A DNA stretch of 64,000 bases from Adhaeribacter aquaticus DSM 16391. Lineage in GTDB: Bacteria; Bacteroidota; Bacteroidia; Cytophagales; Hymenobacteraceae. The DNA lies in contig NZ_KI421517.1 of NCBI RefSeq assembly GCF_000473365.1, positions 1 through 64,000 of the forward strand, written 5' to 3'. The notes under the pieces are model-generated. The model saw only the letters and a list, made by a program, of their open reading frames with translations, did not search any database and was not told the DNA's origin. Shown here in pieces: positions 1-64,000 of the stretch. The translations under genes were made by a program, and so were the position numbers. The first letter of the stretch is position 1. Each line of letters starts with the position of its first letter.

Positions 1-68
1 ACCTCTGCAACTATCAAACTGGTAGTTACATCCTGACCTTTTGCAGATTGAATTACTAGTGCTTCCAT
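1..68 (-). CDS. Rha-family phage regulator, N-terminus only (cut by window edge)
   Basis: The minus strand opens with ATG at 68 and stays open to the window edge. The 23 visible residues include MEALVIQSAKG and VTTSLIVAE. The V-T-T-S-x-x-V-A-E signature is typical of the N-terminus of phage regulatory protein Rha and related antirepressors. The ATG shares a base with the stop of the preceding small gene (TAATG), so the two are probably translationally coupled. With the divergent S24 repressor and the integrase nearby, this supports a prophage or phage-like element that continues leftward outside the window. Only 23 residues are visible, so the family call rests on a short motif. Confidence 0.6.
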   Translation of the reverse strand, partial: MEALVIQSAKGQDVTTSLIVAE

Positions 69-319
69 TAGGCAACGTTTTTAAGATAGTTGGTAATAAT
101 CTCTTGATTTGGGTCTTTCTGATGAGAAGTAGCTTCGTCAACCAAGGCTTGTAGAATAACAGGGTCTTTCTTTTTCCCCCAAGCCACGGCGTAAATCTGA
201 TTTAAATTAACATATGGTAGCTTCTTCTTAATTCTTGAAGCATACCCTCTTTTCATAGCCAAACTCTCCCGAATAGAAGTAATGGCTGTTTCGTAGGTTT
301 TTTCTTCTGTGAGTTCCAT
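68..319 (-). CDS. Small Cro-like/HTH regulator of the element
   Basis: This 83-residue protein is divergently transcribed from the S24-type repressor gene at 433. Residues about 20-60 (motifs KKKLPYVNLNQIYAV and WGKKKDPVILQAL) resemble short helix-turn-helix proteins of Bacteroidota phages, in which a 'lPyv..nqIY.v..G' segment forms the recognition part. Its position facing a CI-like repressor is that of a Cro or early regulator. A TATATTTG box on the minus strand at 364-357, with TTG 21 bases further upstream at 388-386, gives a plausible promoter that the operator repeats would cover. It overlaps the downstream Rha-like start by one base. The exact role is inferred from position. Confidence 0.6.
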   Translation of the reverse strand: MELTEEKTYETAITSIRESLAMKRGYASRIKKKLPYVNLNQIYAVAWGKKKDPVILQALVDEATSHQKDPNQEIITNYLKNVA

Positions 320-356
320 TTTTGAGTATATTTGTTTTCTCTTGCTGATTGTTGAA

Positions 357-388
357 CAAATATACGCAAGTTAATCTGATTCAGTCAA
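357..388 (-). promoter_or_regulatory. Candidate lytic/early promoter overlapped by operators
   Basis: Read on the minus strand, TTG (388-386) is followed after 21 bases by TATATTTG (364-357). This matches the Bacteroidota -33/-7 promoter layout and would drive the small regulator at 319-68. Operator repeats at 367-380 and 386-399 fall between and on these boxes, so a bound repressor should block it. Binding has not been shown. Confidence 0.45.
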
Positions 389-421
389 GTTTATCTGATA
401 TTATTTTCAAGTTTTTCTGAT
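367..421 (+). promoter_or_regulatory. Three direct operator repeats CAAGTTWWTCTGAT
   Basis: Three near-identical 14-mers lie at 367-380 (CAAGTTAATCTGAT), 386-399 (CAAGTTTATCTGAT) and 408-421 (CAAGTTTTTCTGAT), spaced 19 and 22 bases apart, about two helical turns. They fill the space between the divergent small regulator and the S24 repressor start at 433. Such arrays are typical operators of CI-like repressors. An exact copy of the first repeat occurs inside the repressor gene at 601-614. Confidence 0.65.
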
Positions 422-432
422 TTATTTTTTTT

Positions 433-1275
433 ATGAGTTCCTTAGGATTGAGAATCAAACAGTTACGTGAAGCTAAAGGTATGACTAAAATAGCTCTTGC
501 ATCATTAGCAGGGCTGTCTGGACAAGGGATAGCTGATATTGAGAAGGGGGAAAGTAAAGACCCAGGCTCAATGGCTATGCTTAGAATTGCTGATTATTTT
601 CAAGTTAATCTGATTTGGTTATTAACCGGGAAAGGAGAAAAACATAAATCAGATAAATCGGAAATTACAACCACCGAATTAAAAACCACTGATGAAGTCA
701 TTGTAATCACACCGGACACATCTGATTCAGTAGTGGTACCAATGATCGATATGAAGGCAGCCGCTAATTTCATATCCGGTTATCAATCTTCTGACTATTA
801 TAACAACCTCGGACATACCACCCTGCCCGGCTACATGGCAAAAGGAGGAACGCATTATTGGTTACAGGTAACAGGGGACAGTATGGAGACTACCTTATTT
901 GAAGGAGACTGGCTGCTTTGTGAACAAATACCAAGAGGCCAGTGGCACACAGCAGAAGACTTTAGTATACATGTGGTAGTTAGTAAAGACAGAGGGGTAC
1001 AGGTAAAACGGATCAAGAATAGAATAAAGTCCAAGGGTTTCCTCCGTTGCCGTTCTGACAACCGGGCACACAAACCTTATTCAGTTGTTCATGATGATAT
1101 ACTAGGCTTATGGAAAGTAAAATGGTACCTGTCCAACTACATGCCTAACCGCAATGAAGACCTGTTTAATAAGGTAGATACTGTTGAGGAAAATGTAGAA
1201 GACCTCCGCGCCTTAACAGAGCAGTTGATGGAGGAAATGAATAGAATAAAAAAGCAATTACCACCTAAACCATAA
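433..1275 (+). CDS. CI/LexA-like repressor: XRE HTH plus S24 peptidase
   Basis: The 280-residue protein has an XRE-type helix-turn-helix at about residues 4-60 (LGLRIKQLREAKG, then LAGLSGQGIADIEKG), a linker, and an S24/LexA-like self-cleavage domain at about 105-230. Ser150 in GDSM and Lys192 in VQVKRIK fit the Ser-Lys catalytic dyad. The C-terminus (about 235-280) looks like a short coiled coil. By analogy with phage repressors it should keep the element silent and be inactivated by RecA-stimulated autocleavage. The start at 433 lies 11 bases after the third operator repeat, so autoregulation is likely. The codons for Gln57-Asn59 and neighbours contain an exact operator copy. It could alternatively be an ICE/IME repressor rather than a phage one. 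Confidence 0.88.
   Translation: MSSLGLRIKQLREAKGMTKIALASLAGLSGQGIADIEKGESKDPGSMAMLRIADYFQVNLIWLLTGKGEKHKSDKSEITTTELKTTDEVIVITPDTSDSVVVPMIDMKAAANFISGYQSSDYYNNLGHTTLPGYMAKGGTHYWLQVTGDSMETTLFEGDWLLCEQIPRGQWHTAEDFSIHVVVSKDRGVQVKRIKNRIKSKGFLRCRSDNRAHKPYSVVHDDILGLWKVKWYLSNYMPNRNEDLFNKVDTVEENVEDLRALTEQLMEEMNRIKKQLPPKP
601..614 (+). promoter_or_regulatory. Intragenic copy of the operator repeat
   Basis: The 14-mer CAAGTTAATCTGAT at 601-614 is identical to the first upstream operator (367-380), although here it lies inside the HTH-coding part of the repressor gene. It may be an auxiliary site allowing looping or a transcription roadblock. Chance cannot be excluded in AT-rich DNA, but a perfect 14-base match is unlikely. 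Confidence 0.45.
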
Positions 1276-1278
1276 CCC

Positions 1279-1644
1279 ATGAAAAAATTACTACCCATCC
1301 TCTTTTTATTATTCCCCTTTGCTTTAATGGCTCAAACCTCAGATAGCACCGCTATAAAACTAAACCGCTTGGAGACAAGACAAATGGCAGCAGGTGAAAA
1401 CTTAAAGAAGTTTCATAGCGCTTATTCTACCAGTATGGCTGTAACTATTGCCAGTGGGGCTTTTATGGTGGCAGGAAATGTGCTTGCAGAAGATAACGAA
1501 ACAAGAAGGTCAGTTACTGTTTTAGGCAGTGCTGGTTTACTTACTGGGGTTATTATTTCAATTGCATCACATAAATATATTAAGCTGGCTGGTATGGAAT
1601 TAACCGGGCAGGGCACAGGGGTAGGTATTAAGAAACGATTCTAG
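1279..1644 (+). CDS. Small secreted/membrane protein of the element
   Basis: This 121-residue protein starts 3 bases after the repressor stop and is probably co-transcribed with it. It has a clear signal peptide (MKKLLPILFLLFPFALMAQ) and two hydrophobic stretches at about residues 52-68 and 81-97 separated by a charged loop. This would place it in the inner membrane or periplasm. I do not recognise the family. Co-expression with the repressor suggests a lysogeny-type function such as superinfection exclusion, but that is inference. Confidence 0.6.
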   Translation: MKKLLPILFLLFPFALMAQTSDSTAIKLNRLETRQMAAGENLKKFHSAYSTSMAVTIASGAFMVAGNVLAEDNETRRSVTVLGSAGLLTGVIISIASHKYIKLAGMELTGQGTGVGIKKRF

Positions 1645-1648
1645 CACC

Positions 1649-1978
1649 ATGCCACAACTATACAACGACGATATAGAAAACCAGATCAGAAGCCGCTTTA
1701 TCAAGAAGTTAGATGAGCTTATTGCTACAGGCCGGGCAGATTCCTACGTGGATATTTGCGACAACCTTAAGATATTTAAGTCTGCATTAACTCAGATAAA
1801 ATTAGGTAAAACTAAACCCACGCTGCGCATGCTTTATAACTTACAAGTGGTTTATGGTATAATGGTAGAGGATATTCTCTTTGAAACACCACCTAAACCT
1901 GATGTAGGAAATCTGACTCACCAGATAAAAAAGCTACAAGATGGATTAGATGATATTCTGAAAAGCATCAACAAATAA
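1649..1978 (+). CDS. HTH-like small DNA-binding protein
   Basis: This 109-residue protein starts 4 bases after the preceding stop. Residues about 30-75 (YVDICDNLKIFKSALTQIK, then GKTKPTLRMLYNL) have the spacing of an XRE-like helix-turn-helix in which a fixed 'l..I..gk..pt...l..l' follows the recognition helix. The C-terminal 25 residues look like a coiled coil, consistent with dimerisation. It is probably an additional regulator of the element, expressed with the repressor. No specific family is recognised. Confidence 0.6.
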   Translation: MPQLYNDDIENQIRSRFIKKLDELIATGRADSYVDICDNLKIFKSALTQIKLGKTKPTLRMLYNLQVVYGIMVEDILFETPPKPDVGNLTHQIKKLQDGLDDILKSINK

Positions 1979-1990
1979 ACACATTCAATT

Positions 1991-2257
1991 TTGCAAAACA
2001 CCCTATTCCTGACATCTCCCTTTATTATAAAACACAATAAGCAATATGCCACTCATTCTTATTCTATTATTAATAGAATAAGGGAGCTCCAGTATTGGAT
2101 CACCTCATTAATGATTACAGATTCAGTTACTGAAAAAGATTTAACCATTGCCGCCATTAAAGCACGTTCTTACCAGTACCACTTACAATATCGCAAGAAG
2201 CGTTTAGCTATTGCCACTAAAAGATTAACCCGGTTTTACCCCTTCAGCCTCAACTAA
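1991..2257 (+). CDS. Hypothetical small protein (TTG start, uncertain)
   Basis: An 88-codon frame starts with TTG at 1991 and ends at 2257, overlapping the convergent integrase gene by 33 bases. The next in-frame ATG is about 40 codons in. The product is basic (KARSYQYHLQYRKKRLAIA near the C-terminus) and has no recognised family. A perfect 25-bp palindrome sits inside the frame at 2058-2082, which is unusual for coding DNA. It may be a genuine small gene of the element or simply a long open frame. Confidence 0.35.
   Translation: MQNTLFLTSPFIIKHNKQYATHSYSIINRIRELQYWITSLMITDSVTEKDLTIAAIKARSYQYHLQYRKKRLAIATKRLTRFYPFSLN
2058..2082. repeat. Perfect 25-bp palindrome near the integrase
   Basis: CTTATTCTATTA at 2058-2069, one central T, then TAATAGAATAAG at 2071-2082 form a perfect inverted repeat. 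It could be a protein-binding site (excisionase or integrase accessory) or a hairpin downstream of the repressor operon. It lacks a T-tract on either side, so it is not a typical terminator. Confidence 0.5.
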
Positions 2258-3562
2258 GGCCCAACCATCCAGCAAATCGTTAGCTAGTTTTACTGCTGGC
2301 TGCAAAGTATAAGGATCGTATTTAGCCTTATGCCCTAACAACCTTTCCTTTAAAGCATCATTGCCAGTAACTTCATACATTCTACTAGCTGCTGTATGCC
2401 GTACATTGTGCGAGCTGATTACCTTATATAAAGGCTCCTGGCTATAAATCGCTTTCTTGTTAATGGTTTTCTTAATGGTAATCAACCGATCTAATCCGGC
2501 TTCCATTGCCGCCGCTTTAATCCTTTTATTGTAGTAATTCAAAACGGCTTTGCCTTCCTGTGTAGCAGGTACCGGAATTTTACCGTGCTGCTCAATCAAA
2601 GCAGCTGCTCTAGGTGGTACCGGCACATAGGCGCCGTACTGCGTTTTCACCTGGTCTTTATTAACTACTTTAAAGTGGCCGTGCTTCTGGCTGTAATATT
2701 CCTGAAAGTGCTCAGGCTTCAAGGTACTTAAATCACTCCAGCGTAAACAAAGCTGTACATCTATAACAAAGGTGTGCGCCGCTTCCTGCAGTTCCTTATT
2801 AGAATAGTTAGCCTCCTGCAGTTGTACCACTTCATGCCAGAACAAATCAAAGTTTTGCGGCTCCGCATACGCATGCACCTCTACCCATTCGTAAGGTAAA
2901 TTAGCTTTACTTAAAATCATCCGGATAAAAGACTGGTGCTTAATCAGGGTATTGTCTTCTATCTCGGTGTTTTCTTCCAGAAAGTCATAATACTTTTGCA
3001 GGAGCTGCGGATTAAAATCTTTTGGCCGTAAACCTTTCCGGAATTTTTCCAGCCAGTTGACAATGGTTAATCCTTTCCTTGCTGCATCATACCCCTCAAT
3101 AGCCTGAGTATTTTTAATCACCGTCTTTTTACCCGGCTCCCGTTCCTTTCTTAAATAAGAAGTTTTCCAGGCCGGGTAAAGCTCATTGTCTTTATTCAGC
3201 TTGTCCAGCGATTCCCAAAACCCAAAATAAAAGATTTCTTTAATCGTACCTTTCACCAGGGAGAAAGCCGGGGCCTTCGTCGGATCTATGACCTGTTGCA
3301 AGGCTTCTTTGGTAATGGGTTCTCCTTCCCTTCTTAACCGGGCACACTCGGAAAATAATTTCCCATCGAGTTCTTTTAACTCGTGCCGGTAATATAAGAA
3401 CCGTTCGTGCTTGTTGGTAACAAAAAGATCGGAGTTGGGTAGCCAGTACTTGGGGTTAATAGATATCTTGGTGGATACCCGTACCCGTTCCGGTAGAATC
3501 CACGCCATGACTACTGTTTTCGCGGCTTTTGGCTTATCTGGGTAATAATAAATACTCGGCAT
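2225..3562 (-). CDS. Tyrosine recombinase/integrase
   Basis: This 445-residue protein is a site-specific tyrosine recombinase of the Bacteroidota phage/ICE type. It has an N-terminal arm-binding region (1-95), a SAM-like core-binding domain (about 150-225) and a catalytic domain (about 240-430). The catalytic residues visible are Arg274 in CLRWSDL, His385 and Arg388 in HNVRHTA, His411 in LLGHKAKYDPY, and the nucleophile Tyr415 or Tyr418. The gene ends toward the element and starts 171 bases from the ssrA 3' end, the usual arrangement for an island integrated in a tmRNA gene. Four copies of a 10-bp repeat lie between its start and ssrA. Confidence 0.93.
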   Translation of the reverse strand: MPSIYYYPDKPKAAKTVVMAWILPERVRVSTKISINPKYWLPNSDLFVTNKHERFLYYRHELKELDGKLFSECARLRREGEPITKEALQQVIDPTKAPAFSLVKGTIKEIFYFGFWESLDKLNKDNELYPAWKTSYLRKEREPGKKTVIKNTQAIEGYDAARKGLTIVNWLEKFRKGLRPKDFNPQLLQKYYDFLEENTEIEDNTLIKHQSFIRMILSKANLPYEWVEVHAYAEPQNFDLFWHEVVQLQEANYSNKELQEAAHTFVIDVQLCLRWSDLSTLKPEHFQEYYSQKHGHFKVVNKDQVKTQYGAYVPVPPRAAALIEQHGKIPVPATQEGKAVLNYYNKRIKAAAMEAGLDRLITIKKTINKKAIYSQEPLYKVISSHNVRHTAASRMYEVTGNDALKERLLGHKAKYDPYTLQPAVKLANDLLDGWALVEAEGVKPG

Positions 3563-3563
3563 A

Positions 3564-3620
3564 CTACTGATATAACTACTGATATGCTTTTTTAATATCT
3601 ACTGATATAACTACTGATAT
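3564..3620 (+). repeat. Four CTACTGATAT repeats between int and ssrA
   Basis: CTACTGATAT occurs at 3564-3573, 3576-3585, 3599-3608 and 3611-3620, arranged as two identical 22-bp pairs 35 bases apart. The array begins 2 bases before the integrase start codon and lies between the integrase and the probable attachment site. This fits arm-type integrase binding sites, or operators controlling int, or both. Confidence 0.6.
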
Positions 3621-3690
3621 AAAAATTCAGAATCAGGCCGGAAACTTACAATGTATAATCTTAGGAAACAAGCCTAAATGGCTGAAAACA

Positions 3691-3725
3691 AAGAACCCAC
3701 CCTGTATTTTACAAGGTGGGTTCTT
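3691..3725 (-). terminator. Terminator of ssrA
   Basis: An 11-bp perfect stem (AAGAACCCACC at 3691-3701 with GGTGGGTTCTT at 3715-3725) follows the tmRNA 3' end on the minus strand. A weak A/T-rich stretch flanks it. It probably ends tmRNA transcription, which means the terminator lies on the element side of the integration point. Confidence 0.6.
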
Positions 3726-3733
3726 AATAAACG

Positions 3734-4101
3734 TGGAGCTGCAGGGAGTCGAACCCTGGTCCAGACAAGGAAACTGTCGCGCTTTCTACATGCTTAGTTG
3801 CCGTTGGGTTTTCGAGCAAATCAAGGTCGGCACCAGACCTATTGATTTACCTTAGGTGTTTTGTTTCGCGGTTGCGCCACACCTTCGCAATCGCTATCCA
3901 AGCGTTTTCGATGCCCCGTACCCAGCCGCGGTTTGGAGTAGCAGCTGCGGGACAATGACTATTGCTTAATACCTAGATTAAGCAGCCATAGCGTAGTTAG
4001 ACTCGCCGATTGTTGTTCGAATGACTTTTTCACAGGAGATTCATTCAACTCCCGACATGCTTACACGCAGCCTGCTCAAGCTGTCAATTCCGGTCAGCCC
4101 C
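3734..4101 (-). ncRNA. ssrA: tmRNA (ssrA), tag GESNYAMAA
   Basis: The gene runs on the minus strand from GGGGCTGACCGG (5' end near 4101) to GACTCCCTGCAGCTCCA (3' end near 3734). The acceptor arms GGGGCTG and CAGCTCC pair, and GGTTCGACTCC is the T-arm. CCA is not encoded. The tag reading frame on the minus strand (4007-3978) reads GESNYAMAA followed by TAA, close to the Bacteroidota type GENNYALAA. tmRNA with SmpB rescues stalled ribosomes and marks incomplete proteins for proteolysis. The 3' end is a classic attachment site, and the adjacent integrase indicates that an element has inserted here while keeping the gene intact. Confidence 0.95.
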
Positions 4102-4464
4102 GTTATTGATTTGTGTACTATTTAAACAGCCAGGAAACAAAAAAGATTCACTGAAAACTGTTTTGAAAAGGCAAATATATAAATAAAGTCCATTGTCTTT
4201 AGTTCATAGCCTATAGTTTTTTACTAATTCTTTAGATATTGCTCCTAGGTCTATTATTCTGGCAATGCGCTAAACGAGTTATTAATCTAGTTGCTGCAGA
4301 ATTAAAGAGGTATTCTTACATTCTTACCTACTTTGTTCCCACTTCTTTCATTTATTTTTTTACCATTTCTGAATTTTAACAATTAAAGTTAAAATTCCTG
4401 ACTACCACAAACTAACAAAACTCAACTAAAAATCTAGAGACTTTGAATATGGACTATGGACTAA
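4102..4464. other. Gap between ssrA and dnaX
   Basis: No gene is seen. A minus-strand TATATTTG at 4179-4172 could be the ssrA promoter, which would leave a 5' leader of about 60 bases to be trimmed. No clear -33 box accompanies it. The rest is AT-rich with no other signal. Confidence 0.4.
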
Positions 4465-4470
4465 ATGAAG

Positions 4471-4478
4471 TATCTTTG
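4471..4478 (+). promoter_or_regulatory. -7 box TATCTTTG that decides the dnaX start
   Basis: TATCTTTG matches the Bacteroidota -7 consensus and ends 7 bases before ATG 4486. It lies inside the codons that would be used if the upstream ATG at 4465 were the start, so 4486 is the better start and the transcript would have a very short leader. Confidence 0.45.
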
Positions 4479-4485
4479 TAAAGGA

Positions 4486-6429
4486 ATGGAAAATTTTGTT
4501 GTTTCAGCTCGAAAGTACCGGCCTACCACTTTTGATTCTGTTGTAGGTCAGCATCACATTACTACTACTCTTAAGAATGCTATTACTAGCAACCATTTGG
4601 CGCAGGCTTTTTTATTCTGTGGCCCCAGAGGAGTTGGTAAAACTACGTGTGCCCGTATTTTAGCTAAAACTATTAATTGCCAAAACATTACACCAGAAAC
4701 CGAAGCGTGTAATGAATGTGAATCGTGCCGGAGCTTTAATAACAATGCTTCCTTTAATGTGCATGAGCTTGATGCAGCTTCTAACAATTCGGTAGAAGAT
4801 ATCCGGAATCTGGTAGAACAGGTACGGTATGCTCCTCAGACCGGCAAGTACAAAATCTATATTATAGATGAGGTGCACATGCTCTCCAACTCTGCGTTTA
4901 ATGCTTTCCTGAAAACGCTGGAAGAACCACCGGCTTATGCCATTTTTATATTAGCTACCACCGAGCGTCACAAAATTATTCCCACCATCCTATCCCGTTG
5001 CCAGATATTTGATTTTAACCGGATCCAAATAGGGGACATGGTGAAACACCTGAAGCGAATTTCTTCCAAAGAAGAAATAAAAGCCGAAGATGATGCTTTA
5101 CACCTGATTTCGCAAAAGGCAGATGGAGCTTTGCGCGATGCTTTGTCCATCTTTGATCAGATGGTAACTTTCTCAGGCAACAACATTACTTATAAAGATA
5201 CTGTTGCCAACCTTCATATCTTGGATTACGATTATTACTTTAAGCTGACGGACTTTTTATTAGCAGAAAATATAGCCGGCACCTTACTGTTATTTGATGA
5301 TATCCTTAAAAATGGATTTGACTCTCACAACTTTGTAATTGGCATTGGGGAACACTTCCGGAGTTTATTGGTTTGCAAAGACAATGTAACCGTTCAGTTG
5401 CTGCAGGTTTCCGAAAACATTAAAGCTAAATATGCCGAGCAGGCTAATAAAACATCTTTGGCTTTCTTATTATCTGGTTTAAACCTGGTAAGCGCCTGCG
5501 ATACCAATTTTAAAAACAGTAAAAACCAACGGCTGCATGTAGAGCTCTGTCTCTTGAAATTAGCTAACCTAAACCACGCCGTTAACTTTGCCAAGGACTT
5601 CTCTTTAAACGGAGACGTCAAAAAAAAAACTAGTCTAAGTTCCGGTTCCGAAAATCCAGTTTCTCCTAATCCGGGAACTAACGGCACACAAGTTTCAGGT
5701 TCCGCTCCAGGCAGTACGACTTATAATAATGTATCGGCTTTAAATGGGAATACCCCTGCGGCACCAAATGCTATGGCTGGTAACGGAGATACAAAACCGG
5801 CTAACGGAACACCTTTTGCTCCGGAGACCTCCCCTACGGCTTTAAACAAAATGCCCCCGGTACCGGTAGTTGATTTTCCTAAACCTACTGTGGCCGAGGA
5901 ACCTGCCTCCAGTATGGCCAATCGGAGTATTGCGATTCCAGCAGCTAAAAAAATGGTTAAGTTACCGAGCCTGAAGGATATTCAAGCGCAGGTAGCCAAC
6001 CCATCCGCCGGCATAACTAACAAAGTTTCGACTGACGTGGCAGTTCAGCCTGCCGGACCTGTAACCAGTATTACCCAAGAGAATTTCCAAACAGTTTGGC
6101 AGTCCCTGATTAATCAGAAAAAGGCCGGAGATAAAATGTCGGAATACATGATTCTGAATCGGCCGGTAACGCTAGACCAGAACCTGGAAATTTTATTACA
6201 GGTAGAAAACCCGGTTCAGGTAGCGCAGTTTAACGAAATCCGGGCCGATTTTATGGCGGAGCTTCGTCAGCGATTAGGCAATAACCGGGTAAACATAAAA
6301 CTAGAGGTAAAAGAACAGGATACAGGCCGTAAACTATATACTTCCCAGGATAAATTTGCTTACCTCTCAGAAAAGTACCCGGTGTTACCCGAGTTAAAAA
6401 AACGCTTACTTCTGGACACTGATTTTTAA
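4486..6429 (+). CDS. dnaX: DNA polymerase III gamma/tau subunit
   Basis: DnaX is the ATPase of the clamp loader that places the beta clamp on DNA during replication. Counting from ATG 4486, residues 46-53 are the Walker A GPRGVGKT. Cys65, 75, 78 and 81 form the zinc module, and DEVH at 128-131 is Walker B. TILSRCQIFDF (about 175) is the SRC sensor region. A Pro/Asn/Thr-rich linker (about 370-510) leads to a conserved C-terminal domain of about 120 residues. An ATG 21 bases upstream is in frame, but a promoter-like TATCTTTG lies between the two, so I prefer 4486. The gene lies just beyond ssrA and belongs to the chromosome backbone. Confidence 0.96.
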   Translation: MENFVVSARKYRPTTFDSVVGQHHITTTLKNAITSNHLAQAFLFCGPRGVGKTTCARILAKTINCQNITPETEACNECESCRSFNNNASFNVHELDAASNNSVEDIRNLVEQVRYAPQTGKYKIYIIDEVHMLSNSAFNAFLKTLEEPPAYAIFILATTERHKIIPTILSRCQIFDFNRIQIGDMVKHLKRISSKEEIKAEDDALHLISQKADGALRDALSIFDQMVTFSGNNITYKDTVANLHILDYDYYFKLTDFLLAENIAGTLLLFDDILKNGFDSHNFVIGIGEHFRSLLVCKDNVTVQLLQVSENIKAKYAEQANKTSLAFLLSGLNLVSACDTNFKNSKNQRLHVELCLLKLANLNHAVNFAKDFSLNGDVKKKTSLSSGSENPVSPNPGTNGTQVSGSAPGSTTYNNVSALNGNTPAAPNAMAGNGDTKPANGTPFAPETSPTALNKMPPVPVVDFPKPTVAEEPASSMANRSIAIPAAKKMVKLPSLKDIQAQVANPSAGITNKVSTDVAVQPAGPVTSITQENFQTVWQSLINQKKAGDKMSEYMILNRPVTLDQNLEILLQVENPVQVAQFNEIRADFMAELRQRLGNNRVNIKLEVKEQDTGRKLYTSQDKFAYLSEKYPVLPELKKRLLLDTDF

Positions 6430-6536
6430 ATATTTGCCTTTTTCGGCTTACTTATTGCTAAAACTTTGTATTCTCTGATAAAAGCTTATTTTTACAGAGT
6501 ATACCTGATAAATCCTACATTAAAACCACGATTTTC

Positions 6537-9497
6537 ATGAAAAGAATATATTATGGGCTGGCAGTTTTGCTAAGTCTATCTTTTAGCCAATGCAAAACCA
6601 GCAGCCCCAATACTGCAGCTTCTAATGCTTCGGAGCAACAAACAGAAGTAAAAGAAAAAGCCTATAAATACGAAACCGTTCCGGATGATCCCTTGAAAGC
6701 CCGCATCTACACTTTGGATAATGGCTTAAAAGTATACTTAACCGATTATAAAGATGCCCCTCGCATCCAGACCTATATTGCCGTTAGAGCTGGTAGTAAA
6801 AACGATCCCAGCACCGCCACTGGTTTAGCGCATTACCTGGAGCACATGGTGTTTAAAGGTACTTCTAAATTAGGGTCTCAGGACTTTGATAAAGAAAAAG
6901 CAGAGTTAGATAAAATTGAGGCTCTTTACGAAGTTTACCGCACTAAAACCGATGCCGCAGAACGGAAAAAAATCTACCACCAGATAGATAGTATTTCCAG
7001 TGTAGCCGCTAAATACGCTATTGCCAACGAATACGACAAAATAATGTCGGGTATTGGGGCTAGCGGCACCAATGCTTACACTTTTGTAGAGCAAACGGTT
7101 TATATTAATGATATTCCGGCTAACCAAATAGAAAAATGGGCGCAGGTAGAAGCCGAACGATTTGGAGAAATGATACCGCGCTTGTTTCATACGGAATTAG
7201 AGGCGGTTTACGAAGAAAAAAACCGGACCCTGGACAATGATGGCCGAAAAGTATTTACAGCTTTACTGGAAGGTTTATTTCAGAAACACCAATATGGCAC
7301 CCAAACTACCATTGGCACCATAGAGCACCTGAAAAATCCTTCTATCTCGGAAATTAAAAAGTATTTTAATACTTATTATGTACCTAACAATTTTGCGGTA
7401 TGTATGAGCGGTGATCTGGATTTTGACCAGACCATTCGGGTTATCGATAAATACTTTGGCAAGTTAAAAGCCAGGCCAGTGCCCCAATTTGGTCCGGCCG
7501 AAGAAGCTCCCTTAACGCAACCACTAGTAAAGGAAGTGTACGGGCCCAGCGCCGAAAATATTTCTATCGGGTTTCGCTTTCCGGGAGTAAAATCGCACGA
7601 TGCCCTGGTTCTGCGCATGATAAGTCAGGTATTAGATAATGGCAAAGCTGGTTTAGTGGATTTAAACCTAAACCAGAAACAAGCGGTATTGGGCGCCTCG
7701 GCCACCGATATGGAAATGAATGATTATTCTATCCTTACCTTAGCGGGTACGCCGCGGCAAGGGCAAACCCTGGACCAGGTAAAAGCACTTTTACTGAGTC
7801 AGATAGAACTGGTAAAACAAGGCAAGTTCGAAGATTGGCTGATTCCAGCAATTGTAAATAATATCAAGATTGCCGAAATGAAGTCGTATGAAAGTAACCA
7901 GTCGCGGGCAGATGCTTTTGTATCGGCTTTTACCTCGCACATGGATTGGAAAGAATATTTAGCCCAACGCGACGAATTTGCCAAGATAACCAAACAAGAG
8001 GTAATAGATGTTGCTAATAAATATTTGAAAGACAATTACGTAGTTGTTTATAAACGTACGGGCAAAGACCCTAATATCCAGAAAGTAGAGAAACCCGCTA
8101 TTACGGCCGTTCCGGTAAACCGCGAAGCGCAATCAGACTTTTATAAAAGTGTAATTACGAGTAAAACACCAGAGCTACAACCTGTATTCCTGGATTATAA
8201 GAAAGACGTAAGCGAAACAAAAATTAAGAATAATATCCCGGTTTACTTTACCCGCAACCAGGAAAATGGCCTGTTTAACCTGTATTATGTGCTGGAAACC
8301 GGGACCAACAATAACCCGAAATTGGGAATGGCCATTAATTACCTGAAATACCTGGGTAACAACCAATACTCAGCCGAGGAACTGCAAAAAGAGTTCTATA
8401 AGTTAGGTTCTTCTTTTGATGTTTTCTCTTCGCAGGAACAGGTGTATGTATCGCTTACAGGTCTGGACACTAATTTTGAAAAAGGGCTGGCTCTTTTTGA
8501 AAACGTACTTAAAAATCCTAAGCCAGATAAAAAAGCATTAGACAACATGGTGGCGGATATTCTGAAGAAACGGAATGATGCGAAGCTGAATAAAGGCATT
8601 ATCCATACCCAGGCCATGGTAAATTATGCTAAATATGGCCCGGTAAACCCGTTTACCAGCGTAATTCCGGAAAAAGAGTTAAAGAAAATTACGCCACAGG
8701 AACTAGTAAGCTTAATAAAAAGCATCCCAGCCTACGAACATCATATTTTATATTATGGCCCGCGCTCTACCGAAAATTTAGTAGCAACCTTAAATGCCGG
8801 CCATCAGGTACCTGCTACTTTAAAGCCTGTACCACCTTTAAAGGTATTTAAAGAACTGGATTTAAAGGAACGCACGGTGTACTGGACAGACTTTAACATG
8901 GTGCAGTCCGAGATTATTTTCCTGGCAAAGTCTTTCAATTTTAATAAAGAATTAGTACCAACTATTACCCTTTACAACGAGTATTTCGGGGGCAGTATGG
9001 GTTCTATCGTATTCCAGGAATTGCGCGAATCTAAGGCTTTAGCTTATTCCGCCAGTTCCCGTTACACCAGTGCCAGCCGGAAAGACCGCGCCAATTATAT
9101 TTTATCTTACATTGGTACCCAGTCCGATAAACTACCGGAAGCCATGGAAGGCATGCAAACCTTGCTGAATGATATGCCTCAGGCCGAAGCAAACTTTAAT
9201 AATGCCAAGGAAAGTATTCTTAACAACATAACAACAGAGCGTATCACTAAATCCGATATATTGTTTGACTACGAGCGGGCAAAACGTTTAGGCCTGGATT
9301 ACGATATCCGTCAGAATGTTTACCAGAATGTAAACTCCATTACGTTCGATGATTTAAAGAAATTTCAGCAGCAGTTCATTAAAGGCCAGAACCAGGCTAT
9401 TCTGGTTATCGGCTCTAAGGATCGTCTGGACTTTAAATCGTTAGCTAAATACGGCAAAGTGAAACAATTAACCTTGAAGGAGCTGTTTGGGTACTAA
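6537..9497 (+). CDS. M16 family zinc metallopeptidase, lipoprotein
   Basis: This 986-residue insulinase/pitrilysin-family protease carries the inverted zinc motif HYLEH (His99, Glu102, His103) with a distal Glu in the following AVYEEKNR region. The N-terminus (LLSLSFSQCK) has a lipobox-like Cys19, so it is probably a periplasmic or outer-membrane lipoprotein. Two M16 halves are present: the first (about 50-510) is catalytic. The second (about 540-980) lacks the zinc motif and contains the R/Y substrate-closing region (ELRESKALAYSASSRY). It probably degrades peptides in the envelope. A strong terminator follows, so it is likely transcribed alone. Confidence 0.93.
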   Translation: MKRIYYGLAVLLSLSFSQCKTSSPNTAASNASEQQTEVKEKAYKYETVPDDPLKARIYTLDNGLKVYLTDYKDAPRIQTYIAVRAGSKNDPSTATGLAHYLEHMVFKGTSKLGSQDFDKEKAELDKIEALYEVYRTKTDAAERKKIYHQIDSISSVAAKYAIANEYDKIMSGIGASGTNAYTFVEQTVYINDIPANQIEKWAQVEAERFGEMIPRLFHTELEAVYEEKNRTLDNDGRKVFTALLEGLFQKHQYGTQTTIGTIEHLKNPSISEIKKYFNTYYVPNNFAVCMSGDLDFDQTIRVIDKYFGKLKARPVPQFGPAEEAPLTQPLVKEVYGPSAENISIGFRFPGVKSHDALVLRMISQVLDNGKAGLVDLNLNQKQAVLGASATDMEMNDYSILTLAGTPRQGQTLDQVKALLLSQIELVKQGKFEDWLIPAIVNNIKIAEMKSYESNQSRADAFVSAFTSHMDWKEYLAQRDEFAKITKQEVIDVANKYLKDNYVVVYKRTGKDPNIQKVEKPAITAVPVNREAQSDFYKSVITSKTPELQPVFLDYKKDVSETKIKNNIPVYFTRNQENGLFNLYYVLETGTNNNPKLGMAINYLKYLGNNQYSAEELQKEFYKLGSSFDVFSSQEQVYVSLTGLDTNFEKGLALFENVLKNPKPDKKALDNMVADILKKRNDAKLNKGIIHTQAMVNYAKYGPVNPFTSVIPEKELKKITPQELVSLIKSIPAYEHHILYYGPRSTENLVATLNAGHQVPATLKPVPPLKVFKELDLKERTVYWTDFNMVQSEIIFLAKSFNFNKELVPTITLYNEYFGGSMGSIVFQELRESKALAYSASSRYTSASRKDRANYILSYIGTQSDKLPEAMEGMQTLLNDMPQAEANFNNAKESILNNITTERITKSDILFDYERAKRLGLDYDIRQNVYQNVNSITFDDLKKFQQQFIKGQNQAILVIGSKDRLDFKSLAKYGKVKQLTLKELFGY

Positions 9498-9518
9498 AAC
9501 TTAAGGCTTAATTTAAAA

Positions 9519-9552
9519 TAAAAAGGCTGCCAATTTTTTGGCAGCCTTTTTA
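9519..9552 (+). terminator. Terminator after the M16 peptidase gene
   Basis: A stem AAAAGGCTGCCAA (9521-9533) pairs with TTGGCAGCCTTTT (9538-9550), with flanking A and T tracts. It can act in both directions and ends the M16 transcript. Confidence 0.85.
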
Positions 9553-9677
9553 TTTTAAACAGTTTATTATTACGAGAAGGTGACAAATTCCCAACCTAGA
9601 CTAGGTACTTAACTATAAGATGGCGAAGCTACCTGAGAGGTTTCGTTAGCTACCAAACATATTCATTAAAATATACC

Positions 9678-10190
9678 TTAAGGTTTAAAATATTCAGTTT
9701 TCCTTTTTTCAAATAACTCGGCTACGCTTTCCCCGTTTAACCCAGTCCAATTTCCGTGAATATCTTTCTTAACCGGGTCAAATTGATATTTATAATGATA
9801 AAATTTGTTATCCTCTTCTGATTTCAAAAGATACATTATTACATATTCATAGTTTTCAAATTTAGGCCGCCCGTAGTGGTCGAAGGCCTGAAAAGTAATC
9901 GTGTTCTGCTTTAAGTTATTAAATACCGGACTTATAATTTTATATTTAGCCGTAAACCCCTGATCAAAATATAAAACATCCTGGTAAACAGTATCACCAT
10001 CTAACCCTATAAACATTTCTTTTTTATTTGGGTCCCTTATAATTTTTTCAACTGAAATCTTTTGACCAATAAAAGCATATACGTTAATGCTACCATCTTC
10101 TTTATAGAATTCTGGGTGAATCAGAACATCTGTTGTTCTGCAACCAACCAGGGAGCATAAAAAAACCAAGAGTAAAAGTTTGTGTCTCAT
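9678..10190 (-). CDS. Hypothetical lipoprotein, 170 aa
   Basis: The N-terminus MRHKLLLLVFLCSLVGCRT has a signal peptide with lipobox LVGC, so the mature protein is a lipoprotein. The rest is mixed and soluble, with many aromatic residues (YHYKYQFDPVKKDIHGNWTG near the C-terminus). I do not recognise a family. It is the first of a run of minus-strand accessory genes reaching 15.9 kb, most of them encoding secreted or lipid-anchored proteins. Confidence 0.7.
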   Translation of the reverse strand: MRHKLLLLVFLCSLVGCRTTDVLIHPEFYKEDGSINVYAFIGQKISVEKIIRDPNKKEMFIGLDGDTVYQDVLYFDQGFTAKYKIISPVFNNLKQNTITFQAFDHYGRPKFENYEYVIMYLLKSEEDNKFYHYKYQFDPVKKDIHGNWTGLNGESVAELFEKRKTEYFKP

Positions 10191-10355
10191 ATTTTAAGAT
10201 TTAAAATAACAGATTTTGTATTCGATAAGCCGGCTAATTTTCTTGCAGGTTCTAGCTTTCCAGCTAAACTTGTTTAGAAATGTAAACGGGAATACAACCC
10301 TGTTAAATTAAAGTTATGCTAGGGCTTATACTGCTTAGTTAAGGTAGCTAATATA

Positions 10356-10937
10356 TTAAAGACTATAGCCTATTGAAGCCCATACCTGCACATCTGGGTG
10401 TCCTTTTGAATAGGTATTAGGGTCTGAAAGATTAAGGTTTAAATACCTGCCATATCCCACACTAATTTGTGCATCAAAATTAATTCGGCTTTTAGTAAAA
10501 TAAGAAAGTCCAAAGGAGCCGCCACCTCGGATAGAATGGCCAGAAAATTCTCGGGAAGAATAGCCAAAGAAACCCATATCATCAAATGACTTTCCTCTTG
10601 TCCGGATGGATCGGTATAAATTTCCCACATAGATTCCACCGTAGGGACTTAGAGTCTGATAAGTCAAATCAGTAAAATACTTTTTTGTTCTTAATAAAAA
10701 CCCCTGGTATTTATAATGATCTGTCAATAGGATATCATCAAACCTTCCTTGAACAAAAGATCCTTCAACACTAAAAGACTTACCAAAAAATTTTTCAATG
10801 GAGATAGTGGGTCTTTTTGCAATCAAACTTAAAACATTCGTTTTAACAACCCATCTATTTCCCAATGGCTTTAAAGCTTGCTGCCCACACAAAAGGGATG
10901 GCATAAAGCAGAGAAATAAAATCACTACTGTTTTCAT
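10356..10937 (-). CDS. DUF3575-like outer-membrane beta-barrel protein
   Basis: This 193-residue protein has a signal peptide ending near LLCGQQ. The early WVVKTNVLSLIAKRPTISIE segment resembles DUF3575-type outer-membrane proteins, which begin with 'K.N.l......i..E'. The alternating hydrophobic pattern and the C-terminal strand ending in aromatic/hydrophobic residues (VWASIGYSL) fit a small beta-barrel. Function is unknown. It has its own start with 165 bases to the next gene downstream. Confidence 0.65.
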   Translation of the reverse strand: MKTVVILFLCFMPSLLCGQQALKPLGNRWVVKTNVLSLIAKRPTISIEKFFGKSFSVEGSFVQGRFDDILLTDHYKYQGFLLRTKKYFTDLTYQTLSPYGGIYVGNLYRSIRTRGKSFDDMGFFGYSSREFSGHSIRGGGSFGLSYFTKSRINFDAQISVGYGRYLNLNLSDPNTYSKGHPDVQVWASIGYSL

Positions 10938-11067
10938 ATTAAAATTTAATTATTTTAAAGTAAACCCTAGTGGAATGGTTCTGTGTTAAGGGCAGGCGAA
11001 CCCAGTAGCCTTAACTTTTACATTATGTTGGCAAGCAATGGTCTCATACCGTAATTATTATCATGTC
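10938..11067. other. Gap upstream of the beta-barrel gene
   Basis: No intact gene is seen. Imperfect inverted segments GTTAAGG and CCTTAAC flank the region near 10987-11018. They may be remnants of a mobile boundary, but this is weak. A decayed gene begins at 11068. Confidence 0.2.
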
Positions 11068-11350
11068 CTATACGACCTTCTCATCGTCCTTAGCCCGTGC
11101 TTCTGCTTTATTTAAAAACTTATTTTTTTCACTTATTCAGCTTTCGGCCTGTTTAGCTGGCTGGCTCCGTTGGTCTATGTGATTAAGAGCTAACTTTCCC
11201 TTTAATAGCAATAGGTATTTATAATTGATTCCAAACAGCTAAAACTGCTCGTGTACTTGTCTGTAGATATAGTTCTTAAACCCAGATCAGTGAAAGCTTT
11301 ATTAATACGCACTGGCTATTGCTTTACCCAAATTTTCTAACTTCACCAGA
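11068..11350 (-). pseudogene. Decayed gene remnant, family unknown
   Basis: Minus-strand translation gives protein-like text broken by stops and shifts. LVKLENLGKAIASAY lies near 11340-11294, then NKAFTDLG in another frame. GFKNYIYRQVHEQF, a stop, and LFGINYKYLLLLKGK continue in a third, followed by NHIDQRSQPAKQAES, a TGA, and FLNKAEARAKDDEKVV ending at TAG 11070-11068. No start codon remains. The composition is clearly protein-like, so this is most likely a dead gene in the accessory region. I cannot name the family. Confidence 0.5.
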
Positions 11351-11397
11351 CTGGCACTTTTGTTTTTTCTTGCAGATTAAGTGTTGGGGTTCATTAT

Positions 11398-11769
11398 TTA
11401 CCGATGTTGGTCAAACAAAATGATATTTCCGTCTGGGTCAGCTACCATAAGACTGGCAGGTCCAGAAGTTTCTTCATCAGCCTCGGTTATTAGCTCAATT
11501 CCTTTACTATTTAGTTGTCGCTGAATTTTCCTAACATCATCGAATACTTCCGTGTTACTGGCATTTTGATCCCAACCTGGATTAAAGGTCAAAATATTAT
11601 CTTCAAACATACCTTGAAATAGCCCGATAATGGAGCTTTCGTTCTTCATTATGAGATAATTTTGATCCATGCTTCCAGCAAAAATGGTAAATCCTAAGTG
11701 CTCATAAAATTGCTTTGATGTCTCCAGGTTCTTGACGTTGAGACTAATCGAAAATGCGCCTAAATTCAT
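11398..11769 (-). CDS. VOC-family protein (glyoxalase/bleomycin-resistance fold)
   Basis: This 123-residue single-domain protein begins with the typical ISLNVKNLETSKQFYEHLGF strand-helix unit. It ends with SLMVADPDGNIILFDQ, where the 'DPDGN.i.f' turn is the hallmark of the vicinal oxygen chelate superfamily. A dimer would form the active or binding site. Members include glyoxalases, dioxygenases and antibiotic-binding proteins, and the substrate cannot be told from sequence. Confidence 0.88.
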   Translation of the reverse strand: MNLGAFSISLNVKNLETSKQFYEHLGFTIFAGSMDQNYLIMKNESSIIGLFQGMFEDNILTFNPGWDQNASNTEVFDDVRKIQRQLNSKGIELITEADEETSGPASLMVADPDGNIILFDQHR

Positions 11770-11851
11770 ATTGTTTTCTTTTACGTGGTTATGTTTGCTG
11801 GTAATGGGCCGCGGCTAAAAAGCGCTTTGGTGACTTTGAATGTTGATGGCT

Positions 11852-12190
11852 CTATTTACTTTTTATTGAGGAGAAGTCAAATTCATTTCTATCAATAGAT
11901 TTTAGTTTAACCTCCTTCTCCTCTGAGTCTATTTTAACCTTTATTATTTGAGTTGGTATATTTTCTAATTCGTAACATAGATTTTTGATTTCGTTGTTAT
12001 CTAAACATACCTTATCTTGAATAACCTTCCCATTAAATAGCACAGCTTCAACTATGGCGCATATTTCCTTTGTTCCAGAATTTGTTAAATGTAATTCTGT
12101 TGGAGTGGAGGCACCAAAGCATCTTAATTTAGGATGTGAGTTACATCCAGCAAATAGGAACATTGTCATTATTACTATTCTTCTTTTCAT
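11852..12190 (-). CDS. Small hypothetical lipoprotein, 112 aa
   Basis: MKRRIVIMTMFLFAGCNSH is a signal peptide with lipobox FAGC. The mature part is about 97 residues, rich in Glu/Lys/Ile, and contains two further Cys (ICAIVEAVL and LCYELEN). No family is recognised. The gene lies between the VOC gene and the isochorismatase-like gene on the same strand, with gaps large enough to suggest separate promoters. Confidence 0.6.
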   Translation of the reverse strand: MKRRIVIMTMFLFAGCNSHPKLRCFGASTPTELHLTNSGTKEICAIVEAVLFNGKVIQDKVCLDNNEIKNLCYELENIPTQIIKVKIDSEEKEVKLKSIDRNEFDFSSIKSK

Positions 12191-12218
12191 TATAATTGAT
12201 TGCTACTGTCCAAGGGTT

Positions 12219-12335
12219 TTAAGAAAGGCGGGCATTTAAAAATATTTCGTCCCACTTTAGTACTTCAGTTGCATGGCTTGATTTCAGGTAAGAATAGTGC
12301 TTCAGCCCGACTTTTTTAAAGCTTCTGTTAGCCAT
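12219..12335 (-). CDS. Possible 38-aa ORF or gene remnant
   Basis: An ATG at 12335 (minus) opens a 38-codon frame reading MANRSFKKVGLKH, then YSYLKSSHATEVLKWDE and a short tail, ending at TAA 12221-12219. It sits between the isochorismatase-like gene and the small lipoprotein gene. The composition looks like real protein, but there is no family and no independent support. It could be the remains of a larger gene. Confidence 0.2.
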   Translation of the reverse strand: MANRSFKKVGLKHYSYLKSSHATEVLKWDEIFLNARLS

Positions 12336-12383
12336 AGTGATTATTTTTAAGTTATTTGCGGCTAGTGTTTAATAGCTACACCC

Positions 12384-13382
12384 TCACTCACTGGAAGGAG
12401 AATACGAGCCGTAAAGTTTCTTTACCTCGGCCGCAGGTGGACCTTGCTTTTCCTTCCAATCCTTTTTCAAAGGTGGTTCACTCCAGGGCATTGTGGGTAT
12501 TAGCAGCTTCGGAAAATTGATGAAGACATCTTTTTCACTGCGTTTCAGTACCGCGTCCAGGGGTATATAAACAGCTGTTTTAAAAATCAACCCTTCTGAA
12601 AGCTGCAGGTAGCCTTCTGTTTCTTCGTTTGCTTTCACCACTTTTTCTACCGTTCCGATTTCGCCGTTATCTGATCCGCGAACGGTGTCACCCTCGTAAA
12701 CCTCTATTCCATTTTCTGATGAAGTGCCAATTGCTGCCAAAAAAGATTCTACTTTCATTACCGCATTGCCGATTAATGGATAATTAAGATGGATAGAAGC
12801 TTCATATTCAGGAATGCTTGCTGCACCAATAGCATTGGAAAGGTAGGTTACATCATATCCCGATTCCATCGCATGTCTTCCCGTGGACTCACAACACAGA
12901 TTGGCAGTCATACCTGCAATGACCAAATGCGTAATCCCTTTGTTTTGCAAATAGCCAGGAAGGTCTGTACTGAAAACATCAGAAGTTTTATGTGGAAGAA
13001 GTACTATGTCCCCTTCCTTTGGTTGTAACTCCGGATGAAAATCAGCTCCCCAACTTCCTGCCAGGAACATTTTTCGTTCAAACATCAGGCGGTTAATACC
13101 GCTTCTGCGTTGCAACTGTTCATTGGCATAATCTTCTTCTGTATAGGCCATAGGTCCCCAAAAAACTGGAATACCTTTTTCTCGTGCGCCTTCAACTGCA
13201 AGCTTTATATTTTCTACCACGTTATTCATTTTCACTGTGTGCATGGTTAAATCCCAGGCTGCTCCGCCTTCAGAAAGAAAATCATTCACAGGATCAATGA
13301 TCAGGAGCGCAGTACGATCCCGCGAAAACAAAAGTGTTGTTTCGTGCTTTGGTAAATAGGTGAGCGACGTATTTTGTGGCAT
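12384..13382 (-). CDS. Isochorismatase-family cysteine hydrolase with PRC-like C-terminal domain
   Basis: The first 210 residues form an isochorismatase-like hydrolase with the triad Asp30 (LLIIDPVNDF), Lys132 (LLPHKTSDVF) and Cys163 (MTANLCCESTGRHA). These enzymes cleave isochorismate, nicotinamide or other amides and esters, and the substrate is not evident here. The family is usually 180-230 residues, but this protein has 332. Residues about 225-285 (GDTVRGSDNGEIGTVEKVV and IFKTAVYIPLDAV) resemble a PRC-barrel/DUF2171 module, and a Pro/Lys-rich tail follows. It is probably cytoplasmic, as no signal peptide is seen. Confidence 0.85.
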   Translation of the reverse strand: MPQNTSLTYLPKHETTLLFSRDRTALLIIDPVNDFLSEGGAAWDLTMHTVKMNNVVENIKLAVEGAREKGIPVFWGPMAYTEEDYANEQLQRRSGINRLMFERKMFLAGSWGADFHPELQPKEGDIVLLPHKTSDVFSTDLPGYLQNKGITHLVIAGMTANLCCESTGRHAMESGYDVTYLSNAIGAASIPEYEASIHLNYPLIGNAVMKVESFLAAIGTSSENGIEVYEGDTVRGSDNGEIGTVEKVVKANEETEGYLQLSEGLIFKTAVYIPLDAVLKRSEKDVFINFPKLLIPTMPWSEPPLKKDWKEKQGPPAAEVKKLYGSYSPSSE

Positions 13383-13517
13383 ATGTGCTTACAATTTTAT
13401 GTTGAACTTATTTTTAGTATAGGTATACGAAGCTGTAAAAAAATATAAGCATACAATTGCGGCTAACGGTTGGGCTAGAAAGTGTGAAAAGGTTTTTAGG
13501 TTTGGTTATGTGTAGTT

Positions 13518-14504
13518 TTACCCATGCTTAACAAGCTTAAAATCAGCATTTTCAAGTATGATAATTGCATCACCACCAATTGGTGTCAAGCCTCCTTTGA
13601 TTTCTCCATCGTTATATAGCAACACAATTGGGTCGATAAATGTGTATGAAATAGCATCGTAATTGTCATTATATAGTCCGTCTTTACTAACTGGATAGCT
13701 CTTAAACATTTCCTTATTGTATGTTGGCTGCATGGCTTTTATTAGTGCCTTTTCAGCATCTAGAAATACTTTTTCTTGATGAGGGTAATTTTCACCAAGA
13801 AAAGCAGCAACCATATCTTTCACATCAGATCCTTTTCCGAATGATTGAAATTGCAAATTGTTTTGGAACTCAAAAGGAAGAATTACAATTTCATTTGCTG
13901 GTAATTGTTTTTCAGTAACAGGTGATTCTAGTGAAAGAATATCTTGAAATGTTGAATGCCCTGTTAGGCGTCTTAGTATACTTTGCTTAGTTGCTTTTCC
14001 AACATAATGCACCTTGTATTGTAGAAAGGATTGCCAATCCCCCTCAATTTCACAATCTATACTTCCTTTCCACCAGTTTTGGAGAAGTTTTTCCGGGGAA
14101 AACCAAATAATAAACTCTTTTCCCTCTTTTCTGTGTTTAGCCAAGGAAAAGCCATGAATATTTTTGAACTGTAGTTTATCCTGTTTAGTCGAATTGTCTA
14201 GATAATTAAAAGCCACATCAACAACATTGTCCTCCATTAACCCAAATACTTCTTGGTCAAAAGGTAGCTTGCATTTCAATATGTTAGGATTGTTTCTTTG
14301 ATGAATTTCAAAGTTTAATTGATATATGGCTGTGTCAGGGCTAACATTCTCAAAAGTAATAACAGGTCTTTGCCCAATTAGGTAAAGGCTTGCTTTTTCA
14401 AGTGCTCTTTCAACCAATTTATCGTCCTTGACTATAGCGAATTCATATGCTGTCAAAGGAGCATAGGCTAATTCAAGTTGATTTAATAGGCTTTTGCGGT
14501 TCAT
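13518..14504 (-). CDS. Uncharacterised protein with a GIY-YIG-like nuclease domain
   Basis: I do not recognise the whole 328-residue protein. Its middle has the order expected of a GIY-YIG fold: KVHYVGKATKQSILRRLTGH at about residues 168-187 (YVG in place of YIG, followed by the conserved Arg and His). A downstream helix AEKALIKAMQPTYNKEM holds the catalytic-type Glu and the late Asn. The first 150 residues are unassigned and the C-terminus is a short beta-rich tail. It has no signal peptide, so it is cytoplasmic. If active it would be an endonuclease. The divergent GIY motif leaves activity open. Confidence 0.6.
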   Translation of the reverse strand: MNRKSLLNQLELAYAPLTAYEFAIVKDDKLVERALEKASLYLIGQRPVITFENVSPDTAIYQLNFEIHQRNNPNILKCKLPFDQEVFGLMEDNVVDVAFNYLDNSTKQDKLQFKNIHGFSLAKHRKEGKEFIIWFSPEKLLQNWWKGSIDCEIEGDWQSFLQYKVHYVGKATKQSILRRLTGHSTFQDILSLESPVTEKQLPANEIVILPFEFQNNLQFQSFGKGSDVKDMVAAFLGENYPHQEKVFLDAEKALIKAMQPTYNKEMFKSYPVSKDGLYNDNYDAISYTFIDPIVLLYNDGEIKGGLTPIGGDAIIILENADFKLVKHG

Positions 14505-14565
14505 AAAAATAATACATAACGTACTTGGCTAAGGCACGCTTTAGTTTGTGTTGTGAGATGTAATG

Positions 14566-15033
14566 TTACTCAAGTACTAAGGTTTTTTTGTACTGGTTTA
14601 CAGTTACCGCTCTTACTGGCTGACCTATTTTAGAGGTAACATAACAATGTTCAAGCATAAGATTCCATCCTTTTCTTAAGTCGATTTTCTTTGAGGTCAG
14701 CATACCATTTATCCTTATGTCTAAATCAACTATTCGAATGGGAGTAATTTTATTCAGCTTGGTCTTCTTATTTTTATATAAAATCCACAGACCTTTATCA
14801 TCCTGATAAATGGTAAATTGCGTAATACCAGTAGAAAAATCTGACTGAACAATTGCATTACTTACAACTTCCTGCCCATTTATTCCTACATCTACAGTAT
14901 CAGACTCAAAGCAGCTTCCAATTGTTAGTGAGAAGTCATTCTTTTTAAGCTTTTTTTGGCTAATACAGGCTACAGCTAAGAGTTGAATACATATTAGTAT
15001 ATGAAGATATTTTTCATCAATTTTATAACTCAC
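14566..15033 (-). CDS. Hypothetical lipoprotein, 155 aa
   Basis: The N-terminal hydrophobic segment ILICIQLLAVACIS ends in a lipobox-like LAVAC, so the protein is probably lipid anchored. An alternative is a short non-cleaved membrane anchor. The remaining 130 residues are beta-rich and polar (FSLTIGSCFESD, VNQYKKTLVLE). No family is recognised. It is separated by 61 bases from the GIY-YIG-like gene downstream and could be co-transcribed with it. Confidence 0.6.
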   Translation of the reverse strand: MSYKIDEKYLHILICIQLLAVACISQKKLKKNDFSLTIGSCFESDTVDVGINGQEVVSNAIVQSDFSTGITQFTIYQDDKGLWILYKNKKTKLNKITPIRIVDLDIRINGMLTSKKIDLRKGWNLMLEHCYVTSKIGQPVRAVTVNQYKKTLVLE

Positions 15034-15160
15034 AACTTGTAGCTAAACGAAACCTGTTCCGGTTATTAACGCTTTGGGTGGTCTAATTAAAGCTGCAACG
15101 GCTTTCAATTGAGAGGACTACTCACCACTTAATTAATAATAATATGAAATTCGGGCGGAT

Positions 15161-15194
15161 AAAAAAAGCTACCGAAATTATATTTCAGTAGCTT
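15161..15194 (-). terminator. Terminator after the beta-barrel gene at 15244
   Basis: On the minus strand GCTACTGAAAT, a short loop and ATTTCGGTAGC form a stem that is followed by seven T residues. It ends the transcript of the 15244-15912 gene. Confidence 0.75.
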
Positions 15195-15243
15195 GTATAT
15201 TATAAACGATCTTTATTTAGGTCATCACTAACACGGGCTGTTA

Positions 15244-15912
15244 CTAATGAAACCTATAGTTAAAGCCCATATTTAAAGTAGACTTCTGATTCTTAAAGCC
15301 ACTAGTCAAATTCTTGTTCAACAGTAACATTTCTCCGAAAATATTAAACCGGTTGCCAAGCTTGTAATTTGCACCTAATCCTAAAGACAAATACATATTT
15401 AAAGCTGCACTTTCATCCAAACTCCGATAAGTTACTATTTCATTTACCGAAGACGTATGGTTAACCCTGGTTTTGCCAAAAGCTGCCGTTAACGAACTAG
15501 TACCGTAAAACTGGAGGCGTTGTCCCAGATTTAAAAAATTATATCGGAAGGAAACCGGAACAATAAACCCTCTGGTTTTTATGGTATCGTAACTTCCTTC
15601 TATAGAACCAGCGTTATTGTATTCGCTTCCGGTTTGCCAGTTCTCATGTGCATAAGCTGCCCCAATTTGTACACTGGTATTTTTACTCAGCATATACCCG
15701 ACATGAATGCCCGGGTAGGTAATATAATTTGGATTAAACCTACTAGTTGCCGGATTACTATTTCGGGGCGCTAAGGAATATTGCGTATTGGTATAATTTA
15801 CGCCTATATAAAATTTCCGGGGCTGATTAATAGTTGTTCCCTTTTCCTGAGCAAATGCTGAAAATGAACCATAAAGTATAAAGAACAAGACAAAGGGAAG
15901 TGATAATTTCAT
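15244..15912 (-). CDS. Outer-membrane beta-barrel protein, 222 aa
   Basis: A signal peptide (MKLSLPFVLFFILYGSFSAFA) precedes a chain of alternating hydrophobic strands such as PGIHVGYMLSKNTSVQIGAAY, cut short here, and YLSLGLGANYKLGNRFN. It ends in STLNMGFNYRFH, whose aromatic C-terminal strand suits BAM-dependent insertion. The length and strand pattern fit an 8- to 10-stranded porin-like OMP (PF13568-type). Ligand and function are unknown. Confidence 0.8.
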   Translation of the reverse strand: MKLSLPFVLFFILYGSFSAFAQEKGTTINQPRKFYIGVNYTNTQYSLAPRNSNPATSRFNPNYITYPGIHVGYMLSKNTSVQIGAAYAHENWQTGSEYNNAGSIEGSYDTIKTRGFIVPVSFRYNFLNLGQRLQFYGTSSLTAAFGKTRVNHTSSVNEIVTYRSLDESAALNMYLSLGLGANYKLGNRFNIFGEMLLLNKNLTSGFKNQKSTLNMGFNYRFH

Positions 15913-16172
15913 AGTTAATTTTTAAGATTGCTGTTGTATTCAAAAGTAAGATTAGCTTTGATCCCTTGAGGTTGCTTCGGTCTTAAAATATATTTTAAAT
16001 TATCATAGAGGTCAGCACCTATCGTTGATTTTATAATTAATTGAAAGTTTTAATCTTTTAAGAATTGTATGATGGTAATGCACCACTATTAGGTATTACC
16101 AGGCTTATGCCCGGATAAATTGCCAGTTGGCTATAGTGGATAGATTGCCAATCAGGCTAAACCAAAACCAAT
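15913..16172. other. Gap between OMP gene and icd terminator
   Basis: No gene is seen. The part next to 15912 should hold the promoter of the beta-barrel gene, but I could not identify clear -33/-7 boxes. The remainder is AT-rich spacer. Confidence 0.3.
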
Positions 16173-16210
16173 AAAAAAAGGCTACTGGATAAATTATCAG
16201 TAGCCTTTTT
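16173..16210 (-). terminator. Terminator of icd
   Basis: GGCTACTG (16180-16187) pairs with CAGTAGCC (16198-16205) around a 10-base AT loop, flanked by A7 and T5 tracts. It ends the icd transcript on the minus strand and could work in both directions. Confidence 0.8.
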
Positions 16211-16230
16211 ATTATAATTCAGGTTTTAAA

Positions 16231-18507
<2,277 letters not shown>

Positions 18508-18714
18508 TTAAATTCCTGTTTCGTAAAATAGATACTGCGGTTATTAAACCGGTTGAATATTACCAACTGATTTTAATCGGCAAATATACAAGTCTTTTTA
18601 ATAATGCTAGGTTTAAATTGGGTTTCTTCCTGAATCATTTAACCTGCCTAAAAAAAAGGTTAATACCTGAACAAGAACAAGTATCAACCTAGTAAACTGC
18701 TGTAAAAAAAAGAA

Positions 18715-19854
18715 TTACTGCCGGAGCTTTGCTTGCTTCAGGTCCGACCCATTCCGGATTTCCTCGGATGCCACGGCCACTAATTGGTCTCCCCGATTTA
18801 AGTCGCCATACACTTCAATTTTATCGTCGGCTTCCCTTCCTTTCTGCACATTTACCCATTCGGCTTTATTATTATTTACCCGGATAACAAATATTTTTTC
18901 AGTAGAAACCACCAGGGCCGAGCGCGGTACCACAAACGTACTATCTTTAGAAGGCAGCGGCAGGTGTACTTCTGCATACATACCAGGCATCAACTTCTTA
19001 TCCGGATTAAATACGTCCATTTCCAGGCGTTCGGCACGCAAACGGCTATCCAGGGAACCAGCCATACGCTTTACTTTTGCTTTAAATTCCTGGTTGGGCA
19101 AAGACTTTACAGAAAAATCAACTTCGTCTTCCTGTTTTAGATAACCGGCATAAGCCTCCGGAACCGAAACCACCAACCGTAAGCGTTTCTGATCCTGTAC
19201 TACCAATAATGGTTTGTCCGAACCTTTCCCCGAAGGCCCTACATAGGCTCCCTGGCTAATATTACGGGAAGTGACAACGCCATTGAATGGAGCTCTTATT
19301 TCCAGGTAATTTTTGGTTTGGGCCACTCCCCGGTAAGCAGCCCGGGCCGCCTCCAGTTGGGCGTAATCAGAATTCTTCTTGGCCAGCGCCTGGTCCAGTT
19401 CATTCTGCGAAATGGTGCCCGGTGTTTTACTGGTTTCATAAATGCGGTTATACTGGGCTTTACTGGCCGTATAAATAGCCTCCTGCGATTTTAATCGGGA
19501 TTCTGCCTCAGCTATGCGGGCGTTTAGTTCCGGCGCATCCAAACTGGCCAGTAGCTGTCCTTTTTTTACCTCCGTACCAATATCTACCAGAACCTCCCGA
19601 ACAAAACTGGTTTCTTTGGCATATAAATCTACCTGGTGGAAGGGCAATAATTCACCCGGAACAGATAAAGACGTAGATAATTTTCCTTTTTCTGCTTTAA
19701 TGGTTTCAACGGCCGCATCTTCCATATTTTCAGCTTTTTCTTCGGAGGCAGCATCCGAAGAATTACAGGCTGGCAAAGAAAAAGCTAACAACAACCCGCA
19801 GGATAAACCAGCAAGGCTTTTGTAAATACTATTTTTAAAAAAATTACTTTTCAT
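18715..19854 (-). CDS. RND efflux periplasmic adaptor (membrane-fusion protein), lipoprotein
   Basis: This 379-residue adaptor links the inner-membrane RND pump to the TolC-like channel. It has a lipobox (FSLPAC, Cys30), a lipoyl/barrel-sandwich motif (VREVLVDIGTEVKKGQLLASL), a helical hairpin (about 115-165), the second lipoyl half (IRAPFNGVVTSRNISQGAYV) and beta-barrel and membrane-proximal domains (GMYAEVHLPL onward). Its start overlaps the end of the pump gene by 11 bases, so the two are translationally coupled. Gene order on the minus strand is channel, pump, adaptor. The last position is unusual for the adaptor, which more often comes first. Confidence 0.95.
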   Translation of the reverse strand: MKSNFFKNSIYKSLAGLSCGLLLAFSLPACNSSDAASEEKAENMEDAAVETIKAEKGKLSTSLSVPGELLPFHQVDLYAKETSFVREVLVDIGTEVKKGQLLASLDAPELNARIAEAESRLKSQEAIYTASKAQYNRIYETSKTPGTISQNELDQALAKKNSDYAQLEAARAAYRGVAQTKNYLEIRAPFNGVVTSRNISQGAYVGPSGKGSDKPLLVVQDQKRLRLVVSVPEAYAGYLKQEDEVDFSVKSLPNQEFKAKVKRMAGSLDSRLRAERLEMDVFNPDKKLMPGMYAEVHLPLPSKDSTFVVPRSALVVSTEKIFVIRVNNNKAEWVNVQKGREADDKIEVYGDLNRGDQLVAVASEEIRNGSDLKQAKLRQ

Positions 19855-22800
19855 AAAGAGAAGGAATATAATGCTTACTTTCTTTGTCTTCGGGATCTAA
19901 GGAAACCGATTCGATACTGGCCTTACCCTGAACCCAGGCAAAAACCAAAGGCAACATAAATAAGGCTGCAAAGGTAGAGGCAATCAGCCCACCAATTACA
20001 GCCCGCCCCAATGGTGAAGTCTGATCTCCGCCTTCGCCTAAACCCAGCGCCATCGGAACCATACCGGCCACCATTGCCAAACTTGTCATTAAAATTGGGC
20101 GCAACCGCAAAGCCGCTGCTTCCCTCGCTGATTCCACAGCATCATCATTATGCAAACGCAGTTGCTCAGCATTGGTAATTAACAATACCGAGTTGGCAAT
20201 AGAAACCCCTACCGCCATAATCATTCCCATATAAGACTGCAAATTAAGCGTAGAACCAGTTAGCATAAGCAAGGCTAAAGAACCCAACAAAACAGCAGGT
20301 ACCGTAGATAAAACCACCAGCGACACCTTGAAGGATTGAAAATTAGCTGCCAGCATCAGAAAAATAACCACCACCGCCACTATCAGGCCGGTTTGCAAGC
20401 TATCCAGCATTTCAGTCAGGATTTGGCTTAGTCCTTTTACCTCTATCGATAACCCACGTGGCAATTCACCCAGCGATTTAATCACCTCTTCCACGTCTTC
20501 AGTAGCCGAGCCCAAATCTTTTTTATGCAAATTGGCGGTTACCGATAACATAGGCAATACGCCCAGGTTATCATTTTCTCCATAGGTGGTTTCGCGCTTT
20601 ATTTCTGCTACATCTCCTAAAACCGGCCGGGGCGAATTACTTAGAATCGGAATTTCACTAATGTCATTAATACTGGCCATGTTATATTCCGGTATTTCTA
20701 CCTGAACACTATAGCTGGTATTACTTTTCTCATCTATCCAAACATTTTTTTCGGTGTACCGCGAAGAAGAAGTGGAAGCAATTAAGGAACGGGAAATCTC
20801 GTTCACCCCTACTCCTAACTGCGCCGCTTTAACCCGATCGATGTTAATATTTAAGGTTGGATAATTTATGGGCTGCCCTATTTGAATATCGCGCAGGTAA
20901 GATACTTCCTTAAACTTTGAAATAAGTTTGTGCGCATATTCTTCATTCAGCTTTTTATTTTTACCTATTACTCTTACCTCTATTGGTGTCGGGGAGCCCT
21001 GGCTTAAAATTTTATCAGTTAACTCAATCGGTTCAAAAGATAATTTAAGATCGGGAATCCGGGATTTTACTTTTTTCCGGAATTTTTCCTTCAGGTTATC
21101 CAGGTCCACATGGTAATCTTCTTTCAGGTTTACCTGCAACACGGCTTCCTGCGGCCCGCTCATAAATAAGTAAATGGGGCTGGTAGAAAACTGCCCCGGG
21201 TGCTGGCCCACAAAAGAGGAGGTAATAGCAATATTTTCCTTACCCACCAACTCTTCTAAGATTTGTGTAACCTGTACCAGTTTTAGTTCAGTACGTTCTA
21301 ATCTAAGCCCATCCGGGGCCCGCAGCCTTACCTGAAACTGACCTGCATTTACTTTTGGCAGTACATCCCGCCCAATGGTTATAAATAAGAATGCGGCTAA
21401 GCTAACGGCGCCTACCGTATAGAGAACAACTATGCTCTTCCGGCGGGGCAACATGTTTTCCAAAACAGCTAAAAACCGATTCCGGAACCTTTCAAAACGA
21501 TCCGGTTTTCCATCTTTCCCGTGATGCTTGGTTAATAACACCTTTTTCTGATCCCAGGTATCTTCCACAGCATCGACATTAAGTTGCCCAGCAGCAAGAA
21601 CCTGATCATTGGTAAATTTAATTTTGCCTGATTTAGTAACTACTGCTTGCTCGCCACCTTTCATTAACCAGTTAGCCATAATGGGCACAAAGGTTTGCGC
21701 TAATAAATAGGAGGTAATCATGGAAAAGCCTATTGCCATGGCCAGCGGCAAAAACAGATCGCCCGGAATGCCTTTCATGGTTAAGGCCGGGGCAAAAACG
21801 GCCAGAATACAGAATAAAATCAATAGTTTAGGAAAGGCAATTTCTTTACAGGCATCCCAGATAGCCAGGGCCTTGGGTTTGCCCATATCTAAATGCTGGT
21901 GTATGTTCTCTATTGTTACCGTAGACTCATCTACCAGAATACCAATTGCCAACGAAAGACCACTCAAGGTCATTATATTTATGGTTTGCCCAAGAAGGTG
22001 TAAAAACAACACCCCGGCAATAATGGAAGTAGGTATGGTTAATATAACAATAAAAGCCGCTCTTCTATCCCCCAGGAATAAGAAAACCATCAATCCAGTT
22101 AACACCGCCCCAATAGCACCTTCGGTTATTAAACTTTTTACGGCATTTATTACATAAACCGACTGATCAAATTCATAGGTTAAATTAACATCAGCAGGTA
22201 GGTTAGCCGCAAAACGTGGAATGGCTTTCTTCAACTCTTGTACTACCGTCCAGGTAGAGGCGGTTCCGGACTTAGTAATGGGCATGTACACGGAACGTTT
22301 GCCATTTACCAGGGCATAACTCGTGGTAATATCCGCCGCATCATCAATGGTAGCAATATCGCGCAGGTAAATATTCTGAGCACTACCTTTATATATAGGT
22401 ATGTTCTCAAAATCTTTTACCTTACTAATCATGGTATTGGAAGGTGTCAGGTAATTATAGTCACCTATTCTTACATTTCCGGCCGGCGACGTCTGGTTGT
22501 TTTCCCGTAGGGCCAGCACCACCTGGTCGGGCGTTAAGTTATGAGCCCGTAATAACTGCGGATCAACTTTCACCACTACTGTTCGGGGAGTACCACCAAA
22601 AGGCGCCGGCGAAATAAGTCCGGGAATGGAAGTAAAAGAAGACCGGATATACGTATTCGCTAAGTCCTGCAGCTCTGTATTTGATTTGGTTTTACTACTT
22701 AACACCAACTGACCAATAGGAAGTGTAGAGGCATCAAACCGGACAATAAAAGGCGGCTGCGACCCGGGTGGAAAATTGGATTGCGCCCGGTTGGTAAAAG

Positions 22801-23128
22801 CTGATACCTCTGCCGCTGCCTGAGCCATATTGGTACCTTCATAAAAGGTAAGCTTTAATAAACTAAGCCCTTGTATATTGCGGGCTTCCACAGTTTTTAA
22901 TCCGGAAACATATAAAAGCAGGTTTACATATTGTTTCCCAAAGATACCTTCCATTTGAGTAGGCGAGTACCCTCCAAAAGGATGTGATATGTAAATAACC
23001 GGCAAATCCAGTTGTGGAAAAATATCAATCTTGATGTTACGGACAGCATTTATCCCGAAAAAAAACAACCCCGCTACCAATACCATAACAGTAATTGGCT
23101 TCCTCAGTGCACTCCTAATTAAATCCAT
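19844..23128 (-). CDS. RND multidrug-type efflux pump, HAE1/AcrB family
   Basis: This 1094-residue inner-membrane proton-driven exporter has an N-terminal membrane helix (PITVMVLVAGLFFFGINAV), then a porter domain, a cluster of helices from about residue 335, a second porter half and a final helix cluster. Within TM4 the Asp-bearing GLSLAIGILVDESTVTIENI motif (the proton relay region) is present. LGEGGDQTSPLGRAVIGGL near the C-terminus is also characteristic. It is coupled to the adaptor gene by overlap and follows the TolC gene by 24 bases. Substrates cannot be read from sequence. Related pumps export drugs, detergents or metals, but the length and motifs favour the organic-substrate HAE1 group over the metal group. 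Confidence 0.95.
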   Translation of the reverse strand: MDLIRSALRKPITVMVLVAGLFFFGINAVRNIKIDIFPQLDLPVIYISHPFGGYSPTQMEGIFGKQYVNLLLYVSGLKTVEARNIQGLSLLKLTFYEGTNMAQAAAEVSAFTNRAQSNFPPGSQPPFIVRFDASTLPIGQLVLSSKTKSNTELQDLANTYIRSSFTSIPGLISPAPFGGTPRTVVVKVDPQLLRAHNLTPDQVVLALRENNQTSPAGNVRIGDYNYLTPSNTMISKVKDFENIPIYKGSAQNIYLRDIATIDDAADITTSYALVNGKRSVYMPITKSGTASTWTVVQELKKAIPRFAANLPADVNLTYEFDQSVYVINAVKSLITEGAIGAVLTGLMVFLFLGDRRAAFIVILTIPTSIIAGVLFLHLLGQTINIMTLSGLSLAIGILVDESTVTIENIHQHLDMGKPKALAIWDACKEIAFPKLLILFCILAVFAPALTMKGIPGDLFLPLAMAIGFSMITSYLLAQTFVPIMANWLMKGGEQAVVTKSGKIKFTNDQVLAAGQLNVDAVEDTWDQKKVLLTKHHGKDGKPDRFERFRNRFLAVLENMLPRRKSIVVLYTVGAVSLAAFLFITIGRDVLPKVNAGQFQVRLRAPDGLRLERTELKLVQVTQILEELVGKENIAITSSFVGQHPGQFSTSPIYLFMSGPQEAVLQVNLKEDYHVDLDNLKEKFRKKVKSRIPDLKLSFEPIELTDKILSQGSPTPIEVRVIGKNKKLNEEYAHKLISKFKEVSYLRDIQIGQPINYPTLNINIDRVKAAQLGVGVNEISRSLIASTSSSRYTEKNVWIDEKSNTSYSVQVEIPEYNMASINDISEIPILSNSPRPVLGDVAEIKRETTYGENDNLGVLPMLSVTANLHKKDLGSATEDVEEVIKSLGELPRGLSIEVKGLSQILTEMLDSLQTGLIVAVVVIFLMLAANFQSFKVSLVVLSTVPAVLLGSLALLMLTGSTLNLQSYMGMIMAVGVSIANSVLLITNAEQLRLHNDDAVESAREAAALRLRPILMTSLAMVAGMVPMALGLGEGGDQTSPLGRAVIGGLIASTFAALFMLPLVFAWVQGKASIESVSLDPEDKESKHYIPSLYEK

Positions 23129-23152
23129 ACCGGTACTTCGTAGTTAATAAAC

Positions 23153-24559
23153 TTAAAACTCATTCATAAAAAGGTTGAAATCACCCATCGTTCCTGACTG
23201 ATACAACAAGGCCTGCCACACATTACTGTAGGCAATATCCCGATCTGTTTCCGCCCGGTTTAGCAGATATAAGGCCTGGGTAATTTCAACAATGGTGGCC
23301 AACCCGTTCCGGTATAGCACGCTTTTTTGCATATAAGCGTCCGAAGCTGCTTTTACCTGAATAGGAGCTTCTTTAAAATTTTTGAGCGCGTTTTCAATTT
23401 TATTAACCGCTAAAGCTTGCTGCGCTTTTATTTGCTGATTTACCAACTCATATTCGTGCTGCAGGCCCTGGGAAATGAAAGACTGGGAAGCCACCTGATG
23501 CCGCACCCGTAAGGTGCTGGTCAGGTTCCAGTACATTCCTAACCCAACTAAGTAATTACCCCGTCCCGGCGTAACTCCCTGCCAGTAATTACTATTAATG
23601 TTCGTTGGATTTTGTTCGTTAAAACCATTTCCTATGCCCGAACCACGCCCCTGTATAACACTAAAAAAAGATAAGGTAGGATACTGAAACGTTTTAAAAT
23701 ATTTTGCCTGCTGGTTGCTAAGCTGAATACGGCTTCGGTAATAATTTAAGATGGGATGATTTTCCGGAATTTGACTGGCTTTCACTTCTACGGCATCTGG
23801 TATCCGGGTAATAAATAAGCTATCTAAAGCAAACTTTTGTGCCGGCACCCCCAGCAGGCGCGCCAATTGGTTACTTTGCTCCAGTTCCCGATCCTGCGAA
23901 TTTACCAGGGCAATTTTAGCACTCGAAACCTCGGCATTGGCCAAAGACGAATCAACCCCAGGATTAAGTCCATTCTTTACCCGGGCTACTACTACTGTTC
24001 TAAGGGCCTGGGCCCGATCCAGGTTTCTTTCGAAAGACCGGGTTAATCGTTGCGCTGCCTGTAACAATAAATAAGCGCCTGCCACCCGAACCTGGTGCTG
24101 AAATTGTTCCTGCACCAAATCCTGTTCGTCACGGATTAAGCCTGCTTTAGCTACATTAATGCGTTCGCGTGCCCGGCCAAAATTAAAAAAGTCCCAGTTT
24201 AAGTTTGCCAGATACAAGGACCCAAAGGTACCGTTCCAGTTTTGAGTCGGCAACGGAGGCCCGGATGCAGAAGCCGATAAACCACGGTAGCCATACAAAG
24301 GACCGATTTGTCCGTTTACAGTACCGTAGTTTTGCTGACCCGATAATACAAAATCCGGCAGGTATTCGCTTTGGCTCTGTTTTAAAGCTTCTTTTGAAGC
24401 TTGTACATAACTAGCTTTTGCATTTATGGTTCCGTAATTCTGGAGGGATAGCTGAATGGCTTCTTTCAAAGAAAGTACTTGCTGCTGACCATTCGCTTGA
24501 AAAGTACTTATTAATATTATGGCAAGAATTGCACGAATACGATGGGCTCTAAACATCAA
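23153..24559 (-). CDS. TolC-family outer-membrane efflux channel
   Basis: The 468-residue protein has a signal peptide (ILAIILISTFQANGQ) and the two repeated helical/beta halves of TolC proteins. The first half opens with VLSLKEAIQLSLQNYG, and long amphipathic helices (about 140-240 and 330-430) form the periplasmic tunnel. It should make the outer-membrane exit of the RND pump encoded 24 bases downstream. It is the first gene of the operon, so a promoter is expected in 24560-24848, where I saw no clear box. Confidence 0.93.
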   Translation of the reverse strand: MMFRAHRIRAILAIILISTFQANGQQQVLSLKEAIQLSLQNYGTINAKASYVQASKEALKQSQSEYLPDFVLSGQQNYGTVNGQIGPLYGYRGLSASASGPPLPTQNWNGTFGSLYLANLNWDFFNFGRARERINVAKAGLIRDEQDLVQEQFQHQVRVAGAYLLLQAAQRLTRSFERNLDRAQALRTVVVARVKNGLNPGVDSSLANAEVSSAKIALVNSQDRELEQSNQLARLLGVPAQKFALDSLFITRIPDAVEVKASQIPENHPILNYYRSRIQLSNQQAKYFKTFQYPTLSFFSVIQGRGSGIGNGFNEQNPTNINSNYWQGVTPGRGNYLVGLGMYWNLTSTLRVRHQVASQSFISQGLQHEYELVNQQIKAQQALAVNKIENALKNFKEAPIQVKAASDAYMQKSVLYRNGLATIVEITQALYLLNRAETDRDIAYSNVWQALLYQSGTMGDFNLFMNEF

Positions 24560-24848
24560 ACATCTGCGTAAAAGCTACAGGCTTTTAATCCTGCACCAAA
24601 TAATTATAAATTCCGTACCGCAATTTAATTTAATTTGAAGTGTTTGTAAACAAATATCTTGTTTTTTAAGAAAAAACTAAGAAAAGTCCTACGCCTCTAC
24701 AATTCGTCCTTTTTACTCTTGTATATCTTTTCTCTTTGAGTTCGTAAAATTATTTTGCCTTTCAATTCTTAAAGGTGAATCCAGTCGCTAAACTTCCGGA
24801 TAAACCTACTGGTGTATATACACGTTTAGGCAGGCAAAAGCTTCTTAT

Positions 24849-25523
24849 ATGTACTACCGGCAGCATCCACCAATAGAACCAAGCTTACTGACTGAACTAA
24901 CCCAAAAACAGCAGGAGTTTAGTAAAAAAGTTATTATGCAAAAACCTGATTTTGATTTGAAAATAATTGCGGGTTGTGATTCATCCTTTATCGGGGAAAA
25001 TATTTTATCAGTTTTTGTCTTATTAAGCTTTCCGGATTTGAAAGAACTGGAAATTCAGTACCATTATGCTCCTGTAACCATGCCTTATGTTCCGGGTTTT
25101 TTATCTTTCAGAGAAGCTCCTAATTTATTACTTACTTACGAAAAGCTCCAAATAAAACCTGATTTAATAATGGTTGATGGGCACGGCATTTCCCATCCCC
25201 GCCGATTAGGTATTGCCAGCCATTTAGGCATTCATTTAAATATTCCCACTATGGGATTAGCTAAAGAGGTACTGGCAGGCAAATTTACCATGCCGGATAC
25301 TACCAAAGGTTCGGTTACCCCGGTCATTCATCGGAATGAACATATTGCCAATGCCATTCGAACCAAAGACAATGTTAAACCGGTTTTTGCCTCTCCTGGC
25401 CATTTAATGGATTTAGAAACAGCCACCGAAATTGCTTTCTCCACTACCCTAAAACACAAATTACCTGAACCTACCCGACTAGCTGACCATTATTCTAAAA
25501 CTCTTAAGAAGGAATTTACCTAA
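24849..25523 (+). CDS. nfi: Endonuclease V (deoxyinosine 3'-endonuclease)
   Basis: This 224-residue enzyme nicks DNA one base 3' to deoxyinosine and other deaminated bases. The metal-binding residues are present: Asp44 in IAGCDSSF, Glu89 in FLSFREAP, and Asp110 in LIMVDGHGISHPRRLGIA. PYVPGFLSFRE is the conserved wedge region. Length is normal for the family. It is cytoplasmic, divergent from the efflux operon, and its transcript runs into a long AT-rich gap. Confidence 0.95.
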   Translation: MYYRQHPPIEPSLLTELTQKQQEFSKKVIMQKPDFDLKIIAGCDSSFIGENILSVFVLLSFPDLKELEIQYHYAPVTMPYVPGFLSFREAPNLLLTYEKLQIKPDLIMVDGHGISHPRRLGIASHLGIHLNIPTMGLAKEVLAGKFTMPDTTKGSVTPVIHRNEHIANAIRTKDNVKPVFASPGHLMDLETATEIAFSTTLKHKLPEPTRLADHYSKTLKKEFT

Positions 25524-26526
25524 ACTATAGTAAGATTTACCAGCCAAGAATTAGACAAAAGTTTATTTTAAAGTAGGTTTGCTATAACACTGCCTCTCAT
25601 TCTAATCCTTTTTTATTTTAGGTAATCTAGGCAAAGAAATCAAAAACAAGTAAACCTTTTTCTTTAAAAGAAACTCAATCCATCATATTACCTAATCACC
25701 TATTAATTAGACAATTCGCCTCATAATATTTAAATAATATAGAATATAGGCAATTTTATCAAATTATTGTTTTTATAATTTTCCCAATATTCCACAACCA
25801 TTAAAAATTATTGATAACATAAATTTTTTTACTAATTTTTGCCTTTATTACCTAACTAAATAATAAAATTATTTAAAAAATACTAATATATAGTAAACAT
25901 ATTTCAATTCGAACTTCTATTTTAAAAATTCTATAAAAGCAAATTTAACTTCCTGTAATATTTTACCGTAATGGCTAAGCTAAAATTAAAAAAGGTTGCG
26001 TATTAATTATTTAAGGCCTTTTTTAAAATTTACAGATACATTTATTAGCATGATAACCTCACATTTTTTACTGTACAAAAAGGATCTATACCATTTTATA
26101 GTCTCCTTTTCTGCATGTAGATTAAAAGTTATTAAGGATAAAGTATTATTTTTGCGACACTAAAACAACATTCCAATGGTAATTACCTGATTTACATTAT
26201 TCTGTATTAAACAAACGATTAAAAAAATATATTAATATAACAAAATAAACATTAAACATCACCGTTTATCTCATACAAAAGCAATATAGCCTTTTTAAAT
26301 CCTAAAAGTTTAATAATACTATAGGATAATAAACGCCTTATCTCCTGAAAATAAAGGAGATCAGAAAAGTGCTACCCCAAACTTTTTTTTAGAACCCCAA
26401 AAACAGCAACGTGCTAATAAAGGAATACCTATGTAAATACATCAAAACACGACTATCCCTTTCAGGGACAAGACTTTTTCTTTTTACCCAATGTTTAACT
26501 AAACCTTAATTTTTTTTAATCCTTAT
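25524..26526. other. 1-kb AT-rich region upstream of the SusC gene
   Basis: No gene is seen. TATTTTTG at 26147-26154 is the best -7 box. Used as promoter, it would give the SusC mRNA a leader of about 365 bases. That leader holds a 7-bp hairpin (ATCTCCT at 26340-26346 with AGGAGAT at 26355-26361) and a small one at 26456-26468 (TCCCT/AGGGA). The first 600 bases are extremely A/T-rich and may hold upstream binding sites. Confidence 0.4.
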
Positions 26527-29500
26527 ATGAAGAAAACATTTCTATTATTTCTTCTGATGGCTTTTATAACAGGGCCATTACAACTGTTAGCTCAGGCTGT
26601 TTCGGTATCCGGTACAGTAAAAGATGGCGCTAATGGTGAAGCTTTACCGGGAGTAACTTTATTAGTAAAAGGAACTTCTAACGGTACCGTTACTGATGTT
26701 GATGGAGCTTTTAAATTACAAGTTACCAACGCTAATGCTGTTTTAGTGGTATCCTATATTGGATATACCACGCAGGAAGTACCTGTAAATAATAAAACTA
26801 CTTTAAATATAGCCTTACAAACTGATGCCAAAGCATTAGAAGAGGTTGTGGTGGTAGGTTACGGTACCGTTAGAAAGAGCGACGTAACAGGTGCAGTAGC
26901 AACAGTTGATGCACAGAAAATTACCCAGGTAGCTACTGTGGACGTAAACCAGGCTTTACAAGGTAAGGTATCTGGTGTACAGATCACGCCAAGCTCCGGT
27001 GCTCCGGGCACTTCTGCTAAAGTACGGATCAGAGGGGTTGGTAGCTTTGGCAACAGCGATCCGCTTTATGTAGTAGATGGTTTTCCAACCAATAACATCG
27101 ATTATATCTCTCCAACTGATATTGAATCAATGGAAGTATTAAAAGATGCTTCGGCTACCGCTATTTATGGTAACAGAGGCGCCAACGGGGTAATTTTAAT
27201 TACTACCAAAAAAGGAAAATCAGGTGCTCCAACTTTCAACTTTAACACTTATGCCGGTATTCAGAATCCTTGGCGGCGGTTAGACCTGGCCAACGCTTCG
27301 CAATATGCTACTTTGTACCTGGAGGCTTTTGATAATGACAATAAAACCGTTTCGGCAGCTGACCGTGCTGTTTTACAAAATGCCATTACTAATAACCTGA
27401 GAGGAACTGACTGGCAAAGAGAAGTAATGCGCCAGAACGCACCTATCCAAAACTACAACTTCTCTGTAAATGGAGGCTCAGACAAATCGAGATACGGTGT
27501 TTCTGCTACTTACTTCGATCAGCAGGGAACGATTCAGAATACCGGTTTAAAAAGGTTCTTATTAAGAATTAACAATGATTATACCTTTAACAACCGGTTT
27601 ACTGCTGGCTACAACTTATCTTATGCCAACACCCGGTTCAATAACTTTTCAGTAGATCAATACTCAGGGGTTTTACCGGCAGCGTTAATGGCCTCTCCGG
27701 TTACTCCGGCCTGGGATCCGGTTACTAACAACTATGGTATAACAACCCGCTTTAGCACGGGCAATAACCCTTTACGTCTGGCTAATGAAACCAGGAACCA
27801 AACTACGCAGCAAAACCGAATTGTGGCTAACGTATATAGCGAAGTAAAACTTATGGAAGGCTTAAGCTTTCGGTCTAACTTTGGTGGCGATTTAGGCTTT
27901 AATAAAATCCGGAATTACCTGCCAAAATTCAGTATTGCTCCAGCCGAGCAAAGAACGTTAAGCAGCTTATATGATGAGCGCCAACAAGGTTATCAGTGGA
28001 CCTGGTCTAACTTCTTTAACTACAACAAAGAAATTGGCGACCACAGCATTAATGCCATGGCAGGGGCCGAAATACAGAATGCTTATACCGATAACATAAA
28101 CGTTACCGGTTTTAACATCATGAACGACCCTTCTCAGTTTTACCTGGGAGCCGCTAAACAAACTTCTTACCAGGCAGGTAGCACGCCAGGTCAAAACAGT
28201 TTGGTTTCTCAATTTGGCCGTTTAAACTACAGCTTTAAAAACAAATACCTGATAACCGCTACCATCCGTCGGGATGCTTCTTCCCGGTTTAGCAAACAAA
28301 ACCGCGTAGGTATTTTTCCTTCCTTCTCTTTAGGCTGGAATGTCCACGAAGAAGATTTCTTCCGGAACCAGAACCTGTTTACCACCTTTAAATTCAGAGC
28401 CGGTTATGGCGAAGTGGGTAACCAGAACATTAGCAACACAGCTACTTTAAACATTTTGCAGCCACAGCAACGCTACAGCTTTAATAACGAAGCCGTAGAA
28501 GGCCGGGCCATTAACCGGTACGGGAACCCGAACCTGCTTTGGGAAACTGCTAAAATGGCCAACGTAGGGTTTGATGCCGGCTTTATGAACAACCGATTAA
28601 ACCTGACGGTGGAGTACTTTGATAAGCGGACTTCTGACATGATTGTAACCCCGCCAATTCCTGCTTATGCTGGTGCACAAGCTCCGAGCATTAATGCCGG
28701 TAACATGCAAAACAAAGGTTTAGAAACTTCTTTAAGCTTTAATAAAAAAGATGGTGCCTTTACCTATGACTTCGGTGTTAATGCTTCCTTTATCCGCAAC
28801 AAAGTCTTGAGCTTAGGTGGTGGTCAGCCTATTCCGGGTGGTGATGTAAACCGGATTGGTTTTACTACCATGACGCAGGAAGGCGATGTGTTAGCTTATT
28901 TTTACGGACGTAGGACAGATGGTATTTTTAATTCTCAGGCAGAAATTGATGCTTATTCTAAGGATGGCCAGTTAATTCAGCCAAACGCCAAGCCTGGCGA
29001 CGTAAAATTTGTGGACCTGAATAATGACGGTATAATCAACGATTTAGACCGTACTAAATTAGGCAGTGCCCTACCAGATTTTACTTATGGTTTTAACGCT
29101 TTCTTAGGCTATAAAAATTTCGACCTGAAATTATTCATCCAGGGCTTACAGGGTAATGAAACAGTTAATGCCCTGAAAGTTTTCACTGAAAACCCGAACG
29201 GCCAGTTTAACTCTTATGCTTCCAGAATGAACCGCTGGACACCAGAGAACCCGAACTCAAACGAGCCACGGATGACACAAACCGACGCGAACCAGAATAT
29301 CACCTTCTCTGACCGCTATGTAGAAAATGGTAGCTACCTGCGTTTGCGGAACTTACAAATTGGTTACACCCTGCCCCAAACACTAGCCAGCAGAATCAAA
29401 GCAAAAGGTTTGCGCGTGTATGTATCAGCTGATAACCTGTTAACTCTTACCAAATATACTGGCTACGAGCCTGAAGTTGGCGACCGTTTTAACAACCCAT

Positions 29501-29574
29501 TCTACTGGGGAGTTGATGTAGCTACTTATCCGCAAGCCAGAACCTTTATTGGCGGCTTAAACATCAATTTTTAA
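26527..29574 (+). CDS. SusC/RagA-family TonB-linked outer-membrane transporter
   Basis: This 1015-residue protein has a signal peptide, then a carboxypeptidase-D-like domain (VSGTVKDGANGEALPGVTLL). A TonB-box region EEVVVVGYGTV precedes the plug domain, which includes RIRGVGSFGNSDPLYVVDG and SATAIYGNRGANGVILITT. The 22-strand barrel ends in the C-terminal strand GGLNINF. With the SusD partner 27 bases downstream it forms a 'pedal-bin' importer for glycans, peptides or similar polymers. There is no sigma/anti-sigma pair, hybrid two-component system or hydrolase immediately beside it, so the substrate is not evident. Confidence 0.96.
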   Translation: MKKTFLLFLLMAFITGPLQLLAQAVSVSGTVKDGANGEALPGVTLLVKGTSNGTVTDVDGAFKLQVTNANAVLVVSYIGYTTQEVPVNNKTTLNIALQTDAKALEEVVVVGYGTVRKSDVTGAVATVDAQKITQVATVDVNQALQGKVSGVQITPSSGAPGTSAKVRIRGVGSFGNSDPLYVVDGFPTNNIDYISPTDIESMEVLKDASATAIYGNRGANGVILITTKKGKSGAPTFNFNTYAGIQNPWRRLDLANASQYATLYLEAFDNDNKTVSAADRAVLQNAITNNLRGTDWQREVMRQNAPIQNYNFSVNGGSDKSRYGVSATYFDQQGTIQNTGLKRFLLRINNDYTFNNRFTAGYNLSYANTRFNNFSVDQYSGVLPAALMASPVTPAWDPVTNNYGITTRFSTGNNPLRLANETRNQTTQQNRIVANVYSEVKLMEGLSFRSNFGGDLGFNKIRNYLPKFSIAPAEQRTLSSLYDERQQGYQWTWSNFFNYNKEIGDHSINAMAGAEIQNAYTDNINVTGFNIMNDPSQFYLGAAKQTSYQAGSTPGQNSLVSQFGRLNYSFKNKYLITATIRRDASSRFSKQNRVGIFPSFSLGWNVHEEDFFRNQNLFTTFKFRAGYGEVGNQNISNTATLNILQPQQRYSFNNEAVEGRAINRYGNPNLLWETAKMANVGFDAGFMNNRLNLTVEYFDKRTSDMIVTPPIPAYAGAQAPSINAGNMQNKGLETSLSFNKKDGAFTYDFGVNASFIRNKVLSLGGGQPIPGGDVNRIGFTTMTQEGDVLAYFYGRRTDGIFNSQAEIDAYSKDGQLIQPNAKPGDVKFVDLNNDGIINDLDRTKLGSALPDFTYGFNAFLGYKNFDLKLFIQGLQGNETVNALKVFTENPNGQFNSYASRMNRWTPENPNSNEPRMTQTDANQNITFSDRYVENGSYLRLRNLQIGYTLPQTLASRIKAKGLRVYVSADNLLTLTKYTGYEPEVGDRFNNPFYWGVDVATYPQARTFIGGLNINF

Positions 29575-29601
29575 TAAGTAAGATTTAGGAAAGAATTTAA
29601 A

Positions 29602-31206
29602 ATGAAATTTATAAAAAATATTTTGCCTATTGCCTTGCTGGCCTTTGCCGGCCAGGCTTGTGAAGACGTCCTGGAAAAGGAAGCTTTAGGCTTACAAACA
29701 AGCCAGACCTTTTATAATGATCCGGAAAATGCTGTATTAGCAGTTAATGCCGTTTACGATGCCATTTCCTGGGACGAAGGTGGTGTAACAGGCTCCGGGC
29801 ACTCTTACGAGTGGATGTTTGGGGACATATTATCGGATGATGCAGCCAAAGGCAGCACACCTGGTGACTACATGGAAATAAAGCAAATGGAGAGATGGGA
29901 AACCTTAACCAACGCTCCTATCCCGTCCAGCACCTGGAACAACATGTTTGTAGCTATTAGCCGGGCAAACCAGATCCTGACTAATTTACCTGGTTCTGCT
30001 ATCAGTGAAGAAGTTAAAAACCGGATATTGGGTGAGGCCTACTTCCTGAGAGCGTATAGCTACTTTAATTTAGTTACTAAATTTGGTGGTGTGCCTTTAA
30101 TGGAGAAACCAGTTGAACAAGCTGATTGGGGTAAACTAAAGCGTGCAACTGTGGCTCAGACGTATGCTTTTATTGAAGCGGATTTAAAAAAAGCAGTTGA
30201 GTTATTGCCAGAAAAAGGTAATTATGGTGCCGGCGACAGAGGTCGCGCTACTAAAGGTGCTGCCCGTGCTTACCTGGGAAGAGCAGCTATGTACCAAATT
30301 GGAACCGACAACACCAATGGCAAAACCTGGCAAGACGTATATAATGCCACCAACGCCATTATTACTTCCGGCCAATATACATTGGAGTCTAACTATGCCC
30401 GTATCTTCGAAATGGAAGGCGAGAATAACAGCGAATCTGTTTTCGAGATTCAGTTCTCCAGCGCCAACGAAGGCTGGGGCCCTGGTAAAACCGGAACCGC
30501 TAACAACGTAATTCAAAACAACCGGACCACCTGGGGCTGGGGCTTTAACAACCCTACCCAGGATCTGGTAAATGAATTCGAAGCAGGCGACCCGCGTTTA
30601 GCTGTTACCGTTTATAAAGATGGCGACATAGTTGTAGGCGAAAAGCAGGAAATTAAAGCTTCTGAAAACGAAACAGGTTATTTAAACCGGAAAGCATTCG
30701 TAGAAAGAGCGGCCAGACCAAGCCAGTCTACTAACAGCCCGAAAAACATTATTAAATTCCGGTATGCTGATGTATTATTGATGCAGGCTGAAGCTGCTTA
30801 CCATTTAGGCAAAGAATCCGAAGCTCGAATATTAGTAAATCAGGTACGCGAACGGGCCAGAAAAAGCACTCAGCCAAAAGGTTCTACTGCCATAGGAGCT
30901 TCTGACTATGTGGCTTATGCTACTACAGAAGGCGTTCTGCCAGAAGTAACTGTTTCAGGTCAGGAATTATTAAACGCGATCTGGCACGAAAGAAGAGTAG
31001 AATTAGGAATGGAGTCTATTCGTTTCTATGACCTGGTAAGAACCGGTCGCTACTTAGAAGCTTTAAAGAAAAAAGATCCTTCTGGTGTGTCCAGCACAAA
31101 TGCGCAGAAACGCAGTATTACCGGCACTATCAACCCAATGCCAGTAATGCCTATTCCATTGAACGAAGCATCTTCCTGGGGATTAGACCAAAACAGAGGT
31201 TACTAA
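29602..31206 (+). CDS. SusD/RagB-family surface glycan-binding lipoprotein
   Basis: The 534-residue lipoprotein has signal and lipobox ending at Cys20 (LLAFAGQAC). Tetratricopeptide-like helices (ILGEAYFLRAYSYFNLVTKFG) and the SusD C-terminal part (ELLNAIWHERRVELGMESIR, FYDLVRTGRY) are typical of the family. It should cap the SusC transporter encoded just upstream and bind the substrate at the cell surface. The two genes form an operon that ends at a strong terminator at 31231-31265. Confidence 0.96.
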   Translation: MKFIKNILPIALLAFAGQACEDVLEKEALGLQTSQTFYNDPENAVLAVNAVYDAISWDEGGVTGSGHSYEWMFGDILSDDAAKGSTPGDYMEIKQMERWETLTNAPIPSSTWNNMFVAISRANQILTNLPGSAISEEVKNRILGEAYFLRAYSYFNLVTKFGGVPLMEKPVEQADWGKLKRATVAQTYAFIEADLKKAVELLPEKGNYGAGDRGRATKGAARAYLGRAAMYQIGTDNTNGKTWQDVYNATNAIITSGQYTLESNYARIFEMEGENNSESVFEIQFSSANEGWGPGKTGTANNVIQNNRTTWGWGFNNPTQDLVNEFEAGDPRLAVTVYKDGDIVVGEKQEIKASENETGYLNRKAFVERAARPSQSTNSPKNIIKFRYADVLLMQAEAAYHLGKESEARILVNQVRERARKSTQPKGSTAIGASDYVAYATTEGVLPEVTVSGQELLNAIWHERRVELGMESIRFYDLVRTGRYLEALKKKDPSGVSSTNAQKRSITGTINPMPVMPIPLNEASSWGLDQNRGY

Positions 31207-31230
31207 TATATCGGACTTAACTGTTTGCAT

Positions 31231-31265
31231 AAAAAAGAGCTGGTTTAAAACCAGCTCTTTTTTTA
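31231..31265 (+). terminator. Terminator of the SusCD operon
   Basis: AAAGAGCTGGTT pairs with AACCAGCTCTTT around a short loop, with A and T tracts on the sides. The convergent esterase gene ends at 31340, so it may serve both strands. Confidence 0.85.
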
Positions 31266-31339
31266 TATCTAATAAAGGAAGAAAAACATTTTTTGGTTAT
31301 TTCCATTAAACTTTCTCCAGTCAGGTTAATCCTTAAAAA

Positions 31340-32737
31340 TTACTGAATCAACCAATCATCAGTCCGGAAACTGGAAGCCGGCAAACCGGCTTTATTCACT
31401 AGATTAGGTTCTGCCTGATTGTCCCAGGCAAACCGTACAGCTACTGGTTTCTTTACTTCTTTGGCTTGCACCAACACGCTTTTACCAGCCACTTTAGCGG
31501 TAGCTTTGTAAAATTTCTGATCGGCACCGGCAACTTCAAAATGCGTTACTTCTTTTCCGTTTGCCTTCAAGCCATCGGCATAATCAAAGTTTACTCTTAT
31601 TTTATTGCCTTCTACTTTCATATCGCGGTACAGCGGCCCCATAGGAATAATATTGGTTTTACCGTAAGTTTTATTCAGGGCTAAATTTGCCAGGCGCTGA
31701 CCTACCGGTATTTTATTTCGGGGGTGGATATCGTCTATATTACCAACATCACTGATAACCACCATGCCAGTATTAGGAACTGCATTTAAAACCCGCCGCT
31801 GCGCATCCCGCAACCTTACCCCAGATTGTCCGCCGTATTTGTAAGGAGCAATTTGTACATAGTAAAAAGGGAAATCATTACCCCACTCTGTCCGCCAGTT
31901 CTGAATAAGTGTAGATAATAAAGGCGTATAGTTGTCAGGGCTACCTACGTTAGATTCCCCCTGGTACCACAAAGCACCTGCTATACGGTAAGGAATCAGG
32001 GGAGCAATCATAGCATTATAAACTTTACCGGGCTTTACCGGTCCGTAAGGTACTTCTTTTTGCTTAGCCGCATCCTGAGCCAGCATTTCGTTTTGGGCAA
32101 TGGCTTTTTCATTAATCCAGACTTCGGCTGGTGTACCGCCCCAGCTGCTGTTTATTAACCCTACCGGGTACTTTAAATTCTTGTGTAAATCCCGGCCAAA
32201 GAAATAACCCACGGCACTAAACCCCGGCATAGTCTCAGGTGTACAAACTACCCACTCTCCTCTTAAATCAGTTTGCGGGGCATCAGTTGATTTATAGGCT
32301 ACCGAGAAAAAACGAATTTCAGGATAATTAGCGGTTGGTATTTCCTGTTGCCCGTTATCTATACCTGCCCGGGTACTCCATTCCATATTCGATTGGCCGG
32401 AACATAACCAAACTTCCCCCATTAAAACATCATTAATCTGGATAGTATTATAGCCTTGTATTGTAACCGTATAGGGGCCACCCGCTGCCGGAGTTTGTAA
32501 TTTTACCTGCCACTGAGCCAGATTGCTCGCTTTGGTTTTTACGGCTTTCCCATCCCAGCTACCCGTTACGGTAATTTCTTCGGACGGCTTACCCCAACCC
32601 CACATGGTAACTTCACTGTTCTGTTGCAGCACCATGTGGTCACCAAATATGGCTGGCAGCGTTACGGCAAAAGCATCCGACAAAAAGAGCAGGAATAAAA
32701 AAGTAAGAATACTTTTAGTAAAAATTTTCTTCATCAT
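31340..32737 (-). CDS. Sialate O-acetylesterase-like carbohydrate esterase (SASA/SGNH)
   Basis: This is a secreted esterase of about 465 residues. The start at 32737 (MMKKIFTKS) gives a proper signal peptide ending near SDAFA, whereas the frame could open 17 codons upstream. The order is an N-terminal beta domain (FGDHMVLQQNSEVTMWGWG), the SGNH serine in LCSGQSNMEW, the Gly/Asn blocks NSSWGGTPAEVW and LWYQGESNVG, and the Asp-x-x-His block IDDIHPRNK. The enzyme probably removes acetyl groups from glycans in the periplasm. It lies convergent to the SusCD operon, which suggests polysaccharide processing, though the two need not be linked. Confidence 0.9.
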   Translation of the reverse strand: MMKKIFTKSILTFLFLLFLSDAFAVTLPAIFGDHMVLQQNSEVTMWGWGKPSEEITVTGSWDGKAVKTKASNLAQWQVKLQTPAAGGPYTVTIQGYNTIQINDVLMGEVWLCSGQSNMEWSTRAGIDNGQQEIPTANYPEIRFFSVAYKSTDAPQTDLRGEWVVCTPETMPGFSAVGYFFGRDLHKNLKYPVGLINSSWGGTPAEVWINEKAIAQNEMLAQDAAKQKEVPYGPVKPGKVYNAMIAPLIPYRIAGALWYQGESNVGSPDNYTPLLSTLIQNWRTEWGNDFPFYYVQIAPYKYGGQSGVRLRDAQRRVLNAVPNTGMVVISDVGNIDDIHPRNKIPVGQRLANLALNKTYGKTNIIPMGPLYRDMKVEGNKIRVNFDYADGLKANGKEVTHFEVAGADQKFYKATAKVAGKSVLVQAKEVKKPVAVRFAWDNQAEPNLVNKAGLPASSFRTDDWLIQ

Positions 32738-33135
32738 TAAAAATACAATAGTAGGTTCTGGGTGATAAAAATGTCTGGCAAAATACAAAGTTTACCAGGG
32801 CCAGCATAATATAATTTTATCGTTTTCTGTACTACTATTCATTCTATAGGCAAAATACATCTGGCCAATAGTTAAGGGGGCAAAACAATCCCATAACAAA
32901 TTTATACCAAACCCTTTCCTAAAGTCTAGAATGTACCGCAGCCTTTACCTTATAGTATGGATAATACCAATACCGTGAAAACCTTTGCTGACACTACCAT
33001 ACCTATCAGGAGTATTAAAGTATTTACCTGTTCAATAGCTCTCTAAACAGGCACCTGTTTTTGTTAAATCATTTCCAGTAAACCTTTTATCATAAAATAC
33101 GGGTAAAAGAAGGTATAACCAGTAAAGAATTACCT
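32738..33135. other. Divergent gap between esterase and first SDR
   Basis: No gene is seen. The 398 bases should hold two divergent promoters, but no clear TAnnTTTG box with a correctly placed -33 was found. Confidence 0.3.
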
Positions 33136-33939
33136 ATGGAAAATAATTCAGGAAAAACAGCCTTAATAACCGGTGCCTCAAGTGGTATCGGATATGAGTT
33201 AACCAAACTTTTTGCTAAAGACGGGCACAACGTGGTAATGGTGGCCCACCACGACGATAAATTACAACAGGCCGCTCAGCAAATAAAAACCGAATTTCCG
33301 CTTATTCGGGTAGAAACCGTTTCGATAGATTTAAGTAAAGACGGATCCGCTGATCGCTTATATTCTATAGTACAGGATCGGGGCATCCAAATAGAATACC
33401 TGGTAAATAATGCTGGTTTCGGCGAAAAAGGACAATTTCTGGAAACAGATTTGGATAAGGAAATTGCCATGATTCACTTAAATACCATTACGGTACTCAC
33501 CCTTACCAAACGCTATCTAAGAGAAATGATTAACCGCGGATCGGGCAGAATTTTACAGGTAAGTTCCGTAGCCGCTTTTTTACCGCATCCTTTATTAGCG
33601 GTATATGCCGGTACCAAATCATTTGTAAAATCTTTTTCCGAATCGTTGCAGGATGAAATAAAAGAGCATAAAAACGTAACGATTACGGTGCTTTGTCCGC
33701 CGCCAACAGAAACCAATTTCTTTGAGGTAGCCCACATGGAAAACTCCAAAGTAGTGAATTCGCCGCAGGTACAGGATGCCGATGAAGTAGCCAGAGGCGG
33801 GTACGATGGCATGATGAACGGCGATGCCCGGGTGCTGCCAACTTTGGTGGCAAAAATGTACGCCGCCCAGGGCATAACCTTACCAGATTCCATCAATGCC
33901 GCCATTGTGCATTCACAACTGGAAGATATTAAAAAATAA
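33136..33939 (+). CDS. Short-chain dehydrogenase/reductase, copy 1
   Basis: This 267-residue classical SDR has the Rossmann motif TGASSGIGYEL (about residues 13-23), NNAGFG for the structural Asn, the catalytic Ser in LQVSSVAAF and YAGTK for the Tyr-Lys pair. It should use NAD(P)H to reduce or oxidise a carbonyl/alcohol, and the substrate is unknown. It is closely related to the next gene and arose by tandem duplication. A terminator separates the two. The C-terminal part QVQDADEVARGGYDGMMNGD is of the DltE/YdfG-like SDR type. Confidence 0.93.
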   Translation: MENNSGKTALITGASSGIGYELTKLFAKDGHNVVMVAHHDDKLQQAAQQIKTEFPLIRVETVSIDLSKDGSADRLYSIVQDRGIQIEYLVNNAGFGEKGQFLETDLDKEIAMIHLNTITVLTLTKRYLREMINRGSGRILQVSSVAAFLPHPLLAVYAGTKSFVKSFSESLQDEIKEHKNVTITVLCPPPTETNFFEVAHMENSKVVNSPQVQDADEVARGGYDGMMNGDARVLPTLVAKMYAAQGITLPDSINAAIVHSQLEDIKK

Positions 33940-33942
33940 AAC

Positions 33943-33977
33943 AAAAAAAGCTCCAGATAACGTATTAGGAGCTTTTT
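33943..33977 (+). terminator. Terminator between the two SDR genes
   Basis: AAAAAAAGCTCC and GGAGCTTTTT (about 33943-33954 and 33968-33977) form a stem with a 13-base loop and a T-tract. The second SDR would need a promoter in the 18 bases after it or depend on read-through. Confidence 0.75.
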
Positions 33978-33995
33978 ACTTTAAATTATAACTCT

Positions 33996-34961
33996 ATGGA
34001 AAATAAAACATCTACTGCGCTTATAACCGGTGCCTCCAGCGGCATTGGTTTAGAACTGGCTCGTTGCTTTGCGCGCGATGGCCATAACTTAATTATGGTT
34101 GCCCATTACCGCGGCAAATTACAGGAGGCGGCTGAAAAACTGCACAAGGAATTTCCAGGTATTCGGGTAGAAACCATTGCCCTGGATTTAAGTAAAGATC
34201 ATGCACCGGAAAAACTTTACAAAGAAGTACAACACCGGGGCCTGCAGGTAGATTTTCTGGTTAATAATGCCGGATTTGGCGAATATGGTCCTTTTTATAA
34301 ATCCGATCTTCAGAAAGAACTGGCCATGATTCACCTGAACGTTATTGCGCATGTGCACCTAACCAAGTTATATTTACCTGAGATGATTAGCCGTAATGCG
34401 GGTAAAATCCTCCAGGTTGGCTCAGTGGCTTCCTTTATGCCTGCTCCTCTACAATCGGTTTATGGGGCTACCAAAGCTTTTGTTCTTTCTTTTGGAGAAG
34501 CTTTACAAGAAGAACTAAAAGGCACTAAGGTAACGGTTTCCTTACTCTTCCCCCCTGCCACCGATACCAACTTCTTTAATGTAGCCGGTGCTCAGGATAC
34601 GGTTTTAGCCAATGGCAATTTAGCTACCGCCAAAGAAGTTGCTGAAAGTGGTTATAAAGGATTTATGAAAGGCCAGGCCCGTATTGTGCCAACGCTAAAA
34701 GGCAAGATAGAAGTAATCCAAAGCAACATTTTACCGGATGCAGCTCTGGCCAAGGCTATGAAAAAGCAATCAGAAGAAATAAAATCCAAGAAAACAGCTA
34801 CAAAAAAAGCAGCAACTACTGAAGCCCCTGCCACTACTAGCAGTGAAACAGAAACACCTAAGAAAAGAACTACTAAAACTGCAAAAGCCAAGACTACTGA
34901 AACTGCAACTCCTGTAACTGAAACTGCACCCAACAAGAAAGGAGCAAAAAAAACTACTTAG
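33996..34961 (+). CDS. Short-chain dehydrogenase/reductase, copy 2, with basic tail
   Basis: The first 260 residues are a classical SDR paralogous to the gene just upstream (TGASSGIGLEL, NNAGFG, LQVGSVASF, YGATK). The distinctive part is the last 60 residues, a low-complexity stretch of Lys, Thr, Ala and Pro (KKTATKKAATTEAP, PKKRTTKTAKAKTTE). It resembles histone-H1-like bacterial tails, while copy 1 stops before it. The tail may bind nucleic acid or polyanions or keep the enzyme soluble, so its purpose is open. Substrate is unknown. Confidence 0.9.
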   Translation: MENKTSTALITGASSGIGLELARCFARDGHNLIMVAHYRGKLQEAAEKLHKEFPGIRVETIALDLSKDHAPEKLYKEVQHRGLQVDFLVNNAGFGEYGPFYKSDLQKELAMIHLNVIAHVHLTKLYLPEMISRNAGKILQVGSVASFMPAPLQSVYGATKAFVLSFGEALQEELKGTKVTVSLLFPPATDTNFFNVAGAQDTVLANGNLATAKEVAESGYKGFMKGQARIVPTLKGKIEVIQSNILPDAALAKAMKKQSEEIKSKKTATKKAATTEAPATTSSETETPKKRTTKTAKAKTTETATPVTETAPNKKGAKKTT

Positions 34962-35487
34962 TTTTAATCTATAATTTTATCCTTCTAACTACCTGTATAA
35001 TGCTGATTAAAAAACGGAAGCTTATATAGGTAGTTATCTTTTCCCTTTTTATACACTACTTTTCAAACCTGCCATCGTCAATCTTCTTCTCTGGAACTTT
35101 AGCTTTATTCCTCATTCCTTTACCTAAAGAAAATATTTAAATAGCAGGTAAGATAATAGTATTCCTTTCTTTGCCTCAGGTTTAACATTACAGACGAGAG
35201 CTTTTTCCTGAAACGGGAGCAAAATATAAATAACCAATATACCACCTAGAAAACCATTACTCCCGACACTTTCTTTGGTAAAACATTCCAGCTTATGAAG
35301 CCTTTTAAGGCAAGATTTAGGTTTAGTCATTTCTGCCTATAAGTTGTCTGAAACAAGACAAAAAGTCTTACAACCAACATATTACTTAATTTACACCAGT
35401 CATTATTTCCGAAATACAATTAAAAATGGCCTTGGCTAGTAATTTGTAAGAAAGGTTCTAAGAGAACAGGAGATTGAGAATAAGGCT
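34962..35487. other. Gap upstream of clpB
   Basis: No convincing gene is seen. A small inverted repeat TTGTCT (35344-35349)/AGACAA (35356-35361) lies 127 bases before clpB and could be a regulatory element, but it is short. No clear TAnnTTTG box was found near clpB. Confidence 0.3.
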
Positions 35488-38106
35488 ATGAACTTTAATA
35501 ACTATACCATCAAATCTCAGGAAGCCATTCAGAAGGCCACTGAGATTGCCGGCGGCAATCAGCAGCAAGCGATTGAAACCGGTCATATTCTGAAAGGTAT
35601 TCAACAAACCGACGAGAGTGTATTCTCGTTTTTAGTGAAGAAATTAGGGGTGAATCAGAACATGCTGAACACCCGCCTGGAAAGTATAATTAATAGCTAT
35701 CCGAAAGTAAGCGGTGGCAACCCGTATTTAGGGAATGATGCCGCTGCTGCTTTGCAAAAAGCTACGTCTTACTTAAAGGAATTTAACGACGAATTCGTCG
35801 CCATTGAGCATATTTTATTGGGTATACTGGCCGGACGTGACCAGGTAGCTTCTTTATTGAAAGAAGTAGGCTTTGCTGAAAAACAGCTGAAAGCCGCCAT
35901 AAAAGAGTTACGCGGTGGCAATCGGGTTACTGACCAAAACGCTGAGGCAAAGTATAACTCGCTTAAGAAGTACGCCAAAGACTTAAACGAACTGGCCCGT
36001 GCTGGTAAAATAGATCCGGTAATTGGTCGTGACGAAGAAATTCGCCGCGTACTACAGATATTATCGCGCCGTACCAAAAACAACCCGGTATTGTTAGGTG
36101 AGCCGGGTGTGGGTAAAACCGCTATTGTAGAAGGCTTAGCCCAACGCATAGTAGCCGGCGACGTGCCTGAAAACCTAAAAACCAAAACCCTGATGAGTTT
36201 GGATATGGGGTTATTAGTAGCAGGTGCCAAATACAAAGGTGAATTTGAAGAGCGCTTGAAAGCGGTAATTAAGGAAGTAGTAGATGCCGAAGGGGAAATT
36301 GTGCTCTTTATTGATGAGATGCACACCTTAATTGGTGCTGGTGGCGGCGGCGAAAGTGCGATGGATGCCGCCAACTTATTGAAACCAGCTTTGGCCCGCG
36401 GCGAGTTACACGCTATTGGCGCGACTACCTTAAAGGAATATCAGAAATACATTGAGAAGGATAAAGCATTGGAGCGCCGTTTCCAGGCCGTAACGGTAGA
36501 TGAACCCACCATTCCGGATGCTATTTCCATTCTCCGTGGTATTAAAGATAAATACGAAGTACACCACGGGGTGCGCATTAAAGACGATGCCATTATTGCT
36601 TCCGTGGAGTTATCGAGCCGGTATATTTCCGACCGTTTCTTACCGGACAAGGCCATCGACTTAATGGACGAAGCAGCCGCAAAACTGCGTATTGAAATCG
36701 ACTCCCTGCCAGTGGAGCTGGACGAAGTACAACGCCGGATTATGCAGCTGGAAATTGAGCGTGAAGCCATCCGTCGGGAAAACGATAAAGATAAAGAATC
36801 GCAGTTATCTAAAGAGATTGCTGATTTAAGTGGCCAGCGCGACGAGCTGAAAGCTAAGTGGCAAAACGAGAAGGAAATTATTACTGCAATCCGGACTGAA
36901 AAAGAAAATATTGAGCGGTATAAAGTAGAAGCCGAACAAGCCGAGCGCAGTGGTGATTACGGCCGCGTGGCGGAGCTGCGCTACGGTAAAATACAGGAAA
37001 GCGAGCGCAAGTTAGTTGACCTTCAAAAACAGGTAGATGAGCTGCAAAATGGTGATGCTATGCTGAAAGAAGAAGTTACTTCCGAAGATATTGCCGAAGT
37101 GGTAGCTAAATGGACAGGTATTCCGGTAAGTAAAATGCTGCAAAGCGACCGCGAAAAATTACTGCACCTGGAAGAAGAACTGGGTAAACGCGTAGCCGGA
37201 CAAGAAGAAGCCATTGCCGCTATTTCGGATGCGGTACGCCGCAGCCGCGCTGGTTTGCAAGACCCGAAACGACCCATAGGTTCGTTCATATTCCTGGGTA
37301 CAACCGGGGTAGGTAAAACCGAGTTAGCCAAAGCCCTGGCTGACTTCCTGTTTAACGACGAGAACGCCATGGTGCGGATTGACATGAGTGAGTACCAGGA
37401 GCGTCATGCGGTTAGCCGTTTAATTGGAGCGCCTCCGGGATACGTGGGTTACGATGAAGGTGGCCAGTTAACCGAATCGGTACGCCGGAAACCATACAGC
37501 GTAATATTGTTGGATGAGATTGAAAAAGCGCATCCGGATGTGTTTAATATTTTGTTGCAGGTGCTGGATGATGGTCGCTTAACCGATAATAAAGGTCGGG
37601 TGGCGAACTTTAAAAACACCATTATTATTATGACCTCCAACATTGGTGCGCATATTATCCAAAGCAATTTTGCGGAGATGGAAGAATACAACCGCGAACA
37701 GGTTATCGACCGGACTAAAGACGAGGTGTTTGATTTGCTGAAACAAACTGTACGTCCTGAGTTCCTGAACCGGATTGACGAACTGATCATGTTCCGTCCG
37801 TTAGCGCAGCACGAATTGCGTAAGATTGTCAGCATTCAGTTCAAGCACATCCAGGACCGTTTACAGGAGGCCGGCATCCGTCTGGAAGCTACCGACGAAG
37901 TACTGGATTACCTGGGCGAATTGGGTTACGATCCGCAGTTTGGTGCCCGTCCGCTGAAACGGGTACTGCAAACCAAGATTCTGAACGAATTATCGAAGGA
38001 AATTCTGGCTGGTACTATCCGGAAAGATGCGGTAGTAGAAGCGGTGTTGATTGATGATAAAATTCACTTCATCAACATTGATATTGAAATTCCGCTTGAT
38101 AAATAA
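35488..38106 (+). CDS. clpB: ClpB disaggregase (Hsp100)
   Basis: The 872-residue protein has a Clp-N domain (1-150), a first AAA+ module with Walker A GEPGVGKT (about 204) and Walker [11 protein letters not shown] coiled-coil M-domain follows (about 410-530), then a second AAA+ with GTTGVGKT (about 605), [11 protein letters not shown] and the arginine-finger/C-terminal domain. It rescues aggregated proteins with DnaK after heat stress. There is no ClpP-binding loop. It ends at a clear terminator, and a decayed copy of its last 50 codons plus terminator is found 1.9 kb downstream. Confidence 0.98.
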
Positions 38107-38123
38107 TTTTATTGAGTACTAAC

Positions 38124-38157
38124 AAAAAAGGCTTCCTCAAAAGTGGAAGCCTTTTTT
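38124..38157 (+). terminator. Terminator of clpB
   Basis: AAAAAAGGCTTCC and GGAAGCCTTTTTT form a perfect 13-bp stem with an 8-base loop. It is bidirectional and can also serve the convergent gene that ends at 38258. A decayed copy of this hairpin follows the clpB relic near 40073-40112. Confidence 0.9.
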
Positions 38158-38257
38158 GTTATTCTTCATTTTAGTTTATCCAAAGAAATATTGTTCCTAA
38201 AACTATTGGTTAGCCTTCAAAACCTTACATGCTTACTTACAAAGAGGAGCTAAAACT

Positions 38258-39469
38258 TCAATCCGTTTTTATAAACCGGCTTACCTGATTACCAGCATGG
38301 CTTTCTACCATAAGCAGATACGTGCCGTTGGGCAGATTTTGTACGTCTATGGTAGTTATTTCGCCCCCTTTCATGGGTTGATTTCTTATAATAGTTCCAG
38401 TTAAAGACGCTACTCGTACTGCGTAAGTACCCGGAGCATAAGAAGCTAAATCTATAGTTAAACTGGAAGAGGTAGGATTAGGGTAAAATTTAGCATACGA
38501 ACTACCTTTTCCGGCTTTTACCGCTATTATTTTAGAGTAAGCCGTTTTGCCATCAATATCCTCCTGTTTTAAGCGATAGTAGTAGGTCTGGGCTTGAACA
38601 GCTCTATCGGTAAAGGTATAGGTTTGCACCTGGTTAGTAGTTCCTTTTCCTGCTACTTTGCCAACAGCGGTAAAGTTTTCCCCATCCGCACTACGTTCTA
38701 CCTCAAAATGGCTGTTATTTTCTTCACTGGCTGTAACCCATTTCAGCGCAACAGCCTGATTCTGGTAGGCCCCCGTAAAGGAAATCAAAGTTACTGGCAA
38801 TGGAGTCAAGGCTCCATCTTCTTCTTCATACTTATTGCACTTACTTGGATCTGTACTAAAACTTGTACCTACTGCATCAATAAATTTATCCTGTACTTTA
38901 CCTGCTTTTGCTTCTAAGCCAATAGCGAAATTGGTTATGTAAGTATTTATTTTATTATAATTATTATAGGCTGAGCCACTTGGAAGCTTAAAAGTATAAG
39001 AAAATGTAACATTCTTAATCAAATCCTCATTTATTGAATTATTGCCACTTATTTGAGGAACTTCAAATTTTATTCCTCTTCTTCCATCAGAAAAAACAGG
39101 CAATTCTATATTAAAATTATCTGTTGGGGAAGCAAATGATCCTTCCCAAGCTTCACGGTGATTTGCTCCCCCTTGATGTGGTCTTGCGGGAAAAATTGCA
39201 TCTCCAGGCACGGCAAAATACACATTACTTAAAGCGTTACCACAAGTATTGATAACATTAAATGTAATAGTTACTTCTCTATTGGTAGCATTAATTTGAT
39301 ATTTAACGAATGTTATTTCGAAACAATATCCTTTTTTATTACATATGATTGTGGGATCATCTTGTGCATAGCTTATACTAGGAAAAAGTAAAGAGATGGC
39401 TAAAAGCAAAATCCATATTTTCCTAAAAGGATTTTTATACTCTTTTAAATGCGTGTAAAATAATGCCAT
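38258..39469 (-). CDS. T9SS cargo protein (type A sorting domain), paralogue A
   Basis: This 403-residue protein has a signal peptide ending SISYAQ and a 200-residue N-terminal domain beginning with ICNKKGYCFEITF. A fibronectin-like module (LPVTLISFTGAYQNQAVALKW) follows, then a C-terminal type IX sorting domain (KFYPNPTSSSLTIDL and GTYLLMVESHAGNQVSRF). It should be exported across the outer membrane by the Por/T9SS machinery and may attach to the surface. It is a close relative of the gene at 44030, with a more divergent N-terminal domain. Both have similar leaders (TTTTGTAGGT near the promoter). Confidence 0.9.
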   Translation of the reverse strand: MALFYTHLKEYKNPFRKIWILLLAISLLFPSISYAQDDPTIICNKKGYCFEITFVKYQINATNREVTITFNVINTCGNALSNVYFAVPGDAIFPARPHQGGANHREAWEGSFASPTDNFNIELPVFSDGRRGIKFEVPQISGNNSINEDLIKNVTFSYTFKLPSGSAYNNYNKINTYITNFAIGLEAKAGKVQDKFIDAVGTSFSTDPSKCNKYEEEDGALTPLPVTLISFTGAYQNQAVALKWVTASEENNSHFEVERSADGENFTAVGKVAGKGTTNQVQTYTFTDRAVQAQTYYYRLKQEDIDGKTAYSKIIAVKAGKGSSYAKFYPNPTSSSLTIDLASYAPGTYAVRVASLTGTIIRNQPMKGGEITTIDVQNLPNGTYLLMVESHAGNQVSRFIKTD

Positions 39470-39929
39470 GTAATAAGGTTTAGGAGTTAAAGCTTGATTT
39501 ACTTAATTTGCATTTTACCTACAAAAAATTGCAACATATACATGATCAAGTATAACGAAGCCCATATATAGGAGTTTCGTATAGCCGGTAAACTATGATC
39601 TATTTTCGATGAAGTATAGTTTTTCCTAGTTAAACCTAGCTTTTACCACGTTGAACAACCTGTAAATTATTTCTAAATCCGTCTTTAATTAAAATAAAAG
39701 TTAAATTGCTTAATGGCGTGTTATAGGAAAAAAGTGAAACGAGAACTACTGAGATAATTATTTTGTAAGGGAATAGCTTAAATCTTTAGGTATTTATAAA
39801 AGGCTAAAATTTCCTAAGAAGCAATTAATTTTACTTACTTATAGACTAAAATGTCCTTAAAAACCAACAATCTTCAGAATAGTCATACTACAACTATGCC
39901 CCAAATCCTCCATACCAAAGTGATTTCGA
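39470..39929. other. Gap upstream of T9SS paralogue A
   Basis: This holds the promoter of the minus-strand gene, including TTTTGTAGGTAAAATGCAA (minus) near 39530-39500, which recurs upstream of paralogue B. Beyond that no gene is seen. The clpB relic begins about 39930. Confidence 0.35.
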
Positions 39930-40113
39930 GACCGTCTTTGCATCTAGAAAGAAATATTGGCTGGTAATATCCGAAAGGATAAGGAAGTAGAAGCGGTCTT
40001 AAGTGATGATAAAAACTATTTTTTAATATCAATGTTGCTATTTCGCTTAACAAATTTTTGGGCTGGGTATTAGGCAAAAAGCCTCCTTTAAAGTAGAAAC
40101 GTTTTATTTTACC
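39930..40113 (+). pseudogene. Decayed copy of the clpB 3' end and its terminator
   Basis: From 39951 the plus strand reads EILAGNIRKDKEVEAVLSDDK. Copy 1 (clpB) reads [21 protein letters not shown], so 17 of 21 residues match. After this the frame is lost, but the DNA still aligns to the clpB stop region. At 40073-40112 GGCAAAAAGCCTCC and following bases are a worn copy of the clpB terminator. Upstream of about 39930 the match fades. This is strong evidence for a local duplication of the clpB end followed by decay, together with the neighbouring T9SS gene. Confidence 0.8.
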
Positions 40114-40667
40114 TTTCAGAATGCCTTTTGTTTTCGGCATAATCCTAATGCTTTCTTTTTACCAGACCATTTATTGATGTGTAAAACCTATAGCTACTTC
40201 CACAAAAGTTTTTCACCCTTGCTTTACTAATCTTAGTAAAATTGAACCAATTACCCACCACCTGACGAATATAATTTTATTAAACTAAACTTATATTTTT
40301 CAAATAACAATCCTTTACAAAGCAGTTCCAACAGCTAGTAAATATAATTAATTTATAATTAATCTCTATTTTATTATATGTCATACAAACAAATAGAAAC
40401 CTATATATTCTTCTTCCGTTATATACCCAAAATCTAATAGTTAACCTTGTATTTAATACAATAACTTACTAACACCACTAAAATGCCTATGTAAAACTTG
40501 TACGATCTGTTGTTTGCTACTCTAATGGCAACTCCTCTCCATTTAATGTGAAATATGCATTAACTCAATCACAAGTGTTTCATTCTGACTTATTCTCTAA
40601 TAAAGAGAATATTTTAAAAACAAAATGAATTTAGTACAAATCCACTAATCCTACTAAAATCTATTAA
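40114..40667. other. AT-rich gap upstream of the large T9SS gene
   Basis: No gene is seen. ATGCC and GGCAT near 40121-40140 form a small hairpin next to the relic terminator. The rest should hold the promoter of the 40668 gene, but no good TAnnTTTG box was found. Confidence 0.3.
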
Positions 40668-43600
40668 ATGAAACAATTTTACTATACAATCTTTATCTTC
40701 TTACTTGGGCTACTTACTCTTATAAGCGACTTACATGCTCAAGCTCCCGAGTTTCTATGGGTAAATCAATCATCAAGCGTTAATTCAGCAGGCACTTCCG
40801 TTGTAACTGATGCCGTTGGTAACACTTATGTTACTGGCAGCTTCACTGGCACCATTACTATAGGAGGTCAGCCTAAAACCAGCTCCGGCTCTTATGATAT
40901 TTTCGTGGCAAAGTATAATGCAGCTGGTTCCTTACAATGGGTTCAATATGGAGGTGGAGCAGAGGATGATCAAGCCTTTGATATTGCGGTAGATGCCTGG
41001 GGTAATGTATATGTAACGGGGAAATATAAGAATTCAGCAACTTTTGGCTCTACAAGTGTAAAAAATAATAACAATAGCTTTACATTATTTGTAACAAAGT
41101 ATGATCCTTTTGGCAACGTGCAATGGGTGACAGGTGGAGACGGACTTGGAATGGCGATAAGTAATGCAATAGCTGTCGATAAAAATGGCAATTCCTATGT
41201 TACAGGTTCTTTTACCACCACTACTAAATTTGGAGATTATACACTCACTAATAATACTGGTTCTAAAGACATTTTTATTGTTAGTTTCAATCCATCTGGA
41301 ATCCCACGGTGGTCTATAAAAGCTGGCTCAACCGATACCGATGGTAATAATAGAATTGTGGACGAAGGTAAAAGTATAGCCGTAGATAAAGATGATAACG
41401 TTTTTGTCACCGGCTTTTTCGCAAGTAAAGCTACTTTCTCTTCAAATGATCTTGCAAAAAATAGTGTTGCTTTATCTACTTCTTCTAACCCTTCGGATAT
41501 ATTTATTGCTAAATATAATTCAAATGGAGCTTTACAATGGGCCAAAGCAGTAGGTGAAGTAACAAAAAACGAGGAGAACCATTTTGGTGTAACTACAGAT
41601 GAGACAGGGAATGCCTATATAACTTCGGCAATTGAAGATAAAAAAGGCCAGAACACTACCAAAATGCTTTTAGCCCAGTACTCCCCATCAGGACAACCAA
41701 GCTGGAAGTTGATAGAGGGGGGAGCAGGTACTAGTAAAGCATTCGATCTGGCATATGGTAAAACAGAAAATAAGTCTGGATACCTTTATGTGACCGGTTC
41801 ATTTACTGGCACTGCTACTTTTGGGAACCCTCTCGTAGATTCCAAAACCCCAACTACCCCAACTTCTCTAACAAGTGCAGGATTTGGCGATATGTTCATT
41901 GCTAAATATGAGGCTGCAACAGGTAAATTATTAGGCGCATATAGATCAGGCGGACCGAACGAAGATGTTGGATTTAGCATAAGCCAAACAAATGACCACG
42001 CTAGCGTAGCCGGCTACTTTAATCAATCTGCTTCAATTGGCACTACAACATTGACTAACTCTTCAGGAAAAGCAATGTTTGCTGCTAAGTTTGGCAAAAG
42101 AATTACTTGGACTGGCACCAATTCAGATTCTTGGACTGATGCCGGAAATTGGTCAGGAAATTTGGCTCCAACGACGACCGATGAAATAATTATTCCGGCA
42201 AATTTAAGCCGTTACCCAAATATAAATTCAGCAACCACAATCAACAATATTATACTGGAAGCTGGCACTTCTTCAACTACAGGTATTTCTACACTTTCAA
42301 GTACTCCTTCACTCACAATAGCAACTGGTGGAAATTTAACCGTATTAGGTTCACTTACCCTTAATACTAACTCCTTTCTTTCCATGAGTACCGGAAGCGC
42401 CCTTACTATTAACGGAGAATTGTTAAATCTTAATGGTAGTAGGTTCAGTACTGCATCTGGAGCTACTGTAAAAATCGCGAATAAAATCTCTAGTTTTGTA
42501 CCTGAAATACCATATGCTAATTTGGAAGTAGAGCCAACTAACGGCACCCACCTAAGTCTCTCTAATAATATTACAGTAAATGGAAATTTGAGGTTAAAAG
42601 GTAAGCTAGGAGCCGCATCTGGCAAAGTATTAACCTTGAACGGCAACATAGAAAATGAGGATGTTGGTCGATTTTATGAAGGAAAGCTGCTGAAAAAATT
42701 AAATATTGGCACCAACACAACTTCTCAAAACTTCGGTGATATCGGCGTAACTATAAAAAACGAAGATGGAGGTGATTGGGGTGAAATTTCAGTTAACCGC
42801 ACTACCGGAGCTGAAGCGGCCGTAGCCCATCCAACTAAGCCTAATATAAAAAGCGTCCAACGCCGCTGGGAAATTACCTCTACCAAATCTGCTAATAAAA
42901 ATGTTTGGTTAAACCTCTCCTGGTTGATGGATGAGGATAACATGGCCGATTATAATGCTGAAAAGATTCAGGTCTGGCATAGCGTAGATGACGGACTTAC
43001 TTGGCATAAAGTTGGGGTACCTACATTAGCCACAGTTACAGGCAATAAACTAGCTGTAGATGTAAGAACTGCCTTATTTGGCATTTTTACCTTATCCAAG
43101 GAAAGTGACAGTGACGGGCTCCTGACTCCGTTGCCAGTTGAACTAATTCATTTTACTGCTAAGAAAACCCAAAGTAAAACCATAAAATTAACTTGGGCCA
43201 CTGCTTCGGAAAAAGACAACGAATATTTTGCCGTAGAAAGAAGCGCGGATGGTACTAATTTTACGCCTCTTGATAAAGTAAAAGGAGCGGGCAACAGTAA
43301 CCAGCGGCAGGAATACACCTTTACTGACAATAATCCTTTAACCGGCACCGCTTACTACCGCCTGCGTCAGACGGATTTTAACGGCAAAACAGCCTATTCC
43401 CCAATCCGGGCTGTAGCCAATAATTTTGCATCAGGTCCGGCGTTTAAACTTTATCCAAACCCGGCTCATGGCGAGCAAGTGCAAGTAAGTTTGCAGGGGT
43501 TACAGGAAAAAGCTAGTTTAGAAGTTACTGACTTGCAAGGCAAACGTTTACGACAACAATCAATAAAACCCAACACAAACCAGCCCCTTCCCATTAATGG

Positions 43601-43676
43601 CCTGCCAGCAGGCACTTACCTGGTAAGAATATTTACAGGCGCGGGCTCACAAATACAAAAGCTCATAATCCAATAA
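40668..43676 (+). CDS. Large T9SS cargo protein with SBBP-type beta-propeller repeats
   Basis: The 1002-residue protein has a signal peptide (LLTLISDLHAQ). Residues about 30-480 hold repeated propeller blades of the type 'GNTYVTGSFTGT' and 'DIFVAKYNAAGSLQW'. A beta-helix-like part starts with ITWTGTNSDSWTDAGNWSG. A fibronectin-like module (LPVELIHFTAKKTQSK) precedes the type A sorting domain (FKLYPNPAHGEQVQV to AGSQIQKLIIQ). The module and sorting domain resemble those of the two flanking minus-strand proteins. It should be secreted by T9SS. A cluster of strong hairpins follows the stop codon. Confidence 0.92.
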   Translation: MKQFYYTIFIFLLGLLTLISDLHAQAPEFLWVNQSSSVNSAGTSVVTDAVGNTYVTGSFTGTITIGGQPKTSSGSYDIFVAKYNAAGSLQWVQYGGGAEDDQAFDIAVDAWGNVYVTGKYKNSATFGSTSVKNNNNSFTLFVTKYDPFGNVQWVTGGDGLGMAISNAIAVDKNGNSYVTGSFTTTTKFGDYTLTNNTGSKDIFIVSFNPSGIPRWSIKAGSTDTDGNNRIVDEGKSIAVDKDDNVFVTGFFASKATFSSNDLAKNSVALSTSSNPSDIFIAKYNSNGALQWAKAVGEVTKNEENHFGVTTDETGNAYITSAIEDKKGQNTTKMLLAQYSPSGQPSWKLIEGGAGTSKAFDLAYGKTENKSGYLYVTGSFTGTATFGNPLVDSKTPTTPTSLTSAGFGDMFIAKYEAATGKLLGAYRSGGPNEDVGFSISQTNDHASVAGYFNQSASIGTTTLTNSSGKAMFAAKFGKRITWTGTNSDSWTDAGNWSGNLAPTTTDEIIIPANLSRYPNINSATTINNIILEAGTSSTTGISTLSSTPSLTIATGGNLTVLGSLTLNTNSFLSMSTGSALTINGELLNLNGSRFSTASGATVKIANKISSFVPEIPYANLEVEPTNGTHLSLSNNITVNGNLRLKGKLGAASGKVLTLNGNIENEDVGRFYEGKLLKKLNIGTNTTSQNFGDIGVTIKNEDGGDWGEISVNRTTGAEAAVAHPTKPNIKSVQRRWEITSTKSANKNVWLNLSWLMDEDNMADYNAEKIQVWHSVDDGLTWHKVGVPTLATVTGNKLAVDVRTALFGIFTLSKESDSDGLLTPLPVELIHFTAKKTQSKTIKLTWATASEKDNEYFAVERSADGTNFTPLDKVKGAGNSNQRQEYTFTDNNPLTGTAYYRLRQTDFNGKTAYSPIRAVANNFASGPAFKLYPNPAHGEQVQVSLQGLQEKASLEVTDLQGKRLRQQSIKPNTNQPLPINGLPAGTYLVRIFTGAGSQIQKLIIQ

Positions 43677-43686
43677 AACACCTCAG

Positions 43687-43731
43687 GTAGTAACACAACT
43701 TACTGGAAGCTCCAGTAAGTTGTGTTACTAC
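43687..43731 (+). repeat. Perfect 21-bp hairpin with a 3-base loop after the T9SS gene
   Basis: The arms at 43687-43707 and 43711-43731 are perfectly complementary over 21 bp with loop AGC. The stem starts with GTAGTAACACAACTTACTGG. There is no long T-tract, so it may act as a 3' stabiliser, a binding site or a weak terminator. It lies 10 bases past the stop codon of the large T9SS gene. Confidence 0.7.
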
Positions 43732-43736
43732 TAAAA

Positions 43737-43773
43737 GAGCCTGATACTTCATTACTCAAGAAGTACCAGGCTC
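43737..43773 (+). terminator. Second hairpin after the T9SS gene
   Basis: GAGCCTGATACTTC (43737-43750) pairs with GAAGTACCAGGCTC (43760-43773) with one A-C mismatch and a 9-base loop. It follows the 21-bp hairpin closely and is trailed by ATTT. Two smaller hairpins follow at 43784-43802 and 43807-43820. Together they probably end or stabilise the transcript. Confidence 0.5.
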
Positions 43774-43911
43774 ATTTCGCATCCAGCCAAGTATGCTGGC
43801 TGCTAGCATCCAAAAGGATGTTGTGGTTAAAGAAATGCTATAAAATGAAATAACTCCCTCCCTGAACATCCACATTTAGGTTCCGGTACAATAGTAACAG
43901 CAGGAACTATT

Positions 43912-43951
43912 AACAAAAAAGCCTTCCTCATTTAAGAAAGGCTTTTTTGTT
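43912..43951 (-). terminator. Terminator serving T9SS paralogue B
   Basis: AACAAAAAAGCCTT pairs with AAGGCTTTTTTGTT (43912-43925 and 43938-43951), a 14-bp stem with a 12-base loop. The flanks up to the gene end resemble the clpB terminator region before paralogue A (shared AAAGAGGAGCTAAAACTTC just before each stop), which supports common descent. Confidence 0.8.
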
Positions 43952-44029
43952 ACTTAACATTCTAGTTTACTTAAATGAAAGATTTTACTAAGCACTACCT
44001 GTTTCTCCTAAACAATCCTAAATTCAAAC

Positions 44030-45217
44030 TTATAAAGAGGAGCTAAAACTTCCATCAATTTTTACAAACCGGCTCACCTGGTTACCGGCTTGTCCTTCTA
44101 CCATCAGCAAATACGTACCGTTCGGCAAGCTTTTCACATCCAAGGCAGTAATTTCACCTCCTTTTATAGATTGGTTTTTTAAAATAGTTCCGGTTAAAGA
44201 AGCCACCTTAATTAGGTAGTTTCCTGCAGCAAAAGAGCTTAAATCAATATTTAAACTAGAAGATGCTGGATTAGGGTAAAATTTAGCATAAGAGCTGACT
44301 TTTCCGGCTTTTACCGCTATAACTTTAGAGTAAGCCGTTTTGCCATCAATATCTTCTTGTTTTAAACGATAGTAGTACATCTGATCCTGAACTGCTCTAT
44401 CTGTAAAATGGTAGGTTTGCAATTGATTTGAGTTTCCTTTGCCCTTTACTTTACCAATAGCAGTAAAAGTTTCCCCATCCAGGCTGCGCTCTACCTCAAA
44501 ATGGCTATTGTTTTCCTCACTGGCCGTAATCCATTTCAGCGCATTACCCTGATTCTGGTAGGTTCCAGTAAAGGATACTAAGGTTACAGGTAAAGGGGTT
44601 AGGGTTTGGTCATCGCATAATAATGGATCAACACTAAAGGTAGTTTGTTCCCCCTGAAAGAGCTCCAGATTATTTGCGGCTTTTATCTGGCCAATATACC
44701 TTTGCTCTTTAAGGTAATTCACGATATCTTCCTGGGTCAGAAGAATCTTGGTACCATAACTTTTAGGTAGAAAAAAAGTGATAGTAAAAGTATAAGCTTT
44801 GGGTTGTTGGTTTTCTGCACGAGTTTCCTCAAATTTTATTCCTTTAGGATTGGTCGTTTCTTCATGTTTAAATCCCTCTGATGTTTTTGGGGAAAGATAA
44901 TCGTTTAGGGTACCAATTGGAAAGTAAGCAGCGGTGGGCAATTCAAGAAATACATAACTTATGGCATACTTACATTCCTGTTTCTTATCATTTTTCTCCC
45001 TGGATAAAGTATAGGTAAAAGCAACCCTATTATCGAGCGGATTAATAACTATATTATAACTATTAAAAGTTAATGAATAACAGTTACCATTCTTGGAACA
45101 GCCAACCGTCTGCGCCAAGCTGGTGCCAGTAGAAAATAAATAGAATATTGTTACTAAAATCAAAAATTTTCCAAAAAATATTTTGGATTTTTTGTAGTGT
45201 GTGTAAAATGTTCCCAT
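44030..45217 (-). CDS. T9SS cargo protein (type A sorting domain), paralogue B
   Basis: This protein resembles the one at 38258-39469. The start at 45217 (MGTFYTHYKKSKIFFG) aligns with the MALFYTHLKEYKNP start of paralogue A, although the frame could extend 28 codons further. It has the same order: signal peptide, N-terminal domain (SKNGNCYSLTFNSYNIVI), fibronectin-like module and sorting domain (KFYPNPASSSLNIDL to GNQVSRFVKID). The C-terminal halves are far more alike than the N-terminal halves, so the N-terminal domain has probably diversified. It should be exported by T9SS. Confidence 0.9.
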   Translation of the reverse strand: MGTFYTHYKKSKIFFGKFLILVTIFYLFSTGTSLAQTVGCSKNGNCYSLTFNSYNIVINPLDNRVAFTYTLSREKNDKKQECKYAISYVFLELPTAAYFPIGTLNDYLSPKTSEGFKHEETTNPKGIKFEETRAENQQPKAYTFTITFFLPKSYGTKILLTQEDIVNYLKEQRYIGQIKAANNLELFQGEQTTFSVDPLLCDDQTLTPLPVTLVSFTGTYQNQGNALKWITASEENNSHFEVERSLDGETFTAIGKVKGKGNSNQLQTYHFTDRAVQDQMYYYRLKQEDIDGKTAYSKVIAVKAGKVSSYAKFYPNPASSSLNIDLSSFAAGNYLIKVASLTGTILKNQSIKGGEITALDVKSLPNGTYLLMVEGQAGNQVSRFVKIDGSFSSSL

Positions 45218-45686
45218 TTGACAAGGTTTAAAATTTTGATTCCCATTTGTTCCAATTGCATTTAACCTACAAAATATTGTATCATTGAGGAGTAAAAACA
45301 TTACGTTCTTGATATATAAAGGTTTGCTATATTAGACGAACTATTATTCTTCCTAGTTAAAATAGCGTTTTTACAAGACCAATAAAAGAATAAGCTAAGA
45401 ATATTTATTTATTCATAATAAATATTCATAAATTTATATATGTATATATATTTGTATTTTTCTAACAAAAAAAAACGATTACGCATTTTTGATTACTTCA
45501 GCAGAAACCTACTTTTTAAACACATGGAAAAACGTTCAGATATTTATAAAAGCAATATATTCAGTCTCCTACAGCACCAGGTGGTGTACAAAAAAAACTA
45601 ATACCTGAATAGATGTATCAGGATCATAAACAAAGACAAACAAATAAGTAAATAAGTAAGTATTAATCATCGGCTAACTCCTGAAG
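45218..45686. other. Gap upstream of the 157-aa membrane protein gene
   Basis: The part near 45217 contains the paralogue B promoter region (TTTTGTAGGTTAAATGCAA on the minus strand near 45280-45262). A TATATTTG box at 45447-45454 could serve the plus-strand genes, but would leave a leader of about 230 bases. Short tandem tetranucleotides (AAATAAGTAAATAAGTAAGT) lie near 45641-45660. No gene is seen. Confidence 0.35.
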
Positions 45687-46160
45687 ATGGAAAAAGATAT
45701 ACGGGCAACTGAGCGCTATTATGAGTTCCAGAAGAAAGAATGGTTAGCATCCAGAGTCTTCTGGGTTTTTATGAGCTTTGTGTTATTCGCAGCCGCTCTG
45801 GGTCTTTTTGGTAAAGGATTATTAAGCAATAAAACCTATAACCAAAACAACCTGCGAATTGAATACAACAAATTTATGCGGGTAGAAAAAGGCACTGAAC
45901 TGGTAATTCAGGTAGCTGATTCCCTTACAAAGGGCGAAGTAATCTTTGGGAACGATTACCTCAAAAAGGTCCGGATTGACCAGATTATTCCCGAACCTGA
46001 GTCAGTAACAGTCCTAAACAACAAACTAATTTACCGGTTTAGTACAGTCCAAAACGGCTTTATTACTTTTTACCTCATACCTACTAAAATGGGCGCTCAT
46101 CAGTTACACCTTACTATAAATGAAAGAAACATAAGTTTTGATCAATTCATCTACTTTTAA
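45687..46160 (+). CDS. Hypothetical membrane protein encoded before a DUF421 gene
   Basis: The 157-residue protein has a cytoplasmic N-terminal part rich in charged residues, one membrane helix at about 22-45 (VFWVFMSFVLFAAALGLFG) and a 110-residue extracytoplasmic part with beta-rich text (GTELVIQVADSLTKGEVIFG). I do not recognise a family. It ends 16 bases before the DUF421 start, so the two probably form an operon and may act together. Confidence 0.6.
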   Translation: MEKDIRATERYYEFQKKEWLASRVFWVFMSFVLFAAALGLFGKGLLSNKTYNQNNLRIEYNKFMRVEKGTELVIQVADSLTKGEVIFGNDYLKKVRIDQIIPEPESVTVLNNKLIYRFSTVQNGFITFYLIPTKMGAHQLHLTINERNISFDQFIYF

Positions 46161-46176
46161 AGCTAAACCTAACCAT

Positions 46177-46665
46177 ATGGAATCAGTAATTTTACGGGCA
46201 GTTATCGTTTATTTTCTGGTATTTATTATTCTACGAATGGCTGGCAAACGCACTTTAGGCGAGATGACGGCTTTTGACCTGGTTTTACTTTTAATCATAA
46301 GCGAAGCTGTACAAAATGCTCTTGTAGACGATGACCATTCCATTACCGGAAGTATGCTGGTAATTTTAACCCTCGTCTTTACAGATGTTATGGTTTCATT
46401 GGGCACAAATAAATACCGGCTGCTGGATAATATTGTAAACGGAATTCCGCTAATTATCCTGGAAAACGGAAAGTGCATGCCAGATCGCATGAAAAAAGCC
46501 AGGCTACAGGAAGACGATATAATGGAAGCAGCCCGAAAATCGCAGGGTTTGGAAAGCCTGGACCAGATTAAATTTGCCGTGCTGGAAAAAGATGGGTCCA
46601 TAAGCATCATACCTTATTATTTAAATAAGGAAGGAATATCCCCAAACCTCACAAAGAATGCCTGA
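46177..46665 (+). CDS. DUF421/YetF-family membrane protein
   Basis: From the ATG at 46177 the protein has about 162 residues, with membrane helices (VIVYFLVFIILRMAG, then LVLLLIISEAVQNALV and MLVILTLVFTDVMVSL) and a cytoplasmic C-terminal domain. GKRTLGEMTAFDLVLLLIIS is the typical DUF421 motif. It matches the YetF/YkjA group (often called YetF-like), whose role is unclear, although several are linked to envelope stress. An upstream TTG could open the frame at 46138, inside the end of the previous gene, but 46177 fits the family start. Confidence 0.85.
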   Translation: MESVILRAVIVYFLVFIILRMAGKRTLGEMTAFDLVLLLIISEAVQNALVDDDHSITGSMLVILTLVFTDVMVSLGTNKYRLLDNIVNGIPLIILENGKCMPDRMKKARLQEDDIMEAARKSQGLESLDQIKFAVLEKDGSISIIPYYLNKEGISPNLTKNA

Positions 46666-46809
46666 AGCTAAAATCTTGTTCAAAGATTAATTTATGGAAT
46701 GGCTATTTTACTTTGTTTATTAACTCTTATTATATGCTGCAATTACTTATAAAAAATAGCTTCAGATAGTTGAAATAAAGCTGCAACTTTACCTGCTCAT
46801 ACATTAATT

Positions 46810-47523
46810 ATGCTTTTGCAGTTTATTTTAGTGTTCCTGATTTTAGGAGTAGGAATGTATTTTAGTTTAAGAGCCCAAAAGCTTACTGAGGCTGGCGCTC
46901 TTACCGGTGGCCTACTAGGTTTATCTCTATTTCTGGGTGCTGGCTTTACCGGATTAGGCATGCTGGGAGCATTTTTTATTATAGGTACTTTGGCCTCCTC
47001 CTGGAAATTTACCTACAAAGCAAGTTTAGGTTTAGCCGAAGAAAATAAAGGCCGCCGCACCGCTGGTCAGGCCTTTGCCAATGCCGGTGTAGCCGGCATA
47101 TTAGGTTTGGGTAGCTGGCTTTTTCCAGATAAGGCTAATTTATTAGGGGTAATGCTTGCCGGCAGCTTTGCATCTGCCACCGCTGACACGCTTGCTTCGG
47201 AATTAGGCAATCTATACGGCAGCCGCTACTATAATATTTTAACGTTTAAACCAGATAAAAGAGGCGAAAACGGTGTAATCAGCTTAGAAGGCACTCTTGC
47301 AGGCTTGGCTGGAAGTATTGTAATTGCGCTACTTTATGGTTTAGGTATTGCCTGGGATCAAAATTTTTTCTGGATAATTATAGCAGGATTGGTTGGCAAC
47401 CTGGCCGATTCTGTCCTGGGAGCCACTTTAGAAAGAAAACATATTGTAGGAAACAACCTGGTCAACTTTCTGAATACCTTAACTGGTGCTTTGGTTGCAG
47501 GCTTGCTTTATGCTGCATTTTAA
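46810..47523 (+). CDS. DUF92-family integral membrane protein
   Basis: The 237-residue protein has six or more membrane segments. Hallmarks are GRRTAGQAFANAGVAGILG, SATADTLASELGNLYG and NLADSVLGATLERKH. DUF92 proteins share ancestry with CTP-dependent lipid kinases such as phytyl-phosphate kinase (VTE6), but the bacterial members are uncharacterised. A lipid-phosphate kinase role is possible yet inferred only from the family. The gene converges with the GH95 gene. Confidence 0.88.
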   Translation: MLLQFILVFLILGVGMYFSLRAQKLTEAGALTGGLLGLSLFLGAGFTGLGMLGAFFIIGTLASSWKFTYKASLGLAEENKGRRTAGQAFANAGVAGILGLGSWLFPDKANLLGVMLAGSFASATADTLASELGNLYGSRYYNILTFKPDKRGENGVISLEGTLAGLAGSIVIALLYGLGIAWDQNFFWIIIAGLVGNLADSVLGATLERKHIVGNNLVNFLNTLTGALVAGLLYAAF

Positions 47524-47578
47524 AGGATACCTGTCATTATAAGTAATAAACAGGCACCTTCATTTAGCAAATTTTCTT

Positions 47579-49900
47579 TTATAATTGTTTTAAGCTACCG
47601 TCAAGAGTATAAGTTTTGTTATTTTGTGTTGGGAAAGAAATCACCTGATCGCCGTACCGTATCTCGCATTTATTGCCTAACCGGGATAAAATTTTAACTT
47701 GTTTTAATTTACCATTTTCCCAATCCAGGTCCACTTCAAAACCACCCCGGCCCACAATACCATGAATATAACCCTGCTGCCAGGCGCCAGGCAAGGCAGG
47801 CAACAATTGAAGCTCTCCGGCGTGACTTTGTAAAAGCATTTCGGTTATACCGGCAGTTGCCCCAAAATTACCATCTATCTGAAATGGTGGATGTGTATCA
47901 AATAAATTAGGTAGAGTAGATTTGCGCAATAAGGCTAACAGGTTTTCATAGGCTAATTCCCCATCCTGCAAACGTGCAAAAAAGTTTATAATCCAGGCCC
48001 GGCTCCAGCCTGTATGCCCTCCCCCGTGCGATAAGCGGTAATCAATGGTTTTCCGGGCTGCCGTTAATAGCTCCGGGTTCTTTTGTTTGGTAATTTGCCG
48101 GCCCGGATGTAACGCAAACAAATGAGATATATGACGATGACCCGGCTCCGGCTCTTCAAATTCTTCGGTCCATTCCATAATCCGGCCATCGCTGCCAATT
48201 TTAGTTGCCGCCAACCGGACTAATATGCCTTCCAGCCTTTTCCGGAAAGCCGCATCTGTATTTAATATTTTTCCTGCTTCAATTGTATTAGTTAATAAGT
48301 CCCGGATAATCATGTGATCCATAGTAGGTCCCATGACCATAGTCGCCACTTCGCCGGCTTTGGTTTTAAAAGTATTTTCCGGCGAAATAGAGGGCCCGGA
48401 CACCAGCTGCTTTGTTTCCGGATTCTGTACTAAATAATTGGCACAAAACTCGGCAGCTTCTTTTAGATTAGGATAAGCCAACTTTTTTAGGTATTTCTTA
48501 TCGCCGGTAAACAAATAGTGTTCCCATAAGTGCTGTGCACTCCAGGCAAGGCCCATTGGCCACATAGCCCATTGGGTTTGGCCGTAGGTTTCAGTAAAGT
48601 GCCAGGCATCGGTAGTAAAGTGGGCCACCGTTCCTTTAAGGCCGTACATATCCCGGGCTGTTTTCCGACCATCTTCCCGCAAGGCATCCATAAAATAAAG
48701 GTACGGCAGGTGCATCTCTGATAAATTAGTCTGCTCAGCAAGCCAGTAATTCATCTGGATATTAATATTAATATGATAATCAGCACTCCAGGGCGGGTTA
48801 AGGCCATCGGCCCAGATGCCTTGCAAATTAGCTGGTAACCCACCAGGGCGCGAGCTGCTAATTAATAAGTACCGGCCAAACTGGTAATACAACTTTAGTA
48901 AATGCGGATCTACATTCCCGTTTTGCATCGCCGTTACCCGGGCATCGGTCGGAAAATAAACAGCCTCCGTTTTGCCAAAGTCCAGGTCAACCCGCTTAAA
49001 ATACTGCTGATAATCTTTTAGGTGATTTGTTTTTAGGTCAGCAAAGCTTTTTTCCGCTGCTCCTGCCAAGGGTTTATTGGCCAATTCTAATGGATCACCA
49101 CCCCGGTAATTGGTAGCTGCTGTAAGTAAAAGCGTTACTTCATTCGCCTTATCAATGGAAACTTTATCTCCGTTTGCCCGTACCTGCCCTCCTGAATTTA
49201 ATATTTTAACCCTGGCTACCATTTTTACCCCGACGCCATTATTTACGTGTTCGCTCATGGTAAACTCATTATTGGCTGCCACCATAGTAGCTTTATTTCC
49301 CGGGCGAGTCAACCGCAGGTCCAGTGAAAGTGCCCCAGGCTTATCGGCTGTCAGTTTAACCACCAGTACCTGGTCGGGTGCGCTCGAGAAAATTTCGCGT
49401 GTATATAAAACCCTGTTTGCCCGGTAGGTTACTTTAGCCAAGGCTGTTTCTAAATCCAATTCGCGGCGATAGTCCGTTATTTCTCCCGGGTGGCTAAAGT
49501 CCAGGTGTATATCGCCTAAGGTCTGATAAGAGCTGCCATTTGCCCGATTGCCCATCATTTTCTCCTGAGCCAGCTTTTGCGCTTCGGCATATTTGCCGGC
49601 AAAAAGCAATTGCCGCACCTGAGGTAACGCTTTTAAAGCCTCCGGATTCACAAAATCTTCTTTTCTCCCACTCCAGACTGTTTCTTCGTTTAATTGTATC
49701 CTTTCGGCATTGGGGTTACCAAAAATCATTGCACCCAAACGTCCATTTCCGATAGGTATAGCTTCATTCCAATTACTGGCCGGGTGTGTAAACCAAATTT
49801 TTAAATCATCAGGTTTGGTTTGGGCTTTAAGCGGTGGGGTAATTAGAAAAGCAAAAATCAGGAAAAGAACAATAAAAGAACTGTAAACAATCTTACACAT
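47579..49900 (-). CDS. Glycoside hydrolase family 95 (alpha-L-fucosidase type)
   Basis: The 773-residue secreted enzyme has a signal peptide (IFAFLITPPLKAQ), an N-terminal beta-sandwich (LKIWFTHPASNWNEAIPIG with NGRLGAMIFGNP), and an alpha/alpha barrel containing GLNPPWSADYHININIQMNY and IDGNFGATAGITEMLLQSH. GH95 enzymes remove alpha-1,2-L-fucose or alpha-L-galactose from plant and host glycans. The substrate here is inferred from family. A carbohydrate-esterase-like gene and a GH127-like gene lie elsewhere in the window, so the organism probably degrades plant-type polysaccharides. Confidence 0.95.
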   Translation of the reverse strand: MCKIVYSSFIVLFLIFAFLITPPLKAQTKPDDLKIWFTHPASNWNEAIPIGNGRLGAMIFGNPNAERIQLNEETVWSGRKEDFVNPEALKALPQVRQLLFAGKYAEAQKLAQEKMMGNRANGSSYQTLGDIHLDFSHPGEITDYRRELDLETALAKVTYRANRVLYTREIFSSAPDQVLVVKLTADKPGALSLDLRLTRPGNKATMVAANNEFTMSEHVNNGVGVKMVARVKILNSGGQVRANGDKVSIDKANEVTLLLTAATNYRGGDPLELANKPLAGAAEKSFADLKTNHLKDYQQYFKRVDLDFGKTEAVYFPTDARVTAMQNGNVDPHLLKLYYQFGRYLLISSSRPGGLPANLQGIWADGLNPPWSADYHININIQMNYWLAEQTNLSEMHLPYLYFMDALREDGRKTARDMYGLKGTVAHFTTDAWHFTETYGQTQWAMWPMGLAWSAQHLWEHYLFTGDKKYLKKLAYPNLKEAAEFCANYLVQNPETKQLVSGPSISPENTFKTKAGEVATMVMGPTMDHMIIRDLLTNTIEAGKILNTDAAFRKRLEGILVRLAATKIGSDGRIMEWTEEFEEPEPGHRHISHLFALHPGRQITKQKNPELLTAARKTIDYRLSHGGGHTGWSRAWIINFFARLQDGELAYENLLALLRKSTLPNLFDTHPPFQIDGNFGATAGITEMLLQSHAGELQLLPALPGAWQQGYIHGIVGRGGFEVDLDWENGKLKQVKILSRLGNKCEIRYGDQVISFPTQNNKTYTLDGSLKQL

Positions 49901-50169
49901 AACAATTTAATACCAGGACTTACTATTATTTGGAGCCACAACTTAAGCAAAATATCTTAATCCTTTTTCATCTTATTAGTAAAACAATTACTAAGGGTAG
50001 GTTTAATCAGATTTTTGATTTATTGTGATCAAAAGCTAGACGGCGCTTCCAATATATCAGCAACATATATGTGATTTCAGCAGTAATCTGAGGTAATAAG
50101 CCGTAAAATCTAAAAATTCAAAACAACAAGTTTGTTTTGGCTGTTAAGAAAAATAAAAATAGTACGCAG

Positions 50170-50808
50170 ATGGCAATAAAGGCAGAAACGGAACAAAACT
50201 TTATTTATTCGCAGGCAGTACCGCTTATACCTATTTACAGTGTTTTGTTTATAGTTTTTTGGCTATATACCGGTTTTACCACCAGTAATTTTGTTAACTG
50301 GTCGCTCGAAAACACCCTAACCATTCCATTTGTAATTTTACTTTATTACATGTACCGCTGGCACAAATTTTCATCGGCCTCGGTTACTTTTATTTTTATT
50401 TTTTTGTTATTACATGTGTATGGCAGCCAATATACTTACCCCGAAAATCCGTTCGGGTATTGGTTAAGAGATACTTTTAACTTATCCCGAAACCACTTCG
50501 ACCGAATTGTTCATTTCTGCTTCGGCCTTTTATTGGCTTATCCTATGTTTGAGATCTTTAACGATAAATTACGGTTACAAACCTGGTTAGCTTATCTATT
50601 GCCCATTCAGTTGATTCTTTCTTTAGGTGCCCTCTATGAGTTAGTAGAATGGATAGTAGCTGACTGGTTTCTACCTACTCATAAGGGCACCTCTTTTTTA
50701 GGTATTCAGGGCGATTTATGGGATGCACAAAAAGATATGGGATTAGGCGTTTTGGGTGCCTTAATAATACTGGGCATTACCTATCTAACCCGAAGAAGCA
50801 CAACTTAA
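50170..50808 (+). CDS. DUF2238-like integral membrane protein (YjdF type)
   Basis: From ATG 50170 (MAIKAETEQ) the protein has about 212 residues and six or so membrane segments. The conserved core is NHFDRIVHFCFGLLLAYP, GALYELVEWIVADW and GIQGDLWDAQKDMGLGVLG, matching DUF2238 proteins such as E. coli YjdF. The His/Asp/Glu residues in these motifs could bind a metal, but no function is established. A TTG at 50137 could extend the frame by 11 codons, but the ATG start suits the membrane topology. Confidence 0.85.
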   Translation: MAIKAETEQNFIYSQAVPLIPIYSVLFIVFWLYTGFTTSNFVNWSLENTLTIPFVILLYYMYRWHKFSSASVTFIFIFLLLHVYGSQYTYPENPFGYWLRDTFNLSRNHFDRIVHFCFGLLLAYPMFEIFNDKLRLQTWLAYLLPIQLILSLGALYELVEWIVADWFLPTHKGTSFLGIQGDLWDAQKDMGLGVLGALIILGITYLTRRSTT

Positions 50809-50823
50809 AATTTCGCAAACTAT

Positions 50824-51429
50824 TTAACTACGGATTTCCTTTTTATACTTGCCGGCATCGGTCTTTAACTTTATTTCGTCTTTTTCTTGTTTAAATTTAC
50901 CTTCCGGAGTTTCTATTTTAAGCTCTTCGTCTGTTATTTTTATTTTAACGGTAGCATCTTTGTAGCTTACTTCTCCAAAGCCTTTGTAATAATTCCAACG
51001 TCTTGCCATATAACGGCCGAAACGGCTGAGGGGCATAACCTTGGCTAAACGGGCATCTTTTATCAATACTTGTTGTACCGACGCTTTTGTTTTGACCTTA
51101 TTTTTTGCTGGCTTATTTGAATTGATAACACCTCCAGCTGGTTTATTGGCTTTAGCAACTGCCTGTTCCTTCCCAGACGCCCTCTCCTCATAATCATTTA
51201 ACGAGTCGGTTGTATCGGCATAAAAATCAGAATTATTTATTTGCTGGCTTCCAGGCCCAGCATCCATACCACCAGCATATTGAGTTGAATCTTTGCTATC
51301 CATTACCTCGACTACATCCTGATCATGATTATTTTTTACTACCACTGCATCTGGTTTTTTATCTGAACTACAAGCCAGTAACCAACCTCCAGTTAAAACA
51401 ACTAAACTTAATTTTAATATGATTCTCAT
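50824..51429 (-). CDS. Hypothetical lipoprotein, 201 aa
   Basis: A lipobox (LTGGWLLACSS) makes this a lipoprotein. The middle is a low-complexity Asp/Ser/Asn/Lys stretch, and residues about 120-200 form a folded part with VKIKITDEELKIETPEGKF, reminiscent of small envelope-associated domains. It lies convergent to the DUF2238 gene. No family is recognised. Confidence 0.65.
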   Translation of the reverse strand: MRIILKLSLVVLTGGWLLACSSDKKPDAVVVKNNHDQDVVEVMDSKDSTQYAGGMDAGPGSQQINNSDFYADTTDSLNDYEERASGKEQAVAKANKPAGGVINSNKPAKNKVKTKASVQQVLIKDARLAKVMPLSRFGRYMARRWNYYKGFGEVSYKDATVKIKITDEELKIETPEGKFKQEKDEIKLKTDAGKYKKEIRS

Positions 51430-51516
51430 CTGCAGCTAATATCCATTTATTTAAATAATCATATTACTCATTTCACCAAAACAAGTTGTAAATCTTTAAT
51501 TGGGTTGGCGCAGGCA

Positions 51517-51555
51517 CAAAAAAAAGCTTGCTGTAATTTTAAATGCAGCCAGCTT
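51517..51555 (-). terminator. Surviving terminator of a decayed gene
   Basis: On the minus strand AAGCTGGCTG (51555-51546) pairs with CAGCAAGCTT (51533-51524) apart from one mismatch, and is followed by eight T residues. It lies directly downstream of the ompA-type relic, so it likely ended the gene that has since decayed. Confidence 0.6.
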
Positions 51556-51589
51556 CCTTACATATTTAAAATAAATAAATTAACAATGA

Positions 51590-51720
51590 TTTTTTCGGCT
51601 ACTTGCTTCTATTTTTCACTTGCAAAAACAGCAACTTCTACCCTACACTTAGCTGCTTTACCTCTTATAATAGTAGTGCCGATAAGAGGGTGCTTTTGTT
51701 ATTGCCAAGCGTAGTAAATC
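51590..51720 (-). pseudogene. Relic of an OmpA-type gene 3' end
   Basis: The minus strand reads CRVEVAVFASEK then TAG at 51611-51609. The intact gene at 52088 ends in RRVEVAIFANEKLQKAAERG. The DNA alignment continues weakly to about 51720. The relic lies on the same strand as the intact gene, 0.4 kb beyond its end, and is followed by its own terminator. A tandem duplication followed by loss of most of the copy is the simplest explanation. Confidence 0.7.
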
Positions 51721-51792
51721 TACTGAAACCCTCTCCTGGGAGTTAGTAAAATAGCATTTATTTAAATTTACCTTATTAAATAAATATATATT

Positions 51793-52015
51793 TTAAGCAC
51801 CCAGGTCAGCAGCATTGAAAAACCCCTCATTCCGGATAATGGTTTCCTGGTTCTTCTTCAGGTTTTGCCAGTTAATTAAATATTAGCCATAGCCTCAGAA
51901 GTTAACCGCGCTACATTAGTTAGGAGATGAATAGTACTGGAGTCGTTATAAGAAGTATATAAATAAAAATCGGAGTTTAACCGCTAAACTTTATTAAGTT
52001 TCTTAGCTAAAGTTA
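51793..52015 (-). pseudogene. Relic of an unidentified gene
   Basis: The minus strand from about 52015 reads AKKLNKV, a TAG, RLNSDFYLYTSYNDSST, then IHLLTNVARLTSEAMANI and a TAA. In a shifted frame it continues NWQNLKKNQETIIRNEGF and FNAADLGA, ending at TAA 51795-51793. One stop and one frameshift thus break an otherwise well-formed C-terminal sequence. I cannot name the family. Confidence 0.55.
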
Positions 52016-52037
52016 AATTCTTAACTGGCATAAAACA

Positions 52038-52067
52038 AAAAAGCCGGACTAGGTAGCCCGGCTTTTT
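52038..52067 (-). terminator. Terminator of the OmpA-family gene
   Basis: AAAAAGCCGG (52038-52047) pairs with CCGGCTTTTT (52058-52067) around a 10-base loop. It lies 21 bases past the stop of the 52088-52825 gene. Confidence 0.8.
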
Positions 52068-52087
52068 ACTTTTACTATTATAATTTA

Positions 52088-52825
52088 TTATTTGATATCG
52101 CCTCTTTCAGCAGCTTTTTGCAATTTCTCATTCGCAAAAATAGCAACTTCTACCCGACGGTTTGCTTGCTTGCCTGCTTCAGTAGAGTTATCTGCTACCG
52201 GCACACTAGAGCCAAAACCCTGAGTGGTGATACGGGAAGATTCTACTCCTTGAGCTAATAACTGCGCAGCAACTGATTTTGCCCGGTTTTCAGATAACGG
52301 AATATTGATGGCATCGGAACCAGTCGCATCCGTATGACCTTCTACAATCACGTTTGTATCGCCATACTTTTTAAGCGTTTCCGCCAAGGTGTTGATATCG
52401 GTAATAGAGTTAGATTGTAAGGTGGCAGAATTTGTGGCAAATAAAATACCTGAGGCAAAAGTAATTTTAATACCTTCTCCTACACGCTCTACTTTAGCAC
52501 CTTTCATATCATTACGTAATTCTTCGGCTTGTTTATCCATGCGCCGACCAATAACCGCACCAGCAGTACCACCTACTGCAGCACCTATAATGGCTCCGGC
52601 AGCAGTACTTTTACCCATAACCTTAGCCGCAACCCCACCTAATACAGCGCCGGCACCACCACCTATTAAACCTCCTCTTTGGGTACGGTTAACAGGCCCC
52701 TTTGCAGTTTCCGGATTTCGTCTGGTAGAATCATTTGAGGTGCTATATGGATTAGATGATTTACATGACGAAAATAAAACAGCAATAACTAAAGAAAGCG
52801 AAAATAAAATTCTTGTAATTTTCAT
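52088..52825 (-). CDS. OmpA-family lipoprotein with glycine-zipper segment
   Basis: The 245-residue protein has a lipobox (AVLFSSCKS, Cys21) and a Gly/Ala-rich zipper (about 52-95: GGLIGGGAGAVLGGVA and IIGAAVGGTAGAVIGRRM). The OmpA/MotB peptidoglycan-binding domain covers about 120-235, with VIVEGHTDATGSDAIN and SENRAKSVAAQLL. NRRVEVAIF near the end completes the signature. It should anchor the outer membrane to peptidoglycan. A decayed copy of its 3' end is at 51590-51720. Confidence 0.92.
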   Translation of the reverse strand: MKITRILFSLSLVIAVLFSSCKSSNPYSTSNDSTRRNPETAKGPVNRTQRGGLIGGGAGAVLGGVAAKVMGKSTAAGAIIGAAVGGTAGAVIGRRMDKQAEELRNDMKGAKVERVGEGIKITFASGILFATNSATLQSNSITDINTLAETLKKYGDTNVIVEGHTDATGSDAINIPLSENRAKSVAAQLLAQGVESSRITTQGFGSSVPVADNSTEAGKQANRRVEVAIFANEKLQKAAERGDIK

Positions 52826-52971
52826 AGTATGTTTTCAATTTGAATTTGTAGAACAATTGGTCCTGGTTATAATACTTTTAATTTTAGAAAATGTTTTTCT
52901 TATATATTAAATAGTTTCTATATTATACTATTCAAAATCCGGGCCAACTTTTTTGAGTACAGTACAAAAAC

Positions 52972-53007
52972 AAAAGTGCTTATTAAAAATATTAAATAAG
53001 CACTTTT
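52972..53007 (-). terminator. Terminator of accD
   Basis: AAAAGTGCTTATT (52972-52984) pairs with AATAAGCACTTTT (52995-53007). On the minus strand the hairpin is followed by GTTTTTGT. It ends the accD transcript. Confidence 0.75.
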
Positions 53008-53021
53008 GTTTAACAGGTAAA

Positions 53022-53930
53022 TTAAGAAGCTTTGGCTGCCTTTTTACTACCGGCACCTTGTTTTTTTTCGGTAGTTTCAGTGCTGGCACCTTGCAACATA
53101 GTTAGCAAATCTGTTAGTTGTTGTTTCAGGTCTTTCCGGTGAACAATAAAGTCTAAGAAGCCATGCTCCAATACAAATTCTGCACTCTGGAAACCTTTAG
53201 GCAGCTCTTTGCCAATGGTTTCTTTGATTACCCGCGGCCCGGCAAACCCAATTAAGGCACCCGGCTCAGAAATATTAAAATCGCCCAGCATGGCATAAGA
53301 AGCGGTAACACCACCCGTTGTCGGATCGGTTAATAAAGAAATATAAGGTACTTTTTCAGCATCCAGTAAGGCCAGTTTAGCAGACGTTTTTGCCATTTGC
53401 ATTAACGAAAAACCCGCCTCCATCATCCGTGCTCCACCTGATTTGGAAATCATTAGGAAAGGATATTTTTTTTCACGGGCAAAATCTATGGCCCGAGCTA
53501 TTTTCTCGCCCACCACAGAACCCATAGACCCACCTATGAAGTTAAAATCCATACAGGCAATTACAATTGGCAACCCGTTCATGGTACCATGGGCACTGCG
53601 TAAGGCATCAATTAAATTGGTTTTGCGTTGAGTAGCTGCAATCCGTTGTGGGTAGGGTTTTGTATCTACGAAATCTAAAGGATCCGAAGAAGATAAATTA
53701 GGATCCAATTCTACAAATTCGTTATTATCAAAAATAATCTCGAAATACTCAGCAGAATTTATCCGGTCATGATGGTCGCATTTAGCACACGTATATAATT
53801 GCTTTTTATGCTCAGTCATGTTGGTAACCGACTTACACTCCGGGCATTTATACCACAGTCCGTCTGGAGTTTCCTTCTTTTCCTCCGTTGGTGTTACAAT
53901 TCCTTTTTCTACTCTTTTAAACCAAGACAT
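53022..53930 (-). CDS. accD: Acetyl-CoA carboxylase carboxyltransferase subunit beta
   Basis: AccD with AccA transfers the carboxyl group from biotin to acetyl-CoA, making malonyl-CoA for fatty acid synthesis. The N-terminal zinc ribbon [15 protein letters not shown] to CAKCDHH (four Cys in C-x2-C pairs) and the carboxyltransferase core ([51 protein letters not shown]) are present. Length (302) is normal. The C-terminal tail is Lys/Ala-rich ([14 protein letters not shown]). It is cytoplasmic and stands alone, as is common in Bacteroidota. Confidence 0.97.
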
Positions 53931-54315
53931 GTATATTACCTTTTTTAAAGCTTTTTACTCTTTTAACTAACGGCTACCAAATTTTATAAAGGTAGTACTT
54001 CTTCAGGCCTTTACTTGTTCCAAAGAAGTCGGCAAATATACGGTAAATTTTTAGAGCTTTAGCAATACCTATTTGTATAATTAACACTTTAAAACTCCTG
54101 AAAATATGGCAGGTTGGTTTCTGCTAACAAACAGCAACAATAGGCTCCATAAGTATTTAGTAAGTATAAAAACTATTTTTTATTCCTAAATAGCCTCTCC
54201 TTTACTATCATTGTAGAAGCTTCGATTGTAATAGGTTCGTCCTGAATTTTAATTTTGATCTGCTTTTGCCCAAACGGTCTTTTCTTATCTTTGTAGGCTT
54301 GACTTATTAACCTAT
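53931..54315. other. Divergent gap between accD and an OmpA-like gene
   Basis: No gene is seen. The right end carries the promoter described at 54265-54293. The accD promoter should lie near 53950-54020, but I found no clear boxes there. Confidence 0.35.
54265..54293 (+). promoter_or_regulatory. Promoter of the OmpA-like gene at 54316
   Basis: TTTG at 54265-54268 and TATCTTTG at 54286-54293 fit the -33 and -7 boxes of Bacteroidota sigma-70 promoters, with 17 bases between them. The start codon is 22 bases further on. Confidence 0.5.
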
Positions 54316-55314
54316 ATGATAAACCTTTTCTCTTCTCACAAAACTTACTTTTTTATTTTATTGATTTCGTTTTTTGCTTCTTGTGTGGTTCCCAAAAAGA
54401 AATTTGAGGAAATGAGTGCCCGCAAAGCTAAATTGGATTTAGACATTGCCGCCTGTGAAAAAGCTATGAAACAAGTGCAGTCCGAGCGCAAATCATTACA
54501 GGAACAATTGGAACGGATGACCAACAACAGCCGCCAGTTAATGAAAGACTCTGCGCAGACGGGACTGGCACTTCGGAAAACCCAGAAACTTTATAAAGAG
54601 CTAAATAATACTTATGATAAGCTCCTGAAAAGCCATGAAAGTTTATTGGCCAATAGTGCTTCCGAAACTAGTCGTTTATCCGGAGATTTAGCCCGTCGCG
54701 AAGCGGAATTAAAAAATTTAGAAGCCAGCTTAAAAACAAGCAAAACCCAGGTAGACAAATTAAACATAGATCTAAAATCCAGAGAAGAGCGTTTAAACGA
54801 ACTGGAACGGGTTTTAGCAGAGAAAGACAAAGCCGTTAACGCCTTAAAATCCAAAGTAAGTAATGCCTTATTAGGCTTTAAAGCCGGCGACTTATCGGTG
54901 AATGTAAAAAATGGCAAGGTATATGTTTCTTTATCTGAACAATTGTTGTTTAAATCAGGCAGCACCAAAGTAGACCCAAAAGGACAGGAAGCTTTACAAA
55001 AACTAGCTGCCGCCTTAAAAGACCAGCAAGATGTAAATGTGCTGGTAGAAGGTCATACCGATGACGTACCAGTAGCCAAAGGCACGGTGGGCATGAAAGA
55101 TAACTGGGATTTAAGTGTATTACGCGCTACTGAGATTACCCGTATCTTAACCGAATCAGGTTTAAATTCTGAACGGATTACGCCTTCTGGCCGATCTAAA
55201 TTTGTACCGGTTGCTCAAAACACTTCTTCCGAAACCCGCCAGCTAAACCGCCGGACCGAGATAATTCTTACCCCTAAACTGGATGAACTTTTTCAGATTC
55301 TGGAGAAGAATTAA
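54316..55314 (+). CDS. OmpA-family lipoprotein with coiled coil
   Basis: The 332-residue protein has a lipobox (SFFASCVVP, Cys23), a long coiled coil (about 30-185, repeated Leu/Glu/Lys/Arg heptads) and a C-terminal OmpA-like domain (FKSGSTKVDPKGQEALQ, VLVEGHTDDVPVAK, LNRRTEIILTP). This layout resembles MotB- or Pal-like tethers that span periplasm to peptidoglycan. There is no motor gene nearby, so a structural envelope role is more likely than motility. Confidence 0.9.
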   Translation: MINLFSSHKTYFFILLISFFASCVVPKKKFEEMSARKAKLDLDIAACEKAMKQVQSERKSLQEQLERMTNNSRQLMKDSAQTGLALRKTQKLYKELNNTYDKLLKSHESLLANSASETSRLSGDLARREAELKNLEASLKTSKTQVDKLNIDLKSREERLNELERVLAEKDKAVNALKSKVSNALLGFKAGDLSVNVKNGKVYVSLSEQLLFKSGSTKVDPKGQEALQKLAAALKDQQDVNVLVEGHTDDVPVAKGTVGMKDNWDLSVLRATEITRILTESGLNSERITPSGRSKFVPVAQNTSSETRQLNRRTEIILTPKLDELFQILEKN

Positions 55315-55431
55315 TGTTAATTTAAAATCCTTGGCCCAAAATCCACAATTCACGGCCCAAAATACCTGATTGAAATAGTATAGTTCAGCACTTCTAAATT
55401 AGAACATAGAATTATGTTAATCCTTAACAAC

Positions 55432-55463
55432 AAAAAAGCCCGTTCCTGTAAGCGGGCTTTTTT
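55432..55463 (-). terminator. Terminator between the OmpA-like gene and cystathionine gene
   Basis: AAAAAAGCCCG pairs with CGGGCTTTTTT (55432-55442 and 55453-55463) in an 11-bp stem. It can end both convergent transcripts. Confidence 0.85.
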
Positions 55464-55489
55464 GCTTTAATGAATGTAAATTACTGATA

Positions 55490-56629
55490 CTACCCAATAG
55501 CTTGCTCCAGATCAGCTAACAAATCTTCGTAATCTTCAATGCCTACACTTAACCTGATTAAAGAATCGCTCAATCCGCCTTTCAAACGTTCTTCACGCGG
55601 AATACTGGCGTGAGTCATAGAGGCAGGATGCCCACAAAGTGACTCTACCCCTCCTAAAGATTCTGCCAATGAAAAATATTTAAATTTTTCCAACACCTTG
55701 ATCGCATCTTCCATTTTATCGCCTTTCAGTACAAAAGAAATCATGCCGCCAAAATCCCGCATCTGCGATTTAGCAATTTCATGATTTGGATGATTATCGA
55801 AGCCTGGCCAAAATACTTTTTCTACTTTAGGGTGCTCCCGTAAGAATTGAGCTACTGCCCGGCCATTTTCGCAATGACGCTGCATACGAATATGCAAAGT
55901 CTTTAAACCCCGTAATAACAAAAAGCAATCTTGCGGGCCCGGCGTAGCACCACTGGCATTCTGAATAAAGGCCAACCGCTGCGCTAAATCGTCATCGTTT
56001 ACAATTAAAGCTCCCATTACGGTATCGGAGTGCCCACCCATGTATTTGGTAAGCGAATGCATTACAATATCCGCACCTAAATCTAATGGCGTTTGCAGGT
56101 AAGGAGTAGCAAATGTATTATCCACCGCTAATAATATGTTATGTTTTTTGGCAATAGCGGCAGCCCCTTTAATATCAATAATATTTAAAAGTGGGTTGGT
56201 AGGGGTTTCAATCCAGATTAAACGGGTATTTTCATTAATGTAACCTTCAATGGTTGTAATATCACTCATGGGTACAAAATGAAATTTCAAGCCGTATTGC
56301 TGAAAAATTTTGGTAAAAATCCGATAGCTGCCCCCATACAAATCATTCGTAGATATTACCTCATCACCAGGCTTTAGTGTCTTGATTAATGTATCGATGG
56401 CGGCCATACCGGTAGCAAAACATAAACCATGCTTCCCATTTTCTAAAGCCGCTAAGGCTTCCTGCAGGGCTGTTCGGGTAGGGTTATGCGTACGGGAATA
56501 TTCATACCCCTTATGGTTTCCCGGAGAAGCCTGTACGTAAGTGGACGTCTGGTAAATTGGCGTCATGATGGCACCGGTGGTTGGGTCCGGGTGTACGCCG
56601 GCATGTATAGCTTTAGTTCCGAATTTCAT
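55490..56629 (-). CDS. metB: Cystathionine gamma-synthase/lyase (PLP enzyme)
   Basis: The 379-residue PLP enzyme of the Cys/Met metabolism family carries the phosphate-binding ATGMAAIDT, the PLP-ring region VDNTFATPYLQTPL, and the lysine in MHSLTKYMGGHSDTVMGA. YEYSRTHNPTRTALQEAL is the N-terminal signature. It joins or cleaves cystathionine in the methionine/cysteine pathways. The family alone does not fix synthase versus lyase activity, so the symbol metB is a best guess. It is cytoplasmic and has its own promoter in the 296-base gap upstream. Confidence 0.93.
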   Translation of the reverse strand: MKFGTKAIHAGVHPDPTTGAIMTPIYQTSTYVQASPGNHKGYEYSRTHNPTRTALQEALAALENGKHGLCFATGMAAIDTLIKTLKPGDEVISTNDLYGGSYRIFTKIFQQYGLKFHFVPMSDITTIEGYINENTRLIWIETPTNPLLNIIDIKGAAAIAKKHNILLAVDNTFATPYLQTPLDLGADIVMHSLTKYMGGHSDTVMGALIVNDDDLAQRLAFIQNASGATPGPQDCFLLLRGLKTLHIRMQRHCENGRAVAQFLREHPKVEKVFWPGFDNHPNHEIAKSQMRDFGGMISFVLKGDKMEDAIKVLEKFKYFSLAESLGGVESLCGHPASMTHASIPREERLKGGLSDSLIRLSVGIEDYEDLLADLEQAIG

Positions 56630-56925
56630 AAGAATAAGTTTTATTTATCTGGCTGCAAGTTAAAAGTTTCGTTAGTTAAAACTTATAAATCCTGGACAAA
56701 GTTAATTTATGATTCTTTTCTCCGGGAACCAGTAATTAACAGCACCTTCATAAACTCATACTTATTATAGGGCTATAGCTGCTACTTTTGATTAAATAAC
56801 AAAGAGCAGCCTTTTATCCCGGCAGAAGCTTTTTCTCCTACTAATGGGTAAAGCAGGCAAAATTTACAGCCCAAATTAATTTTTAACGTTTAACTTTCAG
56901 CTATAAATTTAAAATACTAAAAGCC

Positions 56926-57633
56926 GTGCTGCAAGAGCTTCTCCGAAAAAACGCCTCTACCTTATTTTCATTATTGCTTTTGGTGGTAATGCCGGTAGTA
57001 GTAAGTTCTACGCTTGCCTACTTTCTTTACGACTACCAACGGGTATTACAAAATTTATCTTTTGGGCCTGCCCTGTTGTATTTTGCAGTAGTTTCTTTTA
57101 CCATGACCTTTGCCCTTACGCCTACCACCTTTGTGGCTTTGGTAACCGGGTATTTTTTTGGCTGGCCTGGGTTTGTTGGGGTAGTAGTATCTTACGGACT
57201 GGCTTCCTTGCTGGGATACCAGGTAGCCCAACTTATTGACCAGGGTAAAATGCTTGGCTTCCTGAACCGGTTCAATAAAGCCGCCGCCGTAATGGAAGAA
57301 TTGCGCAACCAGAGCTGGAGTTTAATTTTTTTAACCCGTATCTCCCCCGTACTTCCCTTCGCTTTCATGACATTTATCTTATCTATTATGCGGGTGGATA
57401 GAAAAAAGTTTTTGCTGGCAAGTATGGGGGGCATGTTGCCGCGTACACTTTTCTTTTTCTGGGTGGGCACTCAAGCCCAAAATATTATCACCCTGATTAA
57501 CAATGACAACACCGGTAATCAGGGCAAAATTTTGGTGGTGGTATTAATCCTAATATCAGTATTTGGGCTCTATTACATCTTTAATAAAGCCCTGAAAAAG
57601 GCTTTGGCGCGGAGTACCAAAGCAAAATTTTAG
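56926..57633 (+). CDS. TVP38/TMEM64 (VTT/DedA-like) membrane protein
   Basis: The 235-residue protein begins at GTG 56926 and has about six membrane segments. FALTPTTFVALVTGYFFGWP is the re-entrant loop motif, and LIFLTRISPVLPFAFMTFIL carries the conserved Arg/Pro region of VTT-domain proteins. These proteins act as lipid scramblases or transporters in membrane homeostasis. No specific substrate is known here. The gene ends 44 bases before the tRNA promoter. Confidence 0.88.
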   Translation: MLQELLRKNASTLFSLLLLVVMPVVVSSTLAYFLYDYQRVLQNLSFGPALLYFAVVSFTMTFALTPTTFVALVTGYFFGWPGFVGVVVSYGLASLLGYQVAQLIDQGKMLGFLNRFNKAAAVMEELRNQSWSLIFLTRISPVLPFAFMTFILSIMRVDRKKFLLASMGGMLPRTLFFFWVGTQAQNIITLINNDNTGNQGKILVVVLILISVFGLYYIFNKALKKALARSTKAKF

Positions 57634-57653
57634 AAAATAATTTCAGGCAAGGC

Positions 57654-57685
57654 TTGCTTTAGATAATAGTTTATGCCTATCTTTG
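57654..57685 (+). promoter_or_regulatory. Promoter of tRNA-Arg
   Basis: TTG at 57654-57656 and TATCTTTG at 57678-57685 are separated by 21 bases, the expected layout for a Bacteroidota promoter. The tRNA 5' end at 57707 follows after 21 bases. Confidence 0.6.
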
Positions 57686-57706
57686 CACCATCAAAACGAT
57701 AAAGCT

Positions 57707-57780
57707 GGTCACGTAGCTCAACTGGATAGAGCATCTGACTACGAATCAGAAGGTTTGGGGTTCGACTCCCTACGCGACCA
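57707..57780 (+). tRNA. tRNA-Arg (ACG anticodon)
   Basis: A complete cloverleaf is visible: acceptor GGTCACG/CGCGACC, D arm GCTC/GAGC, anticodon stem TCTGA/TCAGA with loop CTACGAA (anticodon ACG at 57741-57743), T arm TGGGG/CCCTA-type with TTCGACT, and discriminator A at 57780. CCA is not encoded. The fifth acceptor pair (57711 A with 57775 C) is a mismatch. The wobble A is expected to be inosine. A terminator follows at 57785. Confidence 0.93.
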
Positions 57781-57784
57781 CATA

Positions 57785-57826
57785 AAAAAAGCCACTTACG
57801 AGGTAAAACTTGTAAGTGGCTTTTTT
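57785..57826 (+). terminator. Terminator of tRNA-Arg
   Basis: AAAAAAGCCACTTAC pairs with GTAAGTGGCTTTTTT around a 12-base loop, a strong intrinsic terminator right after the tRNA. Confidence 0.9.
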
Positions 57827-58239
57827 ATTACATACAATACTGTTGTGTGTTTGGGTAAGGCAATAAGTGATTTTAAAGCTGTTTATTTAAATTAGGGGAA
57901 GGTGGCTTCCCTCAAAATTTATTATCACTCCTGCAAAAAGGCAGTTGTTAATTGAAATAAGGATCAATTTAAAGCTAATATTGAAGAACATAATACAACA
58001 ATAGAGTGGCTTTCTCTCGAAATACAAAATTCCTTTTAATAGATTCTTTGCTAATATTGGTCTTTTGTTAAGATTATTCTCTTTTGTTCCCTCAACTGTT
58101 TGGTTTCATTTGCATTTCTTTTAACGAAAAAAATAAAAGAAAACCAGAAAAGAAAATGCAGATGTTTGGCAGTAAGCGAAGACAGCAAAAGCAACAAAAA
58201 CAACCCCATTGAACACTAAAGTCTAGTTGTTCCAAGGCT
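57827..58239. other. Gap downstream of tRNA-Arg
   Basis: No convincing gene is seen. An 18-codon frame (ATG at 58155, basic and Gln-rich) lies near 58155-58211, but nothing supports it. The right part leads into the palindrome-rich promoter region at 58240-58360. Confidence 0.3.
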
Positions 58240-58360
58240 CTTTATAGAATATAGTTTAACTTCTAAAAAACTGTTCACCGAGTAAAAAGAAGTGTTTAAC
58301 GAAAGTTAGTATAGGTTAAGCTAAATATAGCCGTAGGCTATATTCTATAAAGTACATTTG
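58240..58360 (+). promoter_or_regulatory. Palindrome-rich promoter of the 124-aa secreted protein
   Basis: CTTTATAGAATATAG at 58240-58254 and its perfect reverse complement CTATATTCTATAAAG at 58338-58352 flank 83 bases. A second palindrome, AATATAGCC (58324-58332) and GGCTATATT (58336-58344) around GTA, overlaps the right arm. TACATTTG (58353-58360), a -7 box, follows immediately. The gene starts at 58402. This looks like a regulated promoter with two binding sites that may interact, or a structured element. Confidence 0.55.
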
Positions 58361-58401
58361 AATATCAAAAGAGCACAACAGAGATAAAAAGCATAAAGGA
58401 T

Positions 58402-58776
58402 ATGAAAAAGCACTTACTACTATTAGCCTTCACATTAGTACTTTCAACAGTAGGATTTGCTAATGGAACTGTGGATCAGAAAAGATTTGATGCTACTTTA
58501 GATCAGCAGGTAAGAGTAGAAGTTCGCCAGTTACAGGAGCTGCTTCGTTTCAACGAATTTGAATACATCCAGATCAAGAAATTAACCGCAGCTGAGTTAG
58601 CAGATTTACAAGCAGCTAAACAAACATATACAGATGCTGCCGAGCTACACATCCAATTACAACAAATTAAAGATACTTATACTGCAAAAGTAAGTGCTTT
58701 ATTAAACGACTCGCAAAAGAAAGCCTTTTCTGCTTATTTAGCGACTACACAAGCTAACTTATTAGCCATTCAATAA
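58402..58776 (+). CDS. Small secreted helical protein, 124 aa
   Basis: A signal peptide (MKKHLLLLAFTLVLSTVGFA) is followed by about 100 residues predicted as alpha-helical, rich in Gln, Ala, Leu and Thr (VRQLQELLRFNEFEYIQIK, LIQLQQ-like repeats). The pattern recalls Spy-type periplasmic chaperones and other short Gln/Leu-rich secreted proteins, but the family is not certain. Its promoter carries nested palindromes, so expression is probably controlled. A terminator follows at 58809. Confidence 0.6.
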   Translation: MKKHLLLLAFTLVLSTVGFANGTVDQKRFDATLDQQVRVEVRQLQELLRFNEFEYIQIKKLTAAELADLQAAKQTYTDAAELHIQLQQIKDTYTAKVSALLNDSQKKAFSAYLATTQANLLAIQ

Positions 58777-58808
58777 TACTTTTACTATACCTACCACTAT
58801 TTTACCTG

Positions 58809-58838
58809 AAGCCAGCTTTTTGCTGGCTTTTGTTTTTA
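58809..58838 (+). terminator. Terminator after the small secreted protein gene
   Basis: AAGCCAGC, five T, GCTGGCTT form a compact stem followed by TTGTTTTT at 58809-58838. Confidence 0.75.
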
Positions 58839-58930
58839 AACTGTACCAATAAAGTACTTCAAAATCAAATATCACATAATAATCCTAATTTTCCAGCAAA
58901 AGTTTAATTTTATTAATTAATCCAATCTTT

Positions 58931-58938
58931 TATTTTTG
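58931..58938 (+). promoter_or_regulatory. -7 box TATTTTTG before the two small membrane genes
   Basis: TATTTTTG matches TAnnTTTG and lies 31 bases before the ATG at 58970. No clear -33 box was found. Confidence 0.4.
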
Positions 58939-58969
58939 TATAAGTTAATACTATACAACAAATACACAA

Positions 58970-59131
58970 ATGGAAGAATTTGATTTACCGCTTCTTATAG
59001 GATGTACTATGGTACTTTTTGGCATTTTATGTGTTATAATCATCTTTACTAAATCCATTAAAAACACAATTAACGAAATTAACAGTATCCACGCCAGGAG
59101 ACGTAAACGTGCTTTTAATCTAGTGAAATGA
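58970..59131 (+). CDS. 53-aa single-pass membrane protein
   Basis: An ATG at 58970 opens a 53-codon gene reading MEEFDLPLLIGCTMVLFGIL, then CVIIIFTKSI, and a basic tail HARRRKRAFNLVK. One membrane helix at about 8-27 and the positive C-terminus predict N-out/C-in topology. Its stop TGA overlaps the next ATG (ATGA), so the two genes are translationally coupled. A -7 box lies just upstream. No family is recognised. Confidence 0.6.
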   Translation: MEEFDLPLLIGCTMVLFGILCVIIIFTKSIKNTINEINSIHARRRKRAFNLVK

Positions 59132-59409
59132 TTAGATTGAACAAATGTTGTTCAGGCATAAGTCAGGAAGCAAAACCTTCTACAAATACAAAATCCATCA
59201 TAAGCATTAACCTGAAAGCAGTAGCTTTCTGGATTTTCATATTTGTAGTTATTATTACTAATATCCTATGGTTGTTCTTTATAGCCGACAAAGCCACATT
59301 AAATGACAGGAGTTATTTATTTTTTATTCAGAGTGGACTTTATATAGTATTAATAATTGCTATAAAAGGCGCTATTACAAGAGGATTAATTAAGTCGAAT
59401 TTGTTTTAG
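59128..59409 (+). CDS. 93-aa two-pass membrane protein
   Basis: This starts at the ATG that overlaps the previous stop. After a polar N-terminus with two Cys (MIRLNKCCSG) there are two hydrophobic helices (about 31-52 AFWIFIFVVIITNILWLFF, and 65-82 FFIQSGLYIVLIIAIKG). It probably forms a small complex with the upstream 53-residue protein. No family is recognised. Confidence 0.6.
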   Translation: MIRLNKCCSGISQEAKPSTNTKSIISINLKAVAFWIFIFVVIITNILWLFFIADKATLNDRSYLFFIQSGLYIVLIIAIKGAITRGLIKSNLF

Positions 59410-60077
59410 TCGATATCTAATATAAAATTAAGAATTTACCTGTTTTTACTTCTTTGGCTAGAATTGATGATGTATGGCAAATTAAGGGTAATTAATTTAT
59501 TTGTCCCTGCAGATTACACAAGTAATTAGGATATCAACTATTAGCGTGGCATTAGTATTATTATTTGATACCCGCCCAATTTAATTTTATGCTATGGCCC
59601 GTCAGGTTAGCTCCTGTACTTTCAATGATCGGCCAGATATAAGTGGCGGGTTTAATACAATTAAAATTTGAAACCCTGAAATGGGCAAGGTTTATATAGA
59701 ATCTCATAAGTATAAATTGATTGCCGCTCCCTTCTTTCCGCATGAACGGGGATTTTCTAGTTATAGCTAAGTACAGCTAGTAAAACACCTTATTGCCTAT
59801 AGTATACTACCCTTAGCTTTTAAATAAGGTGGAATTAAATTGATTATTTATTAATTCAACTTTTGGTGTTATTAATTTAACAAATCACCTCCCTATTCAT
59901 TTTAAAGTTGTTAGTTGCAAAGAAATAGAGGTAGCCCCTACCAAAACAGTTGACACTTCTTTAAATGTAAACCTCCCTTTAATTAACCAGACTAACCAGC
60001 CTCATTCGTTGCAGGATTACTTCGTTTTCCTTATAGCACAAAATAATTTTAAAAATATTAGTCCACCACTTTTGCAA
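59410..60077. other. Gap between small membrane operon and the flavoprotein gene
   Basis: No clear gene is seen. A 60-codon minus-strand frame at 59743-59561 (with PATYIWPIIESTGANLTG) has protein-like composition and could be the remains of a larger gene, but this is weak. The region is otherwise AT-rich. Confidence 0.3.
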
Positions 60078-60124
60078 TTATTAATGCAACATAGTCGCAT
60101 TAATAAAAAATAATCATATCTTTG
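60078..60124 (+). promoter_or_regulatory. Operator palindrome and -7 box of the flavoprotein gene
   Basis: TTATTAATGC (60078-60087) and GCATTAATAA (60097-60106) form a perfect 10-bp inverted repeat with a 9-base spacer. TATCTTTG at 60117-60124 is the -7 box. The palindrome ends 10 bases before it and would overlap the -33 region, so it is a plausible operator. The start codon is at 60235, leaving a leader of about 100 bases. Confidence 0.55.
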
Positions 60125-60234
60125 CCTATAGCTTATTTATAAATACAGAGAAAAGAAATTATACAACAAGGTAAACTTGCTCTTACAGCCTTGACTTTAC
60201 CTTTCCCATTAATCACAATTAAAAAAATAATCAC

Positions 60235-61143
60235 ATGCCAAAGGATAAAAATTATGAAGTAATCATTATTGGCGGAAGTTACGCAGGGCTTTCTGCTGCA
60301 ATGGCCCTAGGGCGTTCATTGCGTCAAGTTTTAATAATTGACAGTGGACTACCTTGTAATAGGCAAACACCTCATTCGCACAACTTCTTAACCCAAGACG
60401 GAAAAACCCCAAAAGAAATTTCAACGCTTGCCAAACAACAAGTGGAAAAATATGAAACTGTAAAATTTTATAATGGTCTTGCCAGCACTGGAACCAAAAC
60501 AATAAATGGCTTTGAAATAATTACGGATGCAAATGACAAATTCACAGCAAAAAAATTAGTATTTGCAACAGGAATAAAAGACATCATGCCAGACATCAAG
60601 GGATTTGCAGAATGTTGGGGTATTTCTATTATTCATTGTCCTTATTGCCACGGTTTCGAGTATCATAACCAAAATACAGGCATCATGGCAAACGGAGCAA
60701 AAGCATTTCATCTTGCTTCATTGGTCAATAATCTGACAAAAAAGATTACGATATTGACTACAGGGAAAGCGGGTTTTAATTCAGAACAAATTGAGAAGCT
60801 AAACAAGCATCATATAAAAATTATAGAAACTAACATTTCCGGAATAGAACACGAAAACGGGCAAGTAAAAAACGTAATCTTTGAGGATGGCAGCCAATTA
60901 GAATTTAACGCTATCTATGCAGCAATCCCGTTCACACAACATTCAGACATTCCTCTTTCATTGGGTTGCGAACTTACTGAACAAGGATACATCCAAGTAG
61001 ATAGCTTTCAGAAAACAACTGTTGAGGGTGTATTTGCTTGCGGAGATAACTCAGTTATGATGCGTTCTGTAGCTAATGCCGTGTATAGTGGAAATTTTGC
61101 AGGTGCAATGGTAAATAATTTACTTACAGCCGCAGATTTTTAA
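60235..61143 (+). CDS. Thioredoxin-reductase-like FAD/NAD(P)H oxidoreductase
   Basis: This 302-residue flavoprotein has the FAD motif IIIGGSYAGLSAAMALGRS at the N-terminus, an NAD(P)H-binding part, the redox pair CPYC (Cys135, Cys138, within HCPYCHG) and the FAD-binding end VFACGDNSVMM. It resembles TrxR-like proteins of the kind that reduce small disulfide substrates rather than classical TrxB. The partner is unknown. It is cytoplasmic. The palindrome upstream suggests a dedicated regulator, which I do not see in the window. Confidence 0.9.
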   Translation: MPKDKNYEVIIIGGSYAGLSAAMALGRSLRQVLIIDSGLPCNRQTPHSHNFLTQDGKTPKEISTLAKQQVEKYETVKFYNGLASTGTKTINGFEIITDANDKFTAKKLVFATGIKDIMPDIKGFAECWGISIIHCPYCHGFEYHNQNTGIMANGAKAFHLASLVNNLTKKITILTTGKAGFNSEQIEKLNKHHIKIIETNISGIEHENGQVKNVIFEDGSQLEFNAIYAAIPFTQHSDIPLSLGCELTEQGYIQVDSFQKTTVEGVFACGDNSVMMRSVANAVYSGNFAGAMVNNLLTAADF

Positions 61144-61181
61144 TTAAAATTATTTTTTATATATGGAAGAAGCTTTTATAA

Positions 61182-61388
61182 CAGACCTCTAAAGTAAAAT
61201 TCAGGCAAACAAAATTTCCAAGATTAATTCAGAAGGAAAACACCAACTGGAAAAAAAACTTTAACCGTAACGAAACTGCTTTTCCTTTTCATTGTGGACG
61301 CACAAATTCAAGAGATAAAGGTAGCCTATGTATTTTCGGATTAAATTCCAGCAACAGTAGCAGTATAGGATTTACTGCCAAGTTTTAG
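61182..61388 (+). pseudogene. Possible gene fragment without a start codon
   Basis: A 68-codon frame is open from 61182 to TAG 61386-61388 and reads KFPRLIQKENTNWKKN, then FPFHCGRTNSRDKGSLCIFG and SSIGFTAKF. No ATG, GTG or TTG start is present at its beginning, and it lies between two intact genes. The composition looks protein-like. It could equally be chance in AT-rich DNA. Confidence 0.25.
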
Positions 61389-61418
61389 CATCTAAAATTT
61401 GTATCAAGATTGAAAACC

Positions 61419-62033
61419 ATGATAGACTTTTGGGAAAAAGCATTTAAGGATAAACAAGAAATGTGGGGTTTAGAGCCTGCCAAATCAACTGTATTGACAA
61501 ATGATTTTTTTATAGAGCATAATGTAAAATCTGTACTTATTCCGGGCATTGGTTACGGGCGAAATGCTCAAATTTTCAGAGACAATGGCATGACTGTATC
61601 AGGCATTGAAATTTCACAAACTGCCATTGATCTAGGTCTAAAACATTATGGAAACGACCTGAAAATTTATCATGGTTCTGTAACTGAAATGCCTTTTGAC
61701 AACAACTTGTATGACGGAATATATTGTTACGGATTAATTTACTTATTAGGTAAAGCCGAAAGAGAAAAGCTAATCCAAGACTGTTATAACCAACTTTCAG
61801 GAAACGGTTTTATGGTTTTTACGGCAATAACTAAAGAAGCTCAAACTTATAGGCAAGGAACTTTAATTAGCAAAGACAGATTTGAAATGTTTGGTGGAGT
61901 AAAAATTTTCTTTTACGACAGAGAAACGATAGAGGAAGAGTTTGGAAAATCCGGACTTTTTGAAATAACAGATGTAACAGAAAACTACCCATTTTACCTA
62001 ATAAAATGTAAAAAGACTAAATCAGAAAACTGA
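61419..62033 (+). CDS. SAM-dependent class I methyltransferase
   Basis: Taking ATG 61419 as the start, the protein has about 204 residues with a Rossmann-like core: VKSVLIPGIGYGRNAQIF (motif I, SAM binding), GMTVSGIEISQTAIDLG (motif II) and MPFDNNLYDGIYCYGLI (motif IV). It resembles TehB/thiopurine-methyltransferase-like enzymes, but the substrate is not evident. A TTG 9 bases upstream could extend it by three codons. It lies downstream of the flavoprotein gene but is separated by 275 bases. Confidence 0.87.
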   Translation: MIDFWEKAFKDKQEMWGLEPAKSTVLTNDFFIEHNVKSVLIPGIGYGRNAQIFRDNGMTVSGIEISQTAIDLGLKHYGNDLKIYHGSVTEMPFDNNLYDGIYCYGLIYLLGKAEREKLIQDCYNQLSGNGFMVFTAITKEAQTYRQGTLISKDRFEMFGGVKIFFYDRETIEEEFGKSGLFEITDVTENYPFYLIKCKKTKSEN

Positions 62034-62135
62034 CCTAACCAAATTTACCGATACCAGCGGCCTAGTAAAATAGAGTTCAAATCGAGATAAGACGTTTTTT
62101 ATAACAACGCATGCAGCCACTCCGCGCTAGACCTA

Positions 62136-62768
62136 TTAAATATCAAAATTTATATTTAATTGTTCGCGTAGCATCTGCGCCACTTTACCATCAGGGTTAA
62201 TGGGTTTAACTTTCTTCATTATGACCTTGCGGTAAGTGATAGAGAGCCTTCTTTCCCTATGTTTCACGTTGCCATCAACAATGTCTTTTTTTCTGGAAGG
62301 AATGGAGTGATTCCATTTATACCTAGCCTCATCCTGCATAACATATACTGAACGTCTGGGAACCTCCACATCTACCACTACCCCTCCCTTAATTTCTATA
62401 AATCGCATGATGCAACCACTGCCAAGATTAACACCGCAGATTTGGTTTTCGAAATAGTTTCTATCCTTATGAGGCCTGAGCCCCTCTCCCGGAGCGTACT
62501 CATTAATAATGACCTGGTCTGGAAGGAGAGATACGATCTTCTTTTCTGTTATTTGCTCTGACAGTTTTTGAACCAGTGGAGGCATAGGAACTGGAATTTT
62601 CACTAGCGCATACGGAGCTTCCAATTCATTCCTGTAACCATAATACTGCAACCTCCTGTTGTAATCCACAACCCATATTTGGCTGTCAATTTCCTTTATC
62701 ACTTCCTCCTCCAATGATTCACTAATAAAATCATGGTATAGTAGCAACCCTGGTACTGCTGTTTCCAT
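62136..62768 (-). CDS. AlkB-like Fe(II)/2-oxoglutarate dioxygenase
   Basis: The 210-residue protein has the metal triad His100-x-Asp102 (RPHKDRNYF) and His154 (YKWNHSIPSR), plus the 2-oxoglutarate-binding Arg pair near RRLSITYR (Arg174 and Arg180). The N-terminal part YHDFISESLEEEVI and the substrate loop with Tyr/Asn fit the AlkB group that removes alkyl lesions from DNA or RNA. It could act on other substrates. It is cytoplasmic, with no signal peptide. It is convergent to the methyltransferase gene. Confidence 0.88.
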   Translation of the reverse strand: METAVPGLLLYHDFISESLEEEVIKEIDSQIWVVDYNRRLQYYGYRNELEAPYALVKIPVPMPPLVQKLSEQITEKKIVSLLPDQVIINEYAPGEGLRPHKDRNYFENQICGVNLGSGCIMRFIEIKGGVVVDVEVPRRSVYVMQDEARYKWNHSIPSRKKDIVDGNVKHRERRLSITYRKVIMKKVKPINPDGKVAQMLREQLNINFDI

Positions 62769-63789
62769 TTTAAAATTGTTTGGCGCTCGTGATAAAAAGG
62801 CAATTGGTTAAAGATTTTTAAAGGCTAACGCATCCCTTTAAGTTATGTTTACCTTAGTGACCAACAACTTTTTAATTAGAAACAGCCATACAACCACAAA
62901 CCAATAATTTAAAAATTTTTATTGTTCATGTTTACCCCCCTGCCTGGCTCATTTAGCTAAACCACTATTTAAACTATGTCTTAATGCCAACTTAACCCTC
63001 CTATTCAGATAGCGATAAAGTGACCAAAATAACTAACAAATCCTTTACAAGATTTAACAGGATCATTTCCTGCGTGGCTGGAAATTCCTAATCATGCGAA
63101 ATCAACAGACCCAGCACATCAACAAAATATTTATTTACAATATATTAGCCCATGACCAGGGCCGCCTGCCTGTTTTTCTTCCATTAGTTTCCGGCAAAAA
63201 ATTGACATGTAACACGACAATAGCAGCAAGCACCCATTATAGAAATTAGTGGGATCATATTTGGAAAGTAATCTTCCAATCATTTGGCGCTTTATACCTA
63301 GTCAGCTTAACGGGCTAAGGTTTCTGAATTTAGAAATGATATGATTGAAATTTACTTTATTTAAAAAGGCGAAAAAAAATCTACTACCTAGAACCTTCCT
63401 GAAAATTCATATTGACTTGCCTTCACCCCTGCTTCAAAAAATAAACAACAAGTATTTTAAAGGAGATATACCTTAATACAGCGCCCATGATGGTTTAGGG
63501 TTTGAAAATTTTTTAATTATAAAACTTCCATTACAGGTAAATGAGCGTGCTATTTAAATTGAGTTTTCTTTTATAAAACACTAGTATTTAATACCCTCCA
63601 AATTTTTTATGCATAAAATTTAAACAAAAGTTCTATTTCTAAAGATAATTGTTAATTTTACACTTATTAAAAATTTCATTTTAAACCGGTTAAAAGCCAT
63701 CAGGAAATAGAAATTTTTCAAAATAAAAACACTACCAAGGATTCTATAAATTTTAATTTGATAATGAACATAGGGTTGTAATTTTTAGT
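62769..63789. other. Long gap upstream of the GH127-like gene
   Basis: No gene is seen. The region is AT-rich and has short open frames that lack support. It should hold the promoters of the AlkB-like gene (left) and the GH127-like gene (right), but no strong TAnnTTTG box with a proper -33 was found. Confidence 0.3.
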
Positions 63790-64000
63790 ATGATGAAAAA
63801 CAGCTTCTTATTATTTATTTTCTTTATTTGGACTGCCTCAGCTTGTTATGGCCAACAAGCCTTATCTCCCTTTCCCTTATCAGCTGTTCAAGTAGTAAAA
63901 GGGCCTTTTCTGGAAGCTCAAAAAACGGATTTAGCCTATATTTTAAAATTAGATCCTGATAGGTTATTAGCACCTTTTCTTAAAGAAGCAGGCATTGAAC
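63790..64000 (+). CDS. GH127-like (DUF1680) enzyme, N-terminus only
   Basis: ATG 63790 (or 63793) opens a frame that runs off the window. A signal peptide (MKNSFLLFIFFIWTASACYG) is followed by LSPFPLSAVQVVKGPFLEAQ and LKLDPDRLLAPFLKEAGI. The 'pLs.V.l..gPF..Aq' start and the LDPDRLL segment are typical of DUF1680/GH127 enzymes such as beta-L-arabinofuranosidases. Only about 70 residues are visible, so the rest cannot be checked. It suggests plant-polysaccharide degradation, in line with the GH95 gene. Confidence 0.8.
   Translation, partial: MMKNSFLLFIFFIWTASACYGQQALSPFPLSAVQVVKGPFLEAQKTDLAYILKLDPDRLLAPFLKEAGIE

Follow-up and report, generated by a model that had tools for sequence, protein, structure and literature searches.

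The upstream region of a small secreted protein gene in Adhaeribacter aquaticus DSM 16391 carries two overlapping inverted repeats, which raises the question of what controls this promoter and how far its control element extends beyond this single gene. The preliminary description of the 64,000-nt stretch of DNA analyzed here (the window) had read the repeats as signs of a tightly controlled promoter in front of a Spy-like secreted protein, possibly one that responds to envelope stress.

The gene (58402–58776, forward strand) encodes a 124-amino-acid secreted four-helix protein with a signal-peptide-like start, as judged by eye, and belongs to a family of at least 14 copies. A protein search of its own genome (5.17 Mb, 4 contigs) returned 17 matches, of which 14 have E<1e-20; the copies lie scattered along the chromosome and also on a 110-kb contig. 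The copies at 703362 and 2754893 contain N runs or are incomplete and stand outside the promoter counts. The 12 complete copies are 43–98% identical to the window protein, and all of them contain the segment FNE(F/Y)EYIQIKKLT. Family members, mostly distant ones, were found in 43 of the 98 genomes searched (own genome included), all within the same taxonomic family; the orthologs of A. aerolatus and A. rhizoryzae are 31 and 33% identical. From 36 aligned sequences (alignment A3; 12 from the own genome and 24 of 29 loci of relatives), AlphaFold2 predicted four helices with a mean pLDDT of 82 and a pTM of 0.70. STV, CnrX, Spy and CpxP are related periplasmic helical folds, and the model resembles their solved structures with Z values of 9.3, 7.7, 7.2 and 5.7, respectively, all below the helical-bundle threshold of the tool (about 13); the alignment with Spy (3o39) has an rmsd of 3.0 over 71 residues. 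The LTXXQ/Spy Pfam family was not found in the 36 members scanned, among the first 25 of 30 matching families, and no sequence family matched the small protein above cut-off among the matches listed. A profile search of solved structures gave nothing below E 0.5, and Foldseek nothing below 0.07. What remains of the term Spy-like is this weak resemblance of the modelled fold, so that it may serve as a fair guess at the fold and not as a statement of membership. With Spy, CpxP, CnrX and STV the protein shares the character of a small exported all-helical protein; it differs from them in lacking a listed LTXXQ match, in its sub-threshold Z values, in its large recent expansion and in its control region. 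Control of the promoter by envelope stress is a guess.

Both inverted repeats that had been described could be confirmed. The wide repeat has perfect arms of 15 bp, 83 nt apart (58240–58254 and 58338–58352, forward strand), and its extended arms (58230–58254 and 58338–58362) match at 84% over 25 nt. The wide repeat exceeds chance: among 60 dinucleotide shuffles of the window, and among 3000 of the 622-nt intergenic region, none produced a perfect 15-bp inverted repeat with a loop of up to 100 nt. It is the sole perfect 15-bp pair in the window with a loop of more than 18 nt, the remaining pairs having loops of 1–18 nt and a terminator- or palindrome-like appearance. The inner palindrome with its 9-bp arms, AATATAGCC-GTA-GGCTATATT (58324–58344, forward strand), overlaps the downstream arm of the wide repeat and ends 8 nt before TACATTTG (58353–58360, forward strand), a perfect match to TAnnTTTG, the −7 box of Bacteroidota sigma-A promoters as given in an excerpt of PMC9723704. 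A perfect 9-bp palindrome with a loop of up to 5 nt appeared in 5.3% of the intergenic-region shuffles and is alone not rare; the inner palindrome is credible because it is conserved in the paralogs, not because of the shuffle test. A reading at the level of RNA structure was rejected: although the 186-nt fold is stable (z −2.8), its hairpin is located upstream of the −7 box and would be absent from the transcript of this gene. Rfam gave a tRNA as the sole match near the element above its gathering score. This tRNA gene (57707–57780) has a hairpin terminator behind it and is located a short way upstream of the palindrome region.

An alignment of the 200-nt regions that precede the 12 complete copies showed about 130 nt to be conserved. 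The conserved features are TTYANCG-like boxes at an exact pitch of 21 bp, the last of which runs into AATATA-N9-TATATT, followed by TAnnTTTG. In the window these are box 1, TTCACCG (58274–58280), box 2, TTTAACG (58295–58301), and box 3, TTAAGCT (58316–58322), all on the forward strand and each 21 bp after the one before, with the start of box 3 lying 37 nt before the −7 box. The exact pitch is present in all 12 complete paralogs, and in each the −7 box matches TAnnTTTG at 6 of 6 positions and begins 37 nt downstream of the first base of the last box (offset 37). In A. aerolatus and A. rhizoryzae, whose ortholog promoters were read before the model with the −7 box was built, the gene is preceded by two boxes at the 21-bp pitch, TAnnTTTG again lies at offset 37, and the palindrome is lacking. 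The conserved core consists of the direct repeats and the distance that separates them from the −7 box, since both are kept in orthologs without the palindrome; the spacers between the boxes diverge while the pitch and the −7 box are kept. For 22 promoters sorted into 12 groups, agreement with TAnnTTTG averages 5.17 of 6 at offset 37, compared with 2.98 at the next best offset and 1.84 averaged over offsets, and none of 20000 random rotations reached 5.17, a test that overstates independence, because the groups share ancestry and because the relic and receiver promoters described below were found with a model that contained the −7 box. By eye, the promoter has no recognisable −33 TTTG, and boxes and palindrome stand in its place; it thus has TAnnTTTG in common with Bacteroidota sigma-A promoters and departs from them in the −33 region. 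That the promoter is a controlled one is well supported; the element that probably matters most, the 21-bp direct-repeat array, had been missed in the preliminary description.

How much of the control lies in the palindromes themselves? The arms AATATA and TATATT are kept in all 12 paralogs, exactly in 11 of them, while the 9-nt centre varies between subgroups, and the arms look selected because they are kept while the centre differs. The combined pattern of palindrome and −7 box has 11 exact matches in the genome, every one of them before a paralog, with none in the control, and the twelfth paralog carries it with one mismatch; among the 8 genomes of the genus there is one further occurrence, with a different spacing. 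The search for the motifs at other promoters, which had been proposed at the outset, thus returned recurring occurrences. Only the combined pattern is a clean genome marker: the bare 15-bp motif, searched with 2 mismatches, gave 44 matches against 30 in the backwards-read control and was rejected as a marker of a regulon. These observations, together with a wide repeat that exceeds chance, are in favor of a view near the original one, in which a dimeric regulator acts on AATATA-N9-TATATT and the wide repeat provides a second site for DNA looping. The upstream arm of the wide repeat, on the other hand, is missing in 9 of the 12 paralogs and present in only 3, with 1 and 2 mismatches in the two besides the window copy; the promoters of the T9SS-sorted proteins discussed below have different inverted repeats or none; and the palindrome is absent from both Adhaeribacter orthologs. 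We therefore regard the palindromes as rather unlikely to be the control element proper. The inner palindrome is specific to the small-protein family in this genome, and the wide repeat is local to 3 of the 12 paralogs; neither belongs to the core of the element.

The boxes were then taken to the whole genome. The two-box profile gave 26 matches at E up to 10 and 14 at E<0.01, and all 14 precede a member of the small-protein or the T9SS family; as 12 of the 14 were training sites, this shows that there are no strong sites elsewhere and is not a prediction. With the 70-column profile, a run across 8 genomes yielded 19 matches at E of 1e-4 or better: 17 in the own genome and one strong match each in A. 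aerolatus and A. rhizoryzae; in the other five genomes of the genus no strong site was found (best E 0.02). Alignment A2 comprised 15 sites, near-identical and more divergent paralogs being excluded, and alignment A4 comprised 15 of 20 sites, the excluded ones being three near-identical copies together with both T9SS promoters of the window, which have a poor −7 fit. The two-box pattern with one mismatch proved noisy (75 matches versus 90 in the control), and single matches were therefore used only where other evidence agreed. A weaker match of the 70-column profile, 4247395 (E 0.018), which was outside the training set, stands before the gene of a 134-aa receiver-domain-like protein, with TAATTTTG at offset 37. 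The candidate sites 448797 (R2), 337207 and 1181334 (both R1) lie inside ORFs and were rejected. Three weaker matches in relatives, with 21-bp boxes before ORFs and an imperfect −7 box (5, 3 and 5 of 6, by eye), were likewise set aside and excluded from the offset-37 statistic. At 4709221–4709249, two boxes at 21-bp pitch precede an ORF of about 55 codons for a single-helix membrane protein, with TAGCTTAC at offset 37 by eye; this ORF is a possible third target class.

The second family under the same boxes consists of secreted proteins with a T9SS sorting domain, and boxes were found upstream of 6 of its 6 intact members. Two of these lie in the window, both on the reverse strand. The first is a 403-aa secreted protein (38258–39469) with a T9SS C-terminal sorting domain (Por_Secre_tail; PF18962 at 44.6 bits, cut-off 27, and TIGR04183 at 34.9, cut-off 23), preceded by four boxes at 21-bp pitch (39586–39655, reverse strand). 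The second (44030–45217, likely start ATG 45217) is 56% identical to the first and is preceded by two boxes at the same pitch (45334–45361, reverse strand). Further boxed members are located at 4716841, 4703226, 1046567 and 2753664, and Por_Secre_tail was found in the three members scanned. The six T9SS promoters obey the 37-nt rule less strictly than the small-protein promoters: at offset 37 their −7 match is 5, 5, 4, 2, 4 and 5 of 6, and the promoter with 2 reaches 5 at offset 38. Since the boxes also precede a family of exported proteins, the whole looks like a jointly switched gene set. Between the two boxed genes of the window lies an ORF of 1002 aa (40668–43676), the C-terminal part of which resembles the T9SS-sorted family; box scans around this ORF found none.

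Which type of protein could read such an array? The direct repeats bound by LytTR proteins are 9 bp long and 12 bp apart, which gives a 21-bp pitch, and they lie just upstream of the −35 region (excerpt of PMC6193735); the sites of AgrA consist of two direct repeats located upstream of its promoters (excerpt of PMC4227749). The likeness between the present promoter and the LytTR promoters of S. mutans HdrR/BrsR and S. aureus AgrA, as far as these excerpts describe them, lies in direct repeats of about 21-bp pitch just upstream of the core promoter, whereas the array here has up to four boxes, a Bacteroidota −7 box, and T9SS and small secreted targets. All 12 paralogs and both orthologs have the exact 21-bp pitch expected of a LytTR promoter (where spacers measure 11–13 bp), and the expected position just upstream of −35/−33 is found as well, the last box starting 37 nt before the −7 box. 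Compared by eye with the LytTR consensus, TAGGTTAAG (box 3) agrees at 8 of 9 positions and box 2 at 6 of 9, a partial match. The genome contains 6 LytTR genes, none of which adjoins a family member or carries boxes at model strength. In a comparison over 8 genomes that covered most of 91 matches, the LytTR proteins encoded at 2464975, 806979 and 2841004 have orthologs of at least 73% identity in A. aerolatus and A. rhizoryzae. Of these, 2841004 alone is without a close ortholog in the genomes G003–G006 (at most 46%); it has one in genome G007, in which no strong box was found, and this distribution is at best suggestive of the regulator.

AraC-type sites can also repeat at 21 bp, as direct repeats next to the core promoter, and the 21-bp repeats might be the two half-sites of an AraC/XylS-type regulator in place of a LytTR protein. 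The genome has 23 HTH_18 matches, and one of these proteins (4713255–4714118), the N-terminal part of which we take to be ChrB-like, is encoded inside a 4703–4719-kb cluster together with two small-protein and two T9SS-family members. The arrays resemble AraC/XylS sites in direct repeats about 21 bp from centre to centre by the core promoter; they differ in that some hold more than two boxes, and three or four boxes on one pitch, as at 39586–39655, are unlike the usual AraC pair. An AraC-type regulator is possible but less likely, and a LytTR-type regulator is moderately favored over it.

How the family came to so many sites is suggested by the borders of its copies. Close copies differ at only 2–6 of 45–55 fourfold-degenerate sites, and the sequence outside the units is unrelated. 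Within the group of the window copy, the unit common to three copies begins shortly before box 1 and closes with the terminator, whose hairpin lies at 58802–58838 (forward strand), and in two further copies of the group the shared sequence reaches farther upstream; the exact end point varies slightly between units. Inspection of the unit borders by eye revealed neither shared terminal repeats nor target-site duplications. Judged from the aligned copies, the family looks as if it had spread by insertion of promoter–gene–terminator units and not by decay of the flanks. So low a divergence could mean that the upstream block merely hitchhikes, its non-coding likeness reflecting recent copying and descent rather than function. 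Pitch and −7 box are kept, however, while spacers diverge, across subgroups whose proteins are 43–48% identical and across species at 31–33%, and the non-homologous T9SS genes have boxes too; we consider hitchhiking very improbable. The dispersal over chromosome and 110-kb contig, the sharp borders and the low divergence would also fit a small MITE-like mobile element that carries the gene and is marked by the wide inverted repeat. This repeat does not flank the unit, one arm lying outside it and the other inside the promoter, and, apart from the unseen terminal repeats and duplications, the slight variation of the unit ends likewise speaks against such an element, which makes this origin unlikely.

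A relic of the family, the one strong new site of the 70-column profile, was found at 1317275–1317342, outside the training set, where boxes and TATCTTTG at offset 37 are kept and the coding sequence is gone. The relic promoter is syntenic to the gene in A. aerolatus and A. rhizoryzae, and the flanking genes, presumably for a pyrophosphatase-like protein, a short-chain dehydrogenase-like protein and a 104/105-aa membrane protein, are the same. It is followed by a short region and a terminator, and it may still make a short RNA. Small ORFs were also observed near family members. Downstream of the window gene lies an ORF for a one-helix membrane protein with a basic tail (58970–59131), and a decayed-looking remnant of a one-helix membrane ORF is located upstream of the promoter (58150–58212). 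A similar one-helix ORF with a basic tail lies between the T9SS and small-protein genes of locus L060.

Taken together, the locus is probably best explained as one of a set of activator-dependent promoters of co-regulated exported proteins, built on 21-bp direct repeats that are most likely read by a LytTR-type regulator, with an AraC-type regulator as the main alternative. A dimerising or multimerising activator, most likely a LytTR response regulator, would bind the TTYANCG boxes head-to-tail along a single face of the DNA helix. With the last box beginning 37 nt ahead of the −7 box, the activator would lie just upstream of the −33 region, from where it would recruit sigma-A RNA polymerase to a promoter with a good TAnnTTTG and no recognisable −33 TTTG. 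The AATATA-N9-TATATT palindrome over the −33 region would be a later, family-specific addition, probably the site of a second regulator, and the wide inverted repeat a lineage-specific ornament. The T9SS-exported family would be driven by the same switch, and the small-protein family would have multiplied as promoter–gene–terminator units inserted at new sites. It is conceivable, as a more tentative extension, that a portable, self-sufficient unit, made up of the direct-repeat operator, the palindrome, the −7 box, the gene for the small secreted helical protein and a terminator, has reached at least 12 places in a single genome, with the ancestral locus keeping only an empty promoter, and that it constitutes a dedicated, previously undescribed regulon in which interchangeable small proteins are switched together with T9SS-exported surface proteins.

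Among the papers listed on Adhaeribacter promoters, LytTR direct repeats, T9SS control and Bacteroidetes Spy/CpxP, no title or abstract opening described the element. To our knowledge, the transcriptional control of T9SS cargo is poorly charted outside a few pathogens and Flavobacterium. With its fixed geometry of a 21-bp pitch and 37 nt to TAnnTTTG, the motif makes the regulon searchable and narrows the candidate regulators to a short list. Within this one species, the burst of near-identical secreted proteins that carry their own promoter would be a natural case of family growth by unit insertion, in which the relic promoter may serve as a marker of the ancestral site.
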